Part shown: in pieces, positions 1 to 64,000 of the stretch
Position numbering within the stretch: position 1 is the stretch's first letter
How the letters are laid out: each line of letters opens with the position of its first letter
Origin: Halarcobacter mediterraneus
Lineage (GTDB): Bacteria; Campylobacterota; Campylobacteria; Campylobacterales; Arcobacteraceae
Assembly: GCF_004116625.1 (NCBI RefSeq)
Contig: NZ_NXIE01000003.1
Span: 186,001-250,000, forward strand
DNA length: 64,000 nt
Reading direction: 5' to 3'
The notes under the pieces: model-generated
The model's database searches: none
The model's input: only the letters and a program-made list of their open reading frames with translations
Told to the model about the DNA's origin: nothing
Translations under genes and position numbers: made by a program

Positions 1-222
1 GATCCTATTTCAACAGAAAAAATTGAAGCTTTGATGTTAGAGTTAAAAAAGCAGTATACAATAATAACTGTAACTCATAATATGCAACAGGCAGCTAGAG
101 TTGCTGATTATACTGCATTTTTCCACCTTGGAAAACTTATTGAATATGATGAAACAGAAACAATTTTCGTAAATCCATCAAACAAAAAAACAGAAGATTA
201 TATTACAGGAAGGTTTGGGTAA
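1..222 (+). CDS. pstB: Phosphate ABC transporter ATPase PstB, C-terminal end (partial)
   Basis: The frame is open from base 1, so the gene begins outside the window and only the last 73 residues are here. They start with DPIST, the Asp-Pro that follows Walker B in PstB, then [15 protein letters not shown], which holds the H-switch histidine and the NMQQA stretch typical of PstB, and end in ITGRFG, the usual PstB C-terminus. PstB is the cytoplasmic ATPase that powers PstSCA phosphate import. Its stop overlaps the phoU start (TAATG), so the two are translationally coupled. Identification rests on the C-terminal part only, but that part is very characteristic. Confidence 0.93.
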
Positions 223-890
223 TGTTAAAACCATATATAGAGAATATTAACAAAATAAAAGAAGAAATAACAAATATAGGAGAAGAGATTTCACATGCAA
301 ATAAAATTTCTTTGTCTGCCTTAAAAGAAAATGATTCATCAATGTTAAAAGATGTTAACTTATCAATGAAGAAACTATCATCAAAGTCAACTGAAATTGA
401 TAACTTAATAGTTAAAACATTAGCATTATATTCACCAGAAGCAAAAGACTTAAGAGAAATGGTTTCTTTTTTAAAAATTACCAATGAACTAATGAGAGCA
501 GCTGCATATTCAAAAGCTTTTGCAAAATCTTTTAGAAAAGCTTTTTCTCCTGAATTAGATGCAGAAGCAATTTTAGAATATGCAATTCCTTTACTAAAAT
601 CATCTAACTTAGCTTTATACACGGCTATTGAAATGGTTAAAGAAGATGATGAAAAACTTATTGAAGAAAAGTTCAATAGAGTTTTAGTTGAAGATAGTAA
701 AACAGATGATTTATATGCAATGATAGAAAAAAATATTTTAAAACTTATCACTAAAAATATTGAATTATCAAAAGACTATTTTGAAGTACTAAGTTCCTTA
801 AGAAAACTAGAAAAAGTTTCAGGAAGAGCAAGCTCAATTGCAAACTTATTAGTTTTTGCTGAAGTTGGTGGAGATTTAGAAAACACTTGA
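222..890 (+). CDS. phoU: Phosphate transport system regulator PhoU
   Basis: A 222-residue all-helical protein of the length usual for PhoU, directly after pstB with a TAATG overlap. The two-repeat PhoU architecture is visible: an N-terminal helical repeat (about 5-105) and a second one (about 115-215), both rich in Glu, Lys and Ser. PhoU connects the Pst transporter to the PhoR/PhoB two-component pair and restrains phosphate uptake and signalling when phosphate is plentiful. A response regulator and kinase follow within 1.1 kb, which fits. Sequence similarity to PhoU is moderate, so context carries much of the call. Confidence 0.85.
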   Translation: MLKPYIENINKIKEEITNIGEEISHANKISLSALKENDSSMLKDVNLSMKKLSSKSTEIDNLIVKTLALYSPEAKDLREMVSFLKITNELMRAAAYSKAFAKSFRKAFSPELDAEAILEYAIPLLKSSNLALYTAIEMVKEDDEKLIEEKFNRVLVEDSKTDDLYAMIEKNILKLITKNIELSKDYFEVLSSLRKLEKVSGRASSIANLLVFAEVGGDLENT

Positions 891-1285
891 TTTTTATGAA
901 ATTAATTGAAAATATAAAAAAATATTTCAGTTCAAACTATGAAGTTTTAGCTGCAGTTATTATTTTTATAATAGTAATTGTTGCTAAACTTGAATTCTAC
1001 AAAACAATCATTTTAATGCTTGAATTCATTGTACTAATGGAAGTAGCTAAAATGATTTCAGACTTTATAAAAAAAGAAAAACTTAGACTTCGATTTGTTA
1101 TTGATATCTTTATTATCTTTTTAATTCGTGATGTGATTATTTACACTTCTCATACAAATAAAGACTATTTTACTATTATCTTTTTACTTTTTGTGATTTT
1201 TATATTCTTTATTTTTAGAATATTAGCTATAAAATACTCTCCAGGAATTGTAAAACCACAAAAAGAAAATAATAAAGAAGATTAA
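887..1285 (+). CDS. PsiE-like phosphate-starvation membrane protein
   Basis: A 132-residue protein with four predicted membrane segments (about residues 19-37, 41-57, 69-87 and 92-115) and a charged, Lys/Glu-rich cytoplasmic tail. The MEVAKMISDF and FLIRDVIIY stretches resemble the PsiE family (phosphate-starvation-inducible E), whose biochemical role is not established. The frame can start at TTG 887, overlapping the phoU stop and following a GGTGGAG stretch 13 bases upstream, or at ATG 896; the choice is uncertain. It lies between phoU and the response regulator, so it is probably co-transcribed with them. The family call is by pattern and context. Confidence 0.7.
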   Translation: MIFMKLIENIKKYFSSNYEVLAAVIIFIIVIVAKLEFYKTIILMLEFIVLMEVAKMISDFIKKEKLRLRFVIDIFIIFLIRDVIIYTSHTNKDYFTIIFLLFVIFIFFIFRILAIKYSPGIVKPQKENNKED

Positions 1286-1286
1286 A

Positions 1287-1961
1287 ATGCATAATAAATT
1301 AGTACTAATCGTTGAAGATGAAGAAGATATCTTAGAATTATTAGAATATACTTTACAAAAAGAGTCTTATGACACTATAGGTTTTTTAAACGTAAATGAA
1401 AAATTAGAAAAAGTTTTAGATGAGGAAAGTATTGATCTTATTTTAATGGATAGAAACCTTCCAGGAATTGATGGAACTGAATTTATTAATAATATTAGAA
1501 AAAAAGGTCACAACTGCCCAGTAATATATCTTACAGCAAAAGATAAGGACGAAGATATTCTAGAAGGATTTGAGTCTCACGCAGATGATTATATTACAAA
1601 ACCATTTAATATAAAAGAGTTATTAGCAAGAATTAAAGCTGTTATAAAAAGAAGCTCAAAAGATATTAATATTTTAAAAGTAAGAGATATTACTTATAAA
1701 GCATCAAATAAAAAGTTCTATATTGATTCAAATGAAATAGAGCTTACTCATTTAGAACATGACTTGCTACTAGAGTTTATAAAAAACAAAGATATTCTCA
1801 TGTCAAGAGAACACCTATTAGAAGCTGTTTGGGAAGACTCTTATGATAAAAAATTAAAAACAGTAAATGTTGCAATAAAAAGATTGAAAGCAAAAATTGA
1901 TCCTCACAATGAAAAAGAATATATTAAATCAATTAGAGGAGAAGGTTACTTGTTTTGTTAA
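1287..1961 (+). CDS. PhoB-type (OmpR family) response regulator
   Basis: A 224-residue two-domain regulator. The receiver domain (1-120) has all key residues: acidic pocket E10-D11-E12, phospho-acceptor D55 in LILMDRNLPG, T83 and K105 in ITKPF. The C-terminal winged-helix domain (about 130-224) ends with the recognition helix and wing, NVAIKRLKAKI followed by IRGEGYLF. It sits one base after the PsiE-like gene and its end overlaps the kinase start by 7 bases, so regulator and kinase are coupled. With pstB and phoU upstream this is most simply the phosphate-responsive regulator (PhoB, or PhosR as named in Campylobacter). The substrate assignment is from context, not from the protein. Confidence 0.88.
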   Translation: MHNKLVLIVEDEEDILELLEYTLQKESYDTIGFLNVNEKLEKVLDEESIDLILMDRNLPGIDGTEFINNIRKKGHNCPVIYLTAKDKDEDILEGFESHADDYITKPFNIKELLARIKAVIKRSSKDINILKVRDITYKASNKKFYIDSNEIELTHLEHDLLLEFIKNKDILMSREHLLEAVWEDSYDKKLKTVNVAIKRLKAKIDPHNEKEYIKSIRGEGYLFC

Positions 1962-3334
1962 AAATACACCAAGTCTTTTTAAGAGCATTCTCTGTAATTT
2001 TTTTATTAATATTAATAATAATTTCAACTACTACTTATTTTTGGTCAAAAAATGTCTACTTAAATCAGATAGAAAAAAATTTGTCTCAAAATATAGACTC
2101 ATTATCTTTAAGTCTAAATTCCTTTGATAATATTGAATATATAATTAAAACATTTAAAGCAAAAACAGGACTTAGAATTACAATAATAAATGAAAAAGGA
2201 GTTGTAATTGCAGATAGTGATAGAGATATTAAAGCCATGGGAAACCACTCTACAAGATATGAAATTATTCATGCAAAATATGAAGGATATGGAAAAAAGA
2301 TTAGATATTCAAATACTTTAAAAGAAGAACTTTTATATGTAGCAAAAAAAATTGTTATTGATGATGAAATATACTTCTTAAGACTTGCTGATTATACAGC
2401 AAAAATCATAGAAAACTTTTCAAAATTATCTTTTCAGATTATAGGATTTATTTCTTTGTTTATAATTTTTGCTTTTATAATAACTTATTTAATAAGTATT
2501 AAAATTAGGAATGAAACAAATGCCATTTTAGGGTATTTAATTGAATTAAGTAATAAAAAACCAACTTCAAATATTTATTCAGACTTTTCAGAAGAGTTTT
2601 ATAAAATAACAAGACTCCTAAATAAAGTAGCTTCAAAACTTGCAAAAAGAGAAAAACAAAAATCAAAACAAACAGCTAAACTAAAACTTGCAAATAAACA
2701 AAAAGATGAAATAATTTCAGCAATTTCCCATGAATTTAAAAACCCTATTGCAGTAATTACAGGATACAGTGAAACTATGATAGGTGACCAAGATTTGCCA
2801 GAAGCCATGAAAGAAAAATTTTTAAAAAAAATTCAGTCAAATGGTATTAAAATGAGTAGAATTATTGATAAACTAAGACTGTCATTAAAACTTGAAGAAG
2901 GGAAACAAGAAATTTTAACTACAAACTGTTCTATAAAAGAACTTTGTAAAAAAGTTATCTATGATTTAACTGACAAGTATCCAAAGAGAGAAATTATTTT
3001 AAAAGAAAATGAAGACTTTAAGATAAATGTTGATGAAACTCTTTTTTTAATGGCTCTAGAAAATCTCGTAGAAAATGCTTTAAAATATTCAGAAGATGAA
3101 GTTTTTATAGAATATAATGAAAATTGTATTCAGATAATTGATCAAGGAATAGGAATAGAAGAAAAAGATTTAAAAAGAATTAATCAAAAGTTTTATAGAG
3201 TATCCCAAAATGGGTGGAACAACTCTCTAGGTTTAGGTCTTTTTATAGTAAATTCAATTATTAAATTACATGAATTCCATCTTGAGGTTGAAAGTGTAGA
3301 AGAAAAAGGTTCTAAATTTATAATAAAATATTAA
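1955..3334 (+). CDS. Membrane sensor histidine kinase, PhoR/PhosS-like
   Basis: A 459-residue kinase. Start is TTG 1955, nine bases after a strong AGAGGAGAAGG ribosome-binding site lying inside the regulator gene. Layout: membrane helix 1 (about 10-30), an extracytoplasmic domain of roughly 130 residues, membrane helix 2 (about 165-188), a coiled linker (about 225-250), a HisKA dimerisation domain with phospho-accepting H259 in AISHEFKNPIAVI, and an ATPase domain with N-box LENLVENALKYS, G1-box IDQGIGI and G2-box GLGLGLFIV. It is the partner of the preceding regulator. The periplasmic domain is larger than in E. coli PhoR, closer to the PhosS type. Phosphate sensing is inferred from location. 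Confidence 0.85.
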   Translation: MLKIHQVFLRAFSVIFLLILIIISTTTYFWSKNVYLNQIEKNLSQNIDSLSLSLNSFDNIEYIIKTFKAKTGLRITIINEKGVVIADSDRDIKAMGNHSTRYEIIHAKYEGYGKKIRYSNTLKEELLYVAKKIVIDDEIYFLRLADYTAKIIENFSKLSFQIIGFISLFIIFAFIITYLISIKIRNETNAILGYLIELSNKKPTSNIYSDFSEEFYKITRLLNKVASKLAKREKQKSKQTAKLKLANKQKDEIISAISHEFKNPIAVITGYSETMIGDQDLPEAMKEKFLKKIQSNGIKMSRIIDKLRLSLKLEEGKQEILTTNCSIKELCKKVIYDLTDKYPKREIILKENEDFKINVDETLFLMALENLVENALKYSEDEVFIEYNENCIQIIDQGIGIEEKDLKRINQKFYRVSQNGWNNSLGLGLFIVNSIIKLHEFHLEVESVEEKGSKFIIKY

Positions 3335-3410
3335 AAATTACTTAATTTAAGTTTATATTAAGTATCTATACACTATTATTCCACCTCATTAACAAAATCG
3401 GAGAAAATAA

Positions 3411-3830
3411 ATGAAATTTACTCAAATGGCAAAAGCTAACGAAATCGAAAGAGATTGGATTGTAGTTGATGCAACTGATAAAGTCTTTGGTAGAATTATT
3501 ACTGAAGTTGCAACACTATTAAGAGGGAAACATAAACCTAGCTATACTCCAAATGTAGATTGTGGAGACAATGTAATTATCATCAATGCTTCAAAAGCAA
3601 AGTTCACTGGAGCTAAATTAGAAGATAAAAACTATTATACTCACTCAGGATACTTTGGAAGCACTAAGACACATAAGATGTCTGATATGTTAGAAAAAAA
3701 CCCTGAAAAACTATATAAATTAGCAACTAGAGGTATGCTTCCAAAAACAAAACTTGGAAAAACAATGCTAAAAAAATTAAAAGTATACGCAGGTAGCGAG
3801 CACCCACACACTGCGCAAATTAAAGGATAA
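3411..3830 (+). CDS. rplM: 50S ribosomal protein L13
   Basis: A 139-residue protein matching L13 throughout: [14 protein letters not shown] near the N-terminus, [17 protein letters not shown], then [11 protein letters not shown] and a C-terminus [11 protein letters not shown]13 is an early-assembling protein of the large subunit. The start follows a purine-rich ATCGGAGAAAATAA ribosome-binding region. It is the first gene of the conserved rplM-rpsI pair, with rpsI starting 5 bases after its stop. The 76-base gap before it is AT-rich and presumably holds the promoter. Confidence 0.98.
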
Positions 3831-3835
3831 GACTA

Positions 3836-4225
3836 ATGGCAAAAGTATATGCAACTGGAAGAAGAAAATCTGCTATAGCAAAAGTATGGTTAGAAAACGG
3901 AAATGGACAACTTACAATCAATGGTCAAACTTTAGACGCGTGGTTAGGTGGACATGAAGCAATCAAAAAAAGAGTTATGCAACCTCTAGAAGTATCTAAA
4001 CAAGATGGTTCTGTAAATATTGTAGTAAAAACTCTTGGTGGTGGATATTCTGCACAAGCTGATGCTGTTAAACATGGTATTTCAAGAGCTTTAGTTGCTT
4101 ATGATGAGCAATTCAGAGCAATCTTAAAACCTTATGGATTATTAACTAGAGATGCAAGATCTGTAGAAAGAAAGAAATACGGAAAGAAAAAAGCAAGAAA
4201 ATCTACACAGTTCTCAAAAAGATAA
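3836..4225 (+). CDS. rpsI: 30S ribosomal protein S9
   Basis: A 129-residue protein with the S9 hallmarks: the N-terminal [14 protein letters not shown], the central [19 protein letters not shown], and the basic C-terminus ending in STQFSKR, which reaches the P-site tRNA in the ribosome. It forms an operon with rplM and is followed by a strong terminator about 40 bases downstream, so the two genes look like a self-contained transcription unit. Confidence 0.98.
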
Positions 4226-4267
4226 TCAACTCAGAATTTCTTTTACAAAACTGTACAAGTTTTTATC

Positions 4268-4300
4268 AAGGTGGGAAGAATTTTCTTCTCACCTTTTTTT
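4268..4300 (+). terminator. Rho-independent terminator of rplM-rpsI
   Basis: Stem AAGGTGGGAAGAA (4268-4280), loop TTTTC-like, partner arm TTCTTCTCACCTT with one G-T pair, ending in a run of seven T (4294-4300). It sits 43 bases after the rpsI stop. Confidence 0.92.
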
Positions 4301-4395
4301 ATAAATAATTAAATAAACTGCTAGTACTTTACTTAAATCCTTTCATAAAAAAGATGTATAAATTATGTTTTATATAATTAAGATATAATTTTTCC

Positions 4396-5904
4396 ATGAA
4401 AAAACTATATCTATTTTTAATTTTAAATTTATTTGTAATAAATGTCCTAGCAAGAACATTAAACCTTTCAATGACTTCAAGTCCAAGTAGATTAAACCCT
4501 ATTCTATCAAATGATACTGCAAGTTCAGAAATAAGCTCATGGCTTTTTAATGGTTTATTTAAATATGATAAAGATGGTAATATTGTTAAAGATATTGCAA
4601 GTTCATATAAGTTTGAAAGTGATACAAAATTAATTATTACTTTAAGAAAAGATGCCTATTGGCATGATAATAAAAAAGTTACAGCCCATGATGTAGTTTT
4701 CACTTATGAAAAAGTTATAGACCCTAAAGTTTTTAATTCTATTGTTTCAAATTTTAAGAAAGTAAAAAGTGTAAAGGCAATTGATAATTATACAGTTGAA
4801 ATAATATATAAAGAACCCTACTTTAAAGCCTTACAAATTTGGTTAATAGGACTTTTACCAAAACATATTCTAAAAGATGAAAAAAATCTAATGACAAGCT
4901 CTTTTAATAAAAACCCAATAGGAAATGGTCCTTATATTCTTGATTCATTTAAAAATTCCTCAGATATAATACTTACTGCAAATGAAAATTTTTATGAAGG
5001 AAAACCTAAAATAAATAGAGTTTATTATAAATTTATTCCTAGTTCAGATACTGTATTCTTAATGCTTAAAGAAAATAAGTTAGATGTAGGATCTTTAACT
5101 CCATTACAACTAGATAGACAAATATCTGAAGATTTTAAAAAAGATTTTCAAATAGTTGAATCTCAAAGTTTTTCTTATGATTACTTAGGTTTTAATTTAA
5201 GAAATAAAAAGTTTCAAAATAAAAAAGTCAGGCAAGCTTTATCTTTAGGAATAAATAGACAAGAAATGGTAGATATATTATTTTTTGGACATGGAAAAAT
5301 TTGTAATGGTCCTTTTTTACCAGGAAGTTTTGTTTATAATGAAAAAGTTAAACAAACAAATCAGAACTTAGAAGAAGCAAAAAAACTTTTAAAAGAAGCA
5401 GGATATGATAAGAATAATCCTTTTTCCTTTGAAATCACAACAAATACAGGAAATGAAACTAGACTAAATGCAGCCTTAATAATCCAATATCAACTTGCAA
5501 AAATTGGAGTTGATGTAAAAATAAAAGTAATGGAATGGCAAGCTTTTTTAAATACTATTGTTCATCCAAGAAAATTTGAAGCAATACTTTTAGGCTGGGC
5601 ATTAACTCTGATGCCTGATGCTTATCCTCTTTGGCATACTAACTCTGATAGATTAGGAGGTTTTAATTTAACAGGTTATAGAAATAAAAAAGTTGACACT
5701 CTTATTGAAGATGCTTCAAGTATAGTTGAACAAGATGAATTTGCAAAAAAATATAAACAAATTTTCAAAACTATTGCAGAAGATTTACCCTATTTATTTT
5801 TATATATTCCAAACTCGATTACAGTTGTAAACTCTAAAATAAAAAACATTGAACCTGCATTTACAGGAATAAGACATAACCAAGAAAATTGGATAAAACC
5901 ATAA
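4396..5904 (+). CDS. ABC transporter substrate-binding protein, peptide/nickel family (SBP_bac_5)
   Basis: A 502-residue secreted or periplasmic binding protein. Residues 1-19 form a signal peptide (MKKLYLFLILNLFVINVLA). The mature part has family-5 features: LNPILSNDTASSEISSWLFNGL, the signature-like KDIASSYKF...LRKDAYWHD region, and NKKVRQALSLGINRQEMV in the second half. Members bind oligopeptides, dipeptides, nickel or heme and deliver them to Dpp/Opp-type permeases. No permease or ATPase gene is adjacent, so this is an orphan binding protein in this window and its ligand cannot be assigned. No strong ribosome-binding site is visible. Confidence 0.88.
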   Translation: MKKLYLFLILNLFVINVLARTLNLSMTSSPSRLNPILSNDTASSEISSWLFNGLFKYDKDGNIVKDIASSYKFESDTKLIITLRKDAYWHDNKKVTAHDVVFTYEKVIDPKVFNSIVSNFKKVKSVKAIDNYTVEIIYKEPYFKALQIWLIGLLPKHILKDEKNLMTSSFNKNPIGNGPYILDSFKNSSDIILTANENFYEGKPKINRVYYKFIPSSDTVFLMLKENKLDVGSLTPLQLDRQISEDFKKDFQIVESQSFSYDYLGFNLRNKKFQNKKVRQALSLGINRQEMVDILFFGHGKICNGPFLPGSFVYNEKVKQTNQNLEEAKKLLKEAGYDKNNPFSFEITTNTGNETRLNAALIIQYQLAKIGVDVKIKVMEWQAFLNTIVHPRKFEAILLGWALTLMPDAYPLWHTNSDRLGGFNLTGYRNKKVDTLIEDASSIVEQDEFAKKYKQIFKTIAEDLPYLFLYIPNSITVVNSKIKNIEPAFTGIRHNQENWIKP

Positions 5905-5980
5905 GAATTAATTTCTTTATTAAATAGTATTATAAAGATTAATATACTATATTGAAAAAAATTACCATAGGAATATTTTA

Positions 5981-6625
5981 GTGGAAAAAATTATACTTTT
6001 TGATTTAGATGGAACATTAATAGACTCAACAGATGCTATTATCTCAACCTTTCATCACTCTTTTAAGGAATTAGATTATAACTTTACAGGAACAGACAAT
6101 GATATAAAATCATTAATAGGCTACCCTTTAGATATTATGTATCAAGAATTAGGAATAGAAAAAAATCTTGTAGAGGATTATATAGATTCTTATAAAAATA
6201 GATATAGACAAATTTCAAGACAACAAACTGAATTATTGGATTTTGCAAAAGAGGCTGTTGAATTAGCAAATACTTTTGCTAGACTTTCTGTTGTAACAAC
6301 AAAGACAGGTCTTTATAGTCAAGAATTATTAGAACATATGAATATCATGAAATATTTTGAACATATCACAGGAAGAGAACATGTTAAGTATCCAAAACCT
6401 CATCCAGAACCAATTCATAGAACTTTAGATTTAATGAATATCAAACAAACTTGTAATATATGGATGGTAGGAGATACTGAACTTGACTTATTGGCAGCTC
6501 AAAGTGCAGGAATAAATTGCGTTGGTGTCTTATGTGGTTATGGAGAAGAAGAAACATTAAAACAACATACTCCATATATTGCAGAGAATTCTTTTGAAGC
6601 AGTAAAATTAATACAAGAATTATAA
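5981..6625 (+). CDS. gph: HAD-family phosphatase, phosphoglycolate phosphatase-like
   Basis: A 214-residue haloacid-dehalogenase-like hydrolase. Motif I is FDLDGTLIDS with nucleophile D8 and acid/base D10; motif II is the Thr in SVVTTKT; motif III lysine lies near KYPKPHPEP; motif IV is WMVGDTELDLLAA. The cap insertion between motifs I and II is helical, as in the Gph/PGMB subfamily. Likely substrates are small sugar phosphates such as 2-phosphoglycolate. The GTG start at 5981 follows an AGGA ribosome-binding site nine bases upstream. It stands alone, with an AT-rich spacer on both sides. The exact substrate is not readable from sequence. Confidence 0.82.
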   Translation: MEKIILFDLDGTLIDSTDAIISTFHHSFKELDYNFTGTDNDIKSLIGYPLDIMYQELGIEKNLVEDYIDSYKNRYRQISRQQTELLDFAKEAVELANTFARLSVVTTKTGLYSQELLEHMNIMKYFEHITGREHVKYPKPHPEPIHRTLDLMNIKQTCNIWMVGDTELDLLAAQSAGINCVGVLCGYGEEETLKQHTPYIAENSFEAVKLIQEL

Positions 6626-6747
6626 ATTTTATAATCACTTATTTAGCTTATTTATAAATCTAAACTTATTAAATAAGACTTCATGTATGTTTAAGTCATA
6701 ATTAATTATTATCTACAATATATAACATTGAATTATAAGGATAACTA

Positions 6748-9700
6748 ATGACTAAGCAATTTGCCACAATGGATGGAAATGAAGCGGCGGCATATGTATC
6801 ATATGCTTTCACTGAAGTAGCAGGAGTTTATCCAATAACCCCCTCTTCTCAAATGGGAGACAATGTAGAAAAATGGGCTACGCAAGGGAAAAAAAACTTA
6901 TTTGGCTCAACTGTAAAAGTAATTGAAATGCAAAGTGAAGCTGGAGCAGCAGGAACATTTCATGGTTCTTTACAAGTGGGAGCACTTACTAGTACCTATA
7001 CAGCTTCTCAAGGTTTATTACTTAAAATTCCAAATATGTATAAAGTTGCGGGACAATTATTACCTGGAGTTATACATGTAAGTGCTAGATCTTTAGCAAC
7101 TCATGCCCTTTCTATCTTTGGAGACCATCAAGATGTAATGAGTACAAGAGCAACTGGATTTGCAATGCTTGCAACTGGTTCAGTACAAGAAGTAATGGAT
7201 TTAGCAGGTGTTGCCCATCTTAGTGCAATAAAAGGTAGAGTTCCCTTTTTACATTTTTTTGATGGATTTAGAACATCACACGAAATAAATAAAATTGAAG
7301 TAATGCCTTATGACGAATTTGATAAGCTACTTGATTATGATGCTGTACAAAAATTTAGAGATACTTCCTTAAATCCTGAATCTCCTATAACTAGAGGAAC
7401 AGCACAAAATGATGATGTCTATTTCCAAGGAAGAGAAGCAGCAAATAGATATTATGATGCCCTTCCAGATATTGTAAATAATTATATGATAGAAATATCA
7501 AAAATAACAGGAAGAACTTATGCTCCATTTACTTATTATGGAGATGAGGAAGCAACAGATATTATTGTTGCAATGGGTTCTGTAACAGAAGCAATTAGAG
7601 AAACAATTGACTATTTAAGAGAACAAGAAAATAGAAAAGTAGGTCTTCTTGCAGTACATCTATACAGACCTTTTTCAGCAAAGTATTTTATGGAAGCTTT
7701 ACCAAATAGTGTAGAAAGAATCTGTGTTATTGATAGAACTAAAGAACCAGGAAGTTTAGGAGAACCTTTATACCTTGATGTAAAAGCACTTTTTTATGGA
7801 CAAGAAAAGCAGCCAAAAATTATTGGAGGAAGATATGGTCTTTCATCAAAAGATGTACCCCCAAATCAGATAATAGCGATTTATGATAATCTAGCAAAAT
7901 CTGATTCAAAGGATAATTTTACAGTAGGTATTATAGATGATGTTACAAATACTTCAATTGAAGTTAAAGAAAATATTTCAGTAGTTGAAGATGTAACAGA
8001 ATGCCTTTTTTATGGTTTAGGTGCAGATGGTACTGTTGGAGCTAATAAAAACTCAGTAAAAATTATTGGAGATAAAACAGACCTTTATGCACAAGCATAT
8101 TTTGCATATGACTCTAAAAAATCTGGTGGATATACTAGATCAAATCTTAGGTTTAGTAAAAACCCAATTAGGTCAACCTATTTAGTTTTAAATCCAAGTT
8201 TTATTGCCTGTTCAAAAGAAGTATATTTAGAACAATATGAAGTTATTGATAAACTAAAAAATAATGGTACCTTTCTTTTAAACTCTATTTATTCAAAAGA
8301 AGAATTAATCAATAAAATACCTAATAGAGTAAAAAAACTTTTAGCTCAAAAAAATGCTAAATTTTATATCATAAATGCAACAAAACTAGCTCGAGATATT
8401 GGACTAGGGACAAGAACAAACACTATTATGCAAGCAGCCTTTTTTAAACTTGCAAATATAATTCCTTATGAAGAAGCAAAAGAGCATATGAAAGAGTATG
8501 CTAAAAAAGCATATGGAAACAAAGGTGAAGAAATAGTCAAAATGAATTACCTTGCTATTGATTCAGGAGAACATGGAGTTGAAGAAATAGAAGTTAATAA
8601 AGCTTGGGCCAAACTAGAAACACAAGAGCTTAATTTAGACTCTAAATATAAAGGTTCTAATTATGTAGAAAACTTTGCAAAAATTGTAAATGCTGCAAAA
8701 GGAGATGAAATTCCTGTTTCAACAATAGTTAACCTTGGTATGGAATGTGGTACCTTCGAAAATGCTTCAACTCAATTTGAAAAAAGAGGGATTGCAACAA
8801 TGGTTCCCCAATGGAATGAAGATACCTGTATTCAATGTAACCAATGTGCCTTTGAATGTCCCCATGCAGTTATTAGACCCTTTTTAATGGATGAAGAAGA
8901 ATTTAATAATGCACCACAAACAGTAAAAGAGCACAGCCTTGATGCAAAAGGGAAAGGAATAAAAGAAGAAAACTTAAAATATAAAATTCAAGTTTCAATT
9001 TTGGACTGTACAGGCTGTAATGTTTGTGTAGATATATGTCCAACAAAAGAAAAATCTCTTAAAATGGTTCCTTTTACAGTTGAAGAAAATAATAAGGAAC
9101 AAGAAAATGCAGATTATTTATTTAATGATGTTTCATATAAAGACTATTTAGTTGAAAAAAACAATGTAAAAAATTCTCAGTTTGCACAACCTCTTTTTGA
9201 GTTTCATTCAGCTTGTCCAGGATGTGGAGAAACACCATATATTACCCTAGCTACACAACTGTTTGGAGAAAGAATGATGATAGCAAATGCTACAGGATGT
9301 TCTTCTATTTATTCAGCTTCAGCTCCTTCAACACCTTATACAAAAAATGCAAAAGGAGAAGGACCAGCTTGGGCAAACTCTTTATTTGAAGATAATGCTG
9401 AGTTTGGTTATGGAATGTATGCCGCAATAGAAACATTAAGAAACTCAATTGCTAGAATTATGGATGAAACTATGCAAGAAGTTTCTAATCCTTTAAAAGT
9501 TTTATATAAAGAATGGCTAGAAAATAGAAATGATGGAGTAAAAACACAAGAAATAAGAGATAAGTTAGTTCCACAATTAGAACAAAATTTAGATTTACCT
9601 GGAGTAAAAAAGATATTAGACCTTAAAAAATACATTGTAAAAAAATCTCAATGGATGATAGGAGGAGATGGTTGGGCATATGATATTGGATATGGAGGAC

Positions 9701-10329
9701 TTGACCATGTTCTTGCAACAGGAGAAAATGTAAATGTATTAGTGGTAGATACAGAAGTTTACTCTAATACAGGAGGACAATCATCAAAATCTGCAAGAAC
9801 AGGTTCTATTGCAGACTTTACAAATGATGGAAAACTTAATAAGAAAAAAGATTTAGGTTATATTTCAATGACATATGGAAATATTTTTGTAGCTCAGATT
9901 AATTCAAGAGCAAATCAAAAACACGCTGTTCAAGCAATGAAAGAAGCAGAAGAATATGAAGGACCTTCTTTAATTATCGCTTATTCACCATGTATCGCCC
10001 ATGGAATTCAAGGGGGATTGATGAAATCTGTAGAACATGGGGCTTTAGCCACAGACTGTGGTTACTGGCCAATATATACTTTTGATCCAAGAAAAATTGA
10101 CCAAGGACAAAATCCAATTAAGATTTCTGGTAAAAAACCAAATTGGGAAAGTTATGAAGAATTTTTAATGAAAGAAAATAGATATAGATCTTTAAAAAAA
10201 CTTAACCCTGAACATGCTGATTTTTTACTTGAACAAAACAAAAAAGATGCTCAATATAGATATAGACAAATCACAAGATGGGCTTCATTAGATTATAGTG
10301 ATGAGTTAGAAAATGAAGAGGAAAAGTAA
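6748..10329 (+). CDS. nifJ: Pyruvate:ferredoxin (flavodoxin) oxidoreductase, single-chain type
   Basis: A 1193-residue enzyme of the usual NifJ/PFOR length. It oxidatively decarboxylates pyruvate to acetyl-CoA and passes electrons to ferredoxin or flavodoxin in the cytoplasm. Domains in order: N-terminal pyrimidine-binding part (VAGVYPITPSSQM, about 1-250), domain II (about 260-400), gamma-type domain (about 415-620), a 2x[4Fe-4S] ferredoxin domain with cysteine clusters from C694 (CIQCNQCAFECPH) and C754 (CTGCNVCVDICP), and the C-terminal TPP domain with the proximal cluster C823/C826 (CPGCGE), GGDGWAYDIGYGG (972 on) and SNTGGQ. All expected cysteines are present. It has its own promoter region and an AAGGA ribosome-binding site; no separate subunit genes are nearby. 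Confidence 0.97.
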   Translation: MTKQFATMDGNEAAAYVSYAFTEVAGVYPITPSSQMGDNVEKWATQGKKNLFGSTVKVIEMQSEAGAAGTFHGSLQVGALTSTYTASQGLLLKIPNMYKVAGQLLPGVIHVSARSLATHALSIFGDHQDVMSTRATGFAMLATGSVQEVMDLAGVAHLSAIKGRVPFLHFFDGFRTSHEINKIEVMPYDEFDKLLDYDAVQKFRDTSLNPESPITRGTAQNDDVYFQGREAANRYYDALPDIVNNYMIEISKITGRTYAPFTYYGDEEATDIIVAMGSVTEAIRETIDYLREQENRKVGLLAVHLYRPFSAKYFMEALPNSVERICVIDRTKEPGSLGEPLYLDVKALFYGQEKQPKIIGGRYGLSSKDVPPNQIIAIYDNLAKSDSKDNFTVGIIDDVTNTSIEVKENISVVEDVTECLFYGLGADGTVGANKNSVKIIGDKTDLYAQAYFAYDSKKSGGYTRSNLRFSKNPIRSTYLVLNPSFIACSKEVYLEQYEVIDKLKNNGTFLLNSIYSKEELINKIPNRVKKLLAQKNAKFYIINATKLARDIGLGTRTNTIMQAAFFKLANIIPYEEAKEHMKEYAKKAYGNKGEEIVKMNYLAIDSGEHGVEEIEVNKAWAKLETQELNLDSKYKGSNYVENFAKIVNAAKGDEIPVSTIVNLGMECGTFENASTQFEKRGIATMVPQWNEDTCIQCNQCAFECPHAVIRPFLMDEEEFNNAPQTVKEHSLDAKGKGIKEENLKYKIQVSILDCTGCNVCVDICPTKEKSLKMVPFTVEENNKEQENADYLFNDVSYKDYLVEKNNVKNSQFAQPLFEFHSACPGCGETPYITLATQLFGERMMIANATGCSSIYSASAPSTPYTKNAKGEGPAWANSLFEDNAEFGYGMYAAIETLRNSIARIMDETMQEVSNPLKVLYKEWLENRNDGVKTQEIRDKLVPQLEQNLDLPGVKKILDLKKYIVKKSQWMIGGDGWAYDIGYGGLDHVLATGENVNVLVVDTEVYSNTGGQSSKSARTGSIADFTNDGKLNKKKDLGYISMTYGNIFVAQINSRANQKHAVQAMKEAEEYEGPSLIIAYSPCIAHGIQGGLMKSVEHGALATDCGYWPIYTFDPRKIDQGQNPIKISGKKPNWESYEEFLMKENRYRSLKKLNPEHADFLLEQNKKDAQYRYRQITRWASLDYSDELENEEEK

Positions 10330-10411
10330 TCACATATATATAAAATATACAATTTAAACAGGTATACTCTTTTTTTATTTGTTATACTTTTTATAAAAAG
10401 GTTTTACAATA

Positions 10412-10771
10412 ATGAGTTTATTTAATATAGAAATACTAGAAAATATTAAGAATCAGAATTTAAAAAAAGAGTATATAGATAATCTAAAAAATAACTTAGT
10501 ATCTAAAGAAAACATTCAAGAAACAAAAAATAGCCTACTCTTAAAAAAATGTCATTTAAATACTTTATTAAAATATGATGTTTCATTAGAATTTATAGAT
10601 AATAAAATCAAAGTAAAAGCAGAATTATACGATACTTTGATTCTTACTGTATTGGTTATATTAAGTATTTTATTTACTTATGGAGTAGGTGTCATTCTTA
10701 TCATTGTTTTTACTTATTTCCAAAAAAGAAAGGCCTCAAAATATCTAAAAACTACTATTTTAATGGAATAA
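10412..10771 (+). CDS. Small membrane protein of unknown function
   Basis: A 119-residue protein that I do not recognise. The first 70 residues are soluble-looking, charged and Asn/Lys-rich with a helical stretch of repeated Leu-Lys-Asn. Residues about 74-107 are a hydrophobic hairpin (LILTVLVILSILFTYGVGVILIIVFTYF) that can span the membrane once or twice, followed by a basic KRKASKYLK tail. Start ATG 10412 follows AAAAGG. It stands alone between nifJ and the luxS leader region. Codon use is like its neighbours, so it is probably a real gene. Confidence 0.6.
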   Translation: MSLFNIEILENIKNQNLKKEYIDNLKNNLVSKENIQETKNSLLLKKCHLNTLLKYDVSLEFIDNKIKVKAELYDTLILTVLVILSILFTYGVGVILIIVFTYFQKRKASKYLKTTILME

Positions 10772-10825
10772 TTTTAAAAAGTTATATTTTTTAAACAGTT
10801 TATTTGTATAAAAATAAATTTATTC

Positions 10826-10952
10826 TGATATATTTATATCATGTTTTAAGAGTTAGCAGTTCTCTTAAGATTTTTTAATCATATCAAATAGAAGAACCTA
10901 TTTAAACACTCCTAAGTTGACATCGTCCTTCAATAAACTATTTGATATGATT
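10826..10952. other. Dyad-rich region upstream of luxS (possible RNA or regulatory element)
   Basis: Three successive inverted repeats fill this part of the 256-base gap. First, TGATATA/TATATCA (10826-10841, loop TT). Second, a 9-bp stem 10844-10852 with 10862-10870 (one G-T pair) followed by six T (10871-10876), which looks like a plus-strand terminator. Third, a perfect 15-bp repeat AATCATATCAAATAG (10877-10891) with CTATTTGATATGATT (10938-10952) around a 46-base interior. I do not match it to a known RNA family. It may be the terminator of the preceding gene plus a luxS leader or a small RNA. Confidence 0.4.
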
Positions 10953-11027
10953 TACTTCTTTATACTAATTTTCAATTCAAGTTTATTTAGATAAAATCCA
11001 AAATAATTATAAAAAAAGGTTTACAAA

Positions 11028-11543
11028 ATGCCATTATTAGATAGTTTTAGAGTTGATCATACGATTATGCCAGCACCTGCTGTAAGAGTTGCCAAAACAA
11101 TGAAGTCACCATCTGGTGATATTATCACAGTATTTGATTTAAGATTCTGTGTTCCAAATGAAAAAATGTTAGGGGAAAAAGGTATTCATACTTTAGAACA
11201 TCTTTTTGCAGGATTTATTAGAGAACATTTAAATTCTGATTCAGTAGAAATCATTGATGTTTCTCCTATGGGTTGTAGAACTGGTTTTTATATGAGCCTA
11301 TTAGGAAACCCTTCAGAAGAAGAAGTTGCAAAAGCATGGAAAGAATCAATGAAAGATGTTTTAAATGTTCAGTCACAAAATGATATTCCAGAATTAAATG
11401 AATTCCAATGTGGTACATATAAAATGCACTCATTAGAAGAAGCAAAACAAATTGCACAAGATATTTTAGACCAAAATATTGGTGTAATGTCAAATAAAGA
11501 ATTATATCTTTCAGAAGAAAAATTAAACTCTTTAGGTAACTAA
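11028..11543 (+). CDS. luxS: S-ribosylhomocysteine lyase LuxS
   Basis: A 171-residue LuxS of normal length. The metal site is complete: H54 and H58 in [10 protein letters not shown] with catalytic E57, and the third ligand C128 in QCGTYKMHS. The other catalytic cysteine region (FCVPN, C41 shortly before) is also present. LuxS splits S-ribosylhomocysteine into homocysteine and DPD, the autoinducer-2 precursor, in the activated methyl cycle. The homocysteine can be re-methylated by MetH, encoded 11 kb away. No pfs/mtnN gene is seen in the window. Its stop codon lies in the stem of its own terminator. Confidence 0.98.
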
Positions 11544-11561
11544 GCCTTTGGCTTAGTTTTT
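11540..11561 (+). terminator. luxS terminator overlapping the stop codon
   Basis: CTAAGCC (11540-11546), loop TTT, GGCTTAG (11550-11556), then TTTTT. The stop TAA (11541-11543) is part of the left arm. Confidence 0.8.
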
Positions 11562-11563
11562 AT

Positions 11564-12292
11564 ATGATAGTAAAAACAATAGATAATTCTAACACTTTAT
11601 ATTCAACAAAATATAATCAACATTTTCATGATCTAAAAACAGGAGCTATAAAAGAGTCTTTAATAAAACATGTTATTCCAGCACTTAATTTTCATAAAGA
11701 AAAAAAACATCTAAAAATACTTGATATTTGTTTTGGACTAGGATATAACACTTTTTCTACTATAAACTATATCTTGGAGAATAATCTTAATAAAAAACTA
11801 GAAATTTTTTCCCCAGAACTAGATGAAAACCTTATTGAATCACTAAAAGAGTTTGAATATCCAAAAGAGTTTGAAAAAATATCTTATATAATAAAAAAAC
11901 TCCTTGAAAGAAAGAAATATCAAGATGAAAATTTAGAAATAGAACTTTTTTTAGGTGATGCAAGAGATTATATCAAAACACTTGATAATATAGATATTGT
12001 CTATCAAGATGCTTTTAGTTCAGAAGTTAATAATGAGCTTTGGACTGTTGAATATTTTGCTGATATCTTTAAAGCTTCAAATAATGATGTAATAGTAACC
12101 ACTTATTCTATTTCAAGTACTGTACGACTATCACTTTATAAAGCTGGTTTTGAAATATATGAAATCAATCCAACAGGAAAGAGAAAACAAACAATTGCAA
12201 TAAAAAATAAAAAAGAAGTTAAAGAAGCCAAATATATTGATATGCAATTAAAACAAACTAGAAATAAAGAGCTAAAAGCTCTTTATGATTAA
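11564..12292 (+). CDS. mnmD: tRNA (mnm5s2U34)-methyltransferase, MnmD-type (MnmC N-domain alone)
   Basis: A 242-residue SAM-dependent methyltransferase. Motif I is LDICFGLGYNTFST, a LGDARDYI stretch follows, and the family signature VYQDAFSSEVNNELWTVEYF contains the DAF(S) and W residues conserved in the methyltransferase half of MnmC. That enzyme makes the last methylation of the wobble uridine mnm5s2U34. Here the FAD-oxidase half of E. coli MnmC is missing, giving the stand-alone MnmD form. It starts 2 bases after the luxS terminator and its last 4 bases overlap the convergent chaN-like gene. Confidence 0.82.
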   Translation: MIVKTIDNSNTLYSTKYNQHFHDLKTGAIKESLIKHVIPALNFHKEKKHLKILDICFGLGYNTFSTINYILENNLNKKLEIFSPELDENLIESLKEFEYPKEFEKISYIIKKLLERKKYQDENLEIELFLGDARDYIKTLDNIDIVYQDAFSSEVNNELWTVEYFADIFKASNNDVIVTTYSISSTVRLSLYKAGFEIYEINPTGKRKQTIAIKNKKEVKEAKYIDMQLKQTRNKELKALYD

Positions 12293-13194
12293 TCTTTTTT
12301 ATATACAAATACAAAATCTGCTTTATTATTATCTATCTTAAGAGCTTTTTCTTTTTGAATCTGTTCATTTGAAATAATTACATATGGTAAATTACTTTGT
12401 CTTGCAAATCTTAATGGTATTCCAACATTTTGTTCCACATGCATAGCTCCAACAAAAACTAAAAGTTTATCTCTTGATGTTTTTAAAACTTTATTTGCTA
12501 TTTCTTTTACTTTATTAGCCATATAACTATCCCAAGAAACTTGAACTCTATACATTCTTTCTTCACAAGCCTCTTCACTTCTTTGAGGCATTTTATTACA
12601 ATGCTTTAAATAAGGCATTACAAGTTGCCTATGGGCACTAACACTCAAATCAAGAGAGTCATAAAATTCTTTTTCCTCTTTACTCATTTTATCAAATTGT
12701 TTTAATGAAATTTTCTTTCTATCTTTTTTTGGAATATTCATTCCATAAAGTCTTCCTGAATTCTTCTTCACAGCTTCATAGAGAGGTTCTACATATTCCC
12801 ATTTAAAACTTGTAAACTCATCCCAATGTCGTCTTTCTTTTAATCTTATTCCATCAATCTTTCCATCAGTATACATTTTAAGTAGTTCATTATGATTAGG
12901 AGTAAACCATTCATTTGCCAAGTTCAAATTATAACCCTTTTTATCTAATTTCTGTAAAAAATTTTCAAAGAATTCATGAGTTTTTTCTGTATTATGGTGG
13001 TCTCCAACAAAAATGATAGGATAATGTTCTACTTCTTCTACAAGCTTTTCTATATTTATTTCTTTTGCTTGTTTTACAGAGTAAATTCCTTCTTTTTTTT
13101 CAATATTATGAGTAAGAGGTGTAGCTAGATTATTTTTAGTACAGCCTGTAAGAAAAAAAATTGCTGCAATAATTGTAATTGAAAGTTTTAACAT
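12289..13194 (-). CDS. ChaN-like iron/heme-associated lipoprotein
   Basis: A 301-residue lipoprotein: a signal peptide ending in the lipobox LTGC (Cys at about residue 18), then the ChaN/DUF399 domain with PIIFVGDHHNTEKTHEFFE, NLANEWFTPNH and FVGAMHVEQNVGIPLRF. The His-rich GDHH and GAMHVEQ motifs are the family's conserved core. In Campylobacter a ChaN protein is encoded next to a TonB-dependent receptor and has been linked to heme/iron binding at the outer membrane. The same arrangement is seen here, 70 bases after the receptor gene. The precise biochemical role is uncertain. Confidence 0.82.
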   Translation of the reverse strand: MLKLSITIIAAIFFLTGCTKNNLATPLTHNIEKKEGIYSVKQAKEINIEKLVEEVEHYPIIFVGDHHNTEKTHEFFENFLQKLDKKGYNLNLANEWFTPNHNELLKMYTDGKIDGIRLKERRHWDEFTSFKWEYVEPLYEAVKKNSGRLYGMNIPKKDRKKISLKQFDKMSKEEKEFYDSLDLSVSAHRQLVMPYLKHCNKMPQRSEEACEERMYRVQVSWDSYMANKVKEIANKVLKTSRDKLLVFVGAMHVEQNVGIPLRFARQSNLPYVIISNEQIQKEKALKIDNNKADFVFVYKKD

Positions 13195-13226
13195 ATTTTA
13201 CCTTTTTTAATTTTTTTTAATTTAAA

Positions 13227-13251
13227 CTATTGTAAGAAAATCTTACAATAG
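13227..13251 (-). other. Hairpin between the TonB receptor gene and chaN
   Basis: Perfect 11-bp stem CTATTGTAAGA / TCTTACAATAG with a 3-base loop, 14 bases after the receptor stop. On the minus strand it is followed by TTTAAATT, not a clean T-run. It may be a leaky terminator or a processing site that lowers chaN expression relative to the receptor. Confidence 0.5.
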
Positions 13252-13264
13252 CTTTTATATACTT

Positions 13265-15142
13265 TTAGAACTTATAGTTCAATCCAATGTACGCAACTCT
13301 TCTTTCTAAATAATAAGGCTCATTGTTTTCAAACTTCTCATTAGTGATATTTTCTACCCCTAATCTTACAGTTAAATCTTTAGTGATTTTTTTAGAAACT
13401 TGGGCATTGAATATTGTATTAGGAGAAACTTTTTCATCAGCATTAATATATTGTTGTCCAACATAATTCACACTTATATAAGAAGAAATACCCCAAATGA
13501 AATCAGAATTTAAACCTGCATTAAAAGTATGTTCAGGTTTATAAGTTAGTTCATTTCCTGTCCCTTTATCTTCAGTTTTTACATATGTATAATTTGCATT
13601 TATTGAATGATTATCATTAAAATCATATTCCAGCCCTAATTCAAAACCTTTAGATTCAGCTTCACCAACATTTCCATATCTCATATCCCCAAAACTATCT
13701 TCTTCTGCTTTTATCATATTTTTTACATCTGTTTTGAAAATAGCTGATTTAAATGTGGCAGAATCACCATAAAACTCATAGGCTAACTCATAACTTTTTG
13801 AAGTTTCTGCTTCTAAATCATCATTTCCAAAAGGTGCCCCATGAGAACCCGTTCCAAAGCCATCAGAACCTTTTGTTACAGATGGAGCTTTAAATCCTTC
13901 TCCATAACTTGCTTTCAACCTTTGATTATCATCTATTTTATATACAAATCCAAGATTTGGAGAAAACTCTGTTCCATACTTTTTATTATCATCAAATCTT
14001 CCACCAAAAGTATAAATAAAATCACCCAATTCAATTTCATCTTGAAGATAATAAGCATTTGCTCTAGCATCAAAAGAATACTGCTTATTACCATTTGAAC
14101 GTAATCTATCATAAGAATCCTCTGAAGTTTCCGCTCCTAATATAATATAACTATTTTTTATCATTGAGATTTTTGCTTCTGCTTTTAATGAATCACTTTC
14201 AAGGCTATGAGTATATTGAGCAAACATACTATTAGCCTTTGAATCACTCTCTGCCCTAGAATAATCTATACTAAAAGATAAATCTTCAAAAGATTTTTCA
14301 TAACCTATGCTATAAATATCTCTTTCTATATCATAGGTAATAGTTTTATCAAAATCTTCCCTTTCCTCTTCACCTCTTATATATGAAGCATAAATATTTT
14401 GAGTATCATCTATATCATATCTTAATCTAGCAATTGCATCTTTAGTTTCCAGACCTTCAATAAAAGTTGCTTCATCTGTAGGTGTACCAAAAGCAGTATA
14501 GCCATTCCCTCCAGTTACATCTCGTTCACTTTTACTTGCACCTAGAAAAAGATAAAGTTTTTCAGCAATATTTCCGCCAATATTAGCATTAATTTTCTTT
14601 TCATCTCCACCATTCTCAGCTGAAGAAAAACCTGCTTGTACATTTACTTCACCATAAATTTTTTTACTATCTTTCTTAGTAATAATATTTATTACTCCAC
14701 CAATTGCTTGGGAACCATAAATTGAACTTTTGGGTCCTTTCATAACTTCAATTCTTTCTATCATATCAATAGGTACCCATGAATATTGAAAATCACTATG
14801 TCCTATATAATTATCCGAAGGACTTATTTTTTTCCCATCAACTAAAATCAATGAATACGTACTATCGAGCCCTCTAATAGAGATACTCTCTCTTCCTCCC
14901 ATCATTGCAGTTGCAGCAGTTTTTATGATTCCAGGTGTTCTAACTAAAATATCTTTAATATTTGTAGCATTTATTTTTTTTATATCTTCTTCTGTAATAA
15001 CTGTGATAGCACCTGCTAAGTCTTTTATAGACTTTTCACTTTTTGCTGTTACAATTACATTTTCTAATTTTTGTGTCTCTGCTAATAAATTTGTAGTTAA
15101 CAATGAAAGTGCAGTCATTGTAAATAAACTTTTTTTATACAT
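13265..15142 (-). CDS. TonB-dependent outer-membrane receptor, probably heme/iron uptake
   Basis: A 625-residue receptor when started at ATG 15142, which has an AAAGGAAAAAA ribosome-binding site and a signal peptide ending in LLA; the frame is open farther upstream but those residues are not protein-like. The plug domain (about 30-150) has VTVITEEDI-type sequence, GGRESISIRGLDSTYSLILVDGK and KGPKSSIYGSQAIGGVINIITK. The 22-strand barrel follows and ends in Phe (IGLNYKF). GFKAPSV and NDDLEAETSKSYELAYEF correspond to the FRAP/NPDL boxes of heme receptors, with a His between them. It moves ligand into the periplasm using TonB energy. TonB, ExbB and ExbD are not in the window. Heme as ligand is inferred from hutZ-like neighbours. 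Confidence 0.88.
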   Translation of the reverse strand: MYKKSLFTMTALSLLTTNLLAETQKLENVIVTAKSEKSIKDLAGAITVITEEDIKKINATNIKDILVRTPGIIKTAATAMMGGRESISIRGLDSTYSLILVDGKKISPSDNYIGHSDFQYSWVPIDMIERIEVMKGPKSSIYGSQAIGGVINIITKKDSKKIYGEVNVQAGFSSAENGGDEKKINANIGGNIAEKLYLFLGASKSERDVTGGNGYTAFGTPTDEATFIEGLETKDAIARLRYDIDDTQNIYASYIRGEEEREDFDKTITYDIERDIYSIGYEKSFEDLSFSIDYSRAESDSKANSMFAQYTHSLESDSLKAEAKISMIKNSYIILGAETSEDSYDRLRSNGNKQYSFDARANAYYLQDEIELGDFIYTFGGRFDDNKKYGTEFSPNLGFVYKIDDNQRLKASYGEGFKAPSVTKGSDGFGTGSHGAPFGNDDLEAETSKSYELAYEFYGDSATFKSAIFKTDVKNMIKAEEDSFGDMRYGNVGEAESKGFELGLEYDFNDNHSINANYTYVKTEDKGTGNELTYKPEHTFNAGLNSDFIWGISSYISVNYVGQQYINADEKVSPNTIFNAQVSKKITKDLTVRLGVENITNEKFENNEPYYLERRVAYIGLNYKF

Positions 15143-15182
15143 TTTTTTCCTTTGTATGTGTAAGTATAAATTTGTTAGCGAA

Positions 15183-15254
15183 ATTATATTAAGATTAAGA
15201 ATGAATATCAATATTATATTTTACAAATTGGTTTTATTTTTTTATAAATTGGAA
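15183..15254 (-). promoter_or_regulatory. Receptor promoter with tandem operator repeats
   Basis: On the minus strand: -35 TTGATA (15206-15211), exactly 17 bases, -10 TATAAT (15183-15188), then about 40 bases to the receptor ATG. Directly upstream of the -35 are two direct repeats, ACAAATTGG at 15223-15231 and ATAAATTGG at 15244-15252 (plus-strand spelling), 21 bp apart. The same arrangement with the same spacings is found before the hutZ-like gene. Binding of the adjacent AraC-type regulator is an inference. Confidence 0.7.
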
Positions 15255-15269
15255 TTTTTTATTGGAATT

Positions 15270-15427
15270 TTATGTACTTATAATTAAAACTTCTTTTTGT
15301 AGTTTTTTAGAATAAACAAACTCACTTTCAACATTAAAAATATCATATATATTATTATGAGTTAAAACCTTTTTAGTTTCACCTAAATATTTAATCTCCC
15401 CTTCTTTCATCATAACTACTTCATCAG
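15270..15427 (-). pseudogene. Displaced C-terminal part of the heme ABC ATPase (other frame)
   Basis: This is the continuation of the upstream ATPase in a different frame. It reads SDEVVMMKEGEIKYLGETKK and onward to a stop at 15270-15272, the normal end of a FecE/HmuV-type ATPase after the H-loop. It has no start or ribosome-binding site of its own. The break lies in the AT repeat at about 15428-15440. Joined to the upstream part, the protein would have about 267 residues, normal for the family. Confidence 0.8.
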
Positions 15428-16075
15428 AATATAATATAAATAGGCTTGATTAATATCATGAAGTATTGCACAAACTCCAATGTTCATCTCTTTTTGAAGT
15501 TCTTTTGTTAAATCTAAGATTTTATATTGATAAAAAATATCTAAGTTTAATGTAGGTTCATCTAAAAAAAGATATTTCTGTTTTTCTTTACTTGCATAAA
15601 GCTGAACAATAACTCTTGCAAGCTGGATTTTTTGCTTTTCTCCCCCTGATAACCCTTGATAATCTTTATCTTTCAATGGCTCAATATTTAATTTATCAAC
15701 TATATAATTTAAAATATCTTTTCTCTCTTTTGGATTTAACTTATATACATAAAGACCCATTTCTACAATTTCTATTGCTTTAAAACTATAGGGGAAAAAG
15801 AAGGATTGTTGTAAAACTGATCTTTTTAAAGCAAGTTCTTTATCATCAAAATCATCAATCTTTTTATCATCTAACGTTATTATTCCCTCTTGAATATCTA
15901 AATTCCTATTAATATTTTTAATGAGTGTTGATTTTCCACAGCCATTAGGTCCTACAATAGATAAAAAACTATTAGGTTTAATTTTTAAATTGATATTATT
16001 TAATATTTTTCTTTTTTGTATTGAAAAATTTAAATTTTTTACTTCATACACTTTTTTTCCTTTAAGCCGTTGCAT
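15416..16075 (-). CDS. Heme/iron ABC transporter ATPase (FecE/HmuV-like), frameshifted near the 3' end
   Basis: As it stands the frame encodes 219 residues and ends in the odd tail YYILMK. It has Walker A GPNGCGKST, a Q-loop (VLQQSFFFP), signature LSGGEKQKIQLARV, Walker B YLFLDEPTLNLD and the H-loop His in AILHDINQAY. About 50 further residues normally follow and are found in another frame (15270-15427), so the gene carries a frameshift in the AT-rich run at 15428-15440. All catalytic motifs precede the break, so a truncated ATPase may still work. GTG 16051, eight bases after AAAGGA, giving a start at VYEVKNL, is a better start than ATG 16075, which overlaps the permease by 14 bases. A sequencing error, slippage or true mutation are all possible. 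Confidence 0.85.
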   Translation of the reverse strand: MQRLKGKKVYEVKNLNFSIQKRKILNNINLKIKPNSFLSIVGPNGCGKSTLIKNINRNLDIQEGIITLDDKKIDDFDDKELALKRSVLQQSFFFPYSFKAIEIVEMGLYVYKLNPKERKDILNYIVDKLNIEPLKDKDYQGLSGGEKQKIQLARVIVQLYASKEKQKYLFLDEPTLNLDIFYQYKILDLTKELQKEMNIGVCAILHDINQAYLYYILMK

Positions 16076-17090
16076 TTTGTCTATTTTTAATTAAAAGCCA
16101 TAAAAAGAATGGAGCCCCAAGTAAAGATGTAATTATTCCAATAGGTAATTCTGCTGGTGCAATTACTATTCTGGCAAAAGAGTCAGCCCATATCAAAATA
16201 AAAGCTCCTAAAATAGCACTAAGAGGTAGATAGAACTTATGGTTTGAACCTACTAATAATCTAGCAAGATGTGGGACTACAAGACCTATAAAACCAATTA
16301 TTCCACAAAAAGCAACACTTGCACCAATTGCTAAAGAAACAAAAAAGATAATAAACTTTTTTAATCTTTCAGAATTTACTCCTGAATTTTTTGCTTCATC
16401 TTCACCTAAAAGCATTAAATTTAATTCAACTTTTTTTCTAATTGCAAAAATATAAATACCCACTACAATTGGTATTAATGTTAAAATAACCTTTATATCA
16501 CCATCAGCTAAACTTCCCATAGTCCAGAAAGTAAAGCTCTTAAGTTCTTCTTCTGTACTTACATAAGTAAATACTCCAACTAAAGCACCAAGCATTGCAT
16601 TTATTGCAATCCCAGCTAAAAGCATTACTGTAACTGCAACCTTATTATAAATTGTTGCTAATTTATAAACAGCAAAAATAGTTACTAAACTTCCTAAAAA
16701 AGCACTAAAAGGCAAAGATAAATAAGATAGAAACCCATCATAAAGTAAAGAAGGTAAAAAACTTCCTAATAACATAAAAATAACAACCCCGGCAGAAGCT
16801 CCAGCGGATATTCCAATAATAGAAGGATCTGCTAATGGATTTTTAAATAAAGTTTGCATCATTGCTCCACTAATACCAAAAGCAATACCAACTAAAACGC
16901 CTAAAGCAACTCTTGGAATTCTGATATCAGCTAAAACCTGATAATAAATCTTATTTTCTTCGGGACTTAACAAAGTATTTAATATTTCTGAAAAGCTAAT
17001 ACTAAAGGCTCCTATCGTAATATTAAGAAAAATAGATATAACTAACAAAATAAAAAATATCCCTATAAGGGATTTTTTTAAACCTACCAT
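16062..17090 (-). CDS. Heme/iron ABC transporter permease (FecCD/BtuC family)
   Basis: A 342-residue inner-membrane permease with about ten hydrophobic segments. Conserved FecCD features include RIPRVALGVLVGIAFGISGAMMQTLFKNPLADPSIIGISAGASAG near the N-terminus, written here in two overlapping family motifs, and GFIGLVVPHLARLLVGSNHK, the cytoplasmic loop that meets the ATPase. It forms the channel through which the binding protein's ligand enters the cytoplasm. It lies 8 bases after the binding-protein gene and overlaps the ATPase start, which indicates one operon. Confidence 0.94.
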   Translation of the reverse strand: MVGLKKSLIGIFFILLVISIFLNITIGAFSISFSEILNTLLSPEENKIYYQVLADIRIPRVALGVLVGIAFGISGAMMQTLFKNPLADPSIIGISAGASAGVVIFMLLGSFLPSLLYDGFLSYLSLPFSAFLGSLVTIFAVYKLATIYNKVAVTVMLLAGIAINAMLGALVGVFTYVSTEEELKSFTFWTMGSLADGDIKVILTLIPIVVGIYIFAIRKKVELNLMLLGEDEAKNSGVNSERLKKFIIFFVSLAIGASVAFCGIIGFIGLVVPHLARLLVGSNHKFYLPLSAILGAFILIWADSFARIVIAPAELPIGIITSLLGAPFFLWLLIKNRQNATA

Positions 17091-17098
17091 AGATTTAC

Positions 17099-17926
17099 TT
17101 ATTCACAATATGATAGGTGGTTATTATTTAACATGCAAGATAGATCTTGTAATGCACTATCTATTCTTACTGTAAAACCTGAAATTAAAAGCATATCCAT
17201 AGAGTAGATTTGTTTATTTTTTCCTGCATTAGTTGAAGAAACAATATTTTTATCAAGTCCACTGTCACCCGCATGATTTGAAGTAATTATTACATCAGGA
17301 TTCATTTCTAAAATAGATTCTGATGATATTTTAGTATATTGTTTAAAGTCAACAGCATTTACTCCTCCTGCTAATGAAATCATAACACCTGGTTTCGTTT
17401 GTCCACCTGCTGCCATGATAGTTCCTTTTCCCCTTGAGAATAAAAATAAAACTTTTGGTTTCTTTTTACCTTTAATTTCTTTTTGCATTTTCGCTATATT
17501 TTTTTCTATTCTTGAAATTATTTCTTTTGCTTTTTCTTCTTCATTTAAAATACTTGCAACTTGAGAAATTTTTTTCTTTGCAGCTTCAATTGAAGGCTTA
17601 TCCTCAATAATATATGTTTTAATCCCATACTTAGGAAGATTTTCAACAACTTTTTTAGGTTTTGCTAGACTACTTACAATTACAACTTCTGGTTTCAAAG
17701 AAAGAATACCTTCTTGTGGTAAGCTTAGCCAGTAACCAACATTTGGTAATTTAGAAGTTACTTCTTTTGGATAGATACTAGATAAATCAACTCCAATTAA
17801 TTTATCTTTATGTCCTAAAGCAACAATAGTTTCAGTTATACTTCCACCTACACTTACTATTTTTGAGGCATAAGAACTTATGGTTAATAAACCGCAAAAT
17901 AATGCAACTCTTACAAATCTAATCAT
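17099..17926 (-). CDS. Periplasmic heme/iron-binding protein (HmuT/ChuT-like)
   Basis: A 275-residue class III binding protein with a signal peptide (about 1-20, cleavage near SYA-SKI). KIVSVGGSITETIVALGHKDKLIGVD is the typical start of HmuT/BtuF-type domain 1, followed by VGYWLSLPQEGILSLKPEVVI, a long linking helix (about 105-150) and domain 2 with MMAAGGQTKPGVMISLAGG-like sequence. It hands its ligand to the FecCD permease next in the operon. Its start overlaps the end of the hutZ-like gene by 8 bases. A cysteine pair near the C-terminus (LSCMLNNNHLSYCE) is unusual and could form a disulfide. Confidence 0.9.
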   Translation of the reverse strand: MIRFVRVALFCGLLTISSYASKIVSVGGSITETIVALGHKDKLIGVDLSSIYPKEVTSKLPNVGYWLSLPQEGILSLKPEVVIVSSLAKPKKVVENLPKYGIKTYIIEDKPSIEAAKKKISQVASILNEEEKAKEIISRIEKNIAKMQKEIKGKKKPKVLFLFSRGKGTIMAAGGQTKPGVMISLAGGVNAVDFKQYTKISSESILEMNPDVIITSNHAGDSGLDKNIVSSTNAGKNKQIYSMDMLLISGFTVRIDSALQDLSCMLNNNHLSYCE

Positions 17927-18464
17927 TTTTATTTAATCCTTCTTCATGTGTTCCTCCATGAGCTTTACCACCCATAGTATTAAGTTTACTTATTTTCTTG
18001 TTTGATTCATCAATCTTAAATGCAGCACCAAACCCTAAAACTATATTTCCATCATAAGGACTTAATTTATAAAATCTTGAATCAGGCATCTGTCTTATCA
18101 ATGAAGCGTCTGAACCATGTTTTTGCTCAAATAATTGAGCAATTTTCTCAAATCGATCATCATTTTCTTCAAATTTTTCTGCTTTTGCTTTAAAGTACAT
18201 TCTTCTTCTTGCATAAATATGACTTGTAACACTTTCATCTTCAATAAAAAGCAAATGTGCTTTTTTTGTATTATACATATTGTGTGAATGCTGTACCGCT
18301 GTACTTATAAACACATAAAAGTTACTTTCTTCATCTTGTACATAAGGTGAGTAACTTGCAAAAGGTTCGCCTTCACTACTTACTGTTGATAATACAACTG
18401 TCTTAATATTATCTAAGAAACTATCCAGTTCTTTTTGTGCTTCTTCTTTCTTCATCATTTTCAT
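17919..18464 (-). CDS. hugZ: HutZ/HugZ-family heme-degrading or heme-binding protein
   Basis: A 181-residue protein from ATG 18464, which follows AAAAGGAAAAAA; the open frame extends upstream but that part is promoter DNA. The split-barrel flavin-reductase-like fold is suggested by TVVLSTVSSEGEPFASYSPYV and FYVFISTAVQHSHNM. The C-terminal MGGKAHGGTHEE resembles the heme-ligand region of HutZ/HugZ, with H169 near the position of the HutZ heme histidine. These proteins open the heme ring to release iron in the cytoplasm. At 181 residues it is nearer V. cholerae HutZ than the longer Helicobacter HugZ. It heads the operon with the binding protein, permease and ATPase. A HutX partner is encoded at 21.5 kb. 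Confidence 0.9.
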   Translation of the reverse strand: MKMMKKEEAQKELDSFLDNIKTVVLSTVSSEGEPFASYSPYVQDEESNFYVFISTAVQHSHNMYNTKKAHLLFIEDESVTSHIYARRRMYFKAKAEKFEENDDRFEKIAQLFEQKHGSDASLIRQMPDSRFYKLSPYDGNIVLGFGAAFKIDESNKKISKLNTMGGKAHGGTHEEGLNKND

Positions 18465-18512
18465 TTTTTTCCTTTTTAATTCAAAATATATATTTCTAAA
18501 TAAATTTTTCAA

Positions 18513-18582
18513 AGTATAATTTAAATAATAGTGAATATCAATATTTTCTATTATAAATTGGAACTTTTTTTTCACAAATTAG
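18513..18582 (-). promoter_or_regulatory. hutZ-like operon promoter with tandem operator repeats
   Basis: On the minus strand: -35 TTGATA (18536-18541), exactly 17 bases, -10 TATACT (18513-18518), with the ATG about 48 bases beyond. Upstream of the -35 are ATAAATTGG (18553-18561) and ACAAATTAG (18574-18582), plus-strand spelling, 21 bp apart and at the same distance from the -35 as in the receptor promoter. The distal repeat lies within the last codons of the araC-type gene. Confidence 0.7.
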
Positions 18583-19513
18583 ATTTTTTTGTTATAGCCT
18601 TTGGAGAACAATTATATTTACTTGAAAAAGCATAAGAAAAACTTCCTTGATTGGTATATCCCACCATAGTTGAGACCTCTTTAATAGAGTATTTATTTTC
18701 CTTTAAATACTTAACAGCTTTTTCTAAACGTATATCTTTAAGATAATTGTGAATTGTCTTATGAAAAATTTCTTTGAAGCCTTTTTTTAATTTTGATTGA
18801 TTTAATGCAACCTTCTTTGATAAAAGCTCAATTGTTATTTTTTCATTAAAAGTATTTTGAAGTATCACTTCAGCCTTTTTAACTCTTCTTATATCTTCTT
18901 CATCTAATCCATCTACCTTAAAACTTTTATTATCAATTTGTTCTAAAACATAAAGTATTACCTCTGTTGTTTTATTTTTTAAATAAATTTTGTCAAGACC
19001 ACTTGTGTATTCTCTATTAAATAATTCATAAAATTTATTTTTTATATTTGGTTCATAAAATTTCATAAAAAAAGGTTCTTTAAATATATCTCTAAAGTAA
19101 CCATTTTCATCCAGATATTCTTCATTTAGAGTAATACAAATATACTTTATATGACTTCCTTCTTTATTTAACAAGGATTCATTTATATCTTGACTATATT
19201 CAACACTTATTTCATTCTCATTATATGTTGTTTTCTTATTATTAACTTGATTTAATTTTTCAACAACTCCTTGAAGAACAATTCTAATTTGTAAATGCTT
19301 ATTCTTTGAACGTAGTTTTTGAATATATGATTGTTTGATATTATTATCAACAATATTCAAATATATATTATCTTCAACCATTGCATTAACAATTTTAAGT
19401 TCTATAAATTGATTGCTAATCTTGGCAACTTGTTTTACAAAAGATTTGCTTTCTTCTGCTTTGATTAAAACATTACCAGTTTTAAACAATTTTGATTTAG
19501 ATAAGTTAGTCAT
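18572..19513 (-). CDS. AraC-family transcriptional regulator (PchR-like) of the heme locus
   Basis: A 313-residue regulator. The N-terminal part (1-205) is a poorly conserved sensor domain with YCITLNEEYLDE-like and IRIVLQGVVEK stretches of the kind seen in PchR-type iron regulators. The C-terminal AraC DNA-binding domain (about 210-310) has two helix-turn-helix units: ITIELLSKKVALNQSKLKKG and YSIKEVSTMVGYTNQGSFS, then the PKAI end. PchR-type regulators activate siderophore or heme uptake genes upon ligand binding. Its own end overlaps the distal operator repeat before hutZ, so it is well placed to control both downstream operons. Start ATG 19513 follows AAGAGAG. The ligand is not readable. 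Confidence 0.85.
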   Translation of the reverse strand: MTNLSKSKLFKTGNVLIKAEESKSFVKQVAKISNQFIELKIVNAMVEDNIYLNIVDNNIKQSYIQKLRSKNKHLQIRIVLQGVVEKLNQVNNKKTTYNENEISVEYSQDINESLLNKEGSHIKYICITLNEEYLDENGYFRDIFKEPFFMKFYEPNIKNKFYELFNREYTSGLDKIYLKNKTTEVILYVLEQIDNKSFKVDGLDEEDIRRVKKAEVILQNTFNEKITIELLSKKVALNQSKLKKGFKEIFHKTIHNYLKDIRLEKAVKYLKENKYSIKEVSTMVGYTNQGSFSYAFSSKYNCSPKAITKKSNL

Positions 19514-19527
19514 TTTTTACTCTCTTA

Positions 19528-19540
19528 AATAATGATTATT
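19528..19540. promoter_or_regulatory. Possible Fur-box-like palindrome between the divergent units
   Basis: AATAATGATTATT is a 13-base near-palindrome (one central mismatch) that resembles the Fur hexamer pattern, placed 15 bases upstream of the AraC-type start. The whole 225-base divergent gap is very AT-rich, so chance occurrence is possible; a second short element, TAATATCAATAA (19591-19602), resembles the -35 element of the heme operons. Confidence 0.35.
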
Positions 19541-19738
19541 AAAATGAATTTTATTTTAATGTTGCTTTTAATCATTTTAAAGTTTAAAATTAATATCAAT
19601 AACTATAAGCTTTCCTTATTAAAATCCTTTCTTTAACTTTAAAAAAGCTTAAAAAAACAATTCTTAAAAAACTCTATTTTTATCTTAATTTCAAACGAAC
19701 TAGCTTTTTTATAGAATTAAAAAAAATAAAGAGAGAAA

Positions 19739-21499
19739 ATGGAAAAAATAGATTTAAAATATATATGGAAAATACTTCTAAAAAAAAGAAAAATATTAAT
19801 TACAGGACAATTATTAACAGTTATTGCAATCTTAATAAGTATTCCTATTCCATTAATGCTTCCTGCTTTAGTTGATGAAGTTCTTCTAGGAAATCCTGCT
19901 TTTTTTGTATCTTCAATAAATAAAATATTTGGGGAAGGAAATGAATTTTATTATATTTTTATAATAACTGTTTTAGTAATTCTTTTAAGACTTCTTCATC
20001 TTATAATATCAGTTTTACTTACAAAAATATTTACAAATATCTCAAAGTATATAACTTTTAGAATAAGAGAAAAGCTACTTTTACACTTAAAAAATGTTTG
20101 TATGAATGAATATGAAAGTTTAGGCAGTGGTTCTATTACTGCAAACTTGATAACAGATATAAATACCTTAGATAATTTTATTATGTCAGGAATTAGCAAA
20201 CTTGTAACTTCTGTTCTAAGTTTATTTGCTGTTGCAATTGTAATTATTATGATTCATCCATTATTGGGATTAATGATTATAATTATACAACCACTTATAA
20301 TGTATTTATCCAAAAGAATTGTGAAGAAAGTTGGTGATTTAAAAAAAGAAGAGAATCAAGCAATTTCGGAATTCCAGGATAATATTGGAGAATCCTTGGA
20401 TTTATTTGGACAAATCAAAGCTAGCAATAAAGAAGATTATTTTTTTGAAAATGCTATTAGTAAAGCAAAGAATATTCAAATTAGCTCAAATAAATTCAGT
20501 TACAAAAATGTGATATATCAAAAATTCTCTTTTACACTATTTTTGATTTCTTTTGAAGTTTTAAGAGCCAGTGGCTTATTAATGGTTGTTTATAGTGATT
20601 TATCAATTGGTATGATGTTAGCTATGTTTGCATATATTTGGTTTATTATAAATCCTGTAAATGATATTCTTTCATTCCAATATTTTTATTCAACTGCAAA
20701 AGCAGCATTAAATAGAATAAATAAAATTTTACAACTAAAACAAGAACCAAGAGGAATAGAATCTTTTAATAATAAAGGTTTAAATATTAAATTAAGTAAT
20801 CTTAATTTTTCTTATAATAGTGGTGATAAAATTTTAAGTGATATTACAATAAATATAAAACAAGGGGAAAAAGTAGCCTTAATTGGTGCTAGTGGTAGTG
20901 GAAAAACTACTTTAGCTCAAATAATTGCAGGCTTTTATACAAAAGACAGTGGAGAAATCACTTATAATAATATTTCAATTGAAAATATAGATAAAAAAGA
21001 ATTAAGAAAGAATCTTTTCTTAGTACTTCAAATGCCTATACTTTTTAATAATACACTAAGGTTTAATCTAACTATGGGGAAAGAAATAAAAGAAGAAACT
21101 ATTTATAAAGTTTTAGAAATAACTCAATTGAAAGATGATGTATTATTAATGAAAGATAATATTGATACAATTGTTGGAAAACATGGTATAAGACTAAGTG
21201 GAGGACAAAGGCAAAGATTAAGTATTGCAAGAATGCTCATAGCAAATCCTTCAGTTGTAATTTTTGATGAATCCACCTCAGCTTTAGATGTTCATACAGA
21301 AGCAAAAATATTTAATAACTTAGAAAATATTTTAAAGGAAAAAACTGTTATTACTATTGCTCATAGATTAAGTACAATAAAAAATGCTGATATAGTTTAT
21401 GTACTTGATAAAGGAAAAGTTATTCAAAGTGGTAACCATAATGATTTAGAATTAGAAGAAGGTCACTACTTAAATTTTATAAAAAAACAATTAATATAA
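19739..21499 (+). CDS. ABC exporter, fused membrane and ATPase domains (MsbA/MdlB type)
   Basis: A 586-residue half-transporter. Residues about 15-310 form a six-helix exporter domain (first helix near ILITGQLLTVIAILISIPI). Residues about 340-580 form the ATPase: Walker A GASGSGKTT, signature LSGGQRQRLSIARML, Walker B VVIFDEST and H-loop TIAHRLST. Such proteins work as dimers exporting lipids, peptides or drugs. It is transcribed away from the AraC-type regulator and followed after 9 bases by a hutX gene, so a role linked to heme or a porphyrin-related compound is possible, but nothing in the sequence names the substrate. ATG 19739 follows AAAGAGAG. Confidence 0.9.
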   Translation: MEKIDLKYIWKILLKKRKILITGQLLTVIAILISIPIPLMLPALVDEVLLGNPAFFVSSINKIFGEGNEFYYIFIITVLVILLRLLHLIISVLLTKIFTNISKYITFRIREKLLLHLKNVCMNEYESLGSGSITANLITDINTLDNFIMSGISKLVTSVLSLFAVAIVIIMIHPLLGLMIIIIQPLIMYLSKRIVKKVGDLKKEENQAISEFQDNIGESLDLFGQIKASNKEDYFFENAISKAKNIQISSNKFSYKNVIYQKFSFTLFLISFEVLRASGLLMVVYSDLSIGMMLAMFAYIWFIINPVNDILSFQYFYSTAKAALNRINKILQLKQEPRGIESFNNKGLNIKLSNLNFSYNSGDKILSDITINIKQGEKVALIGASGSGKTTLAQIIAGFYTKDSGEITYNNISIENIDKKELRKNLFLVLQMPILFNNTLRFNLTMGKEIKEETIYKVLEITQLKDDVLLMKDNIDTIVGKHGIRLSGGQRQRLSIARMLIANPSVVIFDESTSALDVHTEAKIFNNLENILKEKTVITIAHRLSTIKNADIVYVLDKGKVIQSGNHNDLELEEGHYLNFIKKQLI

Positions 21500-21508
21500 A
21501 GGAAAAAA

Positions 21509-21997
21509 ATGAAAGAAAAAATAAACAAAATTTTAAAGGAAAATCCAGAGATTTCAACCATTGATATTGCAAAACAATTAGAAGTAAGTGAATATGTAGT
21601 CTTGCAGAACATAAATGAAGATTTAGCAAAAGCTGTTGATAAAGAAAAGTTTGATGAAATCATTGAAGATATTTCAACTTGGGGGAAAATTCTAATGATA
21701 AAAATAACCCCTTCATTTGTTATAGAAATAAAAGACTTTATGCCCACTGGTACATATGGACATGGTTACTATAATTTTAATTCAAGTAACTCTTCCATTT
21801 CTGGACATTTAAAAGTTAGTAATATTGAAAAGATAATTTTTGTATCTAAAAAACATAGAGGAATGTTGTCTCATAGTATTGTATTTTATGATTCAAAAGG
21901 AGAACATATATTTAAAATTTTTGTTACTAGAGATAAAAATAGAGAACTTATCCAAGAACAAGTTGATAAGTTTATGAATTTAAAAAATAGACTATAA
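21509..21997 (+). CDS. hutX: Cytosolic heme carrier HutX
   Basis: A 162-residue protein. The N-terminal region (about 1-50) is a small helical HTH-like part (IDIAKQLEVSEYVVLQNI), and the rest matches HutX/HuvX: GTYGHGYYNF, ISGHLKVSNIEKIIFVSKKHRGMLSHS and FKIFVTRDKNRELIQEQV. HutX binds heme in the cytoplasm and delivers it to HutZ. Here it lies apart from the hutZ-like gene, across the divergent promoter and behind an ABC exporter, but within 3.1 kb of it. AAAGGAAAAAA precedes the ATG. A hairpin follows the stop. Confidence 0.92.
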   Translation: MKEKINKILKENPEISTIDIAKQLEVSEYVVLQNINEDLAKAVDKEKFDEIIEDISTWGKILMIKITPSFVIEIKDFMPTGTYGHGYYNFNSSNSSISGHLKVSNIEKIIFVSKKHRGMLSHSIVFYDSKGEHIFKIFVTRDKNRELIQEQVDKFMNLKNRL

Positions 21998-22001
21998 TAA
22001 T

Positions 22002-22035
22002 ATTAGAAGTGTTTTTTATAAATAACACTTCTAAT
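22002..22035. terminator. Bidirectional terminator between hutX and the 22.0-kb gene
   Basis: Perfect 12-bp stem ATTAGAAGTGTT (22002-22013) with AACACTTCTAAT (22024-22035). T- and A-rich flanks allow use in both directions. The stop codon of the convergent gene (22031-22033) is inside the stem. Confidence 0.75.
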
Positions 22036-22531
22036 CCTCAACAAGATTATCTAAGATATATCTTTCTAAGTCTTTTTTAGAAATTTCATCTTTTATAGCT
22101 TGTTCATAAATCTTTTCTATTTTTCCATTATACTCTTCATAAGAAAAATATGGAAATCTTAATTTCCAAGATTTTTTTATTTGCCTCTTTGTAACTACAT
22201 CTCTTAACTTAGATATAAAAAAATTAAAACCTATGAAAATAACAGCTGTAATAATCATAGCACCTAAAATAGAAATATGAGGGTCTATGTTAGCCAAAGG
22301 TTTATGCATTAAAGTAGAAATAGGTACAATAATTGCTAATACAATTAAGATATAAACTATATAAGCTCTTCCTAATCTAAGTCTAAATCCTAATTTTCCT
22401 GGGTCTACATGCATTCCTTCATTATATTGTCTATTTGCATCTAATAAATCTCTTAATAAGATTGGTTGTTTTGATAAAATATATACATAGTCTAAAACTC
22501 TATTTATTAATGTTCTATCTCTATGGGGCAT
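22031..22531 (-). CDS. Conserved-looking two-helix membrane protein, function unknown
   Basis: A 166-residue protein not assignable to a known function. It has an N-terminal soluble part (1-50, with RDRTLINRVLDYVYILSKQP), two membrane segments (about 55-75 and 88-110) and a C-terminal charged helical tail (KSWKLRFPYFSYEEYNGKIEK and on). It lies 54 bases after metH, on the same strand, and may be co-transcribed with it. The codon use and start are normal. Confidence 0.65.
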   Translation of the reverse strand: MPHRDRTLINRVLDYVYILSKQPILLRDLLDANRQYNEGMHVDPGKLGFRLRLGRAYIVYILIVLAIIVPISTLMHKPLANIDPHISILGAMIITAVIFIGFNFFISKLRDVVTKRQIKKSWKLRFPYFSYEEYNGKIEKIYEQAIKDEISKKDLERYILDNLVED

Positions 22532-22585
22532 GTTCTTTCCTCTACTACTAATTAAAGCTATTTTATCTAAGATTTCTTTAGATTC

Positions 22586-25500
22586 TTATACATTATAATA
22601 TTTTGCCTTATGATGGGGAACAACAATTGCACAAGTTGATTGTTCAGGATGAATTTGAAAAGTCTCACTTAATTCTATTCCAAACTCTTCTGGTTTTAAT
22701 AAATCAAACATATCTCTACTTTGTTCTAAATCAGGACAAGCTGCATAACCTGGAGAATATCGACATCCTACATACTGTTTCATTTGTACATCATGTAAAG
22801 TATTCCCTTCTTTTGGAACAATATCAAGATCAAGCCTTATTTGCTTATGTAAAACTTCTGCTAAGGCTTCTGCTAACTCAACACCTAATCCATGTACTTG
22901 ATAATATTCAGTAAACTTACTATCTTTATAAAGTTCAGCTTCATAAGGACTTAGTTTTAATCCTGCACTTGCAAAAGTAAAGGCAACTACATCAAGTCTA
23001 TCATTTGCAAAATAATCAGCTATACATCTATGAGGTGTCTTTCTTTGTCTAGGGAACTGCATTACTTTTATTGCTTTTTCTAAAGGTGGAATATTTTTTG
23101 CTTCTTCTAAAGAATGAAATGCATAATCTTCACTAAAAATATATAATTTATTCTCTTTTGAAATACAAGGATAATAAGCATAAATAGCAATTGGGTCAAA
23201 AAGTTCTTTTTCAATAAACTCTTCTTTTAATCTTTCATAAATAGGTTCAACCACATTTTTTTCATGCTCTAAAAACTTTTCTTTTGAATTTTTAGCTCTT
23301 TTATAACCCCATCTTTGTCTAAATAAAACCCTATGGTTAATCCATTTGAAAACTAAGTCTTTATCAATAACTGAATTATCAAGAGCAACTCTTCCCCATA
23401 ATGGAGGGAAAGTGAATTCTCCTGCTTCTGGAAGTACAACATCTTCTTCATTGATAACTACTTCTTTTTCTTCTTTTCTTGCTACTTCTTCTTCATCAAC
23501 TAAATCAGCTGCAAGTGCAGTATTTTCTAGGTCACCCTCTTCAATTCTTTGCATTGAAACAACACCATCAAAAGCATCTCTACAATAAAAAATTGGACCA
23601 TCATAAATTGATCTACAATAATCATTTACAAAACCTTTTGTAAGTGCAGCTCCACCTAAAAGAACAGGAATATCAATACCTTGTTTTTGTAACTCTTCAA
23701 GATTTTCTTTCATTACTGCTGTTGATTTTACAAGTAAACCACTCATACCAATAGCTTGAGCTTTATGCTCACGTACTGCTATAATAAAATCATTTAAATC
23801 AGCTTTGATACCAATATTGATTACTTTAAATCCATTATTAGAAAGAATAATATCAACTAAGTTTTTACCAACATCATGCACATCACCTTTAACTGTACCC
23901 AAGACTAGTACTGTTTCACTAGCTTTCTCTTCTTTTGGTAAATATGGATTTAAAGCATCAACTGTTGCTTTCATAGTCTCTGCACTTTGAAGTACAAATG
24001 GTAACTGCATTTGTCCACTTCCAAATAATTCTCCAATAACTTTCATCCCATCAATTAGCCACTCATTTACTATGATTTCTGGATTTACTTCATGTCTTAA
24101 CTCTTCAACTAGTGGTAACATTCTTTCTTTATCACCATCAAGTAAAAGCTTTTTAACTTTATCTATTGGTGCAAGTTTTTGGTACTCTTCATCACTTTGC
24201 TCTTCCATATCATCAACATTTGCAAAATGCTCTATAAATTTAAATAAAGGGTCACCATCTTCTTGATTATTGAAGATTAAATCATCACAAGCTTTTCTAT
24301 CATCATCGGAGATTTTATTTAGTGGTAAGATATGTTTAACATTTACAATAGCAGAAGTTAATCCAGCTTTTACACAATGATCAAGATAAATAGAGTTTAA
24401 GTAAACTCTTGCTTTTTGGTCAAGACCAAATGAGATATTAGAAAGTCCAAGGGTAGTTCCTACCTCTGGATGACGTAGCTGGAATTCTTTAATTGCTTCA
24501 AGTGTTTCAATACCTGCAGTTCTATACTCATCATCCCCTGAACCAATAGTAAAGGTAAGCATATCAAATACTAAATCATCAGGTTTAAATCCATGTCTAT
24601 TTACACATAAATCATAGATTCTCTCTGCTACTTCAAGTTTTCTTTTCTTACTTTTTGCCATACCAACTTCATCAATTACAAGACAAACCAGGGCTGCACC
24701 AAACTTTTTAGCTAACTTACAAATAACATCAAATTTTTCTTCCCCATCTTCTAAGTTAACTGAATTGATAATACATCTTCCACCAATTTGTTTTAAAGCA
24801 GCTTCTAATGCTGGAACTTGCGTTGAATCTGGCATTAAAGGAAGTGAAACTTTTTGAGAATATAAAGATACTACTTTATCCATATCTCCTGTTTCATCAC
24901 GTCCTGCAAATCCAACTGACACATCAATAACATGAGCCCCTGCTCTTACTTGTTGTTGTCCTACTGAAAGTGTTCCTTCATAATCATTTGCTTTAAGTAA
25001 TTCTCTAAAGGCTTTTGAACCCGTTGCATTAGATCGCTCACCTATTAAAAGTGGTGCAGGATCTTGCTTTAAAGGAACTACATTAAATAAAGAAGATAAA
25101 GAAGCTTTTAAAAACCCACTTGGTTTTCTTGGTTTAATCCCTTCAACAGATTTAGTTAAAGCTTCTATATGCTCAGGAGTTGTACCACAACAACCACCTA
25201 AAAAAGACACTCCATTAAACTCTAAGAATTCTTTTGTTAATTCTGTAAACTCTTTTGGTTGCATTGGATAATAAGTTTGTCCACCTCTATTTTGAGGAAG
25301 ACCTGCATTTGAGTGTACAGAAATTGGGAATTTGCATACTTCACTTAAAGTTTTAACATGCTTATGTACTTGTTTTGGTCCAGTACCACAGTTAAAACCT
25401 AAAGATAAAATATTAAAAGGTTCCAGAATAGCTGCAATTGTCATTGCATCTGTTCCAATAAGCATAGTTCCACTAAGTTCAATAGTAACTGAAACCATAA

Positions 25501-26053
25501 TAGGAGTTTCAGGTGAGACTTCCTTTAAAGCATGCAATGCTGCTTTTATTTGTAAGGGATCTTGACAAGTTTCAAGTAAAAAGATATCTGTTCCCCCATC
25601 AATCAAACCTTGAGCCATAATCTTATAGCCCTCAAACATTTCATCATAAGATATATGACCTAAAGAAGGTAATTTTGTTCCAGGTCCTATTGAACCTAAT
25701 ACAAATCTAGGTTTATCTTCTGTACTAAACTTTTCACAAGACCTTTTTACAAGTTGGGCACCTAACTTTGATAATTCATATGAAGTTTCAGGAATATCAT
25801 ATTCATCTAAAACCCATGGCATAGAACCAAAAGTATTAGTACTAATTAAATCAGCACCAGCACTTGCATACGCATCATGAATTTTTTCTAAAATATGAGG
25901 AGCTGTTAAATTTAGAAGTTCATTGCAGCCTTCTAAGTTTATACCTTCATAAATCCAATATTCATCTTTGATATCGGCCACTTGAAGCTGTGTTCCCATA
26001 GCTCCATCAATAATTATAACTTTTTCTTCTATTAGTTTTTTTATATCTATCAT
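22586..26053 (-). CDS. metH: Cobalamin-dependent methionine synthase MetH
   Basis: An 1155-residue enzyme, a little shorter than E. coli MetH (1227) but with all four modules. The homocysteine-binding zinc domain (about 1-310) ends in GGCCGTTPEHI with C288 and C289; the folate domain (about 330-600) begins at IGERSNATGSKAF; the cobalamin cap and B12 domain (about 640-870) contain DVHDVGKNLV with cobalt ligand H726; and the C-terminal SAM-dependent reactivation domain (about 890-1155) has RCIADYF and GCRYSPGYAACPD. It makes methionine from homocysteine using methyl-tetrahydrofolate. Homocysteine can come from LuxS. No cobalamin or SAM riboswitch is seen upstream. Confidence 0.98.
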   Translation of the reverse strand: MIDIKKLIEEKVIIIDGAMGTQLQVADIKDEYWIYEGINLEGCNELLNLTAPHILEKIHDAYASAGADLISTNTFGSMPWVLDEYDIPETSYELSKLGAQLVKRSCEKFSTEDKPRFVLGSIGPGTKLPSLGHISYDEMFEGYKIMAQGLIDGGTDIFLLETCQDPLQIKAALHALKEVSPETPIMVSVTIELSGTMLIGTDAMTIAAILEPFNILSLGFNCGTGPKQVHKHVKTLSEVCKFPISVHSNAGLPQNRGGQTYYPMQPKEFTELTKEFLEFNGVSFLGGCCGTTPEHIEALTKSVEGIKPRKPSGFLKASLSSLFNVVPLKQDPAPLLIGERSNATGSKAFRELLKANDYEGTLSVGQQQVRAGAHVIDVSVGFAGRDETGDMDKVVSLYSQKVSLPLMPDSTQVPALEAALKQIGGRCIINSVNLEDGEEKFDVICKLAKKFGAALVCLVIDEVGMAKSKKRKLEVAERIYDLCVNRHGFKPDDLVFDMLTFTIGSGDDEYRTAGIETLEAIKEFQLRHPEVGTTLGLSNISFGLDQKARVYLNSIYLDHCVKAGLTSAIVNVKHILPLNKISDDDRKACDDLIFNNQEDGDPLFKFIEHFANVDDMEEQSDEEYQKLAPIDKVKKLLLDGDKERMLPLVEELRHEVNPEIIVNEWLIDGMKVIGELFGSGQMQLPFVLQSAETMKATVDALNPYLPKEEKASETVLVLGTVKGDVHDVGKNLVDIILSNNGFKVINIGIKADLNDFIIAVREHKAQAIGMSGLLVKSTAVMKENLEELQKQGIDIPVLLGGAALTKGFVNDYCRSIYDGPIFYCRDAFDGVVSMQRIEEGDLENTALAADLVDEEEVARKEEKEVVINEEDVVLPEAGEFTFPPLWGRVALDNSVIDKDLVFKWINHRVLFRQRWGYKRAKNSKEKFLEHEKNVVEPIYERLKEEFIEKELFDPIAIYAYYPCISKENKLYIFSEDYAFHSLEEAKNIPPLEKAIKVMQFPRQRKTPHRCIADYFANDRLDVVAFTFASAGLKLSPYEAELYKDSKFTEYYQVHGLGVELAEALAEVLHKQIRLDLDIVPKEGNTLHDVQMKQYVGCRYSPGYAACPDLEQSRDMFDLLKPEEFGIELSETFQIHPEQSTCAIVVPHHKAKYYNV

Positions 26054-26126
26054 TTTTTCTTATATTTTCACTTCTTTATTATATTAATATCTAAATAGTA
26101 TATTTAAAAGCATATTAAAAATCAAA

Positions 26127-26729
26127 CTATTTCTTCTGAAGAATCACTCTAATAACACTTGCTTCCCCTTGGTGACCTTTACCTTCATTAAGATGAGTAA
26201 TAACTTCTTCAACTTTAATTTTTTCACAAGAAGGAAAAGATTCTTTAAAATCCTCTACACTATAAAGCAAGTCTAAGTCTTTTGGACCACCACTATTGTA
26301 AGCTAATTGGTTAGTAGAAAAAAATTCTCCTATAAAGTATCCATTAGTTTCTAAAGCATTTTCGATATTTTCAAACAATCTTTTTCTATCATTTTTATGC
26401 ATATGCAAATATGAAGAGACAATAGAACCATACTTTTTGTTTACTTCCCAATGATTTAAATCAATACACTTTGTTAGGATATCCACATCATGCTCTTTAG
26501 CAAATTGCTGTAATTTTGATAATCCTATATTAGAGGCATCTAAAGCAGTTACTTTAAAACCTTTTTTAGCTAAAAAGACAGCATTCCTACCTTCTCCTTC
26601 ACCTAAACATAAGACATCTTTACTTCTATCAAAATTCTCTTTACAAGACTTTATAAACTCATTTGCTTCTTTCCCATAAAAATACTCATTTACTGAAAAC
26701 TTATCATTCCAAAAATTTTGTTGGCTCAT
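26127..26729 (-). CDS. Class I SAM-dependent methyltransferase (TehB-like)
   Basis: A 200-residue methyltransferase. Motif I is VLCLGEGEGRNAVFLAKKG, the loop that binds SAM, followed by VTALDASNIGLSKL with the acidic residue that holds the ribose. The N-terminus FWNDKFSVNEYFYGKEANEF is typical of the TehB / tellurite-resistance and thiopurine-type group. The acceptor substrate is not identifiable. It lies 73 bases upstream of metH on the same strand with an AT-rich gap, so it may share a transcript. Confidence 0.8.
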   Translation of the reverse strand: MSQQNFWNDKFSVNEYFYGKEANEFIKSCKENFDRSKDVLCLGEGEGRNAVFLAKKGFKVTALDASNIGLSKLQQFAKEHDVDILTKCIDLNHWEVNKKYGSIVSSYLHMHKNDRKRLFENIENALETNGYFIGEFFSTNQLAYNSGGPKDLDLLYSVEDFKESFPSCEKIKVEEVITHLNEGKGHQGEASVIRVILQKK

Positions 26730-26904
26730 TATATTTTCCTTTATTTTAAAAGTAGAATTTTATCTTAGGAAGTTAAAAATATCATTTTTTTATATATTTA
26801 TAAATTAAACTTATCTGTTTTTAATTTATAATCTTTATCTCACTTTATTTTAATATTTCTTTAGCTAATATATTTCTTAAAAATTTTATCGTAGGATATT
26901 TAAT

Positions 26905-27825
26905 ATGACTGAAGCTAAATACATCTGGATGGATGGGGAATTTGTTAATTGGCAAGATGCAAAAGTACATGTATTAAGCCACACATTGCATTATGGGAAT
27001 GGTGCGATTGAAGGTACAAAAGCTTATAAGACGCATGATGGAAGATGTGCTATTTTTAAACTAGAAGAGCACACTAAAAGATTAATTAACTCTGCAAAAA
27101 TGACACTAATTGATGTGCCTTTTACAGCTGATGAATTAAATGAAGCACAAATTGAACTATTACAAAAAAATGAACTATTTGAAGGTGCTTATATTAGACC
27201 ATTAGTATATTTAGGATATGGTGTTATGGGACTTTATCATAAAGACGCACCTGCCCAAGTTTCAATCTCTGCTTGGGAATGGGGAGCATACTTAGGTGAA
27301 GAAGGAATGAAAAAAGGTGTTAGAGTAAAAATTTCATCTATGACAAGAACTCCTAATACTTCAGGTATGGGTAAAGCAAAAGCAGTTGCTAATTACCTTA
27401 ACTCTCAAATGGCAAAATTTGAAGCAGTTGAAGCAGGATATGATGAAGCATTATTAAGAGATGACCAAGGTTACATTGCTGAAGCTAGTGGAGCTTGTTT
27501 TTTCATCGTTAGAAATGGAGAGATTATCACACCTCCAAATGATAACTCACTTGAATCAATTACTCAAGCAACTGTTCTTGACTTAGCTGAAGACTTAGGA
27601 TACAAAGTTACAAGAAGAAGAATTACTAGAGAAGAAATATATATTGCAGATGAAGCCTTCTTTACAGGTACAGCTGTTGAAGTAACACCTATCAGAGAAG
27701 TTGATTGTAGAGTTATAGGAGAAGGGGAAAGAGGACCTATAACAGAAGCATTACAAACAGCTTATTTTGATGTAGTTCAAGGGAAAAATGAAAAGTATCA
27801 AAAATACTTAACTTATATAAACTAA
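26905..27825 (+). CDS. ilvE: Branched-chain amino acid aminotransferase
   Basis: A 306-residue class IV PLP aminotransferase. The hallmark start KYIWMDGEFVNWQDAKVHVLSH, HYGNGAIEGTKAY, and the phosphate-binding DEAFFTGTAVEVTPI region are present; the PLP lysine falls in GMGKAKAVANYLNS, and DEALLRDDQGYIAEASGACFF follows. It transfers amino groups between Leu, Ile or Val and their 2-oxo acids in the cytoplasm. A TAGGAT ribosome-binding site precedes the ATG. The SPFH gene begins 13 bases later. Confidence 0.96.
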   Translation: MTEAKYIWMDGEFVNWQDAKVHVLSHTLHYGNGAIEGTKAYKTHDGRCAIFKLEEHTKRLINSAKMTLIDVPFTADELNEAQIELLQKNELFEGAYIRPLVYLGYGVMGLYHKDAPAQVSISAWEWGAYLGEEGMKKGVRVKISSMTRTPNTSGMGKAKAVANYLNSQMAKFEAVEAGYDEALLRDDQGYIAEASGACFFIVRNGEIITPPNDNSLESITQATVLDLAEDLGYKVTRRRITREEIYIADEAFFTGTAVEVTPIREVDCRVIGEGERGPITEALQTAYFDVVQGKNEKYQKYLTYIN

Positions 27826-27838
27826 AAAGGGAAAATGT

Positions 27839-28924
27839 ATGCCAATAGATAATGACTATTTCAAAAATAGACAACAAAATAAAAACAACTCAAACAACAA
27901 TGGAGGTGGAGGAAACTACCAACCTCCTTTTGAACCACCTGAATTTTTTAAAAACTTTGGGAAAAAAGCAGGTTTTATATATGCAATTATAATAATAGTT
28001 GCTATCTTATTCATCTTTAAACCTTTTGTGATAATTGAATCAGGGCAAGTTGGGATTAAAGTTACAGCAGGTAAATATGAAGATAGACCTTTAAATCCTG
28101 GTTTTCACTTATATTTTCCTGTAGTCCAACAAGTTATTGTAGTAGATACAAAAGTAAGATTAATAAACTATGCTTCAATTGAAACAAGTGGTAGTGGTGG
28201 TTTTGATAGAAGTATTAAACTAAATCCAGCAATTAATATTCTTGATGCAAGAGGTTTACCTGTTTCTATTGAATTAACAGTTCAATATAGACTTACAGCT
28301 GCAGGAGCTCCTGTTACTATTGCTACTTGGGGTAGAGGTTGGGAAGATAAAATTGTTAACCCTGTAGTAAGAAATATTGTAAGAAATGTTGTTGGTGGAT
28401 TTAATGCGGAAGAGTTACCAACAAGAAGAAATGAAATTGCTACAATGATTGAAAATGGAATTAGAACAGAAATTGAATCACTAAAAGACAAACCCGTATC
28501 AGTTGAATCTGTTCAATTAAGAGAAATTGTTCTTCCTCAAAAAATCAAAGATCAAATTGAGAGAGTTCAAATAGCAAATCAAGAAGCTCAAAGAGTAAGA
28601 TATGAAGTTCAAAGAGCAAAACAAGAAGCAGAGAAAAAAGCAGCCTTAGCAAAAGGGGAAGCTGATAAGAATAGAATTGAAGCACAAGGTAGAGCAGATG
28701 CAGTTACAATTGAAGCAAAAGCACAAGCTGCTGCAAATAAATCAATTGCCGCTTCACTTACATCAAATTTACTTAAAATGCAACAAATCCAAGTGCAAGG
28801 TAAATTTAATGAGGCACTTAGAGAAAATAAAGATGCAAAAATTTTCTTAACTCCTGGTGGTTCTACTCCAAATATTTGGGTTGATACAAAAAACAAATCA
28901 AGAGATACAGCAATTAATCAATAA
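27839..28924 (+). CDS. SPFH/prohibitin-domain membrane protein
   Basis: A 361-residue protein. A disordered, Asn/Gly-rich N-terminus (about 1-38, with NNNGGGGNYQPPFEPP) precedes a membrane helix (about 43-62), the SPFH/Band 7 domain (about 65-245, with SGQVGIKVTAGKYEDRPLNPGFHLYFP) and a coiled coil rich in Ala, Gln, Glu and Lys (about 245-320). Members form large ring assemblies on the membrane and modulate proteases such as FtsH. No hflK/hflC pair is adjacent, so this is a single-gene prohibitin-type protein. It lies 13 bases after ilvE and is probably co-transcribed. Confidence 0.88.
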   Translation: MPIDNDYFKNRQQNKNNSNNNGGGGNYQPPFEPPEFFKNFGKKAGFIYAIIIIVAILFIFKPFVIIESGQVGIKVTAGKYEDRPLNPGFHLYFPVVQQVIVVDTKVRLINYASIETSGSGGFDRSIKLNPAINILDARGLPVSIELTVQYRLTAAGAPVTIATWGRGWEDKIVNPVVRNIVRNVVGGFNAEELPTRRNEIATMIENGIRTEIESLKDKPVSVESVQLREIVLPQKIKDQIERVQIANQEAQRVRYEVQRAKQEAEKKAALAKGEADKNRIEAQGRADAVTIEAKAQAAANKSIAASLTSNLLKMQQIQVQGKFNEALRENKDAKIFLTPGGSTPNIWVDTKNKSRDTAINQ

Positions 28925-28942
28925 GAGTGATTTTTCACTCTT
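28923..28942 (+). terminator. Hairpin overlapping the SPFH stop codon
   Basis: AAGAGTGA (28923-28930), loop TTTT, TCACTCTT (28935-28942). The TAA stop (28922-28924) runs into the left arm. The T-run is poor, so this may be weak. Confidence 0.55.
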
Positions 28943-28958
28943 ATTGTAAAAATAGAAA

Positions 28959-29246
28959 ATGTTAAAAACAATTTTTTTCTTGCTCAGTCCTTTTTTCTTA
29001 GTCATTGCTTCTGATAATGTGAATTTACAAAACAAAAATATTGAAATCAAAATATTAAATGAAAAAAGTGTAAAAAAAACAAAAGATGATTATGAAAAAG
29101 AGATTAATTTATTAGAAAAACCCAAAGGTCTTAAAGAAGACACAAAAGAAAAAGAAGACTCTCTTAAAGTTGATGGTGGGGTTAATTTCAATAAAGAAAC
29201 AAAAACTCTTGAAAGTATAAATATAAACTTAGGAAAAAAGTTTTAA
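28959..29246 (+). CDS. Small secreted or periplasmic protein, unknown function
   Basis: A 95-residue protein with an N-terminal signal sequence (LKTIFFLLSPFFLVIAS, about 1-18). The rest is very Lys/Glu-rich, low complexity and probably disordered or coiled (VKKTKDDYEKEINLLEK...KEDTKEKEDSLK), ending in a short beta-like ETKTLESININLGKKF. I do not recognise it. It lies 8 bases before hisIE, so it may be co-transcribed with it, although a functional link is not apparent. Confidence 0.55.
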   Translation: MLKTIFFLLSPFFLVIASDNVNLQNKNIEIKILNEKSVKKTKDDYEKEINLLEKPKGLKEDTKEKEDSLKVDGGVNFNKETKTLESININLGKKF

Positions 29247-29254
29247 GGTAAAAC

Positions 29255-29938
29255 ATGGAAACTATAGACTTAATAGACTGGGAAAAGATGGACGGGTTAA
29301 TCCCCGTAATTACTCAAGATGCAAATACAAATGAAGTTCTAATGTTAGCTTACATGGATAAAGAAGCTTTAGAATTAACTCTTGAAACAAAAATAGCACA
29401 TTACTTTAGTAGAAGTAAAAAAAGAATTTGGAAAAAAGGTGAAAGTTCAGGGCATACTCAAGAAGTAGTTTCAACAATGGTTGACTGTGATAATGATACC
29501 CTTTTAATAAAAGTAAATCAAAATGGTGTAGCTTGTCATACAGGAAGAAAGTCTTGTTTTTTTACAGATTTAGAAACAAATAAAATTATCTCAGATGTAG
29601 AAATTGACACAACTGCAGCATATGGAGTAATAGAAACTCTTTACCATACAATTCTTGAAAAGAAAAATGATGACCCTTCAAAATCTTATACAGCAAAATT
29701 ATTAAAGGGTAATGAAAACTCTATGTTGAAAAAAATTGTGGAAGAAGCCGGAGAATTAACTTTTGCAATTAAAGACAATAATGAAGAAGAAATAATCTAT
29801 GAAGCTGCTGATTTAATGTACCATTGTCTAGTAGCACTTGGAAGTAAGAATATAAGTCCGGAAAGAGTAAAACAGGAACTTGCTAAAAGATTTGGAATGT
29901 CTGGTATTGAAGAAAAAAACTCAAGAGTAGAAAAATAA
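29255..29938 (+). CDS. hisIE: Bifunctional phosphoribosyl-AMP cyclohydrolase / phosphoribosyl-ATP pyrophosphatase
   Basis: A 227-residue fusion. HisI domain (about 1-115): IPVITQDANTNEVLMLAYMD, DCDNDTLLIKV and the zinc-binding CHTGRKSCF. HisE domain (about 130-215): KSYTAKLL, KKIVEEAGELTFAIKD and EAADLMYHCLVAL, the MazG-like metal-binding helices. It carries out steps 2 and 3 of histidine synthesis. It starts 8 bases after the small secreted-protein gene. The gene stands away from other his genes except hisZ at 45 kb. Confidence 0.97.
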   Translation: METIDLIDWEKMDGLIPVITQDANTNEVLMLAYMDKEALELTLETKIAHYFSRSKKRIWKKGESSGHTQEVVSTMVDCDNDTLLIKVNQNGVACHTGRKSCFFTDLETNKIISDVEIDTTAAYGVIETLYHTILEKKNDDPSKSYTAKLLKGNENSMLKKIVEEAGELTFAIKDNNEEEIIYEAADLMYHCLVALGSKNISPERVKQELAKRFGMSGIEEKNSRVEK

Positions 29939-29939
29939 A

Positions 29940-31067
29940 CTACTTTTGAGTATCTAAGCTTCTTTTAAAAAGAATAAATGTAAAAATAAAAAAAACTACT
30001 CCAATTAAAAACATACTTAACATACTTTTATAAATAATTGTAATTCCTGCACCTTTAAAAAGTACTGCTTGTGAAATATCTACAAAATGACTAATAGGTA
30101 GTAAGTGCATTAAAAACTGTATAGATTCTGGCATACTTTCATATGGAGTTACAGTTCCAGAAAGCATCATTAAAGGCAATATTGTTAAGATAAAGATCAT
30201 ACCCATTTGAGGCATATTTTTAGAAATAGTACCAATAAAAATACCAATTGATGTAGTAGCAAATAAAACTAAAAAAGTACAAAATAGAAAAAGTATTATT
30301 GACCCACTAAGAGGAACATTAAGTATATATTCAACCACTAAACTTAGACTAAAAGATACACAAATTAAAACTACTATACTTGCAGTACAAACTTTAGCTA
30401 ACATTATTTCAATAGGATTTAAAGGCATAACAAGAAGATGCTCTATAGTTCCATGTTCCCTTTCTCTTATCAAAGATGCAGCGGATAAAAGAATGGATAT
30501 CATCACAATATTACTTATAATTTCATTTATACTACCAAACCAACTACTTTCAAGACTAGAATTATATTTATACCTATTTATAACTTCTACTAGCTCTAAA
30601 GAATCAGTGCCTGAAGCATTTAAAAAAGATGAGATTTCTTGATTTATAATAGCTTGAATATATCCTGCACCTATTCCCGCTTGAGACATTCTTGTTGCAT
30701 CTATATTTACTTGAATATTAGGTGTATTACCTGAAATAACATTTTTTTCAAACTCACTAGGAATAACAACAACAAAAGTATAATATCCTGAATTCATATA
30801 TGAATCTATCTCATTATTATTAATAACGCCAGGAGTATTAAATCTTGGCTTATAAAAAGAACTAATAATTCTATTTGATAATATTGAATTATCTTCATTA
30901 ACAAAAGCAATTGAAGCATTTCTTATTTCTGTAGAAGTTGCCGTTCCTCCTATATAAATAGCAAAAGAAAAAGAGTATATTATTAAAAATAACATAATTT
31001 TATCATGGAATAAGGTTCTTAATTCTTTTATCATTAGAGCATAGATGTTTCTTAAACTTCTTTTCAT
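29940..31067 (-). CDS. ABC-2 type exporter permease
   Basis: A 375-residue membrane protein of the ABC-2 permease family (YhhJ/YbhR type). It has an N-terminal membrane helix (about 22-45), a large extracytoplasmic domain (about 50-170), and five to six helices from about 180 to 370 with IREREHGTIEHLLVMPLNPIEIMLAK, the characteristic coupling segment. It shares one base with the preceding RbbA-like gene, which carries another permease domain, so the two permeases may pair. The preceding membrane-fusion protein suggests a tripartite export system. The substrate is unknown. Confidence 0.87.
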   Translation of the reverse strand: MKRSLRNIYALMIKELRTLFHDKIMLFLIIYSFSFAIYIGGTATSTEIRNASIAFVNEDNSILSNRIISSFYKPRFNTPGVINNNEIDSYMNSGYYTFVVVIPSEFEKNVISGNTPNIQVNIDATRMSQAGIGAGYIQAIINQEISSFLNASGTDSLELVEVINRYKYNSSLESSWFGSINEIISNIVMISILLSAASLIREREHGTIEHLLVMPLNPIEIMLAKVCTASIVVLICVSFSLSLVVEYILNVPLSGSIILFLFCTFLVLFATTSIGIFIGTISKNMPQMGMIFILTILPLMMLSGTVTPYESMPESIQFLMHLLPISHFVDISQAVLFKGAGITIIYKSMLSMFLIGVVFFIFTFILFKRSLDTQK

Positions 31068-33778
31068 TATGTTTCCTGCTTATTTAAAACTAAAATACTA
31101 ACAAAGATAATTACAAAAATACTAACTACTAAAACAAAAAAATCTAAATGTAAATCTTTAAACTCAACTGCCTTACTAAATATTCCTCTGCTAATATTTA
31201 TAAAATAAGTTACAGGAAAGATATTTCCTATAAATGCCCCAATGCCTTCTAAGGAACTTACGGGATCTTGTAAACCAGAAAACTGAATAGTAGGAAGAAG
31301 AGAGAAAATAGCTGTTCCACCTAAAGCTGCAATTTGTGTTTTAGCAAAAGAAGACATAAACAAGCCAATTGATGTAGTCACTATTATAAATAAAAAAGCA
31401 GCAAAAAAAAGAATTAAAAAATTACCTTTTAAAGGAACTTCAAATACTAAAAGAGTTAAAACCACTAAAGCTAAAAAACTAAGCATACTTATAAAAATAT
31501 AAGGAATTTGTTTGCCAACTAAGAATTCAAATTTACTAACAGGTGTTGCATAAAAATTTGTAATAGAACCAAGTTCCTTTTCTCTTACAATACTTAAAGC
31601 CATTAAAATTGAAGGAATAAAGATTAAAAGCATAGGAATTACAGCAGGAACTATTGCATTTATACTTTTAAAGTCTTGATTATACTTATATCGTACTAAG
31701 ATATTTGCTTTTGATTCATATGATATCCCATATTGTTCTTTTAAAGTGCTAATAAGATAAGAACTATTTAATCCTTGAACATACCCTTTGATTGTTTCTG
31801 CTCTAAAAGGAATGGTACCATCAATCCAAACTGCAACTTCTTGAGAATAACCTTTTAATAAGTTTTTACCAAAATTAGGTGGAATAACAAAAGCAACACT
31901 TATTTCAGAAGCTTTCATTTTTTCATCTAAATCACTTTGACTTATTAATTGTTCTTGTTCTAAGAAATATCTGGAACCAGAAATATTTTGAATATATTCT
32001 CTACTTTGAGGTGACTTATCTTGATCTAAAACAGAAAACTTTAAATCCTCTACATCCATACTAATTCCGTACCCCATTACAAACATTAAAATAACAGTTC
32101 CTAATAAAGAAAAAGTCAACCTTACAGGATCTCGTAAAAGTTCTAAACTCTCTTTATAGCTATAACCAAATAACCTCAAAAGACTTTTATTCTTGTTAGT
32201 TTCTTTTTTATCATTCTTAGAAGCAGTAATATCAACTTCCTCTGAAATTTCAGTATCAGTAACCTCTTTAAGATATGAAATAAATGCTTCTTCAAGGTTC
32301 TCTTTATTCTTCTTTTCAATTAACTTCTCAGGAGTATTGCTTGCTAAAACTTTTCCCCTATGCATTAAAGATATTCTATCACACCTTTCACCTTCATTCA
32401 TAAAGTGTGTAGAGATAAATATAGTTACATTATCTTTCCTTGATAACTGGATTAGAAGCTCCCAAAAGCTATCTCTAGATACAGGGTCTACTCCCGAAGT
32501 TGGCTCATCCAAAATAAGCATTTTAGGTTCATGAATTACAGCAACGGCTAAAGATAATCTTTGCTTAATCCCTAAAGGTAAATCTTCAGTTAAGGTATTC
32601 TCATATTCTTTTAACTTAAACTGTTGAAGCATTTTTTCTATTCTATTTTTTAACTCCTTTTTCTCTATTTGAAAAAGTTCCCCATGTAAATGAAGGTTTT
32701 GAAAAACTGTCAATTCTTTGTATAAAGAAAATGCTTGAGTCATATAACCAACTTTTTCTCTTGTTTCTAAAGAATTATCCTTTACATATTCTCCAAATAA
32801 TTTTGCACTACCTTTTGTTGGAACTAAAAGTCCTGTTAGCATTTTCATTGTTGTAGTTTTTCCACAACCATTTGAGCCTAGAAAACCAAAAATTTCACCT
32901 TTTTTTATATCAAAACTCACATCATCAACAGCAATAAAATCACCAAAATGCATAGTAAGATTAGAAGCTTGAATAGCATATTCTTCATCAAACTCTTTCT
33001 CTTTTATTTCTAATTTTGAGTGTTCACTTTTTTTATTATTTGGTAAAAGCTGGATAAAGGCTTCATCTATATTACAAGTATCTGTTTTTGATAATAACTC
33101 TTTTGAGGTTCCCTCAAATAATATCTTGCCTTCATCCATTGCTATAATATAATTAAAGTCTTGAGCTTCTTGCATATATGCTGTTGCAACTAATACACTC
33201 ATTTTAGGATTTGTTTCTCTTATACTATTTACTAAATCCCAAAACTGTCTCCTTGATAAAGGGTCTACACCTGTTGTAGGTTCATCTAAAATTAAAAGTT
33301 CAGGATCATGTATAAGAGCACAACAAAGCCCAAGTTTTTGTTTCATTCCTCCTGACAATTTCCCTGCTGGTCTATCTTTAAAAGAGTATAAACCTGTACT
33401 TTTTAAAAGTCTTTCAATTCTATTTTTTCTTTCCTCTTTTTCTAAACCAAATAATCTTGCAAAAAACTCTATATTTTCATAAACTGAAAGTGTCATATAA
33501 AGATTTTTTCCTAAACCTTGAGGCATATAAGCAATTTGTGGAAGAATACTATTTCGTTCTTTCTTTTTTTTTAGATTTGCAGATAAAACTTCAACTTCAC
33601 CAGTTTGAATCTTTTTAACTCCAGAAAGAATAGCTAAAAGTGTAGACTTTCCAACTCCATCAGGACCAATAAATCCAATGGTTTTACCTAAGGGGATGTT
33701 TAAATCAATACTACTTAAAGCTTGTACATCACCATATTTATGAGTTACCCCATTGATTTTGGCAATATATTTATCCAT
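31067..33778 (-). CDS. RbbA-like ABC exporter: two ATPase domains fused to an ABC-2 permease
   Basis: A 903-residue fusion. ATPase 1 (about 1-240): Walker A GPDGVGKST, signature LSGGMKQKLGL, Walker B LLILDEPT. ATPase 2 (about 265-500): Walker A GSNGCGKTT, the family-typical degenerate signature LPLGIKQRLSL, Walker B MLILDEPTSGVD. The permease (about 540-900) has six helices with ALSIVREKELGSITNFYATPV. The arrangement matches RbbA/YhiH. With the upstream HlyD-type protein and downstream permease it gives a complete yhiI-yhiH-yhhJ type export operon. RbbA was also proposed to act at the ribosome in E. coli; an export role is at least as likely here. Confidence 0.9.
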   Translation of the reverse strand: MDKYIAKINGVTHKYGDVQALSSIDLNIPLGKTIGFIGPDGVGKSTLLAILSGVKKIQTGEVEVLSANLKKKKERNSILPQIAYMPQGLGKNLYMTLSVYENIEFFARLFGLEKEERKNRIERLLKSTGLYSFKDRPAGKLSGGMKQKLGLCCALIHDPELLILDEPTTGVDPLSRRQFWDLVNSIRETNPKMSVLVATAYMQEAQDFNYIIAMDEGKILFEGTSKELLSKTDTCNIDEAFIQLLPNNKKSEHSKLEIKEKEFDEEYAIQASNLTMHFGDFIAVDDVSFDIKKGEIFGFLGSNGCGKTTTMKMLTGLLVPTKGSAKLFGEYVKDNSLETREKVGYMTQAFSLYKELTVFQNLHLHGELFQIEKKELKNRIEKMLQQFKLKEYENTLTEDLPLGIKQRLSLAVAVIHEPKMLILDEPTSGVDPVSRDSFWELLIQLSRKDNVTIFISTHFMNEGERCDRISLMHRGKVLASNTPEKLIEKKNKENLEEAFISYLKEVTDTEISEEVDITASKNDKKETNKNKSLLRLFGYSYKESLELLRDPVRLTFSLLGTVILMFVMGYGISMDVEDLKFSVLDQDKSPQSREYIQNISGSRYFLEQEQLISQSDLDEKMKASEISVAFVIPPNFGKNLLKGYSQEVAVWIDGTIPFRAETIKGYVQGLNSSYLISTLKEQYGISYESKANILVRYKYNQDFKSINAIVPAVIPMLLIFIPSILMALSIVREKELGSITNFYATPVSKFEFLVGKQIPYIFISMLSFLALVVLTLLVFEVPLKGNFLILFFAAFLFIIVTTSIGLFMSSFAKTQIAALGGTAIFSLLPTIQFSGLQDPVSSLEGIGAFIGNIFPVTYFINISRGIFSKAVEFKDLHLDFFVLVVSIFVIIFVSILVLNKQET

Positions 33779-33782
33779 TTAT

Positions 33783-34778
33783 TTATTCTTTAAAGTTTTT
33801 TGGTAAATGACTTAATTCTTCTGGCCATGGTTTAGAATTATCTAACCTTACATAGGCTATTCCTGGAAGTCCTGTTTTAATTTTTTCAAAGTATTTTTCT
33901 AATAAGCTTGAATCAATTCTTACTTTGATTCTAAACATAAGCTTCTCTCTTTCACTTTGAGTTTCTATCTCTTTTGGAGTAAATTGAGCTAAAGGAGAGA
34001 CAAAAGTTACATAAGAGGGAATAGCAATATCTGGAATAGCATCAAGTATAATTCTAGCTTTTGAACCAATATCTACAAGACCAGCTTGAGCAGTTGGAAG
34101 AAAGATTGTCATATAAGTATTCATTAAGTCTAAAACTACTAAAACTTTCCCTCCATTTGCAATAACTTCTCCAGTTTGAGCTATTTTATATAATACTCTT
34201 CCTTTTATTGGAGAATAAAGTACACTCTCATCTATATTAACTTGAATTGTTTCAACTTGTGCTTTTGCTGCATTTATTGAAGCTTGTGCATTTACAACTT
34301 GTGCTTTTGCCGCGAGTAATGCAGCTTTTGCAGTTTTTAACGTTGTTTCATCATTTTGTAAATTAATCAAAGGTAAACTCTTATTTTTATAAAGTTTTAA
34401 AGTTCTATCATAATTTATTTTTGCTAAAGATAGCTCACTTTCACGTTGTTCTACAATAGCTTTTGCATAAGTTTCTTCTTGTATTGCTTGTTCTACATAA
34501 GCTTTTGCTTGTTTTAATTTTGCTTCCAACTCATTTGTATCAAGTTTTGCTAAGATTTGTCCTTTTTGAACAATATCTCCTTCTTCTACATTTATTTCAA
34601 GAAGTCTTCCTGATAATTTTGTTGTGATATCAACTTGAGTAGTTTCTAGTCTTCCATTTCCAAAAGCAAATTCCTCTGGAAGTTCTGTCTTATTTATATC
34701 TTTATAAATTAAATAAAGTCCACTGACAATAACAAATACTATGATTATATAAAGAAAAGATTTTAATTTATTATTCAT
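33783..34778 (-). CDS. HlyD-family membrane fusion protein (YhiI-like)
   Basis: A 331-residue periplasmic adaptor. An uncleaved N-terminal membrane anchor (about 7-25) is followed by a beta-barrel/lipoyl part (LSGRLLEINVEEGDIVQKGQILAKLD, about 50-80), a long Ala/Gln-rich coiled-coil hairpin (about 80-185), the second lipoyl half (LYSPIKGRVLYKIAQTGEVIANGG) and the C-terminal barrel domain. It links the inner-membrane ABC exporter to an outer-membrane channel. It starts the three-gene export operon and ends 4 bases before the RbbA-like gene. No TolC-type gene is in the window. Confidence 0.93.
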   Translation of the reverse strand: MNNKLKSFLYIIIVFVIVSGLYLIYKDINKTELPEEFAFGNGRLETTQVDITTKLSGRLLEINVEEGDIVQKGQILAKLDTNELEAKLKQAKAYVEQAIQEETYAKAIVEQRESELSLAKINYDRTLKLYKNKSLPLINLQNDETTLKTAKAALLAAKAQVVNAQASINAAKAQVETIQVNIDESVLYSPIKGRVLYKIAQTGEVIANGGKVLVVLDLMNTYMTIFLPTAQAGLVDIGSKARIILDAIPDIAIPSYVTFVSPLAQFTPKEIETQSEREKLMFRIKVRIDSSLLEKYFEKIKTGLPGIAYVRLDNSKPWPEELSHLPKNFKE

Positions 34779-34880
34779 AAATCTTCCTAAAATTTTAGAT
34801 TAACTATAAGAAGTTAATTCATAATAATATAATTTATATTAATAAAAACTTTAGAGTAGAAAGACTAAATATTAATCATA

Positions 34881-34910
34881 TAAATAAAAGAGGTCACCCT
34901 CTTTTATTTA
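34881..34910. terminator. Terminator at the end of mrp, overlapping its stop
   Basis: Perfect 13-bp stem TAAATAAAAGAGG (34881-34893), loop TCAC, CCTCTTTTATTTA (34898-34910), with A/T-rich tracts on both sides. The mrp stop codon (34908-34910) is inside the right arm. Confidence 0.75.
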
Positions 34911-36083
34911 ATGACACCCACAACCTGTTCCACAGCTTTCTGAAGACTCTTGTTTTTGTTGAGAAGAAGCTGCACTTGTTGAACAAGCAGATACTCCATT
35001 TGTTGTAGGTTGAATAGAAGCATTTTCTGCTTTATCATGATTTTCATCTATAAATTGAATTAATTTTTGAGCTGCAATCATATATCTTTTTGCAGATTCT
35101 GACTCTGGTTGGAAATAAACAACTGGTTTCCCACTATCTCCACCTTCTCTAATTGCTGGTTCAATGGGAAGTAGTCCTAAAACTTGTGTATTATATTGGT
35201 CAGCTAAATCTTCACATGTGCCTTGTCCAAAAATATCCGATTCTTCTCCACATTTTGGACAAATAAAGCCACTCATATTTTCAATAATTCCACCAATAGG
35301 TATATGAAGTTTAGAGAACATATCTAAAGACCTTCTTGAATCATCAAGTGCTACATGCTGAGGAGTAGTGACATTAATACCACATGTTACTGGTACACTT
35401 TGTGCAAGAGTTAATTGAGCATCTCCAGTTCCTGGTGGCATATCAATGAATAAAATATCTAACTCTTCCCAAAGAATATCCCTTAGTAATTGTTGAATAG
35501 CTTTCATAATCATAGCACCTCTCCAAATAAGAGATTGCCCCTCTTCCATAAGTGACCCCATAGACATAACATCTACTCCATATACAGAAAAAGGTTTTGC
35601 TTTATTTCCAACTACCTCAACATCTAATCCATTTATTCCCATCATTCTTGGAATATTTGGTCCATAAATATCAGCATCTAAAATACCAACCTTCTTACCT
35701 TGCATTGCAGCAGCAATTGCTAAGTTAACAGTTGTAGTTGACTTACCAACTCCACCCTTACCTGAACTTACCATTACAAAGTTTTTAATTTGTGGAGCAA
35801 TATTATTTCCACTCATACTATTACTTTGTTGTTTTGGAGCTTCTGGTCTACTAATCTTTAAATTTACATTTGTAATACCAATTGTAGATAAAACTTTTGA
35901 AATATCTTCCTCTAATTTTGAAGCTACATCTTCAGCACTTGAAGTAATATCTAAAAGCACTGTACAGGCATCATCTGCATCTATTTGAATATCTTTTACG
36001 AAACCAAAATCAACAATTGACTTTTGGAATCCTGGATATATAACTTTTGATAACTCTTCTTTTATATCAGCTATAGTTGCCAT
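34908..36083 (-). CDS. mrp: Mrp/ApbC (NBP35-type) iron-sulfur cluster carrier ATPase
   Basis: A 391-residue P-loop protein. An N-terminal MIP18/DUF59-like domain (about 1-90) precedes the ATPase domain with the deviant Walker A GKGGVGKSTTTVNLA, the DADIYGPNIPRMMG switch region, IDMPPGTGDAQLT (Walker B) and the cluster-binding CPKCGEESDIFG. The extreme C-terminus, after a Ser/Gln/Glu-rich linker, carries an extra cysteine tail SCGTGCGCH. It assembles or transfers Fe-S clusters in the cytoplasm. The extra Cys-rich tail is unusual, and may bind metal or help with cluster loading. It stands alone between terminators. Confidence 0.95.
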   Translation of the reverse strand: MATIADIKEELSKVIYPGFQKSIVDFGFVKDIQIDADDACTVLLDITSSAEDVASKLEEDISKVLSTIGITNVNLKISRPEAPKQQSNSMSGNNIAPQIKNFVMVSSGKGGVGKSTTTVNLAIAAAMQGKKVGILDADIYGPNIPRMMGINGLDVEVVGNKAKPFSVYGVDVMSMGSLMEEGQSLIWRGAMIMKAIQQLLRDILWEELDILFIDMPPGTGDAQLTLAQSVPVTCGINVTTPQHVALDDSRRSLDMFSKLHIPIGGIIENMSGFICPKCGEESDIFGQGTCEDLADQYNTQVLGLLPIEPAIREGGDSGKPVVYFQPESESAKRYMIAAQKLIQFIDENHDKAENASIQPTTNGVSACSTSAASSQQKQESSESCGTGCGCH

Positions 36084-36175
36084 ATCTTTCTATCCTTATA
36101 AATAGTTTCTATTTAAAATTTCCTAACATTATATTTTAAATAGGATAACTTTTGTCTTAATTCAAATTACTAATA

Positions 36176-36208
36176 AAAAAAGGTCAAGTAAAAAACTTGA
36201 CCTTTTTT
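36176..36208 (-). terminator. thiC terminator
   Basis: Perfect 14-bp stem AAAAAAGGTCAAGT (36176-36189) with ACTTGACCTTTTTT (36195-36208), 5-base loop, A/T runs on both outer sides. It lies 26 bases after the thiC stop on the minus strand. Confidence 0.9.
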
Positions 36209-36233
36209 ATAACTTATCTTTTATTAAATTTTT

Positions 36234-37648
<1,415 letters not shown>

Positions 37649-37730
37649 TAATTAAAACAACTAGTTTTTATTTATTAAACATATAAGCTTTCTTAGAATA
37701 TAATAACTTATTTTACAATTTAAGGTTTCT

Positions 37731-38669
37731 ATGAAAACTACAAATGAATTAAATTACATTTACACAAAAACAAAAAATGATTTTGAATATTTATTAAGTA
37801 ATAAAGAACGAAATCAAGACCTATTTGTGGCTTTAATTCATCATCTTACTTTAAATAAACAATTCAATATTTATGAAAATAATCAATTTAACATAGAAGA
37901 AATTTCAAAAATTTTTAGGTTTTATGAAGAGTTATTAAAAGAGAGTTTTAATTCAAATAAATCTAGGTTTGAATTAGAATTTAAGTGCTATTTATTAGTT
38001 ATTAAAATTTTTACTGAACTGTGTAGTATATTTACAAAAGATTATAAAAAAAGAGAAAATATTGAAAACTTTTTTCAAACTTTAAAAGAATCAAAAAGTA
38101 TGTTAAAACTTTTTCTACCTTTAGATATGAAACATTTAAATATTTTAAATAATCTAATAGGAGAACAATTATACTATTTTTCACATGTTGATTATCATGA
38201 TATAAGTTCATATCCTTTGGAATATAGCTTTGAAAAATATCACCTTAATTTAGAAAAAATATTCCATGGTTTTGATTTAAGTAAATCATCTAGATTTGGT
38301 AATAATGAGTTTACAGAAATAAATACAGAATATGCAGTTTTAACAAATAATGCTTCTTTCTTAGTTTTAACCTTGATTCATAAAATATATTTTAAAAATC
38401 TAAGTTTTGATATGACAAAATCAAAATTTAAAAATATTATAGATCTTTATTTTGAAAATTTAAAAAATAAAACTCTTTCAGAGGGATATGATATAAAAAG
38501 CTTTGAAGATGACCTTTTAAAAGACTTTTTCACAAGTGGTATATTTTTAAAGAAAAAAAGAAACTTTAATATATTTCAAGATAAACTAGACTTATTACGA
38601 TTAAATACAGATGAGTATAAACAATTAATTGATATTATATTAAAATTTGATTTACAGGAACAACAATGA
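37731..38669 (+). CDS. Protein of unknown function coupled to an HDOD protein
   Basis: A 312-residue soluble protein that I do not recognise. It is Asn-, Lys-, Phe- and Leu-rich, mostly helical in character, with no signal peptide, membrane helix or obvious catalytic motif. The most distinct part is the middle, LKLFLPLDMKHLNILNNLIGEQLYYFSHVDYHDI (written here as adjacent stretches), and a C-terminal helix with LDLLRLNTDEYKQLIDIIL. Its stop overlaps the HDOD gene start by 4 bases, so the two are translated together and probably work together. AAGG precedes the ATG. Confidence 0.7.
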   Translation: MKTTNELNYIYTKTKNDFEYLLSNKERNQDLFVALIHHLTLNKQFNIYENNQFNIEEISKIFRFYEELLKESFNSNKSRFELEFKCYLLVIKIFTELCSIFTKDYKKRENIENFFQTLKESKSMLKLFLPLDMKHLNILNNLIGEQLYYFSHVDYHDISSYPLEYSFEKYHLNLEKIFHGFDLSKSSRFGNNEFTEINTEYAVLTNNASFLVLTLIHKIYFKNLSFDMTKSKFKNIIDLYFENLKNKTLSEGYDIKSFEDDLLKDFFTSGIFLKKKRNFNIFQDKLDLLRLNTDEYKQLIDIILKFDLQEQQ

Positions 38670-39487
38670 AACAGTTAATAGTAGAAAAAATTGATTCTTT
38701 ACCTCCTTTACCAAACTCTGTCCTTGAATTAGAAGAGTTTAGGAAAATGCCAACAAAAGAACCACTTGATTTACTAAAAATTATAGAAAAAGACCCTTTA
38801 ATTATTACAACAGTACTTAGAGTTGCTAATTCTGCTATGTTTGGCTTCGTAAGTGAAGTAGAAACACCTAGTAGAGCAATTTCTTTACTTGGAGTTAACT
38901 TTACTATTTCAATTGCTCTTGGTTCTGTTATTCAAAATCTAATTAAATCTGATTTATCTTCATATTCAGTATCAACTGATGACTTTATGTTTTCATGTAA
39001 TTTAGCTTCAAATTTAGTTAATACTTGGGTTTCAAAAATTGACCATGACTTGAAAGAAGAGCTTTTACTACCTGCATTTTTACAGGAAACTGGGAAGTTT
39101 GTTATCTCAGAAATAATCCAAGAAAATGATAAAAAAGAAGAATTTCAAGAACAATTAGCAATAACTAAAAATATATCATTAGTTGAAAAAGAGTTTGTAG
39201 GTTTTTCTTGTGCAAGAATTACTGCAAATATTTTCAAACATTGGAACTTAAGTCATAACTTAATTTTTGCAATTGGATTTGTTGAAGACGTAGAACACTG
39301 CCCTACTGACTATGTTGAAAAAGTAAAAATCTTAGAGATTATAAAAATTTTATCTGACATTACAAATCCATTATCAGAAGCTAATATTCAAAGAGCTTTA
39401 AATAAGGCAATAGAATATGGTTTTGATACAGACCTTTTAAGTAAATCCATTGAATCTATTAAATATAAATTAGAAGAAGGGCTTTAA
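38666..39487 (+). CDS. HDOD-domain signalling protein
   Basis: A 273-residue protein with a single HDOD domain (about 10-200): SLPPLPNSVLELEEF, DLLKIIEKDPLIITTVLRVANSAMFGF and PSRAISLLGVNFTISIALGSV are the characteristic helices. The HD catalytic residues of true phosphohydrolases are replaced, as usual in this family (for example LLPAFLQETGKFV), so it is unlikely to be a hydrolase. HDOD proteins act as scaffolds in two-component or c-di-GMP signalling and motility. It overlaps the upstream unknown gene by 4 bases. Confidence 0.88.
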   Translation: MKQLIVEKIDSLPPLPNSVLELEEFRKMPTKEPLDLLKIIEKDPLIITTVLRVANSAMFGFVSEVETPSRAISLLGVNFTISIALGSVIQNLIKSDLSSYSVSTDDFMFSCNLASNLVNTWVSKIDHDLKEELLLPAFLQETGKFVISEIIQENDKKEEFQEQLAITKNISLVEKEFVGFSCARITANIFKHWNLSHNLIFAIGFVEDVEHCPTDYVEKVKILEIIKILSDITNPLSEANIQRALNKAIEYGFDTDLLSKSIESIKYKLEEGL

Positions 39488-39543
39488 GGTTTCATAAGTT
39501 TAATACAAGTATAATGTGTAACTTTTTTACTCAAAGGGGCTTT

Positions 39544-40668
39544 GTGTCAAATGTTACATTAATTATACTCTGTGCAGGGAACTCCACTAGATTTGGTCTT
39601 CAAGCAAAGAAACAATGGTTAAGACTAGAGAACTCTCCTTTATGGCTATTTGTTGCTAAAAAAATCCAAAACTTATACAATTTTGATAAAATCATCATCA
39701 CTTCTTCAAAAGAAGAACTTAATTATATGAAAAATTTTAATGATGAATATGAATTTGTTGTAGGTGGAGAGACAAGACAACAATCAATGAAGAACTCATT
39801 ACAGAAAGTAGAATCAAAATATGTAATGGTAACTGATGTGGCAAGAGCTTGTATCCCAAAAGAAATTATACTTTCTCTTATTGAAGAAAAAGAAAAAGCT
39901 GACTGCATAGTTCCTGTTTTAAATGTAAATGATACAGTTATATATGAAGAAAAAACAATTAATAGGGAAAATGTAAAGTTAATTCAAACTCCTCAATTAT
40001 CTAAAACAAATATTTTAAAAAAAGCCCTTGAAACAAATATTGAGTTTACAGATGATAGTTCTGCAATAAAAGCAATAAAAGGAACAATACATTATATCCA
40101 AGGAAGTAAAGAAAGTAAAAAACTTACTCTTACAAGTGATCTAAATGAAATCACTTGTTTAAAAGCTCCAAGTAAAAACTTCTTTACAGGTATTGGATAT
40201 GATATTCATCCTTTTGAAGAGAATAAACAAATGTATCTAGGTGGTATAAAAATAGATGTGCCTTATGGGTTTAAAGCTCATAGTGATGGTGATGTTTTAA
40301 TACATTCTCTTATTGATGCTTTATTAGGAGCTTGTGGAGCAGGAGACATTGGAGAATTTTTCCCAGACACTGATAATAAATTTAAAAATATTGATTCTAA
40401 AATACTTTTAGAAGAAATTATAAAATTTATTTATAATGTAGGATATGAAATTGTTAATATTGATTTAACAATTACAGCTCAACAACCTAAAATTAATCCC
40501 TATAAAATACAAATAAAAAATAAAATTGCCTCTTTATTACATATTGAAAAACAGTTTGTAAATATAAAAGCAACTACTGCTGAAAAACTTGGTTTTATTG
40601 GAAGAAAAGAAGGAGTTGCAGTACAAACAATTGCTACTTTAAAATACTATGATTGGACGAAAAAATGA
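39544..40668 (+). CDS. ispDF: Bifunctional IspD/IspF of the MEP isoprenoid pathway
   Basis: A fusion of MEP cytidylyltransferase (IspD, about 1-205: ILCAGNSTRFG, VTDVARACIP, LIQTPQLSK) and MECDP synthase (IspF, about 215-370: GIGYDIHPFE with metal-binding D and H, GGIKIDVPYGFKAHSDGDVL, GAGDIGEFFPD, TTAEKLGFIGR). The frame is open from ATG 39514, but a TATAAT box covers 39510-39515 and GTG 39544, after AAAGGGG, gives the usual MSNVTLIILCAG start, so I place the start there (374 residues). The fused form is characteristic of Campylobacterota. The next gene overlaps its end by 4 bases. Confidence 0.95.
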   Translation: MSNVTLIILCAGNSTRFGLQAKKQWLRLENSPLWLFVAKKIQNLYNFDKIIITSSKEELNYMKNFNDEYEFVVGGETRQQSMKNSLQKVESKYVMVTDVARACIPKEIILSLIEEKEKADCIVPVLNVNDTVIYEEKTINRENVKLIQTPQLSKTNILKKALETNIEFTDDSSAIKAIKGTIHYIQGSKESKKLTLTSDLNEITCLKAPSKNFFTGIGYDIHPFEENKQMYLGGIKIDVPYGFKAHSDGDVLIHSLIDALLGACGAGDIGEFFPDTDNKFKNIDSKILLEEIIKFIYNVGYEIVNIDLTITAQQPKINPYKIQIKNKIASLLHIEKQFVNIKATTAEKLGFIGRKEGVAVQTIATLKYYDWTKK

Positions 40669-41549
40669 ATATTCTTATAATTGAAAGTGAAATTTACTTA
40701 GCACAAAAAGTTGTATCTAGACTATTAGATGATGGACATAATTGTGATTTTGTAGAGTCTCCTAATATTGATAATCTAACAAAGGATTATGATATTATTC
40801 TTCTTTCTACATCATTACCTGCAGCATTATGCAAAACAATTATCAGAAGATATAATGACTCTATTATTCTTCTTTTAGTTTCTTATATATCAGATGAAAC
40901 GGTTACAGACCCAATAAAAGAAGGTGCAAAAGACTATATTATGAAACCTTTTATAATGGATGAATTAGTTAGAAAAATTTACCATTATAGAGAATGTAGG
41001 TCAATAAGAAAAGAATTACAAACATTAAGAGACTATCTTGATTTTCAATTTAATGATGTTGATACAAGTAACCATGTATTACCAACTTCTTTTCCTACAT
41101 TAATAGAAACAAATTCTCAAATTAGTGCAGATAAATTAGCTTTTGAACTAGTAAGAAAACTTGATCTTCAAATGAAATTTATATCACTAGGTACAGATAA
41201 TTGGCAAAAAAGCATAAACGAAAAATTTAATGGTATTTTTTATCTGACAGATTACCATTCACTTAAAAAGAGTGCGAAAGAGAACTTAAATAAACTTATT
41301 GAAGATAAAAAATGTATTCTTGTTTCCCTAGAAAAAGAAGAAGAGTTTCCTTATACAAAAATTGAGTTTGAAAAATCAGATACGCTTCTTATGACAAATA
41401 GTATTATGACAATAAATGATTATGTAAAAATGATGGTTTTATCATATCAAAGTAAATATCCAGATACGGAACTTAGTAAAAAGTTAGGGATTTCTAGAAA
41501 ATCTCTTTGGGAAAAAAGAAAAAAATTAGGAATTGAGAAGAAAAAATAA
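40665..41549 (+). CDS. Atypical orphan response regulator of the HP1021 family
   Basis: A 294-residue regulator from ATG 40665, which overlaps the ispDF stop as ATGA; an ATG at 40653 would add four residues. The N-terminal receiver is degenerate: the acidic pocket reads IIESE and the phospho-acceptor Asp is Ser48 (LLSTSLP), while the MKPF lysine is kept. A middle region (about 125-255) of unknown fold follows, and the C-terminus is a Fis-type helix-turn-helix, ELSKKLGISRKSLWEKRKKLGI. Helicobacter HP1021, an essential-type atypical regulator acting on replication origin control and redox response, has the same length, Ser substitution and ispDF neighbour. The function is inferred from that family. 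Confidence 0.88.
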   Translation: MNILIIESEIYLAQKVVSRLLDDGHNCDFVESPNIDNLTKDYDIILLSTSLPAALCKTIIRRYNDSIILLLVSYISDETVTDPIKEGAKDYIMKPFIMDELVRKIYHYRECRSIRKELQTLRDYLDFQFNDVDTSNHVLPTSFPTLIETNSQISADKLAFELVRKLDLQMKFISLGTDNWQKSINEKFNGIFYLTDYHSLKKSAKENLNKLIEDKKCILVSLEKEEEFPYTKIEFEKSDTLLMTNSIMTINDYVKMMVLSYQSKYPDTELSKKLGISRKSLWEKRKKLGIEKKK

Positions 41550-42019
41550 TGAGAAAGCTATTTTTAACAGTTTTTTATAGTGGATTAAGCCCTAAGGCGC
41601 CAGGAACAGCTGGTAGTTTTTTATCTTTGATTTTTGCAGTTTTATTATTACAAATAATAGATATTTCTACTTTATTTTTATTAACTATCTTAATATCAGT
41701 TATAGCAGCCAGAGAAATTAATAAATATGAAGAAGAAGTCCAAGAACATGATAGTAAAGAAATAGTTATAGATGAGCTTGCAGGAATGTGGCTAACACTA
41801 TCTATTTGTACCATAACACCTGAAAATATCTATTATATTGCAGCCTTAGGATTTATTTACTTTAGAATTTTTGATATTTGGAAACCTTCAATTATTGGAA
41901 GAATCGATAGAGAAGTAAAAGGTGGTTGGGGAGTAATGGGTGATGATTTACTTGCAGGTGTTGCTGCGGGAATTGCAACAAATGGTACATATTATCTTCT
42001 TGAAAAATTTGTTCTTTAA
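41549..42019 (+). CDS. pgpA: Phosphatidylglycerophosphatase A
   Basis: A 156-residue integral membrane phosphatase. It has SGLSPKAPGTAGSFLSL near the N-terminus and IVIDELAGMWLTL, both PgpA family motifs that hold the catalytic acidic residues, plus GGWGVMGDDLLAGVAAG at the C-terminal end. Four hydrophobic segments are present. It dephosphorylates phosphatidylglycerophosphate to phosphatidylglycerol. Its start overlaps the preceding regulator's stop by one base, so ispDF, the regulator and pgpA form one operon. Confidence 0.94.
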   Translation: MRKLFLTVFYSGLSPKAPGTAGSFLSLIFAVLLLQIIDISTLFLLTILISVIAAREINKYEEEVQEHDSKEIVIDELAGMWLTLSICTITPENIYYIAALGFIYFRIFDIWKPSIIGRIDREVKGGWGVMGDDLLAGVAAGIATNGTYYLLEKFVL

Positions 42020-42030
42020 CTCTTATCTTA

Positions 42031-42483
42031 ATGATACAAGCTTTTTCTTCATTTTTTAAAACTTTTAATTCTTTACTTCCTAAAGGAGTTTTTCTTTTAG
42101 TTTTTTCTATTTTAGTACAGTGTTTCACTATTGTATCTATTACAATCACTTCTATAGAAGTATTAGGTAAAGATTTATTTTTAATTATCTTTTTATCTAT
42201 GTTTATTATGTCAACTATTCTTGTAACAACTATTTTTTTAGTTATCATACAAAAAAATATAGGAATTACTTTATCGAGAATTTATAGTATTATTTTGTTT
42301 ATCGCTGTATTTATTAGCCTAGTTTACGCATGGAATGAGAATAAAGCTTTTTTAATCACTTTTAATAGTATTGCCCTAATAACTTCTTTTTGTATATTAA
42401 TACTTTATCATAGTTCTTTTTTGAGTTTATATATAAAAAATGCAAGAAAAATTAGGGAAGAACTTTGGGGAATAAAAGATTAA
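42031..42483 (+). CDS. Four-helix membrane protein, function unknown
   Basis: A 150-residue hydrophobic protein with about four membrane segments (roughly 12-35, 45-73, 80-100 and 103-130) and a basic C-terminal tail (NARKIREELWGIKD). No family is recognised. It lies 11 bases after pgpA and is followed by a bidirectional terminator, so it is probably the last gene of the ispDF operon. Confidence 0.65.
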   Translation: MIQAFSSFFKTFNSLLPKGVFLLVFSILVQCFTIVSITITSIEVLGKDLFLIIFLSMFIMSTILVTTIFLVIIQKNIGITLSRIYSIILFIAVFISLVYAWNENKAFLITFNSIALITSFCILILYHSSFLSLYIKNARKIREELWGIKD

Positions 42484-42490
42484 CTACTTT

Positions 42491-42522
42491 GATTGTAAAA
42501 TAAGAAAACTTATTTTACAATC
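42491..42522. terminator. Bidirectional terminator between the ispDF operon and carA
   Basis: Perfect 14-bp stem GATTGTAAAATAAG (42491-42504), loop AAAA, CTTATTTTACAATC (42509-42522). The carA stop (42510-42512) lies in the right arm. Confidence 0.75.
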
Positions 42523-43634
42523 TTTGCAAATTCATCAAAGATATACTTTGATTCATGAGGTCCAGGACTAGCTTCAGGATGGTGTTGAACAGAGAAAATC
42601 TCTTTATTTTTATATTTTACACCTTCAATTGTATTATCAAATAAGTTTTGGTGTGTAATTTCTGCAATTTCAACAATATTATCAGGAACATTATAATTAT
42701 GATTTTGTGCTGTAATTTCTACAACTCTTGTCTCTGGGTTTGCAACAGGATGATTTCCACCATGTTGTCCAAATTTTAATTTATATGTGTCATATCCATG
42801 AGCAATTGATAACATTTGATGTCCTAAGCAAATTCCAAACATTGGTATATTTGCTTCTATTAATTTTTGAACTTGCTCTTTTTCTTCTGTCAATGTTAAA
42901 GGATCTCCAGGACCATTTGATAAGAAAACTCCACCTATTTCTTTCTTTTCAAATCTTGAAATTAACTCATCTGCATTAAAAGAAGAAGGAACAACTTCAA
43001 CCTCTAATCCTGATTCTACAAGCTCATTCAAAATATTTCTTTTAACACCAAAATCAATAACTACAATTTTTTTATCACTCATTACTGCTTTATTATATTC
43101 TTTTTTTAAGTGGTTCCAAGCACCATTTTTATGAACATAAGTTTCTTTAGTACTTACTTCTTTTATGTAATTAATATCTTCTATTCTTGGGCTCTTTTCT
43201 AATTTGTCTGCTAACTCTTCTTTATTAGAAATTTCTGTAGAAGCAATCATCATCATTGCTCCTTCATCCCTTAACATTTTTGTTAAATATCTTGTATCAA
43301 TATCACAGATTCCAAGAACTCCGTGCTCTTTTAAAAATGAGTTTAAATCATTTTCTGCTCTATAATTTGAATACTCATGATGATAATTTCTTACAAGTAT
43401 TCCTTTACAGTAAGCAGTTTTACTTTCCATATCATCTGCATTTACACCTACATTACCAATTTCTGGCATAGTGAATGTTACAAATTGTCCAGCATAACTT
43501 GGGTCTGAAATGATTTCTTGATAACCAGTTAAAGAAGTGTTAAAAACTATTTCTCCAACTGTTGTACCTGTTGCTCCAAAAGAATTTGCTTCTAAGAATG
43601 TTCCATTTTCTAAATAAATCCATACTTTTTGCAT
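42510..43634 (-). CDS. carA: Carbamoyl-phosphate synthase small (glutaminase) subunit
   Basis: A 374-residue subunit. The N-terminal CPSase_sm domain (about 1-140) has GEIVFNTSLTGYQEIISDPSYAGQ, and the class I glutamine amidotransferase domain (about 190-370) has the nucleophile in MFGICLGHQMLS and the catalytic His/Glu in SVQHHPEASPGP. It supplies ammonia from glutamine to CarB for arginine and pyrimidine synthesis. It shares one base with the DUF507 gene upstream, a neighbour pair also seen in Campylobacter. carB is not in the window. Confidence 0.97.
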   Translation of the reverse strand: MQKVWIYLENGTFLEANSFGATGTTVGEIVFNTSLTGYQEIISDPSYAGQFVTFTMPEIGNVGVNADDMESKTAYCKGILVRNYHHEYSNYRAENDLNSFLKEHGVLGICDIDTRYLTKMLRDEGAMMMIASTEISNKEELADKLEKSPRIEDINYIKEVSTKETYVHKNGAWNHLKKEYNKAVMSDKKIVVIDFGVKRNILNELVESGLEVEVVPSSFNADELISRFEKKEIGGVFLSNGPGDPLTLTEEKEQVQKLIEANIPMFGICLGHQMLSIAHGYDTYKLKFGQHGGNHPVANPETRVVEITAQNHNYNVPDNIVEIAEITHQNLFDNTIEGVKYKNKEIFSVQHHPEASPGPHESKYIFDEFAKIVK

Positions 43635-44185
43635 TACATTAGTCCTCTTTTTATTAATTCTTCTTCATATAATCTATGATATACAATATCATATTCTTCT
43701 GTTCCTGGAATAAGCTTTCTTTTATAATGTTTAATTTTTTCCATTACTGCATCGTCAGCTTTTTCAAAACCTTTTAAAAACTCATCTATAGATGCGAAAA
43801 TTACATTTTTTACTTGATTATCAGAACAAGTATAATGAATATAATCTTCTTCCCATAAGTAATCTAATACTTTATGTGCAATATCTGAAAACCTATCTTC
43901 ATTATTTAAAATTACTCCAAAGTCATTTGCAAGTCTTTTTTTTGTTAACCAAAATAATTGTCTTCTATCTGCATTTAAAAACTCTATTTCTTCTTCTTGA
44001 CCATCTAATAATTCATGTACTTTTTCATCTAAGTCATGTTCTTTTTCTATATCAGCATCTAAGATACTCTCTATCTCTTCTGAAATTTCCTCTTTAGTCT
44101 TTCTAATCTCTACAAAATCACAATTAACTAAGTCACGTGAAATTCTTCTTGAGATATATGGCGTGTGATGTAATTTCATTCTCAT
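43634..44185 (-). CDS. DUF507 family protein
   Basis: A 183-residue acidic, mostly helical protein. The start KLHHTPYISRRISRDLVNC and the later FWLTKKRLANDFGV belong to the DUF507 family found in Campylobacterota and Aquificota. Its function is unknown. It lies between purA (4 bases upstream) and carA (one shared base) in one minus-strand run, which suggests co-expression with nucleotide synthesis genes. No catalytic motif is evident. Confidence 0.82.
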   Translation of the reverse strand: MRMKLHHTPYISRRISRDLVNCDFVEIRKTKEEISEEIESILDADIEKEHDLDEKVHELLDGQEEEIEFLNADRRQLFWLTKKRLANDFGVILNNEDRFSDIAHKVLDYLWEEDYIHYTCSDNQVKNVIFASIDEFLKGFEKADDAVMEKIKHYKRKLIPGTEEYDIVYHRLYEEELIKRGLM

Positions 44186-44189
44186 GGGG

Positions 44190-46293
<2,104 letters not shown>

Positions 46294-46297
46294 AATC

Positions 46298-47407
46298 TTA
46301 ATTTCCTTTAAACATTACTTCAGAGAATACTTTTGAAGCTGTTCCATCAAAAGGTCTTATTTTTAATTCATCCATTGTAAGCTCTATTGCATTTACTACC
46401 CAAGTTGCTTCAAAATCTTCTACTAATCCCATATGATTTATTCTATAAATCAATTTCTTAATATGGTCTTGTCCCCCAGCAATATTTACATTATATTTTG
46501 TTTTTAATATTTTTCTAATTTCTGGTGCATTTTCTGTGTAAACTGTTGTCATTGCATTTGCAGGTGTTTTAGGATAGATTTCACATCCAATAGCTTTTAA
46601 AGCTTCTCTAGTAGCATTTGCTCTTTTTGAAGTATCAGAATAAAGTTTTTCGAAACCACCATTTTCTTTAATATACGATAGTATCTCTTTTAATCCAATA
46701 ATTAAAGTAGTTGCTGCTGTCCAAGCTGTTGTATTTGTTTTTTGTTTTTTTATTTCTGTTGCTAAGTTAAAATAGAAACCTCTAGCATTTTCTTCAATCT
46801 TTGCAACAGCAGAGTTTGATAATCCTATTACTGCTAAACCTGGAGGAAGCATTAAAGCTTTTTGACTTCCAGTTATTACTGCATCTAGATTTATTGTATC
46901 AATTTTTTCTACACCTATTGCAGTGATACCATCTGCTATTATTGAAATGTCTTTATTGATTTCTTTAACTGCTTTTGCAATCTCTTCTACAGGATGTCTT
47001 AATCCTCCTGCACTTTCACAAATCTGAATAAATATTGAATCAATATCTTTATCATTTTTTATTATATCTACTACATTTTCAATACTTACAGGAGTATTCC
47101 ATTCATTTTTTATTTCAGTATATTCTATATCAAAAGCTTTACAAATTTTTCCAAATCTATCACCAAACTTACCTGAATTAATAGTTAATGCTTTTTTCTT
47201 TGTTAAATTAGTAACACAAGCTTCCATTGCACCTGAGCCACTTGAAGCAAGCATAACAACTTCATCCATTTTATACAATTCAAAAAGTAATTCTCTTGTT
47301 TCTTGAAAAATCTTTTCAAATTCTGGTGTTCTATGATGTATTGTAACATCAGCCATTGCTTTTCTAACAAATTCCGGTACAGGAGTTGGTCCTGGTGTTA
47401 ATAACAT
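46298..47407 (-). CDS. Class V PLP-dependent aminotransferase (serine-pyruvate / alanine-glyoxylate type)
   Basis: A 369-residue enzyme. The N-terminus MLLTPGPTPVPEFVRKAM is characteristic of the alanine-glyoxylate/serine-pyruvate group; HHRTPEFEKIF follows, and DAVITGSQKALMLPPGLA contains the PLP-binding Lys. The exact amino donor and acceptor are not fixed by sequence; family names include serine-glyoxylate aminotransferase and phosphoserine-like enzymes. It opens the minus-strand run aminotransferase-hisZ-purA-DUF507-carA with 4-base spacing to hisZ. Confidence 0.86.
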   Translation of the reverse strand: MLLTPGPTPVPEFVRKAMADVTIHHRTPEFEKIFQETRELLFELYKMDEVVMLASSGSGAMEACVTNLTKKKALTINSGKFGDRFGKICKAFDIEYTEIKNEWNTPVSIENVVDIIKNDKDIDSIFIQICESAGGLRHPVEEIAKAVKEINKDISIIADGITAIGVEKIDTINLDAVITGSQKALMLPPGLAVIGLSNSAVAKIEENARGFYFNLATEIKKQKTNTTAWTAATTLIIGLKEILSYIKENGGFEKLYSDTSKRANATREALKAIGCEIYPKTPANAMTTVYTENAPEIRKILKTKYNVNIAGGQDHIKKLIYRINHMGLVEDFEATWVVNAIELTMDELKIRPFDGTASKVFSEVMFKGN

Positions 47408-47610
47408 ATAAATTTCCTTATAAGCTTTTAGTCAAACTCGATATTATATCTAAGTGATTATAATTTAATGGTTAAATAAAAAAGTTTATAAATTTAAGTT
47501 TTTTTTCAGTTATAAGCCTTGACATTATAAATGTTTATATGTATAATGCCCATATTATATTACTATTTTCAATAAGTAATAGATAATTTCACAATTTTAA
47601 AGGAAAAATT

Positions 47611-47796
47611 ATGGCAAAAGAATTAAAAGAAAAAAAAGTTGCTAAAATAGCTAAGAAAGCTGCTAAAAAAGTTGCTAAGAAAAAAGACGTAAAAAAAGTT
47701 GCTAAAAAAGTTACAAAAAAAGTTTTAAAATTAAAACCAACAAAAGTTAAAAAAGCTAAAAAAGCTGCTAAAAAAGTTGCTAAAAAAGCTGCTTAA
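47611..47796 (+). CDS. Lysine-rich histone-H1-like small protein
   Basis: A 61-residue protein, 29 of them lysine, with no arginine, aromatic or cysteine residues. It is built from repeats of KKAAKKVAK and KKVAKK, as in the C-terminal tails of eukaryotic histone H1 and in bacterial Hc1/AlgP-like proteins. It probably binds DNA or RNA by charge. AAAGGAAAAATT before the ATG is a good ribosome-binding site and a strong terminator follows, so it is a real single-gene unit. Its coding DNA is itself repetitive, prone to slippage. Confidence 0.8.
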   Translation: MAKELKEKKVAKIAKKAAKKVAKKKDVKKVAKKVTKKVLKLKPTKVKKAKKAAKKVAKKAA

Positions 47797-47813
47797 TAAA
47801 TAACTTACTTAAT

Positions 47814-47845
47814 AAAAAGGGCTAGTTTATTAACTAGCCCTTTTT
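47814..47845 (+). terminator. Rho-independent terminator of the lysine-rich gene
   Basis: Perfect 14-bp stem AAAAAGGGCTAGTT (47814-47827), loop TATT, AACTAGCCCTTTTT (47832-47845), 18 bases after the stop. Confidence 0.93.
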
Positions 47846-47911
47846 AATTAAACTTTCTATATAATTTCTTCTCAATCTATTTACTAAAATTATTAATTTA
47901 ACAAAAAAATC

Positions 47912-47940
47912 TTGACATTATTACTAATTAGTATTATAAT
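47912..47940 (+). promoter_or_regulatory. marR promoter with palindromic operator in the spacer
   Basis: TTGACA (47912-47917), 17 bases, TATAAT (47935-47940): a consensus sigma-70 promoter. The perfect palindrome TACTAATTAGTA (47922-47933) fills the spacer, an ideal position for repression. The same palindrome recurs before yceI. Confidence 0.85.
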
Positions 47941-47961
47941 TTTATTTTAGGAGTTAGGTTT

Positions 47962-48414
47962 ATGATAAAAGAATCACTTAAAAGTTATGGGAAAAGAACT
48001 GATAAGTCAATGAAAACTATAGTAAAACTAGAGAGACTTAGACTTAAGATTCATAATAATACAGTAAATTATTTAAGTGAATACAATCTAACTTTTAATC
48101 AGTTTAAGGTGCTTGAAGTACTTTATCATCGTGGTGATTTAAATACCAGTTCAATTACAAAACTTACTATGAGTACACCTGGAAATATTACAGTAGTAAT
48201 AAAAAATCTAAAAAGAGATGGACTAATTACCTCAATTAAACTTCCTCAAGATAGAAGAAATTCTATTCTTACATTAACAGAAGAAGGTAAGCTTTTAATT
48301 GAAAAAGTATTTCCAGACCATGCAAAAAAGTTATATAATTCATTATCAGTTTTAAATGAGCAAGAACTTGGTACTTTATATAATCTTTTAGATAAGGTTT
48401 ATCAAGCAAACTAA
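47962..48414 (+). CDS. MarR-family transcriptional regulator
   Basis: A 150-residue winged-helix repressor. The core has LTFNQFKVLEVLYHRGDL, the recognition helix TMSTPGNITVVIKNLKRDGLI and the wing LPQDRRNSILTLTEEGKLLI. Helices at both ends form the dimer interface. It follows a consensus promoter with an operator-like palindrome and a TAGGAGTTAGG ribosome-binding site. The same palindrome before yceI points to control of the yceI-dioxygenase-pirin operon and itself. No Cys for redox sensing stands out; the inducer is unknown. Confidence 0.93.
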   Translation: MIKESLKSYGKRTDKSMKTIVKLERLRLKIHNNTVNYLSEYNLTFNQFKVLEVLYHRGDLNTSSITKLTMSTPGNITVVIKNLKRDGLITSIKLPQDRRNSILTLTEEGKLLIEKVFPDHAKKLYNSLSVLNEQELGTLYNLLDKVYQAN

Positions 48415-48430
48415 AAAATTTTACATTTAT

Positions 48431-48446
48431 ATTACTAATTAGTAGT
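48431..48446 (+). promoter_or_regulatory. Second MarR-type palindrome, upstream of yceI
   Basis: TACTAATTAGTA (48433-48444) is identical to the palindrome in the marR promoter, 24 bases before the yceI ATG. The -10/-35 elements for this promoter are not clear. Confidence 0.75.
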
Positions 48447-48468
48447 AATAAAACAAAAAGGACGATTT

Positions 48469-49038
48469 ATGACAAAGTTAATGAAAGCAGGTTTAGTTTC
48501 AATTTTAGCAACAAGTGCACTATATGCAGGTACATATAATTTAGATAAGAGCCATTCAAATGTTGGTTTTAAAGTAAAACATATGATGATTTCAAATGTA
48601 ACGGGAAGTTTTAATGACTTTACTGGTTCTTTTGAATATGATGAAAAAACAAAAACACTAAAATCACTAAATGGTACTGTAAAAGTAGCCTCAATTGATA
48701 CTGCAAATAAAAAAAGAGATGATCACTTAAAAGAATCTGATTTCTTCGCAGTTAATAAATATCCAGAAATTACATTTAAATTAGATAAAGTAGAAGGGGA
48801 TAAAGCCCATGGTAAACTAACTATGAGAGGTGTTACAAAAGATATTACTTTAGACTTAGAAAATAATGGTTCGATAAAAGATCCTTGGGGAAATACTAGA
48901 GTTGGGCTTGTATTAACTGGAAAAATTGATAGATTTGATTATGGAATAAAATATAATACAGTATTAGAAGCAGGTGGTCTAGCAGTAGGGAAAGAAGTAA
49001 AACTAATTGTAGAACTAGAAGGTATCTTAGCTAAGTAA
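48469..49038 (+). CDS. YceI-family periplasmic lipid-binding-like protein
   Basis: A 189-residue protein with a signal peptide (about 1-20, LVSILATSALYA). The mature part has YceI hallmarks: YNLDKSHSNVGFKVKHMMIS near the start, RDDHLKESDFFAVNKYPEITFK, and FDYGIKYN near the end. YceI domains are lipocalin-like barrels binding isoprenoid-like molecules in the periplasm. It is first in an operon with a dioxygenase (27 bases) and pirin, behind a MarR palindrome. AAAAGGACG precedes the ATG. Confidence 0.93.
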   Translation: MTKLMKAGLVSILATSALYAGTYNLDKSHSNVGFKVKHMMISNVTGSFNDFTGSFEYDEKTKTLKSLNGTVKVASIDTANKKRDDHLKESDFFAVNKYPEITFKLDKVEGDKAHGKLTMRGVTKDITLDLENNGSIKDPWGNTRVGLVLTGKIDRFDYGIKYNTVLEAGGLAVGKEVKLIVELEGILAK

Positions 49039-49065
49039 TTAGCTAAGGTCCTTCAAGGACTAATT

Positions 49066-49848
49066 ATGAAAAGTACTACCTTTCCTTCATTATTTATTTC
49101 ACATGGTGCACCAAATATTGTATTACAAAATACTCAAAGTAATAAAAATATTAATTCTTTTTCAAAAACATTAAAGAAACCAAAATATATTATTATTTTT
49201 TCTTCTCATTATTTAACTAAAGACTTAAAAATTATAAACTACACAACAAAAGATTTAATGTATGATTTTTATGGTTTTGAAAGAGAGTTATACGAATATA
49301 AATATGATATATCAAGTAATAAAGATATATCATTAAAAGTTTTTAATCACTTAAAAGAAAATGGTATTAATGTGTCAATTGATGCTCTAAGAACAAGTTT
49401 TGACCATGGAGTTTGGACTTGTTTAGCTCTTATGTATGAAAAAATAGATATTCCTATTATTCAACTTTCATTGCCTTATTCATACTCTTATGAAGAATTA
49501 ATCCATTTAGGAGAAATTATAAAAGAATTAAAAGATGAAGCTATGATTATTGGTAGTGGAGGAATTACCCATAACTTAAGAGGCATCTCCCATAGTAATG
49601 AAATAAAAAAATATGCTAAAGAATTTAATGAAATTGTTATTAAGACTATAGAAGAAGCAGATGAAAATAGTCTTATAAATATAACCAAAGAGAAAAGCTT
49701 CTATCAAAATCATCCTTCATCTGAACATTTTATTCCACTATATATAATCTATGGAAGTGCTTATAATAAAAAAGGTATCTCTTTTAATAGTGAATTTATG
49801 TACTCTAATATCTCAATGGAGTCTTTTGCCTTTGATAAAGGAAACTAA
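49066..49848 (+). CDS. DODA-type (LigB/YgiD) extradiol ring-cleavage dioxygenase
   Basis: A 260-residue protein of the YgiD/LigB family. SLFISHGAPNIVL carries the first metal His; SSHYLTKD and TSFDHGVWTCLALMY carry the next conserved histidines, and SGGITHNLRG another; EHFIPLYIIYGSA lies near the end. Such enzymes open catechol-type rings with a metal centre, though many are uncharacterised. It sits between yceI and a pirin gene with only one base between stop and the next ATG. Its place in a MarR-controlled operon suggests detoxification of phenolics or quinones, which is inference. Confidence 0.88.
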   Translation: MKSTTFPSLFISHGAPNIVLQNTQSNKNINSFSKTLKKPKYIIIFSSHYLTKDLKIINYTTKDLMYDFYGFERELYEYKYDISSNKDISLKVFNHLKENGINVSIDALRTSFDHGVWTCLALMYEKIDIPIIQLSLPYSYSYEELIHLGEIIKELKDEAMIIGSGGITHNLRGISHSNEIKKYAKEFNEIVIKTIEEADENSLINITKEKSFYQNHPSSEHFIPLYIIYGSAYNKKGISFNSEFMYSNISMESFAFDKGN

Positions 49849-50553
49849 ATGATCAAAAAAATTACAAAAGAAAGTATGGGGAAATCAAATTTAGGTTGGC
49901 TAGAAAGTAGATTTCATTTCTCTTTTGCAGAATATAGAAATCCAAATAATATCAACTTTGGTGTTTTAAGAGTTTTAAATGATGATATTATTCATCCCAA
50001 AAGTGGTTTCAATACTCATCCACATCAAAATATGGAGATAATTACATATATTATTGAAGGTGAGATTACACATAAAGATTCAATGAATAATTCCGAAACT
50101 CTAAAAAGAGGAGAAGTGCAATATTTAAGTGCAGGTGATGGAATTTTTCATAGTGAATATAATCTACATAAAAGTAAAGACTTACGAGTTCTTCAAATTT
50201 GGATTATACCTCCTAAAAAAGGCTTACCTTCCCTTTATGGTTCCTATAAATATAAAGAAAAACAAAGAAAAAACACTTTGCTAAATATAGTTTCTTCCCT
50301 CGAAGGTGAAGCTCCTATAAAAATTCATCAAGATGTAAATTTATATGTAAGTGAATTAGAAAAAGGAAAGACTTTGGACTTTAAAGTAATTAAAAATAGA
50401 CAAATATATTTTGTACAGATTGAAGGGACTTCATTAATAAATGGTAATGAGATAAATGGAGGTGATGCAATGGAAATTACTAAAGAAAAAGATTTAACTA
50501 TTGAAGCAACTACAGACTCTCACTTCTTATTTATTGAAATGAAAGAAACATAA
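49849..50553 (+). CDS. Pirin-family (YhhW-like) protein
   Basis: A 234-residue bicupin. The N-terminal cupin has GFNTHPHQNMEIITYIIEGEITHKDS with metal-binding His-x-His and Glu, and LKRGEVQYLSAGDGIFHSEYN, the pirin signature. The C-terminal cupin (about 130-230) lacks obvious metal ligands. YhhW from E. coli has quercetinase activity. It directly abuts the dioxygenase gene, so the two are co-translated. A terminator begins in its stop codon. Confidence 0.93.
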   Translation: MIKKITKESMGKSNLGWLESRFHFSFAEYRNPNNINFGVLRVLNDDIIHPKSGFNTHPHQNMEIITYIIEGEITHKDSMNNSETLKRGEVQYLSAGDGIFHSEYNLHKSKDLRVLQIWIIPPKKGLPSLYGSYKYKEKQRKNTLLNIVSSLEGEAPIKIHQDVNLYVSELEKGKTLDFKVIKNRQIYFVQIEGTSLINGNEINGGDAMEITKEKDLTIEATTDSHFLFIEMKET

Positions 50554-50579
50554 AAGGCAAGTTTTTACACTTGCCTTTT
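50552..50579. terminator. Terminator of the yceI-dioxygenase-pirin operon
   Basis: Stem AAAAGGCAAGT (50552-50562), loop TTTTAC-like, ACTTGCCTTTT (50569-50579), then T/A-rich sequence. It begins inside the pirin stop codon (50551-50553). Confidence 0.85.
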
Positions 50580-50597
50580 AATTTTAGAAGTAAAAGA

Positions 50598-51593
50598 TTA
50601 AATATATTCTACTTCTTTTTCTCCGGCTTTAATTTCCCCAATAACATAACCATCTGTGTTTTCTAATACAGAATCTACATTTGAAGGATTTACAACAAGA
50701 ACCATACCAACACCCATGTTAAATGTTCTGTACATCTCTTCTTGTTCTACGAATTGTCCCATATAATCAAATATTGGTAATACCTGGATTTTACTTCTAT
50801 CAACAACTGCTTTTAAGTTGTCTGGAAGTACTCTTGGTAAGTTTTCAGTAATACCACCACCTGTAATATGTGCTAAGGCATTGATTTTATCTTTATTAGC
50901 TTTGAATTCTTTAACATAAATTCTTGTTGGTTCTAATAAAACATCTTTTAAAATTTTACCATCAAATTCATCTTCTAAAGTCATTCCAAGTTTTTCTAAA
51001 AGAAGTTTTCTAACAAGAGAGAATCCATTTGAGTGAACACCTGAAGAAGGAAGTGCGATTAAAACATCACCCTCTTCTATTTTTTCAATTCTGTTTAACT
51101 CTTCTTTTTCTGCAATACCTACACAAAAACCTGCTAAATCAAAATCACCTTCTTTGTACATACCAGGCATTTCAGCAGTTTCACCACCTACTAATGCACA
51201 TTCAGATCTAATACAACCTTCTGCAATACCTTTTACAACATCAGTTGCTGCATCAACTTCTAACTTTGCAGTTGCATAGTAATCTAGGAAAAATAATGGC
51301 TCTCCAAAATTACAAAGTAAGTCATTTGTACACATTGCAACTAAGTCAATTCCTACTGTATCAAATTTTTTTGAGTCAATCGCTAGTTTAAGTTTTGTAC
51401 CTACCCCATCAGTTCCTGATAATAAAACTGGTTTTTTATATCCTGTTGGTAATTCAAATGCTCCTGCAAATGAACCAATTCCTCCAAGTACTCCTGGGAT
51501 TAAAGTAGATTTAACATGTGGTTTAATATTTTCAACAAACTGGTTACCAGCATCAATATCTACACCAGCATCTTTGTAACTTACTGTTGACAT
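50598..51593 (-). CDS. purM: Phosphoribosylformylglycinamidine cyclo-ligase (AIR synthase)
   Basis: A 331-residue enzyme of purine synthesis. SYKDAGVDIDAGNQFVE at the N-terminus, LLSGTDGVGTKLKLA, DLVAMCTNDLLCNFGEPLFFLDYYAT, GGETAEMPGMY and ITGGGITENLPRVLP are the family's conserved stretches. It closes the imidazole ring to form AIR. It stands alone on the minus strand, convergent with the pirin operon and divergent from the next gene. Normal length. Confidence 0.98.
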   Translation of the reverse strand: MSTVSYKDAGVDIDAGNQFVENIKPHVKSTLIPGVLGGIGSFAGAFELPTGYKKPVLLSGTDGVGTKLKLAIDSKKFDTVGIDLVAMCTNDLLCNFGEPLFFLDYYATAKLEVDAATDVVKGIAEGCIRSECALVGGETAEMPGMYKEGDFDLAGFCVGIAEKEELNRIEKIEEGDVLIALPSSGVHSNGFSLVRKLLLEKLGMTLEDEFDGKILKDVLLEPTRIYVKEFKANKDKINALAHITGGGITENLPRVLPDNLKAVVDRSKIQVLPIFDYMGQFVEQEEMYRTFNMGVGMVLVVNPSNVDSVLENTDGYVIGEIKAGEKEVEYI

Positions 51594-51744
51594 TACTTTC
51601 CTTCTTTTTTGATTTTTATGTACCTAATAGAACATTACTCTTAAATATAAGCTTAATTTTTTATGACCTTAAGATATATTCATTTAGTTTAATAGTATTT
51701 TGCTATTATACCTAAAATTTTATAAAATATAAGGACTTAAAAAA

Positions 51745-52290
51745 ATGAAGAATAATCAAGCCTTTAATGAAATGATGGTACATACTCCTATTTGTACGCA
51801 TAAAGAACCAGAAAATGTTTTAATTATTGGTTCAATTAATGACGATTTCAAAAAAGAAGTTGAAAAACATAATCTTAAAAATGTTGAATATGGTGACACT
51901 TCAGTTTTAACTTCAAAAAATGAAAAAAACATTGATGTAATGATTTTCACAGATATTGAGTTTGATGAAATGTTATTAGCGAATATTGATAGAGTTTTAA
52001 AAGATGATGGAGTAATAGCCCTTTCAACAAAAAGTTTTAGTAAAAATGATGATAAACTAAAAACAGATTTACAATTAGTTGGTAATAGTTTTTGGATTGC
52101 AATGCCATATAAATTTGGACATGAGACTGCAATTTTAGCTTCTAAAAAGTATCACCCAACAGCAGATATTATTTTACAAAGATCTGATTTACTAGTTGAC
52201 TTAGATTACTATTCAACTGAAATTCACCACGCATCTTTTGTATTCCCAGCAGCTCAATATAGAGCCTTAACTGGAATCGCAAAAAGATAA
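51745..52290 (+). CDS. Spermidine-synthase-like protein, shortened
   Basis: A 181-residue protein, against 260-290 for normal SpeE. The parts that match are FNEMMVHTPICTHKEPENVLIIG (N-terminal core strand), LKDDGVIALSTKS-like sequence and the C-terminal YYSTEIHHASFVFPAAQY, typical of the spermidine-synthase end. The N-terminal beta-barrel is missing, and the glycine-rich GGGDGG loop that binds decarboxylated SAM is altered to IGSINDD. It may be a degenerate or repurposed member with no synthase activity. It precedes coaE by 50 bases. Helicobacter and Arcobacter members of similar type exist, so it may be conserved rather than decaying. Confidence 0.7.
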   Translation: MKNNQAFNEMMVHTPICTHKEPENVLIIGSINDDFKKEVEKHNLKNVEYGDTSVLTSKNEKNIDVMIFTDIEFDEMLLANIDRVLKDDGVIALSTKSFSKNDDKLKTDLQLVGNSFWIAMPYKFGHETAILASKKYHPTADIILQRSDLLVDLDYYSTEIHHASFVFPAAQYRALTGIAKR

Positions 52291-52340
52291 TCTTCCCTCA
52301 ATAATCATAAATAAATCATTTTTGTAGTAAAATATTTACT

Positions 52341-52931
52341 ATGAGTAATGATTTATTTAAAAATGCAATCGCCTTAACAGGTGGAATATCTACAGGTAAA
52401 AGTACAGTTTGTAACCTTTTTAAACTTCATGGTTTTTTAATTATTGATGCAGATGAGATTTCTCATAGACTGCTTGACGAGAACTCTGCAAAGATTGCAG
52501 AAATGTTTGGTAGCCAATATGTAAAAGATGGTAAAGTTTTAAGAAAAGAGCTTGGGAAAATCATTTTTACAAATGAAGAAAATAAACAAAGATTAGAAAA
52601 TCTTCTTCATCCTCTTATCAAAGATGATATTGTAAAAAAGTCAAGACTTTTTGAAAGTCAAAATAAACCTTATTTTATTGATATTCCTCTATTTTTTGAA
52701 AAAATGCACTACCCTATTCCTAAGTCTTTAGTTGTTTATACTCCAAAAGATTTGCAAATTAAACGATTAATGAAAAGAGACAATATAGATGAAAAAGAAG
52801 CACTTGTAAAAATCTCAAATCAATGGGATATAGAAAAGAAAAAAGAGTTAGCTGATATGATAATTGATAACTCAAAAGATTTAAAAAATTTACAAGATGA
52901 AGTTGAAAGAATTATAGGAGAAATTATATGA
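52341..52931 (+). CDS. coaE: Dephospho-CoA kinase
   Basis: A 196-residue P-loop kinase for the last step of CoA synthesis. P-loop ALTGGISTGKSTVCNLF (residues about 11-27), DADEISHRLL (the substrate-binding Asp), and HPLIKDDI are present. Its last 4 bases overlap dapF. It opens the tight run coaE-dapF-glucosaminidase-purT-lipoprotein-kinase. Normal length. Confidence 0.96.
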   Translation: MSNDLFKNAIALTGGISTGKSTVCNLFKLHGFLIIDADEISHRLLDENSAKIAEMFGSQYVKDGKVLRKELGKIIFTNEENKQRLENLLHPLIKDDIVKKSRLFESQNKPYFIDIPLFFEKMHYPIPKSLVVYTPKDLQIKRLMKRDNIDEKEALVKISNQWDIEKKKELADMIIDNSKDLKNLQDEVERIIGEII

Positions 52932-53668
52932 CATATACAAAATACTCTGCAAGTGGAAATGACTTTATAATCTTTCACACTTTTGTTGAACAAGATTTTT
53001 CTAACAAAGCAATTGAATTATGTAATAGAACAGAAGGAATTGGTGCTGATGGTTTAGTGGCACTAGTTCCTAGTAATGAAGCAGATTTCAAATGGTTATT
53101 TTACAATAGTGATGGAAGTGTTGCTTCAATGTGTGGAAATGCTACAAGAGCAGTTGCACATTATGCCTATACAAATGGTCTAGCTCAAGAAAAAATGAAA
53201 TTTCTAACAAAAGCTGGAATTATTGAATCATCAGTTGAAAACAATATAGTGGAAACACAAATGACTGAGCCTAAAGTTATCAAAGAAGCTTTTGAAGAAG
53301 AAGGACGTACTTGGTACTTAATAGATACAGGAGTTCCCCATTTAGTCACAATAGTTGATGATTTAGAAAAATATGATCATGATTTAAGTGCAAAAATGAG
53401 ATATAAATATAATGCAAATGTAAATTTTGTGAAAACTGAAGATAAAAAACTTTTTGTAAGAACCTATGAAAGGGGTGTAGAAGGAGAGACTAAAGCTTGT
53501 GGAACAGGTATGGTTGCTTGTTTTTTAAGATGTCTTGATTTAAATCTTGTTGATGAAAAAACATTAGTTTATCCAAAAAGTATGGAAGAACTTACCATCT
53601 CTAAAATTAATAAAAAAATCTATTTTAAAGGTGCAATAAAAAAGATTTTTACTACATCTATAGGATAG
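52928..53668 (+). CDS. dapF: Diaminopimelate epimerase
   Basis: A 246-residue epimerase of the lysine/peptidoglycan pathway. YTKYSASGNDFIIFH at the start, NSDGSVASMCGNATRAVA with the first catalytic Cys, and TKACGTGMVAC with the second Cys are the hallmarks. It interconverts LL- and meso-diaminopimelate. It overlaps coaE by 4 bases and is followed by the glucosaminidase after 4 bases. Slightly shorter than the E. coli enzyme (274) but complete at the active site. Confidence 0.96.
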   Translation: MTYTKYSASGNDFIIFHTFVEQDFSNKAIELCNRTEGIGADGLVALVPSNEADFKWLFYNSDGSVASMCGNATRAVAHYAYTNGLAQEKMKFLTKAGIIESSVENNIVETQMTEPKVIKEAFEEEGRTWYLIDTGVPHLVTIVDDLEKYDHDLSAKMRYKYNANVNFVKTEDKKLFVRTYERGVEGETKACGTGMVACFLRCLDLNLVDEKTLVYPKSMEELTISKINKKIYFKGAIKKIFTTSIG

Positions 53669-53672
53669 CTAA

Positions 53673-54428
53673 ATGAAATTATTAAAAAATCTATTTCTTG
53701 CCTGTTTTATTGCTAGTTTATCCCTGGCAGAAACAGCTACAAAAGGTTTTCCTCAAGAATATTATAAATTAAGAGGGAAAAAAGCAAAAACATATTTTTT
53801 TAATTTTTTAGAAAAGAAAATAAGAGTAGAAAATATAAAAATTCTAACTGAAAGGATTTTTATATTATCCTTAAAAGGCAAAAAAAACTTAAATACTGAC
53901 TCAAAAGAGTATAAAAAACTTAAACAATTGCAAAAAAAATACAAAGTACAAGATCTTTATGATTATAAAAAATTCTTAAAAAGAATAGATATTATTCCCC
54001 CATCTTTAGCAATTGCACAAGCAGCAACAGAAAGTGCGTGGGGAAGAAGTAGATTTATAAGAGAAGCTAACAATATTTTTGGACATTGGACTTATAATCC
54101 TAAAATAGGTATGGTTCCAAGAGAAAGAGATGAAGACAAAAGACATCTTATACGTATTTTCCCTACACTTGAATCTTCTATTGCTATTTATATGAGAAAC
54201 TTAAATAGGACTTCTGCATATGAAGACTTTAGAACAAATAGACAAAAGATGAGAGAAAACAATGTATATATTGATGGTTATATTTTAAGTGGAGATATGA
54301 CTGAATATTCAGCAATTGGTCATAATTATGTATTAATTTTAAAATCTATTATTAAAAGATATAAACTTGCAGATTTAGATAAAAAATTCTATGAAAGAAC
54401 AAAATTCTTATTAAAAGGACAAAAATGA
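53673..54428 (+). CDS. Bax-like glucosaminidase-domain protein
   Basis: A 251-residue secreted protein with a signal peptide (about 1-20, [12 protein letters not shown]). The core, [35 protein letters not shown], is the glucosaminidase (Bax/FlgJ-like) active-site region with the catalytic Glu in [31 protein letters not shown] follows. It probably cuts peptidoglycan glycan strands in the periplasm. It lies between dapF and purT with overlaps or spacers of 4 bases, so it is in the same transcript. Confidence 0.87.
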
Positions 54429-55594
54429 ATTTTACAGCACCTTTAAAAGCAGATTCTATAAAAGTTATGCTTCTTGGAAGTGGAGAGTTAGGGAAAGAGG
54501 TTATTATTGAAGCACAAAGATTAGGGATTGAAACTATTGCAGTTGATTCTTATAATAATGCTCCTGCACAATTAGTTGCAAATAAAGCATATACAATTAA
54601 TATGAAAAATAAAAATGAGATTTTAGATGTAATTAGAAGAGAAAAACCTGATTATATTTTACCTGAAGTAGAAGCTATTAATATTGATGCTTTATTTACA
54701 GCCCAAGAAGAAGGTTACCATGTAATTCCTAATGCAGATGCAGTAAATAAAACTATGAATAGAAAAAATATTAGAGAATTTGCAGCTGTTGAACTTAAAC
54801 TTCCTACTTCTAAATATGAATTTGTAACCACTTTTGAAGGTTTAGAAAAAGCAGCAGCAAATATTGGTTTCCCTTGTGTAATTAAGCCAGTTATGAGTTC
54901 TTCTGGCCATGGACAAAGTATTGCAAGAAGTGAAACTGATCTACAAAACTCTTGGGAACTTGCAAAGGAAGCTAGAGGTGATGCAAGTGAGTTAATCGTA
55001 GAAGAGTTTATCACTTTTGATTATGAAATCACCATGTTAACAGTTAGAAATGGGAAACAAACTGTATTTTGTGAACCAATTGGACATATACAAGAAGATG
55101 GTGACTATATTTTCTCATGGCAACCAATGAATATGAGTGAAGAGGCGAAAATAAAATCTCAAGAAGTTGCACAAAAAATCACTGATGGTTTAGGTGGAAG
55201 AGGTATTTTTGGTGTTGAACTATTTGTAAAAGGTGATGAAGTTTATTTTTCTGAAGTAAGTCCAAGACCACATGATACAGGTATGGTAACTATGATTACC
55301 CAATCTCAAAGTGAGTTTGCACTTCACATTAGAGCAGTCCTTGGATTACCTTTAGATTTCATTGATTATGGAGCAGGAGCAAGTGCTGCATACAAGGCTA
55401 AAGGAGATAGCTTTAATCCTAGTATAGAAATAAAAGATGAAGCCTTTACTAAAACTTCTTATGCAAGAGTGTTTGGGAAACCTCAAAGTCATAAAGGAAG
55501 AAGAATGGCAATTGCTTTAACATTTGATAAAGATAATAGTGATAAGGCATTACAACAAGCAAAAGAATTAATTGAAAATTATAGTGATAAATAA
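54425..55594 (+). CDS. purT: Formate-dependent phosphoribosylglycinamide formyltransferase
   Basis: A 389-residue ATP-grasp enzyme. The N-terminal part has [21 protein letters not shown] and [14 protein letters not shown]; the ATP-grasp domain has [63 protein letters not shown]; the end [19 protein letters not shown] is typical. It adds formate to GAR in purine synthesis. It overlaps the upstream gene by 4 bases and the next by one base. Confidence 0.97.
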
Positions 55595-56166
55595 TGATTA
55601 AATCTTTTTTCTTTATCTGTTCTATTTTATTTGTGTTTAGTGGATGTTTTTCTTTATCTTCACTTAATCCTTTTAGTGAAAATAAAGAAACCAAAAACTT
55701 TATTGAAATTCCTGATAATGCTCCAGCTTGGTTAAAGAATATAAAAGATGAAAATTATATTAGTACCTTTGGAGTATCTAAAATCAAAAAAAATGATGAT
55801 TTAAAATTTACTAAAAAGAAAGCATTGATTTTTGCAGGGAATAGACTAAGCCAAGAAATTTATTCTAAGACTCTTCGATTCTATAAAGACTATGAAGAAA
55901 GTCTTACAAATTCTAATTTATTTGATAAAGACTTAGAAAAACTTGCAAAAGAGGTTTCTATTAAATCTCTTTCAAAAAGTATTATAAAAAATACTTGGAT
56001 TGATGAAAATAAAGTTCTGTATGTAAAAATCTCAATTTCTAGTGATTTCGTTGCACAAGAAATACAAAGTGGGAGTAAACAACTTTTTAAAGTTGATAAA
56101 GATTTATATTCTAATATTTTATCTAATAGAGCAAAAGAAAAAATCATCAAATATCTAGAGGAGTAA
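55594..56166 (+). CDS. LPP20-family lipoprotein
   Basis: A 190-residue lipoprotein. The signal peptide ends in the lipobox VFSGC (Cys at about 18). The mature domain, starting APAWLKNIKDENYISTFGVS, resembles the LPP20 family of Helicobacter outer-membrane lipoproteins, with a long helix and strands (VSIKSLSKSIIKNTWIDENKVLYVKISIS). Its role is structural or unknown. It shares one base with purT and is followed by a kinase gene after 4 bases. Confidence 0.78.
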   Translation: MIKSFFFICSILFVFSGCFSLSSLNPFSENKETKNFIEIPDNAPAWLKNIKDENYISTFGVSKIKKNDDLKFTKKKALIFAGNRLSQEIYSKTLRFYKDYEESLTNSNLFDKDLEKLAKEVSIKSLSKSIIKNTWIDENKVLYVKISISSDFVAQEIQSGSKQLFKVDKDLYSNILSNRAKEKIIKYLEE

Positions 56167-56170
56167 TTTA

Positions 56171-58135
56171 TTGTTTATAAAAAATGAACAAGACCTTTTA
56201 AAATTTATAAAATACTCTCCTGTAGTAATAATTCTTATGATGACACTTTTAATAAATATTTATATATATATTCAAAATGAACAAAACTTTAAAAAAGACT
56301 TAGATATATATAAAAAAAACTATATAGAATCTAATAAGAAACTTATTATGTTCCAAGTTGAAAAAGTTTATAAAGACATTCAAAGAAAAAGAGCAAATCT
56401 AGAACTTGAACTTGAAAAAGAAATAAAAGCTAGAGTCCAAGAAGCATTGAGTATTATAAAAAATCTACATAAAAAATATTCACACTTACCAAAAGAAGAG
56501 TTAATTAATATTATAAAAGAGACCCTTAGAGATATAAGATTTAATGAAAATAGAGGCTATTTTTACCTTGCAGAGCCAAATGGAAAGATTTTACTTCATC
56601 CTGCAAGTCCTAATTATGAAAATAAAAATATTTCAAAGGAAAAAAATGAAGATGGAATTTACTTTTATACAAATGTTATAAATCATTTTAAAACAAATGA
56701 TAAATATATAGGATATATCAAAGCAATTAAACCAAATGCAGGTAAAAAGAAATATGATAAGTTCACCTACCTAGAAATATATAAACCTTTAAATATTATT
56801 GTAGGAACAGGAGAATATAAGGACTCTTTTACAAAAAAAATACAAGACTATATAATAAAAGAACATATTCAAAATGTTAGATATGGTAAAAATGGGTATA
56901 TTTTTATTTTTGACTATGATGGTTACCAATTAGCTCATGTAAAAAAAGAGTATATAGGGAAACAACGAATTAACTTAGTTGACTCAAGTGGTTTTATGAT
57001 TACAAAAGAGATTATTAAACAAGCTAAGAAAGGTTCTGGTTTTATAAGTTATATAGGTTCAATTATGCCAGAAACTAAAAAGCCTGCTTTTAAAACAACC
57101 TATATAAAAGGTGTTGAAGATTGGCAATGGGCTATTGGTTCTGGTTTTTACAATCTGGATTTATTAAAATATCTAGAAGTAAAGAAAGAAGAATTAAGAA
57201 AAATGAATAATGAATCTTTAATAAACACTCTTACTTTTAGTTTAATTCTTACTACAATTTTAATTTCCCTTGCCTTTTATATATCTAACATTTTAAAGAA
57301 TTTTTTTAATATTTATCATACAAAAATAAATAATCAGATAAAAGCAAATAGAAAAAAAGATATGCTCTTATATCAACAATCAAAAATGGCTTCAATGGGA
57401 GAGATGCTTGGAAATATTGCCCATCAATGGAGACAACCTTTATCTTCAATTTCTACTATTGCTTCAGGGTCTAAAATCCAAAAAGAACTAAATATTTTAA
57501 AAGAAGAAGAGTTTATCAAAGGAATGGATACTATTGTAAGTACTACTAAACATTTATCTCAAACAATAGATGATTTTAGAGAGTTTTTTAACCCAGATAA
57601 AACAGTAAAACAAGTGAATACGCAAGATATTTATGATAAAGCTATTCAACTAGTATCTGCTAGACTATCAACAAAAGAGATAACACTTAAATCTCAAGTT
57701 GACAAAGTTACAATTACAACTTTTGAAAATGAACTTTTACAAGCTCTTATTAATATATTAAACAATGCTATTGATGCCTTTGAAAATAAAACTCAAAAAG
57801 ATAAACTTATCAGTTTTTTAATAAAATATGAAAAACAATGTAAAATTCCAAATTGTAATATGAAAGAGTGCGAACAAGGGAAAGAAGGATATTTAAGTAT
57901 ACTTATTCAAGATAATGCAGGTGGAATAGAAGAACAAAATCTTAATAAAATATTTGATGTCTACTTTACAACAAAACATAAGTCACAAGGAACAGGTATT
58001 GGACTTTATATGACATATGAAATTATTAATAAACACCTAAAAGGATTTATTTCTGTAGAGAACAAAAAAATAACTTATAATAATAAAGAATTTTTAGGGG
58101 CAAAATTTACAATTTATTTACCAATAAGAAATTAA
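56171..58135 (+). CDS. Sensor histidine kinase with Cache-type periplasmic domain
   Basis: A 654-residue kinase from TTG 56171, eight bases after AGAGGAG. Membrane helix 1 (about 17-35), a large periplasmic part with two Cache-like units (about 40-350: FNENRGYFYLAEPNGKILLHP and GYIFIFDYDGYQLAHV; ended by EDWQWAIGSGFY), helix 2 (about 355-380), a HisKA-type domain with phospho-accepting H418 in GNIAHQWRQPLSS, and an ATPase domain ending GIGLYMTYEII. A Cys-rich insert (QCKIPNCNMKECEQGKEGY, about 555-575) between the N- and G-boxes is unusual and might bind metal. No response regulator is adjacent. Confidence 0.9.
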   Translation: MFIKNEQDLLKFIKYSPVVIILMMTLLINIYIYIQNEQNFKKDLDIYKKNYIESNKKLIMFQVEKVYKDIQRKRANLELELEKEIKARVQEALSIIKNLHKKYSHLPKEELINIIKETLRDIRFNENRGYFYLAEPNGKILLHPASPNYENKNISKEKNEDGIYFYTNVINHFKTNDKYIGYIKAIKPNAGKKKYDKFTYLEIYKPLNIIVGTGEYKDSFTKKIQDYIIKEHIQNVRYGKNGYIFIFDYDGYQLAHVKKEYIGKQRINLVDSSGFMITKEIIKQAKKGSGFISYIGSIMPETKKPAFKTTYIKGVEDWQWAIGSGFYNLDLLKYLEVKKEELRKMNNESLINTLTFSLILTTILISLAFYISNILKNFFNIYHTKINNQIKANRKKDMLLYQQSKMASMGEMLGNIAHQWRQPLSSISTIASGSKIQKELNILKEEEFIKGMDTIVSTTKHLSQTIDDFREFFNPDKTVKQVNTQDIYDKAIQLVSARLSTKEITLKSQVDKVTITTFENELLQALINILNNAIDAFENKTQKDKLISFLIKYEKQCKIPNCNMKECEQGKEGYLSILIQDNAGGIEEQNLNKIFDVYFTTKHKSQGTGIGLYMTYEIINKHLKGFISVENKKITYNNKEFLGAKFTIYLPIRN

Positions 58136-58539
58136 ACTCTTCTCTCTTCTTCAAGCCATTTAGAATAAAGCTTTTCAGCACTAGAAATTTCTTCATTAGA
58201 TGGTTTTCTTCTACAAGATAAATATCCTTTAGACCCATCACAACTTTCAAATGGGTACACTGTTGCAAATACCCAATAGTACCCTCCTGTTTTTGTTGCA
58301 TTCTTTACGTATCCAGTCCAAGTTTCTCCTCTTTGTACTGTCTCCCACAAGCTTTTAAATGCTTTTCTTGGCATCTCTTTATGTCTTACCATATTATGTG
58401 GATTTCCTACTAACTCTTCTAGACTATATTCTGCTATTTTACAAAAATCATCATTTGCAAATCTTATTATACCTTTTTCATCTGTCTCACTAACTAAAAA
58501 TGCGTATTCATCTAATACTATCTCTTGTCCTGCTCCCAT
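58132..58539 (-). CDS. PAS-domain protein, CetB/CetC-like energy-taxis sensor
   Basis: A 135-residue single PAS domain. VSETDEKGIIRFANDDFCKIAEYSLEEL, NMVRHKEMPRKAF and WTGYVKNATKTGGYYWVFATVYP are the Aer-type PAS features, where the domain binds FAD. It is a paralogue of the neighbouring PAS gene (58551-58943), and both follow a chemoreceptor lacking a periplasmic domain. This layout is that of Campylobacter CetA with CetB and CetC, which sense redox or energy state. It overlaps the histidine kinase end by 4 bases, convergently. Confidence 0.87.
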   Translation of the reverse strand: MGAGQEIVLDEYAFLVSETDEKGIIRFANDDFCKIAEYSLEELVGNPHNMVRHKEMPRKAFKSLWETVQRGETWTGYVKNATKTGGYYWVFATVYPFESCDGSKGYLSCRRKPSNEEISSAEKLYSKWLEEERRV

Positions 58540-58550
58540 CTTTTTCCCTT

Positions 58551-58943
58551 TTACTCTTCTAATAACATTTTTTTATATAAAGAACTGTACTCTTCAATTT
58601 CTTCTTTTGATGCTTTTCTTCTACACGACATATAAGAAATTTCTCCATTCTCATTAGTTGTAGGATATACCGTAGCAAATACCCAATAGTATTTTTGTGA
58701 TTTAGTTTTGTTTTTAACATAACCTGTCCAAACCTCACCTCTTTTTACAGTTGCCCATAAATCTTTAAATGCTGCTTTAGGCATATCTTTATGTCTTACT
58801 ATACTATGAGGCTGATTTAACAGTTCTTTAAGGGTATAACCTGCAACTCTACAAAAATCATCATTTGCAAAGGTGATAATACCTTTTTCATCTGTTTCAC
58901 TAACTAAGAAAGCATATTTGTCTAAGATAAGCTCTTCATTCAT
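58551..58943 (-). CDS. PAS-domain protein, CetB-like energy-taxis sensor
   Basis: A 130-residue single PAS domain, near-identical in layout to the next gene: VSETDEKGIITFANDDFCRVAGYTLKEL, SIVRHKDMPKAAF and WTGYVKNKTKSQKYYWVFATVYP. The repeat copy lies 11 bases downstream, which indicates a tandem duplication. It is 12 bases after the chemoreceptor gene, so all three are co-transcribed. In Aer and CetB the PAS domain holds FAD and passes redox changes to the receptor. Flavin binding is family inference. Confidence 0.88.
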   Translation of the reverse strand: MNEELILDKYAFLVSETDEKGIITFANDDFCRVAGYTLKELLNQPHSIVRHKDMPKAAFKDLWATVKRGEVWTGYVKNKTKSQKYYWVFATVYPTTNENGEISYMSCRRKASKEEIEEYSSLYKKMLLEE

Positions 58944-58955
58944 GAAATACTCCTC

Positions 58956-60356
58956 TTAACTAAACTGCTTTTCTTTAGCATCCATTACAAGATCATTAGC
59001 CATATTTAAAGTATCTGTTGCGATTTGTGATACATTATTTGCTTCATTAGCATTTTCTTGTGTAACTCTATCTAACATTGAAACGGTATCATTAATTTGT
59101 TCGATTCCACTCATTTGCTCTTTTGAAGCAGTAGAAACATCAGAAATAATCTCAAGAGTATGAGAAATGTGCTCATTTAATTTTTCATAATCTTTAATCA
59201 TATCATCTGATATTATTTTCCCATCATTGGCTTTTAAAGTTGCTTTTTCTACTAAGTCTTTAATCTCTTTTGCTGCTTCAGCACTTCTATTCGCAAGATT
59301 TCTAACCTCCCCTGCAACAACTGCAAAACCTTTTCCTGCTTCACCTGCTGTTGCTGCTTCTACTGCTGCATTTAGTGAAAGTATATTTGTTTGGAATGCA
59401 ATTTGATCTATTACTGTTATTGCTTCGTTTATTGATGTTACTTCACTATTAATCTCATCCATTGAGTTTGCTGTTTTTTTAGCAAGACCTTGTCCATTTT
59501 TAACTGATTCTTTTACAGTTTGACCTAGATTAGCCATTTTTGAAGCATTTTCTGCATTATTTCTTGTAATTGAAGTAATCTCCTCTACAGCTGCAGCAGT
59601 TTCTTCTAAACTTGCTGCTTGTTCATTTGCTTTTGCAGCTAAGTTTGTCATTGACGTATTCATCTTTCGAGAATTTTGTTCTAGTAACTGTCCATTGTCT
59701 AAATTTCTTTTTGCATTATTTGATAAGTTTTCACCTAAAATATTAACTGCTTCCATTACATGAAGCATATCTTCACTCAACCTTGGACTAATATCAATTT
59801 TTTCACGATAATCATTATTTGCATATGCTTGAACAGTTGTTCTTAATTTTGTTATATTTTCTTCATTTTCATCTAACATCTTATTAATAGTATCTTTTAA
59901 AGCATGTATCATAAAATTTTCTGAGTCACTATGTACTCTACATTTGTATATACCCCTTGATAACTTATCCATTGTAAGAACAACTTCACCTAAAACCTTC
60001 ATATCTTCTTTTCTAATTACATCTATCTTATCTACATAAGAATTCATTTCTGTAAGAATCATACCTATTTCATCATTTTTCATATACTGAGCTTTTTGGA
60101 TTCTATTTGTTCTCATAAAAACAAAATCCATCATATCTTCCATATATCGTTTAAATCTATCTATCCCACCTGTGATTCTTTTCATCGCAGCAAAATTTAC
60201 ATATCCTACGATTAAAGCAAAGAATAAATTTACAATTAGTATGGCTGTTAAATCATTTGATGTTATTATTGCTGTTGTAGTAATTACTGCAAAACCTAAT
60301 TGAGCTAAAATCATATTAATAAGTAATTTTACTTTTGAAGAAAGATTTTTGTACAT
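58956..60356 (-). CDS. Methyl-accepting chemotaxis protein without periplasmic domain (CetA-like)
   Basis: A 466-residue chemoreceptor. Two closely spaced membrane helices (about 12-32 and 36-56) leave no room for a periplasmic ligand domain. A HAMP-like linker and a helical region (about 57-215) follow, then the long signalling coiled coil with the hairpin tip [21 protein letters not shown] (21-residue core split as [16 protein letters not shown] plus ATAGE), the contact site for CheW/CheA, and [19 protein letters not shown]. The two PAS proteins downstream match the split CetA/CetB/CetC energy-taxis system. Confidence 0.93.
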
Positions 60357-60368
60357 TTTTCGTCCTTA

Positions 60369-60390
60369 TACAATTAATTGTTTAATTGTA
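60369..60390. promoter_or_regulatory. Dyad upstream of the CetA-like gene
   Basis: TACAATTAA (60369-60377), loop TTGT, TTAATTGTA (60382-60390), a 9-bp stem, 13 bases before the receptor start on the minus strand. It may be an operator or leader hairpin. Nearby, GTGAGACATTT/ATGAGACATTT form a short direct repeat (about 60409-60431). Confidence 0.35.
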
Positions 60391-60529
60391 ACATAATTTC
60401 TTATAAAGATGAGACATTTGTGAGACATTTTTTAATTCATTTTTAATTAAAAATACTAATTAATATGCTCATTTTTTATGAAATATTACAAAAATTTTTT
60501 TAAAGCTAAATAAATAATTATTAAAGAGC

Positions 60530-62956
60530 TTATTTTATGGGTAATGTAATTAAAAAGTTTGCTCCAAATAATTTTCTATTATTATAAAAAAAGCTTTCAT
60601 TCTTCACATCTAACTTACCATTCATATGATTTTTTATTATTTCTAAACTCATATAAAGTCCTATTCCTGTTCCTTGGGATTGATGTTTTGTAGTAAAATA
60701 CGGTTCAAATATTCTTTCTATAATTTCAGGAGATATTCCCCCTGCATTATCTTGAATTTTTATATTAATATTAGTGTTTGATTTTTTTGTTTCTATTAAA
60801 ATAATTTTCTCATCTTTTTCTTTTAAGGCATCTTTTGCATTATTTAAAATATTAATTAAAACTTGTATAAATTCATTTTTTATTCCATACACTTCTAAAG
60901 TTTCATCTAAATTTAATAGTAAATTGATTCCAGTAGTTTTACTTTTTATATTTGATAAATTTATAGCATCCTCAATAGCTTTACTAATATTAAACAATTT
61001 TACTTCTTTTTCTAGTTTAAGGAAATTTCTAAAATCATCAATAGTTTGAGATAAATATTGTGCAGATTTATTAATTGCTTTTAAAGAACTTTCTTCACTT
61101 TCTTCATTAGATACACCAATTTCACGTTGAACTAAAACACCTGTAGCTGCGGAAGAAATCACTGATAATGGTTGTCTCCATTGATGAGCAATATTACCTA
61201 TCATTTCTCCCATTGCTGCCATTTTTGACTGTTGGTATAAAGTCAAATCTTTTTCTTTTAAAAGTTTCTCTTTTAGTTTTTGTTCAGTAATATCACTAAA
61301 AACACCAATATAATTTATGACTTCTTTGTTTTTATTATATATTGCATTTATAGTAAGCCATTCTGTAAAGTTTTCACCTTTTTTATTTTTATTGGTAATT
61401 TCACCTTCCCAAAAACCATTTTGTTCTAGATTTATCCACATTTTTTTATAAAAGTCTTTAGAATGAACAGATGATTTTAATATATTAGTTTGTTTATTTA
61501 TAACTTCACTTTTATAATATCCTGTTATTTTCTCAAAAGCTTTATTTATATCCAAAATATTTGTTGCCTTATCAGTAATCATAATACCATCTCTTGTATT
61601 ATTAAAAACAGTATAGGCTTGTTTTAATTTAGCTTCTTTTTCTTTTTTTTGGGTTACATCTATTCCTATAACAACTAAAAGATTTTCTTCTTCTGTTGTA
61701 AGAGAAGAAAGTGTAAAATCTATAATTCTTTCTTTATTTTCTTTATTTTTAATAGTAAGTTCACCTTGATATTTTCTATTGCTAAAATTCTCAATCATAG
61801 TTTTAACTTGACTCTTATCCTCCCAGCAATCTAAATCCCAAAAAGCTTTTTCTTTTATAGAAGAACTTGTTTCCCCAAGAAAAGAAAGTGCTCTATTATT
61901 CATTTCTTCTATAGTTCCATTAGAATTTATTACACTTGCTAAAAAGTGTGAATCTTGAAATAATAGTTTAAATTTTTCTTGACTTTGAACTTCTTTTCTT
62001 TGTAATTTTATTTCTTGTTCTATTTTCTTATTATATAAATAGAAAAATAGAAAGGCTATACTTATACATAAAATAATAATCATTGAAGTAACTACAAAAA
62101 AGTTGTATTGTTTTTTATTCCAATTTAAAAGACTTTTTTCATAGTCTAATTTAACACCTAAAGCTAAAGGATAATCTTCAGTCAAAATATACGTTACTAT
62201 ATATTTAACTTCATCTATGTTCTCAATTCCTGTAGCTTGGTTCTTTTCTACTGCTTCATCTAGTAAATCATTTTTAGAAATTTGCTTACCTAATTTATTA
62301 GTTTCTTTAGTAGACATTAAAAGTATTCCATCTAATCTAATTATTTCAAAAACAATATTTTCTGTATTCATATTTAAAATAAATCTATTAGAGAAATATT
62401 CACTATTTAAGTTTACTATTACATCATACTCTTTATTGGCTACTTTTATTTTTTTTAACAAAGGGATAAAAGATAAATCATGTTTATTTATTTCTTCATC
62501 ATTTAAATAAACACTATTTCCTGAGATAAAATCTCTACCAATCCAAGGCGTTGAAACCTGCAATAAAGAACTATCAAAAATAGCTTTTGGAAAAAAGTTT
62601 TGGTTTTTTATAAATAAATCTATATTATGTTCATTTGAACTAAAAAGTATCTTTTCATCTTTTAAGATATTTATAGACCTAATTTGAGGATAACTTCTTA
62701 ATATCTTTTCTAAATGTAGATTAATCTTAGAATCATTGTTTTTTTCTATAATTGAAGAAAGATTTAAAATAGATTGTTCTATATTTGAGATATCTTGGTT
62801 TAACTCTTTTGAAAAGGCTTTTGCATTTAACTGAGATATCTTTATATAACTATCGATAGCTTCATCTTTTAGCATGGAGAAAGAGTACATTATACTTGAA
62901 AGAATACTTAGTAAAGCTACTAAAGTGGCTACAATTATTTTTATTCGCTTTTTCAT
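60530..62956 (-). CDS. Hybrid-free sensor histidine kinase with Cache and two PAS domains
   Basis: An 808-residue kinase. Membrane helix 1 (about 8-28), a periplasmic dCache-type region (about 35-285), helix 2 (about 290-312), a coiled coil, PAS 1 (about 330-445), PAS 2 (about 450-570, with ITDKATNILDINKAFEKITGY and IGVFSDITEQK), HisKA with H591 in GNIAHQWRQPLSV, and the ATPase domain with N-box INILNNAKDAL and GIGLYMSLEII. No receiver is attached and no regulator gene is beside it. A solute-binding protein gene lies 5 bases upstream, a pairing where the binding protein may feed the kinase sensor. Confidence 0.92.
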   Translation of the reverse strand: MKKRIKIIVATLVALLSILSSIMYSFSMLKDEAIDSYIKISQLNAKAFSKELNQDISNIEQSILNLSSIIEKNNDSKINLHLEKILRSYPQIRSINILKDEKILFSSNEHNIDLFIKNQNFFPKAIFDSSLLQVSTPWIGRDFISGNSVYLNDEEINKHDLSFIPLLKKIKVANKEYDVIVNLNSEYFSNRFILNMNTENIVFEIIRLDGILLMSTKETNKLGKQISKNDLLDEAVEKNQATGIENIDEVKYIVTYILTEDYPLALGVKLDYEKSLLNWNKKQYNFFVVTSMIIILCISIAFLFFYLYNKKIEQEIKLQRKEVQSQEKFKLLFQDSHFLASVINSNGTIEEMNNRALSFLGETSSSIKEKAFWDLDCWEDKSQVKTMIENFSNRKYQGELTIKNKENKERIIDFTLSSLTTEEENLLVVIGIDVTQKKEKEAKLKQAYTVFNNTRDGIMITDKATNILDINKAFEKITGYYKSEVINKQTNILKSSVHSKDFYKKMWINLEQNGFWEGEITNKNKKGENFTEWLTINAIYNKNKEVINYIGVFSDITEQKLKEKLLKEKDLTLYQQSKMAAMGEMIGNIAHQWRQPLSVISSAATGVLVQREIGVSNEESEESSLKAINKSAQYLSQTIDDFRNFLKLEKEVKLFNISKAIEDAINLSNIKSKTTGINLLLNLDETLEVYGIKNEFIQVLINILNNAKDALKEKDEKIILIETKKSNTNINIKIQDNAGGISPEIIERIFEPYFTTKHQSQGTGIGLYMSLEIIKNHMNGKLDVKNESFFYNNRKLFGANFLITLPIK

Positions 62957-62961
62957 GAAAC

Positions 62962-63762
62962 TTATTTTAACTTAACTATTGATTCCAAACCATTTTTTTT
63001 GGCTAAGTTTAGTAGTCTTCCATCCCTTTTTATATCTTTAATAAACCGCTCTACTCTATTGTAAAGTTTATCATCTGAATACTTTAAAGTCCAAGCATAA
63101 GAAGTTAGATAATAGTTATTTTCTGGACTAATTAGTTTTGCCCAATCAGTTTTTTCAAGCATTTTTTTTGCATAAGGATAATCTGTCATAAAAACATCAG
63201 CTCTCCCTGCTTGAACCTCATCTTCTCTTTGCTTAAAACCTTTTATAACTATAAGCTCTGCATTTTTTAATTTTTCTTTCATAATTGGTTCATGGTAAGT
63301 TCCTTGAGCAACAGCTACAATAACTCCATTTTTATCAATATCATTCCAAGTTTTTACTTTCTTATTTGTTTTTGTTGTAATTGCATAAATATCACTTTGT
63401 AAATGAGCCGTTGTGAATCTCATTTTTTCTCTTCTTTTTTCTGTATTTCCTATTGCAAACATTGCAATATCACACTTATTTGAAGTAACATCTTTTATTA
63501 AAGAAGGAAAAGAACTTTTTACAAAAGTTAATTTTACATTTAAATCTTTGGCTAACTCTTTTGCTAAATCACTATCTATTCCTACTATTCTCTGGATTCT
63601 TGGGTCAATATATGAGATCCCATAATATTGGGGCCAAATACAAACTTTGATTTCATTATTTTTTATAATTTTATCTAGCGTACTCTCTTTAGCCATAAGA
63701 ATATTTGAAAAAACAGTTAAATAAACTAATATATAAAAAAAGACTTTCTTCATTGTTTTCAC
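62962..63762 (-). CDS. Amino-acid-type periplasmic binding protein (SBP_bac_3 family)
   Basis: A 266-residue secreted protein with a signal peptide (about 1-23). The family core is clear: NEIKVCIWPQYYGISYIDPR, IVGIDSDLAKELAKDLNVKL, CDIAMFAIGNTEKRREKMRFT and DVFMTDYPYAKKMLE. It binds amino acids or related small molecules in the periplasm. No transport permease is adjacent; instead it lies just upstream of the Cache-PAS kinase in the same direction, so it may act in signalling rather than uptake. It starts 3 bases before the EAL-like gene's end, on the same strand. Confidence 0.88.
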   Translation of the reverse strand: MKTMKKVFFYILVYLTVFSNILMAKESTLDKIIKNNEIKVCIWPQYYGISYIDPRIQRIVGIDSDLAKELAKDLNVKLTFVKSSFPSLIKDVTSNKCDIAMFAIGNTEKRREKMRFTTAHLQSDIYAITTKTNKKVKTWNDIDKNGVIVAVAQGTYHEPIMKEKLKNAELIVIKGFKQREDEVQAGRADVFMTDYPYAKKMLEKTDWAKLISPENNYYLTSYAWTLKYSDDKLYNRVERFIKDIKRDGRLLNLAKKNGLESIVKLK

Positions 63763-63764
63763 CT

Positions 63765-64000
63765 TTATAAATCTTCTTGTGGTTTACCTAAATAAAATCC
63801 TTGAGAGTAGTCAACTCCTAATCCAGATACTTTATCAAATAATTCTTTACTAGATATAAATTCTGCGATAGTTTTTATTTTCATTTTTTTGCTAAAGGTT
63901 AATATTGATTTTACTATTTCTAAAGAGTTTTCATCTTCCAAAATTCTTTTTATAATTGAACCATCAATTTTCACATAGTCTGCATTTATTTTTACTAAAT
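63765..64000 (-). CDS. EAL-domain protein, C-terminal end (partial)
   Basis: The frame is open to the right edge of the window, so the start lies outside; about 78 residues remain. They read ADYVKIDGSIIKRIL (the KIDxS motif that provides a metal ligand and the catalytic-loop region), IKTIAEFISSKELFD and LGVDYSQGFYLGKPQ (the DYxQG(F/Y) end motif) of an EAL c-di-GMP phosphodiesterase domain. The usual AEGVE is AEFIS here, as in many family members of uncertain activity. It lies 3 bases before the binding-protein gene. Confidence 0.8.
   Translation of the reverse strand, partial: LVKINADYVKIDGSIIKRILEDENSLEIVKSILTFSKKMKIKTIAEFISSKELFDKVSGLGVDYSQGFYLGKPQEDL

Follow-up and report, generated by a model that had tools for sequence, protein, structure and literature searches.

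AraC binds as a dimer to two 17-bp half-sites at 21-bp spacing, for example araI1–araI2. At araBAD, AraC uses adjacent inducer sites (PMC7499043). Iron-dependent AraC-type activators of siderophore genes are also known, and some of them are controlled by Fur (PMC545781, PMC7600106, PMC8639528). PchR is reported to activate its receptor gene and to repress its own gene, and IurV to act towards repressing iron uptake (PMC7600106). Among the open papers searched, none described heme uptake controlled by an AraC-type regulator in the Arcobacter group, and none offered a direct precedent.

We analyzed a 64,000-nucleotide stretch of the Halarcobacter mediterraneus genome (the window), which contains two heme operons and an AraC-type gene. 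Judged from sequence, two sites in it are very probably operators of an AraC-family activator, the product of the gene at 18572–19513 (probability about 0.85), with repression by Fur and effector-dependent activation of the heme operons. The features concerned are listed below; TGATAATNATTATCA was the 14-position reference sequence for Fur-box scoring.

12289–13194, minus strand: ChaN-type heme-binding lipoprotein gene, probably in operon 1 (PF04187, 2.6e-31; adjoins tonbR in relatives)
13265–15145, minus strand: TonB-dependent outer-membrane receptor gene (tonbR), first of operon 1 (PF00593, 7.5e-57)
15183–15211, minus strand: promoter 1, with TTGATA at 15211–15206, a 17-bp spacer and TATAAT at 15188–15183
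15196–15210, minus strand: Fur-box-like sequence TGATATTCATTCTTA, 11/14 to TGATAATNATTATCA, covering the -35 and spacer
15223–15252, minus strand: operator 1, CCAATTTAT-AAAAAAATAAAA-CCAATTTGT in gene orientation, upstream of the TonB receptor gene
15416–16075, minus strand: heme ABC ATPase gene, HmuV-like (heme ABC ATPase model, 1.7e-62, under the NCBIfam equivalog cut-off)
16062–17090, minus strand: FecCD-type permease gene, HmuU-like (PF01032, 1.1e-93)
17099–17926, minus strand: gene for a periplasmic heme/iron-complex binding protein, HmuT-like (PF01497; IsdE among the best NCBIfam matches)
17919–18467, minus strand: hutZ/hugZ-like heme-utilization gene, first of operon 2 (PF01243; PNPOx fold)
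18513–18541, minus strand: promoter 2, with TTGATA at 18541–18536, a 17-bp spacer and TATACT at 18518–18513
18526–18540, minus strand: Fur-box-like sequence TGATATTCACTATTA, 11/14, covering the -35 and spacer
18553–18582, minus strand: operator 2, CTAATTTGT-GAAAAAAAAGTT-CCAATTTAT in gene orientation, upstream of the hutZ-like operon
18572–19513, minus strand: AraC-family regulator gene, 313 aa (Pfam HTH_18, PF12833, 1.6e-16; PF00165 also matched)
19527–19541, minus strand: Fur-box-like sequence TAATAATCATTATTT, 11/14, 13 bp upstream of the regulator start

The repeats read CYAATTTRT on the minus strand in both promoters, with 21 bp between repeat starts. Those of operator 1 are at 15223–15231 and 15244–15252, and those of operator 2 are at 18553–18561 and 18574–18582. 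The two-promoter design given in the preliminary description was reproduced exactly. The AraC-type gene (18572–19513) was said to be overlapped at its 3' end by the second site, and the distal half-site of operator 2 (18574–18582) does overlap it there. The repeats had also been described as abutting the -35. This is not so, because 11 bp separate the 9-mers from TTGATA at both promoters. If an AraC-type half-site of 17 bp began at the repeat, it would reach to about 3–5 bp upstream of the -35. AraC at araBAD has the same features as proposed here, namely a dimeric two-HTH regulator and, upstream of the -35, tandem direct half-sites that recur every 21 bp. It differs in that the target here is iron/heme uptake and that 11 bp separate the nearest 9-mer from the -35.

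With zero mismatches, AYAAATTRG-N12-AYAAATTRG occurred twice in the 2.83-Mb genome, only at operators 1 and 2. At three mismatches, six matches were found in the window against 5.6 expected, which is background level and indicates that the exact repeat form and its context matter. Allowing up to two mismatches gave 22 sites in the own genome and 13 for the reversed control; as a site finder, the 9-mer pattern at two to three mismatches was uninformative. A recurrent match in the permease-coding sequence (16637–16666; 1–3 mismatches in relatives) was rejected as an operator, as it reflects protein conservation.

The HutZ-like protein matched the NCBIfam models TIGR04110 (1.9e-33) and TIGR04109 with 115.6 and 113.1 bits, below their equivalog cut-offs of 225 and 240; the gene is therefore named only HutZ-like. 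In HutZ/HugZ heme-utilization operons, a HutZ-type gene is followed by heme ABC importer genes, as here. Two differences are that this set has its own AraC-type regulator and that its scores are under the NCBI equivalog cut-offs. The TonB receptor matched TonB-hemin as well as siderophore models, and these matches point to no single substrate. In this assembly, the frame of the heme ABC ATPase gene (15285–16075, minus strand) is broken near the C-terminus, at about 15440; the rest continues in another frame and matches intact relatives. The break may be a real frameshift or an error of the assembly.

The regulator contains the C-terminal two-HTH domain, as indicated by PF12833, PF00165, the helices of the structure model and PDB matches. 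The model (mean pLDDT 76) has a beta-rich cupin-like N-domain, a linker and the two-HTH C-domain. Its closest solved folds were ToxT, Rns and CsvR, and cupins were also matched. Whole-chain TM-scores were about 0.3 with high rmsd, probably owing to a different orientation of the domains. Taken by itself, the C-terminal domain fitted solved AraC-type HTH domains at 1.6–1.8 Å. ToxT, Rns and CsvR share the beta-rich N-domain, the helical linker and the two-HTH domain with the model. They differ in sequence (12–18% identity), and a sign of a virulence role is absent here. NCBIfam gave generic AraC-type matches only, and the label "PchR-type" from the preliminary description agrees with the regulator by context and fold only.

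A close ortholog of the regulator was found in eight of 104 family genomes, the own genome included, with 65–71% identity in the seven relatives. A ninth genome (G085) has an ortholog at 47% identity. The gene order chaN–tonbR–hmuVUT–hutZ–araC, next to the divergent ABC transporter gene, was kept in 7/7 relatives. That gene (19739–21499, plus strand, 586 aa) adjoins the regulator in 7/7 close relatives and in L168, a held-out genome from another collection. The intergenic region between the two genes contains no operator.

The module was present at every tonbR promoter, duplicates included, and at every hutZ promoter of the seven relatives. Aliarcobacter vitoriensis and Arcobacter vandammei are among the relatives that have it. 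Twenty promoters from eight genomes had the common form operator-11(12)-TTGATA-17-TATAAT, with TTAATA replacing TTGATA in one. Gap and spacer values of 5 and 23 from a loose search were artefacts; the aligned sequences read 11 and 17. Site conservation in relatives keeping these genes, proposed earlier as a check, was thus found for both operons in every genome with a close regulator ortholog. At hutZ, the distal box (box 1) lies over coding sequence, and protein constraint could account for part of its conservation. Box 2 and the tonbR site are free of this overlap, and the operator of G085 follows the stop codon.

Duplications were observed at some of these loci. The heme-type TonB receptor gene is tandemly duplicated in three of them (L052, L056 and L057; tonbR1/tonbR2), and each copy has its own operator. 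In L054 (10046–10840; G057), the 3' tail of the regulator gene and the operator are tandemly duplicated ahead of hutZ. About 765 bp separate the two operator copies, and the frames in this interval are broken.

A sequence-only profile of the operator (R1) was searched in the 104 family genomes. In the own genome, R1 scored 40.9 bits at operator 2, the best match, and 27.5 bits at operator 1; the next best match scored 18.3. The genome-wide search for further repeat pairs thus found no other good site in the own genome. Matches of at least 27 bits numbered 19 in the 104 genomes, all of them at these promoters and in the eight ortholog genomes. Weak matches were found in all 104 genomes and were treated as background; those inspected (G062, G063 and G019) sit inside genes. 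Most of the sites found by R1 had been used to train it, so independent support comes only from L168, G085, the leave-one-out scans and the absences.

In leave-one-genome-out scans, the true sites took first rank at 8/8 loci. A matrix built from the two window sites alone likewise put the known sites first in 7/7 relatives. L168, outside the training set, had exactly two good matches, upstream of hutZ and tonbR, with the 11-bp gap kept. G085, also held out, contained CGGATTTAT-N12-CGGATTTAT with the 21-bp period kept, just past the stop codon of the regulator gene and ahead of a different operon (an exbB-like and a CobN-type gene, with a TonB receptor gene farther along). The operator was sought at seven hutZ-type loci without the regulator ortholog and was absent. 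Three of these loci (L091, L092 and L095) retain the hmuTUV genes and a Fur-like box. Such loci also include the second hutZ-like gene of the own genome (G000:C2:256851–257375; 67% identical), which has no operator.

These results suggested that the AraC-type gene at 18572–19513 is very probably the reader of both operators, given the conservation, the ranking, the fits in two held-out genomes and the absences without the regulator. The prediction that the neighboring regulator reads the sites is therefore supported by the sequence comparisons and by co-occurrence. It is very unlikely that another regulator, either another AraC paralog or a response regulator, reads the repeats and that the neighboring gene is a bystander. 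The own genome does encode other AraC homologs (a total of 11 matches), and their receptor promoters show the same layout. However, the half-site sequences differ at those paralog promoters, operator and close ortholog co-occur in 8/8 family genomes and in L168 and G085, and hutZ-type loci without the ortholog also have no operator.

In most of the 20 promoters, TTGATA and the following bases were exactly where TGATAATNATTATCA matched best, with scores of 10–13/14; in four (L052_tonbR1, L055_hutZ, L056_hutZ and L052_hutZ), the best match lay elsewhere. The mean best score per promoter was 10.95, compared with 9.35 in shuffles, and a score of 11 was reached by 65% of promoters and 8.8% of shuffles. 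The Fur-like box of the regulator gene scored 11–13/14 and lay 9–13 bp ahead of the start in all close orthologs; in G085 it lies 65 bp upstream. These matches are moderate evidence that Fur may control all three, the two operon promoters as well as that of the regulator gene. Conservation of TTGATA may be due to Fur as much as to sigma.

The module might instead be a Fur-controlled promoter copied between the operons, with the upstream repeats being A/T-rich chance. Both promoters are very A/T-rich, and their common TTGATATTCAYT is Fur-like. But the repeats are kept at 20 promoters of eight genomes and took first rank in the leave-one-out scans, and hutZ promoters with a Fur-like box but without the regulator lack the repeats. 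The probability of such copying is close to negligible.

Operators read by the AraC-type regulator would fit the following mechanism. Each 21-bp period would be made up of one half-site of about 17 bp and a gap of 4 bp. A regulator dimer would sit on two tandem half-sites just upstream of the -35 at both regulated units, the TonB-receptor/chaN operon and the hutZ-hmuTUV operon. When iron is plentiful, Fur would occupy the -35 and spacer of both promoters and the box near the regulator start, and all three would be silenced. Under iron starvation, Fur would leave and the regulator would be made. Its beta-barrel N-domain would then sense an effector (heme itself, most likely, or a product of its uptake), and RNA polymerase would be recruited at both promoters. 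Of these steps, we infer binding, activation over repression, the effector and Fur binding.

By analogy with AraC, two half-sites just upstream of the -35 are a standard activating arrangement. The regulator could bind these sites and still repress, or act both ways depending on effector in the manner of PchR, and PchR and IurV are precedents of repression (PMC7600106). This is highly improbable, since the half-sites are placed as is usual for an activator, ahead of the -35 and off the promoter itself, and the promoter is already covered by a probable repressing element, the Fur-like box. The regulator's own promoter also argues against it: an operator, as for autoregulation, was sought upstream of the regulator gene and found in no ortholog.

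The 21-bp layout was also observed at paralogous regulator–receptor pairs. In one locus of the own genome (L096; G000:C2:285000–304000), four further AraC-type genes are each paired with a divergent TonB receptor gene, and ABC transporter genes are also present. Its receptor promoters have paralog-specific repeats that differ from the heme half-sites, with the 21-bp period unchanged. Forty more loci were added. For a dereplicated set of 41 TonB-receptor promoters next to AraC paralogs, the 60 bp ahead of the -35 were compared. Self-similarity in the 41 promoters peaked sharply at lag 21 (mean 6.71 vs -0.19 in shuffles; z 10.3). A strong lag-21 repeat was present in 17/41 paralog promoters and 4/74 controls, and two of the four positive controls were ABC transporter genes adjoining AraC/receptor genes. 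The 21-bp layout is thus generic and common to dozens of other iron-uptake promoters of this bacterial family.

Half-site similarity was 0.59 within a promoter and 0.44 between promoters (0/5000 permutations). It correlated with the identity of the DNA-binding domain (Mantel 0.45) hardly better than with that of the N-domain (0.44), indicating that shared ancestry explains much of the correlation. In these alignments half-sites and regulators were shown to co-diverge, and the correlation does not distinguish a recognition code from ancestry. HTH1 types among the paralogs include SAINECYLKKDFK and VALNEFKLKYGFK.

Tentatively, and at somewhat short of even odds, the Arcobacteraceae may have multiplied AraC regulators, one per TonB receptor, on a fixed chassis that combines two 17-bp half-sites repeating every 21 bp, a Fur-like box across the -35, and TATAAT. 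The half-site sequence alone would vary, and one branch would be a dedicated heme sensor. The putative family-wide chassis is more interesting than the heme operators themselves. If it is real, it would be a natural code book linking AraC recognition helices to half-sites. Through the common 21-bp layout, many uncharacterized AraC–TonB receptor pairs become predictable regulons, and the paralog pairs are natural material for studying how half-sites are recognized by AraC proteins. For heme uptake in the Arcobacter group, the analysis offers a precise candidate operator that is open to direct testing.

Among the closest known systems are AlcR, YbtA, PchR and FoxR. As with them, an AraC-type regulator gene whose own promoter contains a Fur-like box adjoins a TonB receptor gene, and the receptor promoter is apparently under joint Fur and AraC control. 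Two differences are that the regulator gene here has no operator of its own and that the gene set is one for heme (hutZ-like, hmuTUV and ChaN), not for a siderophore. By this likeness, the system is probably iron-dependent AraC control in the style of AlcR, YbtA and PchR, here for heme uptake.
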